A stretch of DNA of 28,349 nt, taken from positions 1 through 28,349 of the IMG/VR virus record IMGVR_UViG_3300031569_001129. One strand, 5' to 3'. The translations under genes were made by a program, and so were the position numbers. The notes beneath the pieces are model-generated. The model made no database searches, was not told the DNA's origin, and saw only the letters and a list, made by a program, of their open reading frames with translations. Origin of the DNA: a virus. Positions 1 through 28,349 of this stretch are shown here, piece after piece (position 1 is the first letter of the stretch; the number at the start of each line of letters is the position of its first letter).

Positions 1-162
1 AAACAAAATAATTTTATTATATTCCCATCATGGTTATCCCATGGTGTACCACCTAACAGAACCGATAGAGTAAGAAAAGCACTGGGTGTAAATGCTTTAA
101 CTAAAGGTACTTTAGGAGACAGAGAAACAATATCAGAAATAATATTTGGCCGTTATGTATAA
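1..162 (+). CDS. 2OG-Fe(II) oxygenase, C-terminal fragment (cut by window edge)
   Basis: An open frame runs from base 1 to a TAA at 160-162 and encodes the last 53 residues of a protein that begins outside the window. The fragment contains FPSWLSHGVPPNRTDRVR, the C-terminal signature of phage 2OG-Fe(II) oxygenases of the TIGR02466/PF13759 type: a distal iron-binding His followed about 11 residues later by an Arg that would bind the 2-oxoglutarate carboxylate. It aligns with the same region of the next gene (FPSHLTHSVPLNKTDSTR), so the two are tandem paralogs. The stop overlaps the next gene's ATG at 155 by 8 bases, which indicates coupled translation. The substrate cannot be read from this fragment. 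Confidence 0.8.
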   Translation, partial: KQNNFIIFPSWLSHGVPPNRTDRVRKALGVNALTKGTLGDRETISEIIFGRYV

Positions 163-826
163 AGAAAAAATTGAATATGAAGTACTAGAGTTATTCCCAA
201 CCCCAGTTTTCACAACATCTTTACCTCTACAATATGCTGGGATAACAGAATGGTTCTATAAACAAGAAATGTTAGGAGATAGTGATGATAAAGATACCCC
301 GGGAGTAGATGCTACAAATTATGGGGAAAGGTCCAAAAATTCATATATATTAGATGAACCAGAATGTAAAGATTTAAAAACCTTTGTATTAGGTTTATCT
401 AAAACCTATGGAGATATGTTGGGATATGATTATGAAACCTATAAATTTGGACAATCATGGACATCTTACAAACACCCCGGACAACAACATGTCCAACACA
501 CCCACCCTAATAGTTTAATGTCTGGGGTACTTTATTTTGGACAACCTGAAGAAAAAACACCCGCAATTAGATTACATAAAATAGCAAGTGGATTTAATAC
601 TTCATATATTTCTCCTAAAAAAGTACTAGATAAAAGAGAATTAAAGTATGCTTGGGAAGAGTTTAACCTAGAATTTTCACCCGGTTTATTAATTATATTC
701 CCATCCCATTTAACCCATTCAGTTCCACTAAATAAAACAGATTCTACACGTTGTAGTTTAGCATTTAATGTTGTTCCTACAGTAGGGTTTGGGGAAGAAA
801 CTAGCTTAACAGAATTAAAGTTTTAA
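155..826 (+). CDS. 2OG-Fe(II) oxygenase family protein (TIGR02466-like)
   Basis: This 223-residue protein resembles the short 2OG-Fe(II) oxygenases common in marine myoviruses, which hydroxylate unknown substrates using Fe2+, O2 and 2-oxoglutarate. The core is HVQHTHPNSLMSGVLYF (residues 112-128), supplying the proximal iron ligands, and FPSHLTHSVP (182-191) with the distal His188 and Arg199 for 2-oxoglutarate. I chose ATG 155 over the in-frame TTG at 146. ATG 155 gives the usual start just before the conserved LFPTPVF segment and overlaps the upstream stop by only 8 bases. The gene follows a paralog and precedes a glycosyltransferase and a sulfotransferase, so a role in modifying a surface polymer or nucleotide sugar is plausible but inferred. 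Confidence 0.85.
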   Translation: MYKEKIEYEVLELFPTPVFTTSLPLQYAGITEWFYKQEMLGDSDDKDTPGVDATNYGERSKNSYILDEPECKDLKTFVLGLSKTYGDMLGYDYETYKFGQSWTSYKHPGQQHVQHTHPNSLMSGVLYFGQPEEKTPAIRLHKIASGFNTSYISPKKVLDKRELKYAWEEFNLEFSPGLLIIFPSHLTHSVPLNKTDSTRCSLAFNVVPTVGFGEETSLTELKF

Positions 827-827
827 T

Positions 828-1775
828 ATGAATCAAGGATATACCTATCAACCTAAACAAACAGTTACACAACAAAAAAAACTAAAAACTACTACTGGGG
901 AGAAATATTTTATTTGGCATATCCAAGGTGGTTTAGGTAAAAATATTGCGGGTTCAGCTTTAGTAAAAACTATCAAGGAAACCTATCCCGATAGAAAACT
1001 TATTATGGTTACTTCTTTTCCTGAAATATATTTAAACAACCCCCTTGTAGATAGAGTATACCAATTAGGTCAATCCCCATATTTTTACCAAGATTATATT
1101 GAGGGGAAAGATGTAATTATTTCAAAACATGAACCATATCACCAAACAGCACATATTACTAAGGAAAAACATTTATTAGAAAATTGGTGCGATTTAATGG
1201 GGTTAAAATATAATGGTCAATTACCTGTAATTATACCTAACTACCCACAAAGTATGTTACCATCATTGTGGAATAAACCTAAACCTATAATGGTGATTCA
1301 ATCTGGTGGTGGTCCGATGGAAGGTCAAAAACATTCATATTCTTGGACAAGAGATATACCTATAGAGGTAGCACAGCAAATTGCAGATAAGTTTTCTCAA
1401 CAATATCACGTTATCCAAATTACAAGACCAGATGGGTATGAACTAAAAAATGTAGAAAGAATAGACATGAAAATGTCTAATATAGAATTATTTTCACTAT
1501 TAGTTGCATCTAAAAAACGTGTTTTAATTGATTCAAGTTTACAACATGCATCTGCTGCTTTAAATATAAAATCCACAGTACTATGGGTAGGTACTTCACC
1601 TAAAGTATTTGGGTATAAACTACACAACAATATAGAGGCAAATTTACCTAAACGAGCTAATCAACTTATAGGCTCCTATACATTCGACTATCAATTTGAA
1701 AATAACTTACATGAATGCCCCTATATGAATGTAGGGGAAATATTTGATATTAATAATGTGTTAAATAATATATAA
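828..1775 (+). CDS. Glycosyltransferase family 9-like (heptosyltransferase-type) protein
   Basis: This 315-residue protein has the two-Rossmann (GT-B) look of ADP-heptose:LPS heptosyltransferases. Near the N-terminus is HIQGGLGKN (about residues 31-39), followed by alternating hydrophobic strands and the phrase NNPLVDRVYQLG. In the C-terminal half a nucleotide-sugar-site segment reads DSSLQHASAALNIKSTVLWVG, matching the family pattern of an acidic residue, Ser/Gly, then His-Ala-x-Ala. The first 25 residues are a Thr/Gln/Lys-rich leader. The gene starts 2 bases after the oxygenase and overlaps the sulfotransferase by one base (TAATG). It could transfer a sugar to host lipopolysaccharide or to a virion glycan. 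The family call is good; donor and acceptor are unknown. Confidence 0.75.
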   Translation: MNQGYTYQPKQTVTQQKKLKTTTGEKYFIWHIQGGLGKNIAGSALVKTIKETYPDRKLIMVTSFPEIYLNNPLVDRVYQLGQSPYFYQDYIEGKDVIISKHEPYHQTAHITKEKHLLENWCDLMGLKYNGQLPVIIPNYPQSMLPSLWNKPKPIMVIQSGGGPMEGQKHSYSWTRDIPIEVAQQIADKFSQQYHVIQITRPDGYELKNVERIDMKMSNIELFSLLVASKKRVLIDSSLQHASAALNIKSTVLWVGTSPKVFGYKLHNNIEANLPKRANQLIGSYTFDYQFENNLHECPYMNVGEIFDINNVLNNI

Positions 1776-2596
1776 TGAATCAAAAAATATTTTATCAATC
1801 CTCTCTTCCAAGAGCAGGTAGTACCTTACTTCAAAATATAATGGGACAGAATCCATTATTTCATGTTACCCCAACTTCGGGTATGATAGACATGATGTTA
1901 GGAACACGTATTGGATATAATGGGAATACTGAAGCAAAGGCGGGAGATAAAGACAAATGGCGTGAAGGATTTTATGCATATTGTAGAGAAGGATTTAAAG
2001 CCTATGCTCAAGTATTTACAGATAAAACTTATATTTTAGATAAAAATAGAGCATGGGGTTCATATTACAACCTACTTAACGAAATAAACCCAAACCCTAA
2101 AATTGTATTTATGGTTAGGGATTTAAAAGCTGTGTTTGCTTCTATGGAAAAAAAATTTCGAGCTAATCCTGATATGGATGGGGGAGAAATTAATAATGAA
2201 ACCTTAGCTGGAATTACAACTCAAAAACGTATAGAAATGTGGGCGGGGGGTCATCCTATAGGATATGCTGTACAAAAATTACAACAATCTATTTTAGATA
2301 AAACAGCTCAAAATTTCTTATTTATTAGATACGAGGACCTATGCACTAACCCAGAACCACAGTTAGATTCTATTTACAATTTCTTTGGGTTAGAACCATT
2401 TAAACATAATTTCCAGCATATACCCCAAATAACCGTTGAAGATGATACTGTACATGGTATTTACGGTGACCATACAATTAGAAATACATTAGGTATGTTA
2501 CCCGATGATTCTAAAGAAGTATTAGGAGAAAATACATGTAAAGAGATATATAATAACTTTAAATGGTATTTTGATACCTTCAATTATAATTTATGA
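1775..2596 (+). CDS. Sulfotransferase family protein (PAPS-dependent)
   Basis: This 273-residue protein is predicted to transfer a sulfuryl group from PAPS to an acceptor. The N-terminus carries the 5'-phosphosulfate-binding loop LPRAGSTLLQ (residues 11-20). The 3'-phosphate-binding motif is seen in KIVFMVRDLKAVFASM (about 109-124), with Arg115 and Ser123. Later, FLFIRYEDLCTNPEPQLDSI is a typical sulfotransferase helix/strand with the YEDL signature. Length and motif spacing fit soluble bacterial sulfotransferases. The start ATG overlaps the previous stop by one base and its own TGA overlaps the next ATG (ATGA at 2593-2596). The next gene is an APS kinase, which makes PAPS, so donor synthesis and use appear to be co-expressed. 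The acceptor is probably a glycan, given the adjacent glycosyltransferase, but that is inference. Confidence 0.85.
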   Translation: MNQKIFYQSSLPRAGSTLLQNIMGQNPLFHVTPTSGMIDMMLGTRIGYNGNTEAKAGDKDKWREGFYAYCREGFKAYAQVFTDKTYILDKNRAWGSYYNLLNEINPNPKIVFMVRDLKAVFASMEKKFRANPDMDGGEINNETLAGITTQKRIEMWAGGHPIGYAVQKLQQSILDKTAQNFLFIRYEDLCTNPEPQLDSIYNFFGLEPFKHNFQHIPQITVEDDTVHGIYGDHTIRNTLGMLPDDSKEVLGENTCKEIYNNFKWYFDTFNYNL

Positions 2597-3036
2597 TATA
2601 CTGGTTTACAGGACAGCCTGCACATGGAAAAACTATATTAGCAAAAAAATTAAGCTACTGGTTAACCGAAAATAAACACACCCTTCCTTTTATGATAGAC
2701 GGGGATGATATGCGAGAATTATTTTCAAATAAAGACTATTCAATTAAAGGGAGAGTAGAAAATGTAGGAACAGCTCAACGAATAGCTCACTATTTACATA
2801 ATCAAGGTAAGGATGTAATTGTAGCACTTGTATCACCTTATATAGACCAACGAGAAGATTTTAAAGCCTTATTAGGTGACAATATTAAAGAAATTTATGT
2901 CCACACTTTAGAATCAAGAGAACGTGACCACTTTAAGGCAATTTCATATATTCCACCTCAAGATACCTTTATTGACATAGACACTACTAATGATTCACCA
3001 GAAGAATCACTTAAAAAAATAATAAATGAAATATAG
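2593..3036 (+). CDS. cysC: Adenylylsulfate (APS) kinase, CysC-like
   Basis: This 147-residue P-loop kinase matches APS kinase, which phosphorylates adenylylsulfate to PAPS. Walker A is GQPAHGKT at residues 7-14. The family motif DGDDMR (36-41) corresponds to DGDNVR of CysC. Segments RVENVGTAQRIAHYL and VALVSPYIDQRED (77-89) correspond to the RxENxxRxGE and FISPYRxDR regions, including the Ser of SPY. It is shorter than the usual ~200 residues but retains the core. It is coupled by ATGA to the sulfotransferase upstream and overlaps the nucleotidyltransferase downstream by 11 bases. I see no ATP sulfurylase of standard type in the window, so APS may come from the host or from an unrecognised partner. 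The alternative, a polynucleotide-kinase-like P-loop enzyme, fits less well. Confidence 0.85.
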   Translation: MIYWFTGQPAHGKTILAKKLSYWLTENKHTLPFMIDGDDMRELFSNKDYSIKGRVENVGTAQRIAHYLHNQGKDVIVALVSPYIDQREDFKALLGDNIKEIYVHTLESRERDHFKAISYIPPQDTFIDIDTTNDSPEESLKKIINEI

Positions 3037-3379
3037 CTTATTTATAGGCAGATGGCAACCTTTACATGATGGGCATTTATGGTTAATCAACCAACGTTTA
3101 AAAGAAGGTAAAAATGTTTGTTTAGCTATTCGAGATGTTGAGCCTAACGATAATCAACCTTGGACTGCTAAAGAAATCGAAAAAATGGTACATGAAGGCC
3201 CTCTCAAAGATTTAATAGCTGATAAAAAAGTAATCACTACTATTATCCCCGACATTGAATCAGTTAACTACGGTAGAGGAGTAGGATATGAAGTAATAGA
3301 ACACGTTCCACCAGAAGAAATAGGTGATATATCTGCTACTAAAATTAGAGAACAAATGAGAAAAGATGGTAAGTTATAA
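3026..3379 (+). CDS. Small nucleotidyltransferase (NadM/cytidylyltransferase-like)
   Basis: This 117-residue protein has the HxGH nucleotidyltransferase fold: GRWQPLHDGH at residues 8-17 and the C-terminal ISATKIR motif (102-108), which binds the nucleotide triphosphate. The middle segment, with PWTAKEIEKMV, resembles the NPFTxxERxxMI region of archaeal-type NMN adenylyltransferases. An adenylyltransferase acting on a mononucleotide is therefore the best guess. It is short compared with NadM (~170 residues). It sits inside an operon of sulfate-activation genes, with 11- and 14-base overlaps on either side. A role in nucleotide activation linked to sulfate is conceivable, but nothing in the sequence shows ATP sulfurylase activity. 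Confidence 0.75.
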   Translation: MKYSLFIGRWQPLHDGHLWLINQRLKEGKNVCLAIRDVEPNDNQPWTAKEIEKMVHEGPLKDLIADKKVITTIIPDIESVNYGRGVGYEVIEHVPPEEIGDISATKIREQMRKDGKL

Positions 3380-3575
3380 AAGACACTTATTAAAAACTAT
3401 AACTTGGCGCATAGTAGGTACCATAGATACCGTTATATTATCTGGGGTTTTAACAGGTAGTTGGGTTATGGGGCTTACAATAGGTGGAGTTGAAATAATA
3501 ACTAAAATGGTATTATATTTTTTCCATGAAAGAGCATGGTATAAGTTTTCTTCATTTGGTTTAAAAAAGAAATAA
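3366..3575 (+). CDS. DUF2061 small membrane protein
   Basis: This 69-residue protein matches DUF2061: an N-terminal KRHLLKTITWRIVGTIDT, a hydrophobic segment (about 20-34), a second one with GGVEIITKMVLYF (about 37-53), and the signature FHERAW near the end. Two membrane passes are expected in the inner membrane. The function is unknown. From memory, DUF2061 genes often neighbour sulfate-activation genes in Bacteroidetes and related bacteria, which fits its place here directly after APS kinase and the nucleotidyltransferase. The ATG overlaps the previous gene by 14 bases, so translation is coupled. A role in sulfate supply or in anchoring the PAPS machinery is only a context inference. Confidence 0.85.
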   Translation: MVSYKRHLLKTITWRIVGTIDTVILSGVLTGSWVMGLTIGGVEIITKMVLYFFHERAWYKFSSFGLKKK

Positions 3576-3584
3576 TATTTATCA
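3575..3584 (+). promoter_or_regulatory. Class II promoter candidate (ATATTTATCA)
   Basis: The AT-rich box begins 23 bases before the ATG at 3598 and overlaps the end of the DUF2061 gene. It matches the ATATTTATAA box found at similar distance before seven other genes, with C in place of A at position 9. There is no TTTG element 20 bases upstream. It is the weakest member of the set. Confidence 0.4.
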
Positions 3585-3597
3585 TTAAACACTTTAT

Positions 3598-4080
3598 ATG
3601 AGTTGGAAATATAAATCCCACGAAATAAGTGACATAACTCAATTCCCCAACAAAACATTTGGTTTTGTTTATATCAACACACACATACCATCTGGTAAAT
3701 CTTATATTGGAAAAAAGGTATTATTCCACAATAAGAAACAGAAGTTAGGGAAAAAAGAGTTAGCTAACCTACAAGGTGTAGTTGGCCGTCGCCCTTCATA
3801 CAAATTAATAGTTAAGGAATCAGATTGGTTAAATTATCATGGTTCCCAAGCTGAAATTAAACAATTACTTTTAGAAGGTAAAAAAGATGAATTTGAACGT
3901 ACTATATTAAAAATGTGTCCTGATAAAAAATCAATGACATACTTTGAAGTTAAATATCAAATGATATATCAAGTACTAGAAAAACCAGATGAGTTTTTTA
4001 ATGACAACATTTTGGGTAAATTTTTTACAAAAGATTTTAAGGAAATTGACTTTGAAGACTTTTTGAAATCCCAAAAATAA
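3598..4080 (+). CDS. GIY-YIG-like putative endonuclease
   Basis: This 160-residue protein has a GIY-YIG-type core near the N-terminus: GFVY at residues 22-25 and SYIGKK at 35-40, separated by the usual 10 residues. Downstream come a basic stretch (HNKKQKLGKK) and SDWLNYHGSQAEI, which I recall from Seg/Hef-like phage endonucleases and related T4-like hypothetical proteins. Such enzymes nick or cut DNA as homing or repair nucleases. The gene lies alone between the surface module and the primase, with its own upstream promoter-like box, a location that would suit a free-standing homing endonuclease. The catalytic Arg and Glu cannot be assigned with certainty, so activity is not assured. Confidence 0.6.
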   Translation: MSWKYKSHEISDITQFPNKTFGFVYINTHIPSGKSYIGKKVLFHNKKQKLGKKELANLQGVVGRRPSYKLIVKESDWLNYHGSQAEIKQLLLEGKKDEFERTILKMCPDKKSMTYFEVKYQMIYQVLEKPDEFFNDNILGKFFTKDFKEIDFEDFLKSQK

Positions 4081-4093
4081 GTTCGTATATTAC
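4062..4093 (+). promoter_or_regulatory. Class I promoter (TTTG-N20-TATATTAC)
   Basis: TTTG lies at 4062-4065, a 20-base spacer ending in TTCG at 4066-4085, and TATATTAC at 4086-4093. This is the Bacteroidetes-type -33/-7 layout shared exactly with three other sites in the window. It overlaps the end of the upstream gene. The primase ATG at 4099 begins only six bases after the -7 box, so the transcript would be leaderless or nearly so. Confidence 0.6.
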
Positions 4094-4098
4094 CATTT

Positions 4099-5028
4099 AT
4101 GGTAAATCAGCTATTAGTTCATTTGGTAAACTCCGTATTGGGGTCAGGCAAACAGACAGCACGTAACAACTATGCTTACCACTGTCCTTTTTGCCATCAC
4201 CAAAAACCTAAAATGGAGGTAAACCTAACAGAAAACCGTGAGGGTAAAAACCCATGGCATTGTTGGGTTTGCGATAAAAAAGGTAATACTTTATATCAAT
4301 TATTTAGACTAATGAAAGCCCCTGCTGAAAAAACTACAGAGGCTAAATCCCTAATTTCTTCTTCACGTTCTATAAAAACCACCAAAGTTGAATATAGTAT
4401 AGCATTACCTGACGAATATATAGCCCTATCTACCGGTAATTTAAGCGATATATCTGCTAGACACGCGATGGCATACTTAAAACGTAGAAACATTAGTAAA
4501 TACGATATTCTAAAGTATAATATGGGTTATTGTAAAAATGGTAAGTATAAAAATATGATTATACTCCCAACTTATGATGAAGATGGTAGTTTAAATTATT
4601 TCACAGGCCGTTCATTTGAAAAAGACCCCTATGTAAAATATCGCAATCCCGAAGCATCAAGAGATATTATTCCTAATGAGCATTTGATTAATTGGGAAAT
4701 TCCCATTATATTATGTGAAGGAATATTTGATGCAATTGCTATTAAGCGAAACGCTATACCATTGTTGGGTAAAAATATCCAAAGTAACTTAATGAAACGT
4801 ATAGTTACTTCAATCGTAGATAAAATTTATGTTGCATTAGATAAAGATGCAATTAAACAAGCTTTACGCTTTTGCGAAATGTTAATGGCAGAAGGTAAAG
4901 AAGTATATCTTGTTGATTTACAAGATAAAGACCCAAGTGAGATGGGCTTCGTTAATTTCACTAAATTAATACAAACAACTTTTCCATTAACCTATTCAGG
5001 TTTAATGGAAAGAAAATTATCCTTATGA
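4099..5028 (+). CDS. DNA primase, zinc-ribbon plus TOPRIM (T4 gp61/DnaG-like)
   Basis: This 309-residue protein should make RNA primers for lagging-strand synthesis with the phage helicase. An N-terminal zinc-binding domain has Cys29-x2-Cys32 and Cys55-x2-Cys58, with HCPFCHH and WHCWVCDKKGN. A TOPRIM domain follows. The acidic residue is Glu207 in ILCEGIFDAIAI, and the DxD pair is Asp248/Asp250 in VALDKD. Between them GRSF...YVKYRNP is a typical primase core phrase. Length is close to T4 gp61. It is coupled to the downstream exonuclease by ATGA at 5025-5028. A class I promoter sits immediately upstream, so expression is probably early or middle and host-polymerase dependent. Starting at TTG 4123 would leave a longer leader but is less usual. 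Confidence 0.88.
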   Translation: MVNQLLVHLVNSVLGSGKQTARNNYAYHCPFCHHQKPKMEVNLTENREGKNPWHCWVCDKKGNTLYQLFRLMKAPAEKTTEAKSLISSSRSIKTTKVEYSIALPDEYIALSTGNLSDISARHAMAYLKRRNISKYDILKYNMGYCKNGKYKNMIILPTYDEDGSLNYFTGRSFEKDPYVKYRNPEASRDIIPNEHLINWEIPIILCEGIFDAIAIKRNAIPLLGKNIQSNLMKRIVTSIVDKIYVALDKDAIKQALRFCEMLMAEGKEVYLVDLQDKDPSEMGFVNFTKLIQTTFPLTYSGLMERKLSL

Positions 5029-5804
5029 TTAAAAAATCATACCAAAGATTACTTGAAATTTCAGATGATTACCAACAAGTTACGATGCCCGACTCCCGGT
5101 ATTATCGCAGAAATGGAAACTATTATCCTTCCGTTACCCATGTATTAAGTTCTTACCCTAAAGGTAAGTTTTTTGAAGATTGGTTAAAAAAAGTAGGATA
5201 TAGTGCTGAATGGATTGTTAAAAAAGCAGCTGAAGAAGGCACCCTTGTTCATGAAATGATTGAAGATTGGTTAAATGGTAAAGAACTTAAGTTTTTACAT
5301 GATAACGGTAATCCTAAAATGCCCCCTCATGTGTGGCAGATGTTTTTACGTTTTGTAGATTTTTGGGAAACATATAACCCAACATTAATAGAAGCAGAAG
5401 TACATCTCTTTTCAGATGAAATAAAAGTTGCAGGGACCTGTGATTTGGTATGTGAGTTAGAAATAGATGGGAAAATGGAACGTTGGATTATCGATTTTAA
5501 AACATCTAATCACTTACAAACAACGTATGATTTACAGGGAGCGATATATGCTCAATGTTATGAAGAATGTTATGGTAAAAAAATTGATAGAGTTGGTGTT
5601 TTATGGTTAAAATCTAAATCAAGAGGTGAAGATAAGACTGGAAAACGTTTAAAAGGTAAAAATTGGGAAGTATATGAATCCCCTCGTACACAGAAACAAA
5701 ATATAGAAATATTTAACCATGTTAAGGCATTGTTTGATATTGAAAACCCAAAACCAACCCCATATACCAACACCTTCCAAACTATATCTAAAAGAAAAGT
5801 ATAA
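5025..5804 (+). CDS. PD-(D/E)XK exonuclease, RecB/Cas4-like
   Basis: This 259-residue nuclease has the RecB-family motif series: GTLVHE with His76, Glu125 in EAEVHLF, Asp140 in VAGTCD, the core IIDFKTS with Asp157 and Lys159, and the QxxxY motif (Gln171-Tyr175) in LQGAIYAQ. These residues bind divalent metal and cut DNA, usually as a 5'-3' single-strand exonuclease in recombination, repair or host DNA breakdown. There are no Cys clusters, so it lacks the Fe-S domain of Cas4 proper. It is the last gene of the replication pair and is followed by a hairpin terminator 14 bases downstream. Confidence 0.88.
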   Translation: MIKKSYQRLLEISDDYQQVTMPDSRYYRRNGNYYPSVTHVLSSYPKGKFFEDWLKKVGYSAEWIVKKAAEEGTLVHEMIEDWLNGKELKFLHDNGNPKMPPHVWQMFLRFVDFWETYNPTLIEAEVHLFSDEIKVAGTCDLVCELEIDGKMERWIIDFKTSNHLQTTYDLQGAIYAQCYEECYGKKIDRVGVLWLKSKSRGEDKTGKRLKGKNWEVYESPRTQKQNIEIFNHVKALFDIENPKPTPYTNTFQTISKRKV

Positions 5805-5818
5805 TTTTTTAAAAATAA

Positions 5819-5851
5819 CCGCGTCTCTATTTGGTTACGCGGATTTTTTTT
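5819..5851 (+). terminator. Rho-independent terminator
   Basis: CCGCGT (5819-5824) pairs with ACGCGG (5837-5842) around a 12-base loop, followed by A and eight T residues (5844-5851). It ends the primase-exonuclease transcript. The loop contains the TTTG (5830-5833) of the next promoter, so terminator and promoter are interleaved. Confidence 0.85.
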
Positions 5852-5861
5852 CGTATATTTA
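5830..5861 (+). promoter_or_regulatory. Class I promoter (TTTG-N20-TATATTTA)
   Basis: TTTG at 5830-5833, a 20-base spacer ending TTCG, and TATATTTA at 5854-5861. The -33-like element lies inside the terminator loop. It serves the gene at 5907, giving a leader of roughly 40 bases, and may be used together with the class II box at 5884. Confidence 0.65.
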
Positions 5862-5883
5862 TATTATAATAAAAATAAAGGTT

Positions 5884-5893
5884 ATATTTATAA
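5884..5893 (+). promoter_or_regulatory. Class II promoter candidate (ATATTTATAA)
   Basis: ATATTTATAA begins 23 bases before the ATG at 5907, with no TTTG at the class I distance. It follows a class I promoter by about 30 bases, so this gene may have tandem promoters used at different times. Confidence 0.5.
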
Positions 5894-5906
5894 TAAACTA
5901 TTTTCT

Positions 5907-6692
5907 ATGATTAGTTTAATGCAATTACTAAATGAATCCCAAGGTAGCCCAAAAGCAATTATCTTAGCAGGTGCCCCAGGTGCTGGTAAAGGGTACGTTT
6001 TAAAAGGATTAGATTTAGGTGGTTTAAAAGTAATGAATATTGATAGTATATTTATTGATAAGCTAAAAACAGCAAACGTTACTTTAGACTTAAAAAATGC
6101 AACCCCTGAAGAAAGAAGCAAGCAAGCTAAACAAATGGCAGCCGCCAACAAGGAATTTAAAGGTGACATACAATCAACAATAGAAGGTAAAGAATCATTT
6201 ATATTAGATGGAACTGCAGCTTCATTAAAGCAAACCTCAGAATTAAAAATCCAATTAGAAGAAGCAGGATACGATGTATTTATGCTTTATGTTTATACTG
6301 ATTTAGAACGTTCATTATCTCAAAACAATGATAGATTTGAAAAATCAGGAGGTGAAGATAGAAGTTTAGCACCCGCTATTGTAATGCGTACTTGGATGAA
6401 TGTAACTAAAAATTATGAACCTTATAGTGATATGTTTGGGAATAATTTTGCATTAGTAGCCAACACATTAGAAGATAAAATGGATAATGTAGAAGATATT
6501 ATTAAAAAATATTTAGATCCATTTAGACCCCAAGGAACAAAACCCAAAACACCAGCTCAAAAAGAAAAAAGTGATAAATCATATGCGGAAATGAAAACTG
6601 ACCTTAATAGCCTATTAAAAGGCGATTTTACCTCAGATAGTTCATCTAAAGAAGAAGCACAATCTAAAATATCACAATTCCTCAATTCATGA
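5907..6692 (+). CDS. Zeta-toxin-like P-loop kinase, possibly virion-packaged
   Basis: This 261-residue protein has a Walker A motif GAPGAGKG at residues 22-29, the nearby NIDSIF strand with Asp46, and FILDGTAAS with Asp101. This is the pattern of zeta-toxin/AAA_33-type small-molecule kinases, which phosphorylate sugars, nucleotides or UDP-sugars. The C-terminal third is a charged, Ser/Lys-rich tail after DPFRPQGTKPKTPAQ. The first 11 residues, MISLMQLLNES, resemble the capsid-targeting leaders of T4 internal proteins (for example MKTYQEFIAEA) and include an L-x-E/S site of the kind cut by the prohead protease. Packaging in the head is therefore a reasonable inference. It is coupled by ATGA to the multidomain gene downstream. 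Confidence 0.7.
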   Translation: MISLMQLLNESQGSPKAIILAGAPGAGKGYVLKGLDLGGLKVMNIDSIFIDKLKTANVTLDLKNATPEERSKQAKQMAAANKEFKGDIQSTIEGKESFILDGTAASLKQTSELKIQLEEAGYDVFMLYVYTDLERSLSQNNDRFEKSGGEDRSLAPAIVMRTWMNVTKNYEPYSDMFGNNFALVANTLEDKMDNVEDIIKKYLDPFRPQGTKPKTPAQKEKSDKSYAEMKTDLNSLLKGDFTSDSSSKEEAQSKISQFLNS

Positions 6693-8362
6693 ATGAATTA
6701 ACAAAACATCTAACTAAAGATCTTTTAGAGCAATCCCAAAAAACAATAGCTGTTTATGGTGGTGGGTTTAAACCTCCAACTAAAGGGCACTTTGAAGTTG
6801 TAAAACAATCATTAGACGAAAACCCAGAAATAGATGAATACATAATATATGTGGGTAAAGCAGAACGTGATGGGATAACTTTAGAAGATTCACTTAAAGT
6901 ATGGGATATTTATAAGAATTATCTCCCATCTAAAGTTAGAATAGAAAAATCTATTCAACCCCCAATTAAGTCTATATATGATTACGCTAAAGAACACCCA
7001 CAAGATGAAGTACTATGGGTTATAGGTGCTAGAGAAGAAAATGAAGATGATTTTGCCGATATTGCCTCACGTACTAAGGCAATAACAAAATACCCTAATT
7101 TAGAACTACGTACAATTATAACTAAAGGTGGTGTTTCAGGTACTGCTGCACGTAATGCTTCTAAAGTATCACCTGAAAAATTAAATGACTTTATTCCTGA
7201 TTTTTTATCTTCACAAGAAAAGAATGATATATTTGTTATATTAAATAATAAAGTAAGTGAAGTAAAACAACTTAATGAACATGCTTCCTATACTGATTCT
7301 ATAGACATAGCAGAAAAAATAGCTAAATTAACTAAACATATGTTAGATAAGGGAATGAATATCAAACCCTTACCTACTATGGAATTTATAGATGGTGATT
7401 CAAATAATGCTAAAGAATTTTTAGGTAAAACTGCATATTACGATCCAGATAAAATGCATATTGTATTATATACTGAAGGTAGACACCCTAAAGATATAGT
7501 AAGATCATATTCCCACGAAATGATTCACCACATTCAAAATTTAGAAGGACGTTTAGGTAATATTACTACAACAAATACGACCGAAGATGATTATTTAACC
7601 CAATTAGAAGCTGAGGCTAACTTAAAAGGTACAATGACATTTAGAGGTTGGACTGATAGTTTAAATGAGTCAATAGTAGGTGAAAAAATAGTATGCGATA
7701 ATTGTGGTTGGAGTTGGGACATAGCTGATGGAGGAGACGATATGTTTACTTGTCATAAATGTGGTAGTGAAGATAATCAACCTATAGTTGAAAAAAAGAA
7801 TAAAGACCCGTTTGGTTTAAATGCTTATGCTGCTGAATTAGGTAGGTTAAGAGAAGATGAACAAGATTATAAAATCTATGTTGACATGGATGGGGTTATA
7901 GCAGATTTTGAAGAACGTTTTAGAGATTTATCTGGGATGGAACCTAGGGAATTTCAATCTAAATATGGAAAAAACGCATTTTGGGATTTTATAGATGAAG
8001 GTGATAATAAAATTAAATTTTGGGTTGGTATACCCCCCATGGAAGGTGCAAGTCAATTAATAAACTACGTGTCTAAACACGATTATGTCATGTTAACCGC
8101 CCCATCAATAAAGAAACAATCCCGTTTAGGTAAATCTCTTTGGATTCGAAATCATGTAGGTAAAATATTCCCTTCTAAACCTACAGTAATATTTAAATAC
8201 GCTAAAGAAAAACATAAAGTAAAACCCTCTTTAACTGAAAAAGATATACTCATAGATGATAAATCATCTACAATAGATAATTGGACTACCGCAGGAGGAA
8301 CTGGTATATTATATACCTCAGCGGGACAAGCAATAGCAGAATTAAAAAAATTAGGTTTGTGA
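6689..8362 (+). CDS. Four-part fusion: nucleotidyltransferase, HExxHH metallopeptidase, zinc ribbon, HAD nucleotidase
   Basis: This 557-residue protein joins several enzymes. Residues 18-185 form an HxGH-type nucleotidyltransferase (GGGFKPPTKGH, 24-34; GVSGTAARN, 148-156, as the ISGT motif). Residues 200-325 hold a zincin-like peptidase with SHEMIHHIQ (His276, Glu277, His280) and a probable third ligand in LEAEA (Glu307/309). Residues 336-358 are a zinc ribbon (CDNC...CHKC). Residues 394-557 are a HAD-type 5'(3')-deoxynucleotidase-like domain with VDMDGVIADF (Asp399, Asp401) and ILIDDKSST. An LNES sequence at 325-328, between peptidase and zinc ribbon, could be a processing site. Partners and substrates are unknown. 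It overlaps the upstream kinase by ATGA and the downstream gene by GTGA. Confidence 0.8.
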   Translation: MNELTKHLTKDLLEQSQKTIAVYGGGFKPPTKGHFEVVKQSLDENPEIDEYIIYVGKAERDGITLEDSLKVWDIYKNYLPSKVRIEKSIQPPIKSIYDYAKEHPQDEVLWVIGAREENEDDFADIASRTKAITKYPNLELRTIITKGGVSGTAARNASKVSPEKLNDFIPDFLSSQEKNDIFVILNNKVSEVKQLNEHASYTDSIDIAEKIAKLTKHMLDKGMNIKPLPTMEFIDGDSNNAKEFLGKTAYYDPDKMHIVLYTEGRHPKDIVRSYSHEMIHHIQNLEGRLGNITTTNTTEDDYLTQLEAEANLKGTMTFRGWTDSLNESIVGEKIVCDNCGWSWDIADGGDDMFTCHKCGSEDNQPIVEKKNKDPFGLNAYAAELGRLREDEQDYKIYVDMDGVIADFEERFRDLSGMEPREFQSKYGKNAFWDFIDEGDNKIKFWVGIPPMEGASQLINYVSKHDYVMLTAPSIKKQSRLGKSLWIRNHVGKIFPSKPTVIFKYAKEKHKVKPSLTEKDILIDDKSSTIDNWTTAGGTGILYTSAGQAIAELKKLGL

Positions 8363-8931
8363 AAAAAAATGTTTTAAAAAAAGACTTTAAAAAACAAGAC
8401 GTAGAACGTATTCGTAATCTTGTACAAGGGAAATATGGTGAAAAAACACGATCTAGTGTTGGTTTTTCTAAAAAAGAGGAATTTCATCAAGAAGGTGATA
8501 TTTGGGAAACTGATGGTCGCACTTGGACCATTAAAAATGGTATTAAACAAAATGTTACTAAATTAGATAAAGCTAAAAAAGCTCATTTAATGCCTCTACT
8601 TTGTCCTAAATGTAGTAATGTAATGAAAAAGAAAGTAGATAAGCAATTTTATAATATCCATAAAATATGTTTTGATTGTGTTATTGATATGGAACACGAA
8701 CTTAAAAAACAAGGTAAGTTTGAAGAATATGAACGTACAATACATAATAGTGAAATTGATAATAAAATAAAAGAATATAAACTCTGGGTTAATGAAAAAA
8801 TGAATGAATCAAATGAAGGGTTCATTTCAGAAGCAGGAGATATAGAACGTTGGAAAGGAAAAGCAAATAAAGAGAAAGTTGCTGACGGTATTAATGAAGT
8901 TGTTCAATATTTAGAAAGTTTAAGAAAATAA
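8359..8931 (+). CDS. Conserved phage zinc-ribbon protein, function unknown
   Basis: I place the start at GTG 8359, which overlaps the previous stop as GTGA (8359-8362). The frame is open upstream, but those codons lie inside the fusion gene. The 190-residue product has a zinc-ribbon-like pair, Cys82-x2-Cys85 (LCPKC) and Cys104-x2-Cys107 (ICFDC). It is preceded by GDIWETDGRTWTIKNGIKQN and a Lys/Glu-rich helical region. It resembles a conserved hypothetical family I recall from T4-like marine phages. The segment NEGFISEAGDIERW contains an I-x-E/A site similar to prohead-protease sites. DNA or protein binding inside the capsid is possible, but no function can be assigned. Confidence 0.75.
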   Translation: MKKNVLKKDFKKQDVERIRNLVQGKYGEKTRSSVGFSKKEEFHQEGDIWETDGRTWTIKNGIKQNVTKLDKAKKAHLMPLLCPKCSNVMKKKVDKQFYNIHKICFDCVIDMEHELKKQGKFEEYERTIHNSEIDNKIKEYKLWVNEKMNESNEGFISEAGDIERWKGKANKEKVADGINEVVQYLESLRK

Positions 8932-8982
8932 TATATTATTTAAATTAGGGGTAGTAGCATCCATAGAAACGCTATTAAGTAC

Positions 8983-8992
8983 ATATTTATAC
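8983..8992 (+). promoter_or_regulatory. Class II promoter candidate (ATATTTATAC)
   Basis: The box lies in the 81-base gap between 8931 and 9013 and begins 30 bases before the ATG at 9013. There is no class I upstream element. It is the nearest promoter candidate upstream of the tyrosinase cassette, so that cassette may be transcribed from here. Confidence 0.5.
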
Positions 8993-9012
8993 GAAATATC
9001 AAAAAACTAGTC

Positions 9013-10113
9013 ATGAGAGATAATTTTAATGTACACGAGTGGAGAATAAGTAAAATTCGTGAAGAAAATGAACAGAATATTAAAAACCTTAAAAAAGGTG
9101 ACCGTGTAAGATTTAAAGCTGATTCTAAAGTTATTTGGAATATTCTAGGTGTTCAAGGTGATACTTACCGTATTAACCAACAAGGTGAAAGAAGCATATC
9201 TTATCAACCTATAGCTTTCCTTCATAATATGATTTCAACTGGTAAGGCATCTATAGACCAAAATGAATCCCTAAACTTAGAAGAATTACAAGACTTTGAT
9301 AATAAAGGATATAAAGTAGCAAAAGAACTTATTGATAAATTAAGAGCAACTACATTTAAAAAATTCAATGATGATGAGTTAGAAGAATTTAGAAAAACAA
9401 TAGCTAATGCTTTCGATTTTGATCTAAGGGAATCTATAAGTGAAAACTTTGATAAAGTCTCAGGTGGTTATCCCTATAGAATGGAAGGTAATAAAGCAGT
9501 TATTACTGAACCTATGGATGATGCCACTAAAGAACGTATGATGAAACGAGCTGAGAAATATGGGTATAGTGCTTCACCCAATATGGCAGGAGGAGTAACT
9601 ATTAGAAAAGATGGCTTAAAAGAAGATAATTTACTTAAACAAGATGCATTATCCCCCGCAGAATATCAAAATGCTAAAAAATTAAAAGGATTTGATCCTA
9701 AAAATTATATGTGGGATAAAAAACAAGATCTCCATTTAATTAGAAAAATGAATGAAGACAAAGGTACTTTAAACAAAATAGCAGATATACTAGGTGATAA
9801 ATTTGATGATTTAAATTTTGATGTAAACGAAAAAGCAGATCGTATTGACGTTCGTGGTTCACAACAAGATTTAGCTAACTTTGGAGACAAATCACATGGT
9901 AAAAAAATATATGGTTACGAAGTATTTGCTACAGATGACGATGATAGAGGAGAAATAGTTCGTATCGTTAAATCCGATAAATTAAAAGAAGGCGACGGTT
10001 TATGGGCAAATATTAGAGCAAAGAAAGCTCGAGGTGAAAAACCGGCTCGTAAAGGAAGTAAAGCCTACAAAATTGCTAAAAAAGCAGGAGATAAAATTAA
10101 CAAAGAAAAATAA
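9013..10113 (+). CDS. Phage protein with basic C-terminal tail, probable virion or DNA-associated protein
   Basis: I do not recognise the whole 366-residue protein. The N-terminal 90 residues include GDRVRFKADS and an SH3-like run of strands. The middle is charged and helical, with one region (GYPYRMEGNKAVITEPMDD) likely forming a small alpha/beta fold. The C-terminal 42 residues are strongly basic, with DGLWANIRAKKARGEKPARK (residues 328-347). I recall this phrase at the ends of many marine phage structural or head proteins, where such tails probably contact DNA. LRES and ISEN near residue 140 resemble prohead-protease sites. It follows a class II promoter candidate and precedes the lipoprotein cassette by 9 bases. 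Confidence 0.7.
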   Translation: MRDNFNVHEWRISKIREENEQNIKNLKKGDRVRFKADSKVIWNILGVQGDTYRINQQGERSISYQPIAFLHNMISTGKASIDQNESLNLEELQDFDNKGYKVAKELIDKLRATTFKKFNDDELEEFRKTIANAFDFDLRESISENFDKVSGGYPYRMEGNKAVITEPMDDATKERMMKRAEKYGYSASPNMAGGVTIRKDGLKEDNLLKQDALSPAEYQNAKKLKGFDPKNYMWDKKQDLHLIRKMNEDKGTLNKIADILGDKFDDLNFDVNEKADRIDVRGSQQDLANFGDKSHGKKIYGYEVFATDDDDRGEIVRIVKSDKLKEGDGLWANIRAKKARGEKPARKGSKAYKIAKKAGDKINKEK

Positions 10114-10122
10114 ATTAAGATT

Positions 10123-10614
10123 ATGAAAAAAATATTATTATCAATTATTGCAACTGTAATGTTATTTGGTTGCGCATCTAAAACAACCACTAAAAAAGTA
10201 GAATCTGATCCCGTAACTGTAACAATGAAAGTTGTAAATAGTACTGATGCTGATTTTGTAGTTAATTGTTCTTGGTGTGTAGACAAAAAAGATCAAACTA
10301 CTATAGTTAAAGCCGGTGAAAGTTATTTATTACAATCTAATACACACGATGCAAGTGGTACAGTATTTACTATCCACCCTAAACCACCAACTACAGTTAC
10401 TCAACCCGACCCTAGTGAGGGAACTTTTCAAATGACATATGGTTATTGGAATGGAGCTGCTCATGTCACTTGTGATGATATTTGCAATAATTCAAACCCA
10501 ACAGAAAAAATACATTACACAGGATGTAACTGGGTATTTGATGCCGAGTTTGAAGGCGGAAATAAAGGAATAAACAGTACTGTAACATTTACAACCAAAG
10601 CGTTTACTAAATAA
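10123..10614 (+). CDS. Small Cys-containing lipoprotein, unknown function
   Basis: This 163-residue protein begins with a clear lipoprotein signal, MKKILLSIIATVMLFGCASK, with lipobox LFGC and lipidated Cys17. The mature part is a predicted beta-rich domain (VTVTMKVVNSTDADFVVNCS) with further Cys residues in NCSWCVD, TCDDICNN and TGCNW. These could form disulfides or bind metal in the periplasm or at the surface. It ends 15 bases before the tyrosinase start, on the same strand and with the same kind of signal peptide, so it may assist that enzyme, for example in copper delivery. No homologous family comes to mind, and the role is inference from context only. Confidence 0.75.
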   Translation: MKKILLSIIATVMLFGCASKTTTKKVESDPVTVTMKVVNSTDADFVVNCSWCVDKKDQTTIVKAGESYLLQSNTHDASGTVFTIHPKPPTTVTQPDPSEGTFQMTYGYWNGAAHVTCDDICNNSNPTEKIHYTGCNWVFDAEFEGGNKGINSTVTFTTKAFTK

Positions 10615-10629
10615 ATAAATTAAAAAAAA

Positions 10630-11994
10630 ATGAAAAAACTATTATTACTATTATTAGTAACTTTAGTAGGTTGTCAAACTACTCCTGAAGTTACAAAACG
10701 AATTCGTTACAATGCTAATAGCCCTGAGGCTGTAGTACATTTAGAAGCTATGGATAAAGCTTTTGGTATCATGAAAACATTAGATTGTGATGACCCAAGA
10801 AGCTGGTACTACCAAGGTAGTATACACTGGATACCAGATAGTATTCCAAATAATCAATTATGTAATTCATACTCTTCATCAGAAACCGATTTAAAACTTG
10901 CTTGGGATAACTGTACACATTCAGAGGCACATGCTGAAGAAGTACATTTTTTAGCTTGGCATAGAATTTATATTTATCATTTAGAAGAAATTATACGTGA
11001 ATTATCTGGTATGGATGAGTTTGCTTTACCTTATTGGGCGTATACAAATAATAATCTTGCAGATAAAATAATGCCTGAAATATTTAGGGATTCAACCTCT
11101 AATTTATTTGAACCCGCTCGTTGGGCTAAGTTAAATCAAGGTTTACCTATTAACCCTAAAACAGCAGGTTCTGCTTTAGATTTAACGGTATTAATGCAGT
11201 ATACTGATTATAAACTATTTAATTCTAATGCTGATGCAGCTCCTCATGGGTTTATGCATGGTTATATAGGTAATGCTAATAAACTTAGAAGCCCGGGGTA
11301 TGATAATATAATTACTCAAGATAATACTAGAACAGGTTTAATGGGGATTGTACCAACAGCCGGATTTGATCCTATATTTTGGATGCACCATTCAAACATT
11401 GATAGAATTTATCAACAGTGGACTAATTCTAAAAACGGAACTTTAATTACTGAGCAAATGTTAGACAACCCAGCTTGGGGTTATGTTTTCTTTAATGGAA
11501 AAGGTAAAAAAGTAGAATATACTATGGGTAGGTTAAGAAAAGTACTTTATTCCCTAGATTATAATTTTGATGATACTAAAGTATACGAAAAACCGGGTGT
11601 TGTACCTAAGGTAAGAGATATTATATTACAAGATGAAATAATACCTAACCCTTCAATTCAAGTATCTAGTACATTAGTGTCCTTAGGTTCACTTGAAACA
11701 CCTAAAGAATATAAAGGTAAAAGACAAATTATTGAAATTACAGTAGCATTCAATGTTGAACCTGCTGGTATTTGGACAGTATCTGACAATGAAAATACAC
11801 TGGGGTACATGACATTTTTTGGAGCAACACACCATGCGGGACATTCAGATATGTCAAATATGCCGGGTATGAAAACTACAAAAACATTTAAATATGAAGT
11901 AGCTACATCTGATTTACATAATTTAACAATTAAAGAAAATGGTATAAGCGAATCAGAATTTGAAGTAATTAAATTAGATTTATATAGCCTATGA
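10630..11994 (+). CDS. Tyrosinase / polyphenol oxidase, lipoprotein-anchored
   Basis: This 454-residue protein is a type-3 copper enzyme that should oxidise phenols such as tyrosine to o-quinones with O2. A lipoprotein signal (LVGC, Cys15) would anchor it in the envelope. The CuA site is formed by His66 (SIHWIP), His101 and His111 within HAEEVHFLAWHRIYIYHLEE, close to the PROSITE tyrosinase pattern H-x(5)-F-L-x-W-H-R. The CuB site is His206/His210 (APHGFMHG) and His254 in DPIFWMHHSNID, matching D-P-x-F-W-x(2)-H-x(3)-D. After about residue 325 a beta domain resembles the C-terminal domain of polyphenol oxidases, with a His/Met-rich loop (THHAGHSDMSNMPGM). All six copper ligands are present, so an active enzyme is likely. 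It overlaps the Tyr-rich lipoprotein gene by ATGA. Tyrosinases are very unusual in phages. Confidence 0.92.
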   Translation: MKKLLLLLLVTLVGCQTTPEVTKRIRYNANSPEAVVHLEAMDKAFGIMKTLDCDDPRSWYYQGSIHWIPDSIPNNQLCNSYSSSETDLKLAWDNCTHSEAHAEEVHFLAWHRIYIYHLEEIIRELSGMDEFALPYWAYTNNNLADKIMPEIFRDSTSNLFEPARWAKLNQGLPINPKTAGSALDLTVLMQYTDYKLFNSNADAAPHGFMHGYIGNANKLRSPGYDNIITQDNTRTGLMGIVPTAGFDPIFWMHHSNIDRIYQQWTNSKNGTLITEQMLDNPAWGYVFFNGKGKKVEYTMGRLRKVLYSLDYNFDDTKVYEKPGVVPKVRDIILQDEIIPNPSIQVSSTLVSLGSLETPKEYKGKRQIIEITVAFNVEPAGIWTVSDNENTLGYMTFFGATHHAGHSDMSNMPGMKTTKTFKYEVATSDLHNLTIKENGISESEFEVIKLDLYSL

Positions 11995-12521
11995 AGTATG
12001 TAATTATATTATTATCGTTTTTAACTATAGGCTGTGGTTCTTATACTACTACCTCGTATCGCCCTAAAATTCAAAGCATACTAGCAATTACTGAGGTTGG
12101 AGATACCATTTCAGTACCTTATAGAGATTTTATTAGAGATAAACATGACACTTATACAAGATTTAACTACAATAATAATTGGTACTGGAACAACTGGAGA
12201 TACGACAATAATTGGAGATGGAATCAGTGGTGGTTATACTCCAACAATGGGTGGGGTAATAATTATTACAATTATAACTCTGGGAGTAATATCCCTTATG
12301 TTAAGTATAAGCAAAAACCAAAACCCGTCTTAACCCCTACACGTCCTAAAATAGATAAACCACGAGTAAGAATAAATAATCCAAGAGGTTCAAATAATAA
12401 TTATAGGACTTCACCACCTCAAAGAAATAATACCCCCTCTAGAACACAAACTACACCCAACGTTCAAACGCGGGTTAACGTAGGTCGTAACTCTAATGGT
12501 GGAAAACGTAATAACCAATAA
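11991..12521 (+). CDS. Tyr/Trp/Asn-rich lipoprotein, candidate tyrosinase substrate
   Basis: This 176-residue protein starts with a lipoprotein-like signal (LLSFLTIGCGS, Cys15). Residues 55-106 are extremely aromatic, with 10 Tyr and 8 Trp among Asn, Arg and Gly, for example NNNWYWNNWRYDNNW. The C-terminal 70 residues are disordered and rich in Pro, Arg, Asn and Thr (PTRPKIDKPRVRINN). No enzymatic domain is visible. The start codon overlaps the tyrosinase stop (ATGA, 11991-11994), so the two are co-translated. A Tyr-rich envelope protein coupled to a tyrosinase suggests that its Tyr residues are converted to DOPA or quinone for cross-linking, as in adhesive proteins, but this is inference. 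An alternative is a generic low-complexity flavobacterial surface lipoprotein. Confidence 0.75.
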   Translation: MKYVIILLSFLTIGCGSYTTTSYRPKIQSILAITEVGDTISVPYRDFIRDKHDTYTRFNYNNNWYWNNWRYDNNWRWNQWWLYSNNGWGNNYYNYNSGSNIPYVKYKQKPKPVLTPTRPKIDKPRVRINNPRGSNNNYRTSPPQRNNTPSRTQTTPNVQTRVNVGRNSNGGKRNNQ

Positions 12522-12528
12522 CCTCCCA

Positions 12529-12538
12529 ATATTTATAA
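12529..12538 (+). promoter_or_regulatory. Class II promoter candidate (ATATTTATAA)
   Basis: ATATTTATAA begins 26 bases before the ATG at 12555, in the 33-base gap after the lipoprotein cassette. It marks the return to the structural-like gene block. No TTTG is seen at the class I distance. Confidence 0.55.
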
Positions 12539-12554
12539 CTAAAAATACATCTTA

Positions 12555-13067
12555 ATGGCTGAATTTAACTATAACGAGTATATAAAAAATAATCCTTTAC
12601 TACAAGAAGAAGTAAAGGAACAATTACTCACCGAATCACAAGAAGTAAGCGAAGAGGCTCCTTCTAAAAAAACAACTAAATCTGAATTAAAAGCAGAAAT
12701 TAAGGAATTAATTTTAGCATCTCTCCAAGAAGAAGAAGTTGAAGAAGGATATGGCAATAAGGATGGTGATAAAGATGATTCACCAACTGAAAAAGAAACC
12801 GAAAAAATGAGGTTTAAAGAAGATGCCAGAACTGATGCTGAAGAAGAAGGATATAAAGATGGGATGGAAGACGAAAAAGAAGATTCTGAAATTGAAGTAG
12901 ATCTTGACCCCGTTGTAGATTCTGGATTATCTAAAGATGAGATGGAAATTCAAAACGCACTTAAAATAGCTTACGATAATGCTCTTGCAATTGGTGATCA
13001 AAAACTAGCAGATCAAATTGGTAATTCAATTACATTCTTTACTAGAACACATATTGTAGAAAGATAA
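12555..13067 (+). CDS. Acidic phage protein with KSELK helix module, probable head-associated protein
   Basis: This 170-residue protein is not recognised as an enzyme. It is strongly acidic and helical, like scaffold or internal head proteins. QLLTESQE (residues 23-30) contains an L-x-E/S prohead-protease-like site. Residues 42-60 contain [19 protein letters not shown], almost repeated at the start of the protein at 23201. A central run of Glu, Asp and Lys includes [15 protein letters not shown], related to [16 protein letters not shown] in the next gene. The C-terminus ([20 protein letters not shown]) is a regular helix. It follows a class II promoter candidate and ends one base before the next ATG. 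Confidence 0.7.
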
Positions 13068-13068
13068 C

Positions 13069-14631
13069 ATGTTAAACGAGCGTAAATTATCAGAAACAGA
13101 ACTGGATACACGCGTTGGGTCAGTCAAAGGACTATTAAAAAACAAACGTTCTCTAGTTAAAAAGTATGGTAAAGATGCTGAAAAGGTTATGTACGGTATC
13201 GCTACCAAACAAGCTAAGAAAAAAGTAGAAAATATGAACTTAGATAGAATTAAAGATATGGTAGAAGCTGCCCTTAAAAACCCAGATGCTGCCGACTTAA
13301 ATAAAGACGGTAAATTGTCTGGTTATGAAAAGAAACGTGGTGCTGCTATTGAAAAAAATACAACGGATGTGAGTGAAGCATTAACTGATAATCAAAGAGA
13401 GGGTTTAATGGACCTACAAGATATATTAGATAGAGCTGCTCAGTTAGGAGAAGAAGCTAAAGAAGTAATAGCATCCCATTTTCCCGAAGAATTAGTAAGA
13501 GCAGAAGCATATGATGTATTTAACTTTGGTAGTAGTACAAACCAATATGATACTACATTAGAGTCTTTAATAAGTGATATAGAACAAGAATCTGAAGAAG
13601 AAGATTTAGATGAGAACTCTATAAATGAACAGCTCAACCCAGAAGTATCTAAAAAAGTCAACCAATTCATTAAAGCAATGGCTAAGAGATATGGATATGA
13701 AGAGCAAGATGCTGTTCATGCTATCATGTCAGCTTTAAAACAAAGAAAATTTGATTTAGGTTTAAATGAAGTGGACAATAGCGATATGGCTATGAAGTTA
13801 AGAGCAGATAAGATTAATAAAGCTAAAGCTAAACACCCAGACACTAAATTCGCTGTAGGTAAAGAGAATAACATCCAAAGAGATGCTAAAATAAAAGAAC
13901 TTGAAGCTAAAAGAGCTCAGATAATGAGGGACATGGAGCAGGAAGCTGAACCAGAAGGTGGTAAGATAGCAGATAAATATGGATCTGAATTAAATAAAAT
14001 AGATCAAGTACTTCTTAAACTTAGAGGAACTAAGAATGTAAGCGAAGATGAAGAAGAAGATGCTCGTAATGACGCAGATTATGAAGCAGGTTGGAGTGAT
14101 GACCCTAGGTTAGATGAAGATATAGACATTGGACATCAAGATGATGAACCACAAATGTTAAAATCAGATTTATATCGCATTGCGAAATACTCAGCTGAAC
14201 TTTATAAAATGATAGATACCTATGATAATATGGAGCAGGAAGTTGATTTTCCCCATTGGTGGCAAGCTAAAGTAATTAAAGCACGTGACTTAATGGTAGG
14301 TGCTAAACACTATTTAGATGGTGAAGAAAAAGTAGATCAAATTGATGCTATGTTAGATCTTCCTGTTGAAGAAGATATAGAATTATCAGACAAGGAAATG
14401 GAAACACTCCATAAAGATGGCTCCATTGAAAAAAACGATACTAAGGTATCATATAAAATTAATAAAGAGGAATTAAAACAAAAGATTAAAGAAAAGCTTA
14501 CAAAATCAACCTCTGTAAAAAAATATATTGACGATTTTAAAAAGTCTGATGCACCACAATTTAAAGGTAAATCCAAAGATAAAAAACGTCAAATGGCAGT
14601 AGCTGCTAAACTCTCAAAACAAAATGACTAA
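13069..14631 (+). CDS. Large charged helical phage protein with EF-hand loop, probable virion protein
   Basis: This 520-residue protein is mostly charged helices. Residues 76-87, [12 protein letters not shown], form a complete EF-hand/dockerin-type loop with ligands at positions 1, 3, 5, 9 and 12, so calcium binding is likely. Repeated helix-loop segments follow, including an acidic patch [16 protein letters not shown] shared with the preceding gene. [15 protein letters not shown] module (residues 466-479) precedes a basic C-terminal end ([19 protein letters not shown]) that I recall from other marine myovirus proteins. No catalytic motif is seen. Scaffold or packaged internal protein is my best guess. 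It overlaps the next gene by one base (TAATG). Confidence 0.7.
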
Positions 14632-15074
14632 TGACAGCAGCCGAATTAAAAGACAAAATCAAATCACTTGTAAAACAAGTATATAAAGATAAATCAAAAA
14701 TTGACGATGCTGCTTTAGCATATGATGAGCTTACTAAATTCCCTGAATTAAAAGTAATTATAATTGATTTATTAACTGAAGATTTTGATAAATTTTTAGA
14801 ATCCATTGATTGGATCGCTCCTCGTCCTACTACCTTTCGTATTAACTTATTAAACGGGCAAAACTTTACATTAGAATACCACGAAAGAAGTTGGGTTTGT
14901 AAAGTAGAAGGTAAAAAATATTACCTATTAAATTTAGATGAAGAAGAACGTGCTTCTCAATCAATTTCTCGTATATTAACATACGGAGCAAATACAACTA
15001 CTGGAGAAAGTGGTGCTGACGTTGAAGGAGCTGAAGAAATAGAAACTGAAACTGAAGAAATAGAAGAGGTATAA
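14631..15074 (+). CDS. Conserved phage protein, function unknown
   Basis: This 147-residue protein begins with AAELKDKIKSLVKQ, a variant of the helix module seen in three other proteins of this window. The middle, FRINLLNGQNFTLEYHERSW followed by VCKVEGKKYYLLN, predicts a compact beta domain. It ends in an acidic tail (EEIETETEEIEEV) of the kind often found in phage assembly proteins. Its start overlaps the previous stop by one base and its stop overlaps the next ATG by one base. I recall similar proteins in T4-like marine phages but know no function. Confidence 0.7.
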   Translation: MTAAELKDKIKSLVKQVYKDKSKIDDAALAYDELTKFPELKVIIIDLLTEDFDKFLESIDWIAPRPTTFRINLLNGQNFTLEYHERSWVCKVEGKKYYLLNLDEEERASQSISRILTYGANTTTGESGADVEGAEEIETETEEIEEV

Positions 15075-16180
15075 TGAACATTTTTGATAAATTTTTTAAT
15101 AAATTTGCTTATAAATTTGATAAAGGATATCCTGACATGAATAATAATCAGGATGTTGTTCTTCTTGAATCTATATTAAAGGAATTAGGTATAAATTTAA
15201 AGGAAGGGGATGCTGAGGATGGTATAAATATTCTTAAAAAAGAATTTGAGTTTGGGGATGAGGATTTTAAAAAAGTATCTGGGAATAGGTATAAAATATT
15301 AGTCCCTAGATCAGAACGTTTTGGTTACGCCCAAAAAATAGATGCTTTAGAAGATTTTTTATTTGACCCTAACGCTAAGGGATCTTCAATGGGTGCAGTA
15401 TTATATAAAAGTGCAACCTTCCTATTAAAACCTTCAAATGCACAAGGTAGAGCATCAGCGGGTACAGAAAATGAAGATATTTTAGAAAATGAATTGAAAA
15501 AATACCTTGAAGATGGTTCTAAAAATATAGTATTTGTAGGTTCAAATAAAAACTATGTTACTAAAGGGATTAAAGATGTAGTGGGTGTAGGGTATGATGT
15601 TGCTGGAGGGAAAAAAGCAGATGTTGTACTAAAAGGTGATAAAGACTACCCAATATCTATTAAAAAGGATAATGCTGGTTTCTGGGAAAGTTCAGATTCT
15701 AGGTATAAAGATGTAGTTGCTAAACTATCTGAAAAAATTAAAAATGGTGATTTTTCTCCTAAATTAACATTTAAACCCTTTACTGATAAGTTAGGTAATC
15801 AAAAAGAAGGTATTAACATTATGTATAATGAAGAAACCGATAAAAAGGTAACAGGTATTATCGTAACTGATTTACCCTCTAAAGATGAAGAATCTATTAT
15901 ATTTGGTTCAGATGGTGCTGTAGTAATTTATAGAACATATTCCCCAAAGGATTTTAGTTTAGAAGGTGATACTGTAAGAGTTGAAGTTTCTAAAATCGTT
16001 GAAAATTTGGATGATATAGAAGCTTTTAACTTAGAACCAGTACTAAATATTAGACATGATTCCACTAGAAATTCAACTGGGGGGTTAAGAGCTACAGTAC
16101 AACCTGAAAGTTTACTATACAGAAATGGTAAATTAACAGGGGATAAAATTGAATTGTCGTATAACGAAATAATTAAATAA
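15074..16180 (+). CDS. Phage protein with PD-(D/E)XK nuclease-like core
   Basis: In this 368-residue protein the central region reads GGKKADVVLKGDKDYPISIKKDN (residues 178-200, split here by ADVVL and SIKK). Asp183 and Lys197/Lys198 fit the D-x(n)-(E/S)-x-K pattern of a PD-(D/E)XK fold, with Ser195 where Glu is usual. Glu138/140 in the preceding helix (ENEDILENELKKYL) fit the first motif. This suggests a nuclease-like or restriction-endonuclase-derived domain, possibly inactive. The N-terminal 40 residues are a separate helix; the C-terminal 120 residues are beta-rich and unassigned. It is embedded among probable virion genes, so it may be a packaged DNA-processing protein. Confidence 0.6.
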   Translation: MNIFDKFFNKFAYKFDKGYPDMNNNQDVVLLESILKELGINLKEGDAEDGINILKKEFEFGDEDFKKVSGNRYKILVPRSERFGYAQKIDALEDFLFDPNAKGSSMGAVLYKSATFLLKPSNAQGRASAGTENEDILENELKKYLEDGSKNIVFVGSNKNYVTKGIKDVVGVGYDVAGGKKADVVLKGDKDYPISIKKDNAGFWESSDSRYKDVVAKLSEKIKNGDFSPKLTFKPFTDKLGNQKEGINIMYNEETDKKVTGIIVTDLPSKDEESIIFGSDGAVVIYRTYSPKDFSLEGDTVRVEVSKIVENLDDIEAFNLEPVLNIRHDSTRNSTGGLRATVQPESLLYRNGKLTGDKIELSYNEIIK

Positions 16181-16182
16181 TT

Positions 16183-16956
16183 ATGTGTAAATGTGGCTGC
16201 GGAACATGCGAAACTAAAATACAAGGACCTTTACTTACTGAAAGTAAAGTAAAATCTTTATTATCTGAAGGTCTAAACCATCATATTAGTAATGCAATTC
16301 CATTACATGAAACCATATATAGATATGGCTCAATAAAACATTTATCTTTAATTAAAGAAGCACGTAAATTATATTCACGTAATGTAATTGACTTAAACGA
16401 ACATGATGTTGAATTAATAAAAACACATTTAGGTGAATGGGGTCTATATGAAGGTGAAAGTATACCTTTAGATTTACCTATGCTAAACGAAAGAGAAGAT
16501 GCTTTAGGTATCTACGATGACAATAAAGGAAATTCAGCTTCTATTAATAGAGCACGTGTTGGGTTTATGGCTGATATAGATGGTGAATACGATTTTCAAA
16601 TAGGTCCTGCAGCAACAATGAAAGAACTAATTAAAATGTTAGCTGATGAAGGATTTACACAAAAAATATTTGAAGCCCAATTTAAGGGTAAAGATGTTTC
16701 ATTAAACAAACCAAAACGTGGTGGTTCAAAAGCATACTATGTTTACGTTAAAGACGGAGACAAAGTTAAAAAAGTATCATTTGGTTCTGGTGGTTTAAGA
16801 GCAAAAATAAACAATAAAGATGCACGTAGCGCTTTTGCTGCACGTCATAATTGCGATAAGAAAAAGGATAGAACCACAGCTGGTTACTGGTCTTGTAATT
16901 TACCACGTTATGCCAAGGCTTTAGGGTTAGGTGCTAATAAAAATACTTTTTGGTAA
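16183..16956 (+). CDS. Phage protein with Cys-rich start and conserved basic C-terminal domain
   Basis: The first 9 residues of this 257-residue protein, MCKCGCGTC, hold four Cys that could bind a metal. They are followed by two prohead-protease-like sites, LLTES (residues 17-21) and LLSEG (26-30). The C-terminal 75 residues include KVKKVSFGSGG, AFAARHNCDKKKDRTTAGYW and SCNLPRYAKALGL. This arrangement of RHNC, the xRT/A core and YWSCN is one I recall at the C-terminus of many T4-like marine phage structural proteins. Function is unknown. If the first sites are cut, the Cys-rich leader would be removed during head maturation. It is followed one base later by a tiny zinc-ribbon gene. Confidence 0.72.
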   Translation: MCKCGCGTCETKIQGPLLTESKVKSLLSEGLNHHISNAIPLHETIYRYGSIKHLSLIKEARKLYSRNVIDLNEHDVELIKTHLGEWGLYEGESIPLDLPMLNEREDALGIYDDNKGNSASINRARVGFMADIDGEYDFQIGPAATMKELIKMLADEGFTQKIFEAQFKGKDVSLNKPKRGGSKAYYVYVKDGDKVKKVSFGSGGLRAKINNKDARSAFAARHNCDKKKDRTTAGYWSCNLPRYAKALGLGANKNTFW

Positions 16957-16957
16957 A

Positions 16958-17059
16958 ATGAAAGGATGCCCAAGATGTAAAAATACAATGTCCTATATAT
17001 CCTCATCTAATGGAGAATATTGGAAATGTAGAAGTTGTTATTATATAGTTATAACATGA
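16958..17059 (+). CDS. 33-residue zinc-ribbon microprotein
   Basis: ATG 16958 opens a 34-codon frame ending in TGA at 17057-17059. The product MKGCPRCKNTMSYISS... WKCRSCYYIVIT has two CxxC knuckles (CPRC, CRSC) 20 residues apart, which is a complete minimal zinc ribbon. Similar tiny proteins (CPxCxxxMSYIS... WxCxxC) occur in T4-like marine phages as I recall. It starts one base after the previous stop and overlaps the cupin gene's ATG as ATGA (17056-17059), which supports translation. It may bind nucleic acid or protein. Confidence 0.75.
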   Translation: MKGCPRCKNTMSYISSSNGEYWKCRSCYYIVIT

Positions 17060-17307
17060 ATACCTATGTAGATACTTCTAATATAAGAACATTCTCTAAA
17101 GATGTAGATGAAATGGAACTTATTTGGCATACGGATAATGAAGATAGAGATATTGAGGTATTAGAAGGTGAAGGGTGGCAATTCCAACGAGATAATGAAT
17201 TACCTTTGGTACTTAAAGAAGGGGATCGTATATTTATACCACGACATCAAGTTCATAGGGTAATAAAAGGTGAAACTGATTTAAAAATAAAAATAAAAAA
17301 CTTATAG
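17056..17307 (+). CDS. Small cupin-like protein
   Basis: I start this 83-residue protein at ATG 17056, which overlaps the microprotein stop, rather than at TTG 17035, which lies inside it. The sequence has a single-domain cupin pattern: ELIWHTDNEDRDIEVLEGEGW, then LPLVLKEGDRIFIPRHQVHRVIKG, where GD-x-IFIP and the following His residues match cupin motif 2. Such domains may bind a metal or small molecule. Family members of this size are frequent in myoviruses without known function. The gene closes the block, and a hairpin terminator follows. Confidence 0.72.
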   Translation: MNTYVDTSNIRTFSKDVDEMELIWHTDNEDRDIEVLEGEGWQFQRDNELPLVLKEGDRIFIPRHQVHRVIKGETDLKIKIKNL

Positions 17308-17351
17308 ACAGATTCATAGCCTGTCGCGATTAAAAAATAAAATGACATCTG

Positions 17352-17378
17352 TGGCGTCTCCTTTGGAGATGCCATTTT
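17352..17378 (+). terminator. Rho-independent terminator
   Basis: TGGCGTCTCC (17352-17361) pairs with GGAGATGCCA (17365-17374) over 10 base pairs including one G-T, with a TTT loop and a TTTT tail. It ends the long block that begins at 5907. The TTTG element of the next promoter (17362-17365) is the loop plus one stem base. Confidence 0.82.
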
Positions 17379-17393
17379 CAATTCGTATATTTA
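17362..17393 (+). promoter_or_regulatory. Class I promoter (TTTG-N20-TATATTTA)
   Basis: TTTG at 17362-17365, a 20-base spacer ending TTCG, and TATATTTA at 17386-17393, 27 bases from the first base of the box to the ATG at 17413. The -33-like element is in the terminator hairpin loop, the same interleaving as at 5819-5861. Confidence 0.68.
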
Positions 17394-17412
17394 ATAGTTA
17401 AACAAATAATAA

Positions 17413-18723
17413 ATGTCTAAAAACATAGTAATGATTGGTGCAGGAGTAGCAAATGTAAATGCTGCTACTAAGTTAGTTGATAATAACTTTGATGGTAAAA
17501 TTACCATTATTGATATGGGTAAAAATTCATATGAAAGGCCATATGAAGATGTAATGACCGGGTTCTTAGGAGCTGGTGGTTGGTCAGATGGTAAATTAAC
17601 ATATCATACCGCAATTGGTGGTCAACTAACAAAATATACAGGTGACGAAAAAGCAATGGAATTAATGGATCAAGTGATTACTAATTTTAAACGCTTCCAC
17701 CCTAAACCAGAAGAAGTACAAGTCTCTAACCCTATAGCTGAACCCGATTTTATTAAACCACACTTTGGTTTACGTTTATTTCCTGTATGGCACGTTGGCA
17801 CAGATTATTTACACGAAATTGGTAAAAATTGGTTCGATTATTTAGAATCAAAGGGTGTTGAATTTATTTGGGAAACCAAAGTATCAGATATTGATTTTGA
17901 TACAAACAACATCCGCGCTCGACTATTAGATGGAGGTGAAGAAATTAATATTAATTACGATGAACTTATATTTGGTGTAGGTAAATCAGGTATTGATTTT
18001 GGTAAACAGCTAGCTGAAAAATACAACTTACCAACTGAAGCTAAATCAGTACAAATTGGTGTGCGTTTTGAAGCACCACAGGAACATTTCCAAAAATTAA
18101 TAGATGTATCTTACGATTTTAAACTTTATCGCAAATTTGAGGATGAGGGCGTATCGCTTCGTTCATTCTGTACTAACAATAATGCAGCTTATGTGGCCGT
18201 AGAGCAAACATATGGAGATCATAGTTACAATGGTCATGCTAAAAAGGATGAAGCATTCCGTAATGATATGACCAACTTTGGTATATTAATGGAAATTAAG
18301 GGCATTGAAAAACCGTTTGACTGGTCAAGAAATGTAGTACAATCTATAAACAAAGAAGGTACTGGTTTATATTATAGCCCAACTCGTAAACCTTCTACTA
18401 CATCTGAAGGTATAGATGTGTCTGCTATACAAATTAATAAAAAAGAATTTAGTATTGTAAGAAACCATTTTAAAGGGTATTTTAAATATATAGACGATTT
18501 TATATCGGATATGAAAATAGTATTTCCTACATTAAATGATGATTGGGGGATTTATATCCCCGAAGTAAAATATCTATCACCTGAGCCACTTGTCGATTAT
18601 ACTAATTTAGCCCTGACAAAGTTTCCTAATGTTCATTTTGTAGGAGACGCATTATCCGCTAGGGGTATAACGGTAAGTGGTGCACAAGGGATATATGTTG
18701 CCGAAGACCTTATTAAATCTTAA
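17413..18723 (+). CDS. FAD-dependent dehydrogenase (COG2509-like)
   Basis: This 436-residue flavoprotein opens with the dinucleotide-binding motif GAGVAN (residues 9-14) and an IDMG acidic strand end. It continues with GGWSDGKLTYHT and the paired signatures GVGKSGIDFGKQL and VQIGVRFEAP. These match the layout of uncharacterised FAD-dependent dehydrogenases of the COG2509 group. It ends with FVGDALSARGITVSGAQGIYVAEDL, the usual C-terminal FAD-contact motif GDxxxxxGI..A...G. There is no signal peptide, so it is cytoplasmic. Substrate is unknown. It is preceded by its own class I promoter and stands apart from neighbours, which suggests an auxiliary metabolic gene acquired from a bacterium. Confidence 0.82.
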   Translation: MSKNIVMIGAGVANVNAATKLVDNNFDGKITIIDMGKNSYERPYEDVMTGFLGAGGWSDGKLTYHTAIGGQLTKYTGDEKAMELMDQVITNFKRFHPKPEEVQVSNPIAEPDFIKPHFGLRLFPVWHVGTDYLHEIGKNWFDYLESKGVEFIWETKVSDIDFDTNNIRARLLDGGEEININYDELIFGVGKSGIDFGKQLAEKYNLPTEAKSVQIGVRFEAPQEHFQKLIDVSYDFKLYRKFEDEGVSLRSFCTNNNAAYVAVEQTYGDHSYNGHAKKDEAFRNDMTNFGILMEIKGIEKPFDWSRNVVQSINKEGTGLYYSPTRKPSTTSEGIDVSAIQINKKEFSIVRNHFKGYFKYIDDFISDMKIVFPTLNDDWGIYIPEVKYLSPEPLVDYTNLALTKFPNVHFVGDALSARGITVSGAQGIYVAEDLIKS

Positions 18724-18738
18724 ATTAAATAATGTTTA

Positions 18739-18748
18739 ATATTTATAA
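18739..18748 (+). promoter_or_regulatory. Class II promoter candidate (ATATTTATAA)
   Basis: ATATTTATAA begins 25 bases before the ATG at 18764, in the 40-base gap after the dehydrogenase. No TTTG is seen at the class I distance. Confidence 0.55.
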
Positions 18749-18763
18749 TAAAATACGAAATTA

Positions 18764-21700
18764 ATGAAACATTTTTATCTATTTTTTACTTTACTATTAG
18801 TACTGTCAAGTTGTACTAAGGAGTTTGGTATAAAAACTACATCAATCCCCCCTGAAGGAGGTCAAGTATTTCCACCTGAAGGAACTTATAAGGAAGGGAG
18901 TGTTGTTGTATTAAATGCTGCCCCAAGTAGTGAATATGAATTTGAAAAATGGTCTGGAGACGCTTCAGGTACAGATAAGTCTACGGAAGTTGTTGTTGAT
19001 GGTTTTAAAAACATTAATGCTAACTTTAAATTAAGACAATACGAATTATTACTAAATGTTGTGGGTAATGGCGAGATAACAGAAACTGTTGTTAATACTG
19101 GAAAAGGAACTGATTATGATTCTGGATCCTTAGTTAGATTAGAAGCTGTCCCTGCGTATGGTTATTATTTTAGTAAGTGGTCTATCGATGCTACCGGTGA
19201 AGAAAACCCAATCAATATAACAGTAGACAGACCTAAAAATGTAAGAGCAACCTTTGAAAAACTCTCCTTTGGTTTACAAGTAAACACTTTAAGAAATGGT
19301 AAAGTTATTCAAGAAATAATAAGTACCGGAAAGGGAACTGACTATGAGTTTGGTACTACTGTTAGATTAACTGCATTACCTGAAACTGGATCAGACTTTA
19401 TTAAATGGCAGAAAGGTGATAGGAGTTCTTCCAATAAAAACCCTGTTGATATACTCATAGACAGACCTAAAGAGATAATTTCAATATTTGAGTTCGGACT
19501 ATACAATAAAAGTGTAGGTAAATGGAAGATTAAAAGACCCGCACGAAGTAATAAAGGTATTAATTTCGATGTTTCAAACATAATTTTTAGTAGTGAAGAT
19601 GACCACGAGTTTAAGCTTAACTACTCTGGAGGGCAAATAATTGGTATCTTTGAGGTTACTTCAAATACAACTATATTACTTGAAGGAATAGGAGAACTAT
19701 CTAATGTTCAGATAATAGAAGAAAAAATATCATTTAATATAAAGATTACTAACTTATTTCAATTTGATGTTGAGGGGGATAAATCAGTAACATATAAAGA
19801 AAATGAAATATACATACCCGATCCTATATTTGAACAAACTTTAATAGATACTGGCTATGATGATATTCTTGATGGATATGTAAAAGATTCTATAGTATTA
19901 AGTATTAATGAATTAGATTTAAGTAATAAATTAATAACACAATATAATGGGTTAGAAGAGTTTGTAAATCTTACAAATTTAAATCTTAGTGGAAATGTAA
20001 TAACAGATGTTCCTTTAATCAATCTTAATAAGCTAACGACTCTTAATTTAAGTAACACAGGTTTAACTGAGTTAGATTTATCCTATAATAATCTTATTAC
20101 CTTATTAGACCTTACAGGTAACCCTTTATTAGAATGTGTAAAAGTAAGTTCTCAACTATTTGAACAAATACCTATTGGATGGACTTATGATACTAGTACG
20201 ACATTTGAATTAGAATGTGATTGTCCTACGTTATCACTTATATCTGGACCAGTATCCCAAGAGGTGTGTGATGGGGGGGAAATGCAACCCCTAGTCTTTG
20301 AGTTTGGAGGTACTGACACCACTATAAACGTTGATGATTTAGGATTAGTAACTGACATTTCTAATGGGACATTAACCATATCAGGTACTCCTACTTTTGT
20401 AAGTGATAATTATAGTTTCTCTGTATTTACAAGTGATGGAAAGGAAAACTGTGCTCAAGTATCACAGACTATTACCTTAAATAAAATCGAACTACCTACT
20501 ATAACTTTAGATTCTGGTTCCCTAAATCAATCTTTTTACACTTTCCAATCAATGGTTCCTATTGTAGTTACCATAGGAGGAGGTGCTACCGGTTTAACTT
20601 TTGAGGGACCTGAAGATAGGGATATAACTCAAGTAGGAAATACCTATACAATCCAAGCTAACTTTTCTGAAGTGGGGACCAATAGTGGAACAATAACAAC
20701 TATAAGTGAAGATGGTTGTAATGAAGTTTCACTAACTGCTACAATAACAGTCCTTAATATACCTCCTCCACCAGCAAACACATCATCAGGAGGCTCAACA
20801 TCGGGGAGTACAACGACATCTACCACTTTTACTTGTGAATGCCCAGATGCAACAGTAGGGGATGAAATAACAATAAGTGGGACTGTATATAAAGTTGTAG
20901 ATAATTCAACTATAGGAGGTCAAATAGCAGCAGGGAATTATAATTTATGTACAACGTTAGTGACGAGTATGTATCAACTATTTAAGAATAATACTACATT
21001 TAACTCTGACATCAGTTTTTGGGACACATCTAATGTAACAAATATGCATGGTGTATTTTGGGGAACTTCATCATTCAATCAAGATATCAGTAATTGGGAT
21101 ATGTCAAGTGTTCTAAATACGAATAAGATGTTTGATAGAGCCCATGCTTTTAATCAAGATATTAGTGGTTGGGATGTATCAAATGTGACCAACATGGCAC
21201 TGATGTTCTATGATGCACTTGCATTTAATCAACCCCTTGGTAGTTGGACTGTGTCAAGTGTGACTAGTATGGAACGTATGTTTAGAGGCGCACGTGTTTT
21301 TAATCAAGATATTAGTAGTTGGAATACTTCAAATGTTACTACCATGTCTGCTATGTTTCTAGGCGCATTAGTATTTAATCAAAACATAGGTAGTTGGAAT
21401 ACTTCTAGTGTTACTAATATGTATAGTATGTTTGCTGGTGCATCAGCGTTTAATCAAAGCCTAAATAGTTGGGATGTTAGTAATGTTACTACTATGTGGG
21501 ATATGTTTCAATCCGCTGATAGTTTTAATGGAAACTTAAGTAGTTGGAATACTTCAAGTGTGACTACTATGATGAATATGTTTAAATACGCAAGAAGTTT
21601 CAACCAAGATATTAGTAGTTGGAATGTTAGTAGTGTAACTACTATGGCTGTTATGTTTTTTGAAGCAGATAATTTTAATCAAAATATAGGCAGTTGGAAT

Positions 21701-21871
21701 ACTACAGCGGTTACTGATATGTATTCTATGTTTAATAGTGCAGATGATTTTAACCAAGATTTAACAGGGTGGTGTGTTTCGAATATTACATCTGAACCAA
21801 GTGCTTTTGCAACATCTTCTTCACTTACAAACGCTAACAAACCAATATGGGGAACGTGTCCCGGAGATTAA
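18764..21871 (+). CDS. Giant repeat lipoprotein (InlB-like, LRR, BspA/DUF285)
   Basis: This 1035-residue envelope protein begins with a lipoprotein signal ending LSSC (Cys17). Residues ~22-90, 92-166 and 168-245 are three divergent InlB B-repeat-like domains, each with a Y/DFxKW core and a closing NxxANF or RATF strand. A central beta region precedes a leucine-rich segment (about 350-470) opening with [18 protein letters not shown], an entry phrase typical of flavobacterial LRR proteins. An Ig/cadherin-like stretch and a Ser/Thr/Gly linker follow. Residues 736-1010 are eleven 25-residue BspA/DUF285 repeats with MF...[15 protein letters not shown] character. It is a host-like surface protein, probably for adhesion or receptor masking; use in the virion as a fibre is less likely because of the lipobox. 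It has its own class II promoter candidate. Confidence 0.85.
20969..21793 (+). repeat. Eleven tandem 75-base coding repeats (DUF285 units)
   Basis: Eleven in-frame units of 25 codons encode residues 736-1010 of the lipoprotein. The conserved positions are M..MF....FNQ(D/N)(I/L)(S/G)SW(N/D)(T/V)S(S/N)VT. The DNA copies differ at many sites, so they are old protein repeats rather than a recent expansion, but the matching stretches could still allow slippage or recombination. Confidence 0.9.
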
Positions 21872-21888
21872 ATAAAACATTCAATAAA

Positions 21889-21920
21889 TTTGGTATATTA
21901 AATTATTATTCGTATATTTA
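21889..21920 (+). promoter_or_regulatory. Class I promoter (TTTG-N20-TATATTTA)
   Basis: TTTG at 21889-21892, a 20-base spacer ending TTCG, and TATATTTA at 21913-21920, with the ATG at 21939. It drives the small-protein, nucleotidyltransferase and kinase operon. Confidence 0.65.
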
Positions 21921-21938
21921 CCAATAAAATAGAGATAC

Positions 21939-22205
21939 ATGTCAAAACAAACAAAAACACCTTTCCCACAAAGTCGTAAATTAACTAAACCCGATGGTAC
22001 TATTGCCTATACTTGGGATGGTAAAATGCATAACTGGGAAGGACCAGCACTAATCCCTGAAGGGAATACTCGAAAAGCAGAATATTACCTTTATGGTTTT
22101 AAGATGAGTAAAGATGAATGGGGTGAAACTCGAAGACAAAGAGAAGGAGTACCATTTTATAAAAACCAATCTATGAAGGCACAGCTATCAGATTATAGAA
22201 ATTAA
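21939..22205 (+). CDS. Conserved small phage protein, function unknown
   Basis: This 88-residue soluble protein contains PFPQSRKLTKPDGTIAY and TWDGKMHNWEGPALIPEG followed by KAEYYLYGFKMSKDEW. This sequence type, resembling a single MORN-like strand pair, occurs as a conserved hypothetical in marine T4-like phages as I recall. No catalytic residues are evident. It is first in a small operon behind a class I promoter and ends 4 bases before the nucleotidyltransferase start. Confidence 0.75.
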   Translation: MSKQTKTPFPQSRKLTKPDGTIAYTWDGKMHNWEGPALIPEGNTRKAEYYLYGFKMSKDEWGETRRQREGVPFYKNQSMKAQLSDYRN

Positions 22206-22209
22206 TCTA

Positions 22210-22635
22210 ATGAAAAAAGCAGTTATAGTAAGTGGTTACTTTAACCCGGTACACAAAGGCCATTTAGAGTTATTTAATAAAGCTAAAGAACAAGGTGATG
22301 AGTTATGGGTTATTATAAACAGTGATTTGCAACGTGAATTAAAGGGAAGTAAAGAATTCATGAACGAAGACGAACGAATGCAAATAGTTAGCAGTTTAAA
22401 AATGGTAAACTTAACAATGGTTTCTATAGATGAAGATAATACAGTAAGTGAAACATTAAGAGCACTTCACGTTAAAGCAATAGCTAAAGACCCAAAATGG
22501 GAAATAGCATTTGCAAATGGTGGAGACCAAAATAACAATTCTATACCAGAAGCTAGGATATGTCAAGAACTTGGCATATATTTAATGGATGGTTTAGGAA
22601 ATAAAATTCAATCCAGTAGTTGGTTATTAAAATAA
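22210..22635 (+). CDS. Cytidylyltransferase-like nucleotidyltransferase
   Basis: This 141-residue HxGH enzyme has GYFNPVHKGHLELFNKA (His15, His18) near the start, WVIINSDLQRELKGSKEFM with the conserved ERM helix after it (EDERMQIV), and GGDQNNNSIPEARICQELG near the end. The pattern resembles HldE C-terminal adenylyltransferases, glycerol-3-phosphate cytidylyltransferase and archaeal FAD synthetase. It would join a nucleotide to a phosphorylated small molecule. It is the third nucleotidyltransferase domain in the window and lies directly before a NadR-like kinase, so a cofactor-salvage role is possible. Confidence 0.8.
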   Translation: MKKAVIVSGYFNPVHKGHLELFNKAKEQGDELWVIINSDLQRELKGSKEFMNEDERMQIVSSLKMVNLTMVSIDEDNTVSETLRALHVKAIAKDPKWEIAFANGGDQNNNSIPEARICQELGIYLMDGLGNKIQSSSWLLK

Positions 22636-22642
22636 ATAAGTT

Positions 22643-23173
22643 ATGAAAATAGGTTTATGTGGTACAATGAGTGTAGGTAAAACTACATTAGTAAATACAT
22701 TAAAGGAATTAAAACAATTTAAGGGTTATGAGTTTGCTACTGAACGTAGCAAATATTTAATGGGTTTAGGTATTCCATTAAATACTGATTCTACATTAAA
22801 AGGTCAAACAGTGTTTTTAGCTGAAAGATGTGCTGAATTAATGAAGGAAAATATAATTACTGATAGAACTATATTAGATGTTATAGCATTTACTAATTCT
22901 TCTAAATCAATTGATTATAAAGATAAAGAAGTATTTGAGCAGTATGCTATAGAATTTTTAAGAGAATATGATTATATATTTTATATTTCTCCTGAAGGTA
23001 TTCCTATTGAAGATAATGGTGTTCGTGAAACAGATGAATATTATAGGGATGTAATTGATTTTTCTATTACACATTTAATTAAAACATATGGGCATAGGAT
23101 TAATAATATTGAAGTCATTAAAGGCAGTACAGAAAAACGTATAGAACAAATATTAAAGTTTATAGGAAATTAG
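22643..23173 (+). CDS. NadR-like / AAA_28 P-loop kinase
   Basis: This 176-residue protein has Walker A GTMSVGKT at residues 7-14, ATERSKYLM, the segment IITDRTILDVIAF and a C-terminal YDYIFYISPEG strand. This is the layout of AAA_28 (NadR ribosylnicotinamide kinase-like) and phage nucleoside kinases. It should phosphorylate a nucleoside or nucleotide in the cytoplasm. It follows the nucleotidyltransferase by 7 bases and is the last gene before a class II promoter candidate. The exact substrate cannot be read; thymidylate/deoxynucleoside kinase is the main alternative. Confidence 0.78.
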   Translation: MKIGLCGTMSVGKTTLVNTLKELKQFKGYEFATERSKYLMGLGIPLNTDSTLKGQTVFLAERCAELMKENIITDRTILDVIAFTNSSKSIDYKDKEVFEQYAIEFLREYDYIFYISPEGIPIEDNGVRETDEYYRDVIDFSITHLIKTYGHRINNIEVIKGSTEKRIEQILKFIGN

Positions 23174-23175
23174 TC

Positions 23176-23185
23176 ATATTTATAA
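23176..23185 (+). promoter_or_regulatory. Class II promoter candidate (ATATTTATAA)
   Basis: ATATTTATAA begins 25 bases before the ATG at 23201 and two bases after the kinase stop. It may start the transcript running into the terminase. Confidence 0.58.
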
Positions 23186-23200
23186 TAAAACTCTACTATA

Positions 23201-23590
23201 ATGAAAAAATCTGAATTAAAAGATTATATCAAAGAACAAATTAAATCTAAACTATCAGAAGCATCTCCTGAAGATGTAGCAAACCAAGCTGATTTAAATA
23301 AAGAATTAGAAAAAACTGCTGATTTAATGTCTAAAATGGATATGAAAGAGGAAGAAGAAGAAGATGCTCCCGCTGGTGATAAATCAATAGAAAAAAAGGC
23401 TTCTAAACAAGATAAAATTATAAAAGACTATCAACGCCTTAAAGATTTAATGCAAACCGAGCTTGATATGTATAAGAGCTTTGAAAGCCCTGAAAATAAA
23501 GATTTAGCTAAACAAAGATTAAAAAAGTTAACCCCAGAATTTCAGGCAGCTAAAAAAGAATACGAAAAATTAAAAGGTGGTAAAATTTAA
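23201..23590 (+). CDS. Charged helical phage protein with KSELK leader
   Basis: This 129-residue protein is almost all charged helix. It opens with KKSELKDYIKEQIKSKLSEA, matching the module in the protein at 12555, and LSEA (residues 18-21) is an L-x-E/A site like those cut in T4 internal proteins. The rest has an acidic run (EEEEEDA) and a long coiled-coil-prone part ending KKEYEKLKGGKI. It is probably a head-internal or scaffold-type protein. Its end overlaps the next gene's GTG start by 14 bases. Confidence 0.68.
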   Translation: MKKSELKDYIKEQIKSKLSEASPEDVANQADLNKELEKTADLMSKMDMKEEEEEDAPAGDKSIEKKASKQDKIIKDYQRLKDLMQTELDMYKSFESPENKDLAKQRLKKLTPEFQAAKKEYEKLKGGKI

Positions 23591-23933
23591 TACGTTAAAT
23601 ATTATTTTAATAGTAGCAATTATTTCATTGCTATATATAGTATTTTTTGGGGAAGATGAGGATTATACTCAAGACTATAATGTAAAAATAGAAGCATTAG
23701 AACAAAAAGTTGACTCACTTCACCAAACAAATGCATCTTTAAAATTTGAAGCTGATTCTTTAGGATTAAGATTAGAATCATCAGATAAAAAAATTAAACA
23801 ATTAAACACCAAAATATATGTTATCAAAAAAGAAACACAGAAGCAGCTTAATGCTGTTAATTCTTTCGGTAATGATGAGTTGGAACAGTTTTTCACAAAG
23901 CGTTACAAACAGCCCAACGATTCAATTAACTAA
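23577..23933 (+). CDS. Membrane-anchored coiled-coil protein, i-spanin-like
   Basis: This 118-residue protein has an N-terminal membrane segment (NIILIVAIISLLYIVFF, about residues 8-24), an acidic linker and a long coiled coil (KIEALEQKVDSLHQTNASLK). It ends in DELEQFFTKRYKQPND. An N-in single-pass topology with a periplasmic coil is the form of phage inner-membrane spanins (Rz), which fuse the membranes in the last lysis step. The start is GTG 23577 and the next gene begins inside it in another frame at 23818, as in Rz/Rz1 pairs. No holin or endolysin is visible nearby, so the spanin role is uncertain. Confidence 0.6.
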   Translation: MVKFNTLNIILIVAIISLLYIVFFGEDEDYTQDYNVKIEALEQKVDSLHQTNASLKFEADSLGLRLESSDKKIKQLNTKIYVIKKETQKQLNAVNSFGNDELEQFFTKRYKQPNDSIN

Positions 23934-24243
23934 TCCCGTAGCTAAATTAATAGTAAAAGACTTAATACAATTTGATGGTTTATCTCAAGAAATGTTAACC
24001 ATAAAAGGTATCTTAACTGAAACTAATAGTAAACTATACACACAAGGTGAGTTAGTTACAAATTTAAAAACACAGGTTTTAAATTATCAATCTATTATTG
24101 AAAAGAAAAGTCAACAATTTACAACCCAAAATGAATTAAATAAAAGATTACAAGTTGACCTTAAAAAACAAAAATTCAAAACTAAATTAATAGGTGGGAG
24201 TACATTTCTAATAGCTGCTGGTGTAATTGTATTATTAAAATAA
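23818..24243 (+). CDS. Exported coiled-coil protein with C-terminal membrane segment, overlapping gene
   Basis: This 141-residue protein starts at ATG 23818, inside the preceding gene in another frame, giving a 116-base overlap. The start has a signal-peptide-like SSLMLLILSVMMSWNSFSQS with a probable cleavage after FSQ. The middle is a coiled coil (KSQQFTTQNELNKRLQVDL) and the end a hydrophobic segment (IGGSTFLIAAGVIVLL). With the preceding gene it resembles the second half of a spanin pair, although a true o-spanin would have a lipobox and none is seen. A unimolecular spanin-like or unrelated envelope protein remains possible. Its stop is directly followed by the terminase ATG. Confidence 0.6.
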   Translation: MLSKKKHRSSLMLLILSVMMSWNSFSQSVTNSPTIQLTNPVAKLIVKDLIQFDGLSQEMLTIKGILTETNSKLYTQGELVTNLKTQVLNYQSIIEKKSQQFTTQNELNKRLQVDLKKQKFKTKLIGGSTFLIAAGVIVLLK

Positions 24244-25812
24244 ATGTCTGAATTAAAAAAAGTAATACGGCAAGAATATCTTAAATGTGCCCAGGACCCA
24301 GTACATTTTATGCGTAAGTACTGCTATATACAGCATCCACAACGTGGCCGCATACAGTTCAACCTGTTCCCATTTCAAGAGAAAGTACTCAAGCTAATGC
24401 GCGATAATCCATATTCGATTATCTTAAAGTCTAGGCAATTAGGTATATCAACATTATCCGCGGGTTATTCACTATGGTTAATGACTTTCCATAAAGATAA
24501 AAACATACTCTGTATAGCCACTAAGCAGGAAACTGCTAAAAACATGGTTACTAAGGTAAAGTTCATGTATGAAAATTTACCATCTTGGCTTAAAATAACA
24601 GCATCAGAAAATAATAAACTTAATCTACGATTACAAAATGGTTCACAGATAAAAGCAACATCTGCGAGTTCAGATGCCGGTAGATCCGAAGCAGTATCTT
24701 TGTTATTAATTGATGAAGCTGCCTTTATTGATAATATTGGTGAAATATGGGCTTCGGCACAACAAACCTTAGCAACTGGAGGTGGGTGTATTGCTTTATC
24801 TACACCTTATGGTACTGGTAATTGGTTTCATCAAACATGGATAAGAGCAGAAAATAGTGAAAATGATTTTTTACCCATTCGATTACCTTGGTCTGTACAT
24901 CCCGAAAGAGATCAAGTTTGGAGGGATAAACAAGATGAACTGTTAGGTGACCCAAGAATGGCGGCTCAAGAATGTGATTGTGATTTTAGTACTTCTGGTG
25001 ATATTGTTTTTTACTCTGAATATATAGAATATTATGAAAAAACATTTGCAAAAGATCCTATAGAAAAACGTGGTGCTGATAGAAACCTATGGGTTTGGGA
25101 ATCACCAGACTATTCAAGAGATTATATTGTGGTAGCGGATGTTGCAAGGGGTGATGGTAAAGATTACTCGGCATGTCACGTTATTGATGTAGAAAATAAT
25201 GTTCAAGTAGCGGAATATAAAGGCCAAATTGGAACTAAAGAATATGGGCATTTATTAGTTGGTTTAGCTACTGAATATAATGAAGCGATGTTAGTAATAG
25301 AAAATGCTAATATCGGTTGGGCAACTATACAGGTTGCTATCGATAGAAATTATATAAATTTGTATTACTCACAAAAATCAGAGGGTAATGCCGAATCATA
25401 TTTTGACAAGTATCAAGACCATTCAAAAATGGTAGCAGGTTTTACAATGTCCTCTAGAACTAGACCTATGGTAGTAGGAAAATTTCAAGAATATATTGGA
25501 GATAAAGGGGTTACAATCCAATCAAAACGTTTAATAGAAGAAATGAAAACTTTTATATGGCGTAACGGAAGAGCAGAGGCTCAAACGGGTTACAATGATG
25601 ATTTAGTAATGTCTTTTGGAATATCTATGTATATTCGAGATACAGCTTTGAAATCCAGGCAAAGGGGCATAGATTTAACAAAACAAACATTAAGTAATAT
25701 GACAGTTAATAGAACAGCTTACCAAGGAACATATTTTTCCAAGGGATCTGATAATCCTTACCATATAGATACACCTCATGGCGGAGAAGATATTAGCTGG
25801 TTAGTAAAGTAA
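24244..25812 (+). CDS. 17: Terminase large subunit (T4 gp17-like)
   Basis: This 522-residue packaging motor combines an ATPase and a nuclease. Residues 63-70, SRQLGIST, are the Walker A region. As in many marine T4-like terminases, the Lys of GKT is replaced (Ile68), with Lys62 just before the motif. Walker B is LLLIDEAAF (Asp157, Glu158). The C-terminal nuclease has Asp299 in VVADVARGDGKDYSA, Glu353 in MLVIENANIGW and Asp452/453 in GYNDDLVMSFG. It is shorter than T4 gp17 (610 residues), lacking much of its N-terminal region. It packages DNA into the prohead through the portal encoded 25 bases downstream. Confidence 0.96.
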   Translation: MSELKKVIRQEYLKCAQDPVHFMRKYCYIQHPQRGRIQFNLFPFQEKVLKLMRDNPYSIILKSRQLGISTLSAGYSLWLMTFHKDKNILCIATKQETAKNMVTKVKFMYENLPSWLKITASENNKLNLRLQNGSQIKATSASSDAGRSEAVSLLLIDEAAFIDNIGEIWASAQQTLATGGGCIALSTPYGTGNWFHQTWIRAENSENDFLPIRLPWSVHPERDQVWRDKQDELLGDPRMAAQECDCDFSTSGDIVFYSEYIEYYEKTFAKDPIEKRGADRNLWVWESPDYSRDYIVVADVARGDGKDYSACHVIDVENNVQVAEYKGQIGTKEYGHLLVGLATEYNEAMLVIENANIGWATIQVAIDRNYINLYYSQKSEGNAESYFDKYQDHSKMVAGFTMSSRTRPMVVGKFQEYIGDKGVTIQSKRLIEEMKTFIWRNGRAEAQTGYNDDLVMSFGISMYIRDTALKSRQRGIDLTKQTLSNMTVNRTAYQGTYFSKGSDNPYHIDTPHGGEDISWLVK

Positions 25813-25822
25813 ATATTTATAA
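25813..25822 (+). promoter_or_regulatory. Class II promoter candidate (ATATTTATAA)
   Basis: ATATTTATAA starts immediately after the terminase stop and 25 bases before the portal ATG at 25838. The exact box and spacing before a definite late gene make it the best evidence that this motif is a late promoter. Confidence 0.62.
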
Positions 25823-25837
25823 TAATAATTAAACACA

Positions 25838-27739
25838 ATGGCTGATAAAGGCATATTTTCAAGACTACAAAGATTATTTTCTACTGATGTAATTATCCGT
25901 AATGTAGGAGGAAATCAATTAGATGTAATTGATAGTAGTAAAATTCAATCTAACGGTGCATTAGAAACTAATTCACTAGTAGATAGATACAATAGGATTT
26001 ATTCTACTAACCCTACTTCATTGTATGGTCAACAGTTCAATATAAACTTCCAATACTTAAGACCACAATTATACTCAGAGTATGATACAATGGATCAAGA
26101 TGCTATTATTGCATCGGCATTGGATATTATTGCTGATGAATCTACACTTAAAAACGATATGGGTGAAGTATTACAAATTCGCTCATCTAATGAGGATCTC
26201 CAGAAAATCCTCTATAATTTATTCTATGATGTATTAAATATCGAGTTTAATTTATGGGCTTGGGTAAGACAAATGTGTAAGTATGGTGATTTTTTCCTAA
26301 AATTAGAAATTGCTGAAAAATACGGTGTTTACAATATTATTCCCTACAACGCATATCACATTCAAAGAGAAGAAGGATTTAACCCAGAAAACCCATCTGA
26401 TGTAAAATTTACATATTCCCCCGATGGTTTAGCAAATCCAAGCTCGGGTATGTACAATGTGCCTAATCAATCCTCTACGAATGTAAATCAAATTCAATTT
26501 GATAATTATGAAATGGCTCATTTTAGATTAATAGCCGATACAAATTATTTACCTTATGGTAGGTCATATTTAGAACCCGCTCGTAAATTATTTAAGCAAT
26601 ACACCTTAATGGAAGATGCGATGTTAATTCATAGAATTGCTCGTGCCCCAGAAAAACGTATACACTATATCAATGTTGGTGCTATTCCTCCTAATGAAAT
26701 AGATGCATTTATGCAAAAAACTATTTCTAATATGAAACGTACTCCCCATATGGATGAAAAAACCGGAGAGTATAATTTAAAGTATAACATGCAAAACATG
26801 ATGGAAGATTTTTACATTCCAGTCCGTGGCAATGATACTACAACCAGAATTGATACTACAAAAGGTTTGGATTATGATGGTATTAGAGATGTAGAATATT
26901 TAAGAGAAAAATTATTCGCAGCACTTAAAGTTCCAAAAGCATTTATGGGGTATGAAAAAGATATTGAAGGTAAAGCTACATTAGCCGCTGAGGATATTAG
27001 ATTTGCACGTACTGTTGAGCGTATCCAACGTATTATGCTATCAGAATTAAATAAAATTGCATTAGTACATTTATATACCCAAGGATACACAAATGAAAGT
27101 TTAACTAATTTCACATTAGATTTAACGACACCATCAATTATATTTGAACAAGAAAAGGTAGAATTGTTAAAATCTAAAGCAGAATTATCACAAGCATTAC
27201 TTGATCAAAAATTAGTACCTACTGATTGGATATATGATAACATTTATAATTTAAGTGAAGACCAATTTGATGAGTATAGAGACTTAACTAGAGAAGATGC
27301 TAAACGTAACTTTAGAATAAACCAAATTGAAGAAGAAGGAAATGATCCTATTGAAACCGGTAAATCATATGGCACACCACATGATTTAGCTTCTTTATAT
27401 GGTAAAGGAAGAACACAATCAGACCCCGGTAATGTACCTGATGGTTATAAAGAAGATGCTGAATTAGGCCGCCCACAAGATTCAATTACTAAAAGGGATA
27501 AACAAGATAGTAACTTTGGGAAAGATCGTTTAGGTGTTAAACGTATGAAAGATACTGACAAAAATGATTCTTCAAATAGTAAAACAATTTCTAATAAAAA
27601 TTCTTTAACCTTAGAAACAGCACACAATGTTTATCTACAGAATAAAGATATGTTTAAGAAAATCCCGAAAAAACGTTTGGTTTTTGAAAGTGATAAAGAG
27701 GGTGAAAGTCTATTAGATGAAAAACAATTAAAGGAGTAA
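25838..27739 (+). CDS. 20: Portal vertex protein (T4 gp20-like)
   Basis: This 633-residue protein forms the dodecameric ring through which DNA enters the head and to which the tail joins. Recognisable parts are the N-terminal RLQRLFSTDVI, then YDTMDQDAIIASALDIIADE, the WVRQMCKYGDFFLKLE segment, and HRIARAPEKRIHYINVGAIPP. The core DTTKGLDYDGIRDVEYLREK and LKVPKAFMGYEKDIEGK are typical of gp20 of cyanophages and other marine myoviruses. It is about 110 residues longer than T4 gp20, mainly from a charged C-terminal extension (after about residue 500). It follows the terminase directly and has its own class II promoter candidate. Confidence 0.95.
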   Translation: MADKGIFSRLQRLFSTDVIIRNVGGNQLDVIDSSKIQSNGALETNSLVDRYNRIYSTNPTSLYGQQFNINFQYLRPQLYSEYDTMDQDAIIASALDIIADESTLKNDMGEVLQIRSSNEDLQKILYNLFYDVLNIEFNLWAWVRQMCKYGDFFLKLEIAEKYGVYNIIPYNAYHIQREEGFNPENPSDVKFTYSPDGLANPSSGMYNVPNQSSTNVNQIQFDNYEMAHFRLIADTNYLPYGRSYLEPARKLFKQYTLMEDAMLIHRIARAPEKRIHYINVGAIPPNEIDAFMQKTISNMKRTPHMDEKTGEYNLKYNMQNMMEDFYIPVRGNDTTTRIDTTKGLDYDGIRDVEYLREKLFAALKVPKAFMGYEKDIEGKATLAAEDIRFARTVERIQRIMLSELNKIALVHLYTQGYTNESLTNFTLDLTTPSIIFEQEKVELLKSKAELSQALLDQKLVPTDWIYDNIYNLSEDQFDEYRDLTREDAKRNFRINQIEEEGNDPIETGKSYGTPHDLASLYGKGRTQSDPGNVPDGYKEDAELGRPQDSITKRDKQDSNFGKDRLGVKRMKDTDKNDSSNSKTISNKNSLTLETAHNVYLQNKDMFKKIPKKRLVFESDKEGESLLDEKQLKE

Positions 27740-27749
27740 TATCCTACAC

Positions 27750-27759
27750 ATATTTATAA
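27750..27759 (+). promoter_or_regulatory. Class II promoter candidate (ATATTTATAA)
   Basis: ATATTTATAA begins 25 bases before the ATG at 27775. An exact T4-type late box, TATAAATA, overlaps it at 27755-27762 but lies only 13 bases before the ATG. Confidence 0.58.
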
Positions 27760-27774
27760 ATAAATATATTTTTG

Positions 27775-28349
27775 ATGAAAATTAAACACTCAAAGTATAA
27801 AAATACGGGTATTCTTTTTGAATTATTAGTACGACAAGCTACCGCCGATACCTTAAAGGGTACTGACTCACCAGCTATTAGTCTAATTAAGAAGTATTTT
27901 GTAAAAAGCGAATTAGGCCGTGAGTATAAATTATACGAATCTGTTGTAAAATCCAAAGTTATAGGAGAAAATAGAGCTAATGCTACCGTTAGTACTATTT
28001 TAGAAACATCCCAAAAATTAAATCGTACTTCTTTAAGAAAAGAAAAATATAATTTAATTGCTGAAATTAAAGAAAAATATAATATAGATAATTTCTTTGG
28101 GGCTAAAATTAAAAACTATAAAGAATTAGCTGCTTTATACACTCTAATTGAAGGGTATAATAGTAAAGAAGTAACAAATACTAATCAATTAGTAGATAAT
28201 AAAGTAACAATATTAGAATATCTAACTAAACAACTTATACCAAGTGAAGACGTTAAGGAAGATATACTTAAAGAATTCCAAACTTACGATAAGGGTCTAA
28301 GAATCCTTACATACCAGGTACTTTTAGAAAAATTTAATTCAAAATATCA
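27775..28349 (+). CDS. Conserved T4-like phage protein after portal (runs off window)
   Basis: ATG 27775 opens a frame that stays open to the window end, giving at least 191 residues. The start KIKHSKYKNTGILFELLVRQ and the phrases KKYFVKSELGREYKLYE and KEKYNLIAEIKEKYNIDNFF recall a conserved family located just after the portal in marine T4-like myoviruses. The sequence is helical and charged, consistent with a head-assembly or scaffold role, but no function is established as far as I know. No reading frame on the opposite strand competes convincingly. Confidence 0.82.
   Translation, partial: MKIKHSKYKNTGILFELLVRQATADTLKGTDSPAISLIKKYFVKSELGREYKLYESVVKSKVIGENRANATVSTILETSQKLNRTSLRKEKYNLIAEIKEKYNIDNFFGAKIKNYKELAALYTLIEGYNSKEVTNTNQLVDNKVTILEYLTKQLIPSEDVKEDILKEFQTYDKGLRILTYQVLLEKFNSKY

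Follow-up and report, generated by a model that had tools for sequence, protein, structure and literature searches.

Why does a phage of the T4 type carry a gene for a lipoprotein of the tyrosinase family, and do the two lipoprotein genes on either side of it belong to the same function? These questions are raised by three consecutive genes within a 28,349-base IMG/VR record, here referred to as the window. The record contains T4-type genes for portal, terminase, primase and exonuclease. The portal matched Portal_T4 at 1.1e-68 and the TerL matched phrog_2 at 3.1e-51, which confirms the T4-like context proposed in the preliminary description of this DNA. When TerL was compared, 2685 phage records were matched and Flavobacterium phage immuto (vB_FspM_immuto) headed the list with 60% identity. 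Since this nearest named phage by terminase has a Bacteroidota host, the T4-like phage studied here likely infects Bacteroidota as well. Unlike the record, immuto gave no tyrosinase match.

An assembly chimera is unlikely, because GC content and codon usage of the tyrosinase gene agree with the rest of the contig, an ATGA overlap joins it to a phage-native gene, and the flanks of the three-gene run are collinear with the sister contig L032 (mostly 64-84% identity).

Accessory enzymes are encoded elsewhere in the window as well. The region 146-6692 contains a 2OG-Fe(II) oxygenase and a sulfotransferase, a kinase and nucleotidyltransferase pair is located at 2593-3036 and 3026-3379, and a zeta-toxin-like kinase at 5907-6692. 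A fourth phage-encoded lipoprotein of 1035 aa (18764-21871) with divergent InlB B-repeats, a leucine-rich stretch and many DUF285 (BspA-like) repeats was unmatched in about 80 related contigs that have the neighbouring genes. Additionally, a short amphipathic N-terminus, which we take to be reminiscent of T4 capsid-targeting sequences, is common to many proteins (9013, 12555 and 23201, and neighbours in L003, L004 and L014).

The run itself is composed of P0002 (10123..10614), a Cys-containing lipoprotein of 163 aa whose fold was not recognised, the tyrosinase-family (type-3 copper) lipoprotein of 454 aa (10630..11994), and P0003 (11991..12521), a Tyr/Trp/Asn-rich lipoprotein of 176 aa, of which L032 has a relative in the corresponding position. 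All three ORFs are located as described before, on the plus strand, and the reading frames of tyrosinase and P0003 overlap by ATGA. Each N-terminus carries a signal peptide with a lipobox-like Cys (LFGC, LVGC and TIGC in P0002, tyrosinase and P0003, respectively). The run occupies a variable site. On its left lies gene 9013 (9013..10113, plus strand), with which the presumed transcription unit begins and which is collinear in L032, and on its right gene 12555 (12555..13067, plus strand), collinear in L032, L041, L048 and L054.

The middle protein is a member of the tyrosinase family. It matched PF00264 (Tyrosinase) at E=8.4e-28 with 98.6 bits against a cut-off of 22.6, and its PDB profile matches were tyrosinases and hemocyanins, down to 5.6e-39. 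The six copper-ligand His read from the sequence (H66, H97, H111, H206, H210 and H254), already noted in the preliminary description, were invariant in an alignment of 20 sequences. The CuA site (10825..10962, plus strand) comprises H66, H111 and the thioether-type pair C95-T-H97, the spacing of which is that of the Cys-His thioether enzymes found among fungal and molluscan proteins. H97 was assigned as HisA2 through the relative L005, which was aligned to the Hahella tyrosinase of known structure, 8b74. The CuB site (11245..11391, plus strand) holds H206, H210 and H254, with G207 at HisB1+1; by alignment, Gly is found at this position in nearly all relatives.

Four positions before HisB1, just ahead of CuB, the phage enzyme has D202 (11233-11235, plus strand), and most phage relatives have Asn according to the alignment and the spacing from HisB1. 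On the basis of that spacing, this would be the water-keeper position. The Glu water keeper that marks a strict tyrosinase (monophenolase) is thus replaced by Asp202. This Glu is nearly universal among characterised enzymes and its replacement usually cuts activity greatly; furthermore, Gly at HisB1+1 of JrPPO1 raised the diphenolase and lowered the monophenolase activity (PMC11608171). Because of the exchange of Glu for Asp202, or for Asn in most relatives, oxidation of diphenols would be likelier than a strong hydroxylation of tyrosine, if the water-keeper position is rightly placed. We therefore name the predicted product of 10630..11994 a tyrosinase-family phenol oxidase rather than a proven tyrosinase.

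The fold of the enzyme is that of a latent polyphenol oxidase with a C-terminal lid. An AlphaFold2 model of the 454 aa (pLDDT 83.7, pTM 0.87) shows a C-terminal beta domain placed as in the latent enzymes, and the best full-length Foldseek matches in the PDB were latent phenol oxidases with such a lid (apple 6els, aurone synthase and Hahella 8b74; also 6hqj). A profile of the lid matched the isolated apple PPO lid 6elv/6elt weakly (E 0.005-0.03, with 6elv at 0.005). The lid domain (11656..11991, plus strand) carries the invariant F396-F397 at its tip, followed by a His/Met-rich loop HHAGHSDMSNMPGM. The lid of Hahella HcTyr1 is self-cleaving and uses a Phe as placeholder residue (PMC11609597). 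Since the lid-tip Phe is invariant and the HcTyr1 lid has its Phe placeholder, latency of the phage enzyme is plausible. The corresponding loop is His- or His/Met-rich in the Bacteroidota relatives, and in most phage relatives, namely giant-phage enzymes (e.g. L003, L004, L005 and L014), SCxxGCC is located right after the FFG lid tip. By analogy only, the loop HHAGHSDMSNMPGM might act as a copper-loading element, and SCxxGCC and His-rich loops are possibly alternative elements for this purpose.

Among known enzymes, latent plant polyphenol oxidase MdPPO1 (6ELS) was the best full-length fold match and has a related lid; it is a chloroplast-targeted plant enzyme with 19% identity to the phage enzyme. 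HcTyr1 of Hahella sp. CCB MM4 (PDB 8B74) consists of TYR domain and lid and shares the copper ligands where aligned. However, it is a cellular enzyme, about 19% identical when the folds are aligned, and has a shorter HisA2-HisA3 spacing, the phage enzyme having 5 extra residues here. The lipoprotein tyrosinases of Bacteroidota (Mucilaginibacter L020/L021 and Emticicia L022) are 42-44% identical to the phage enzyme over nearly the full length. They share with it the lipobox-like Cys, the six His, the C-T-H pair and the FFG lid tip, but they are cellular genes and lie outside the branch formed by the phage sequences.

A signal peptide followed by the lipobox LVG-C15 (10630..10674, plus strand) characterises the enzyme as a bacterial lipoprotein, in agreement with the membrane anchoring proposed initially. 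The lipobox architecture is also present in L003, L004, L007, L016 and the Bacteroidota relatives. In several giant-phage enzymes (L005, L009, L011 and L014) the N-terminus is a hydrophobic helix that lacks the lipobox Cys. Bacteroidetes lipoproteins destined for the surface carry, within positions +2 to +6, a polar or Lys residue followed by two acidic ones (PMC5080379). According to this rule, which was established in Capnocytophaga, Bacteroides and Flavobacterium and might not hold for the actual host, the export signal is absent after the lipobox Cys in all three lipoproteins (C-QTTPEV, C-ASKTTT and C-GSYTTT). For this reason a periplasm-facing anchor appears likelier than a position at the cell surface, and the proposed action at the host surface loses ground.

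The time of expression was approached by recurrent motifs upstream of genes. The motif TATTTATA, which resembles the T4 late promoter, preceded an ORF start by <=45 nt in 65 of its 101 occurrences on the coding strand of 15 related loci (4.8 expected). The strong late-promoter-like motif ATATTTATAA was found <=45 nt before starts in 52 of 63 cases (3 expected), mostly 20-29 nt ahead of the start codon; it is present at 8984, 12530, 18740, 23177 and 25814 as well as in related loci. Counted on both strands, TATAAATA was not above chance in the 28,349-base window. Judged by position upstream of starts, TATTTATA at 8984..8991 (plus strand) heads the presumed unit 9013-P0002-tyrosinase-P0003, and the next such motif at 12530..12537 (plus strand) leads gene 12555. 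No late-type motif TATTTATA was found before 10123, 10630 or 11991, i.e. inside the three-gene run. Because the motif precedes 9013 and 12555 but none of these three starts, P0002, tyrosinase and P0003 are probably transcribed late and jointly with gene 9013, which is consistent with the late expression suggested before. A second recurrent string TTCGTATATT is located ahead of genes 4099, 17413 and 21939.

The best explanation of the whole, in which our confidence is about even, is that of an accessory phage gene for a type-3 copper phenol oxidase modifying the envelope of the infected cell. We infer location, timing, activity and role of the enzyme as follows. Its ancestor would have been a lipoprotein enzyme of Bacteroidota, acquired long ago, and several phage lineages would have retained the gene. 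As the promoter motifs suggest, it would be transcribed late, in one unit with gene 9013 and the two lipoprotein genes, which are unrelated. The lipobox would lead to export and lipidation by the host lipoprotein machinery and, lacking an export signal, the enzyme would face the periplasm, where copper could be loaded, perhaps aided by the His/Met-rich lid loop. Members of the family oxidise phenols to reactive quinones. Once the lid is opened or cleaved, the enzyme would, according to this chemistry, use O2 to oxidise diphenols to quinones, and perhaps also phenols or tyrosyl groups that are accessible. The likeliest benefit would be a modified envelope, in which quinones cross-link either envelope proteins or components of incoming phages, and this reading fits best because the enzyme appears to be anchored and its timing late. 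The roles proposed initially (cross-linking, a block to superinfection, adhesion or altered receptors) are candidates.

A close rival, which we regard as possible but rather doubtful, is an auxiliary metabolic gene: the enzyme would oxidise or detoxify dissolved phenolics of algal or plant origin and thereby keep the infected host working. The nearest cellular relatives are indeed host lipoprotein enzymes, the active-site features favour diphenols, and lidded Hahella tyrosinases oxidise lignin constituents (PMC11609597). However, the gene lies in a late-type unit, when host metabolism counts less, and genes for phenol catabolism were recognised neither in the families of the window nor in nine giant-phage neighbourhoods.

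Whether modification of the envelope involves the two neighbours was a question of its own, since the preliminary description had read the run as one cassette. In such a cassette the tyrosinase would cross-link P0003 and P0002 would serve the enzyme, for instance as a copper chaperone, resulting in a surface glue. Adjacency, the ATGA overlap, the Tyr-rich and substrate-like P0003 and the CxxC and CxxxC motifs of P0002 would suit this arrangement, but we consider it improbable, as both lipoproteins were found without the tyrosinase and the tyrosinase without either of them. At the same site L032 carries a different 134-aa gene followed by a 63% relative of P0003, and no tyrosinase. Distant Trp/Tyr/Asn-rich lipoproteins are present in the records of L035, L041, L048 and L054, and those of L041, L048 and L054 directly precede the relative of gene 12555. 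Because of these relatives at the same place without tyrosinase and ahead of gene 12555, P0003 appears to be a resident gene of the phage group. In L116-L121, relatives of P0002 with 83-89% identity are flanked by an nrdB-like and an nrdA-like gene (assigned by reading the gene sequences). Further ones with 74% were located in L122-L123, and all these contigs lack tyrosinase; dN/dS within the P0002 family was 0.11-0.24. Furthermore, both P0002 and P0003 were absent from 13 enzyme-bearing records which were re-searched, and a co-occurrence of the three genes elsewhere was looked for and not found. The enzyme is independent of its neighbours, and the cassette was therefore abandoned; by sequence comparison, the three genes seem to have met at a variable site, with the lipoproteins as unrelated neighbours.

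Neither P0002 nor P0003 matched a Pfam family. For P0002 there was no significant PDB profile match and the AlphaFold2 model reached a pLDDT of only 34, which argues further against a part in a cassette; a copper chaperone and a membrane-binding beta protein were both considered for it. Superinfection exclusion proteins of the Cor / Llp type, likewise small lipoproteins which phages put into the host envelope, have no catalytic domain. P0002 was rejected as a Cor protein, its likeness being at the level of the signal peptide: the match to phrog_1119 covers residues 1-26 only (E=0.0036).

Relatives of the enzyme are carried by other phages. A first scan found two giant-phage relatives, and a profile scan raised the count to 17 other viral contigs with 39-50% identity, near-copies and fragments included; every phage record carrying the tyrosinase gene is metagenomic. 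Enzyme-bearing records of 253, 299 and 476 kb contain T4-type portal and terminase. In detail, the T4-type portal was present in G002, G003 and G005 (the same family matched none of 14 control genomes) and TerL in G002, G003, G005 and G013. In a 281-kb record neither was seen, but it has neighbouring genes in common with the 476-kb record. Three different phage tyrosinase queries had no match among 50,697 GenBank phages, the enzyme had no tyrosinase match in PHROGs, and a BFVD structure search gave partial matches only (TM about 0.2). In the open-access literature searched, a phage tyrosinase was not named, and papers in which the two terms appeared together dealt with other subjects. The enzyme therefore appears to be undescribed in phages, as had been supposed.

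Ten phage sequences form one branch (support 97/94, in 100% of bootstrap trees), which adjoins the lipoprotein tyrosinases of Emticicia and Mucilaginibacter. The close full-length family is rare among Bacteroidota: of 395 genomes, 6 matched strongly, including two already known to have it. In two close pairs dN/dS was 0.037 (L014/L015) and 0.041 (L014/L010), more distant phage pairs being saturated or nearly so. Given these values of about 0.04, phages keep the gene by purifying selection in the relatives where it is measurable. The values cover phage relatives only; the enzyme at 10630..11994 sits on a long end branch (1.11) and has no near relative. Gene order around the enzyme is conserved in L004/L010/L014, and L003/L005 share divergent neighbours, so that the gene is stably inherited in giant phages. 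The order is conserved within lineages only, and no common partner gene was found across all phage lineages. The related enzymes thus seem, from their sequences, to be one old viral lineage of host origin, also present in giant phages.

This bears on the alternative of a host gene picked up recently and functionless in the phage, either transduced or joined during assembly. The 28,349-base record is the sole carrier in its T4-like group, the gene being present in none of 27 related records, as might be expected after such an event. However, the branch made up of phages alone, the purifying selection seen among phage relatives, contig-like codon usage and the native ATGA junction speak against it, and the giant-phage relatives in particular make it very unlikely. 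Handling of O2 or copper instead of catalysis, by hemocyanin-like O2 binding or copper sequestration, is hardly credible either: it would account for the strong profile similarity to hemocyanins, the missing water-keeper Glu and the His/Met-rich or Cys-rich loop beside the lid tip, but as a whole the enzyme is built like the latent phenol oxidases and Gly at HisB1+1 is compatible with catalysis in known enzymes (PMC11608171).

Returning to the envelope-modifying phenol oxidase, the separate viral branch, the selection where measurable and the very different genome sizes suggest that oxidative phenol chemistry at the envelope helps phages. Tyrosinases are known from all domains of life. We tentatively propose that phages of Bacteroidota, from T4-sized to giant, may maintain a lineage of copper phenol oxidases of their own, which face the periplasm and use quinone chemistry to remodel the envelope of infected cells. 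Such a phage-host or phage-phage interaction would be new to description. If true, this would add a new chemical mechanism to the ways in which phages alter the infected cell, and the phage lineage offers exported, possibly latent copper oxidases that are directly testable.
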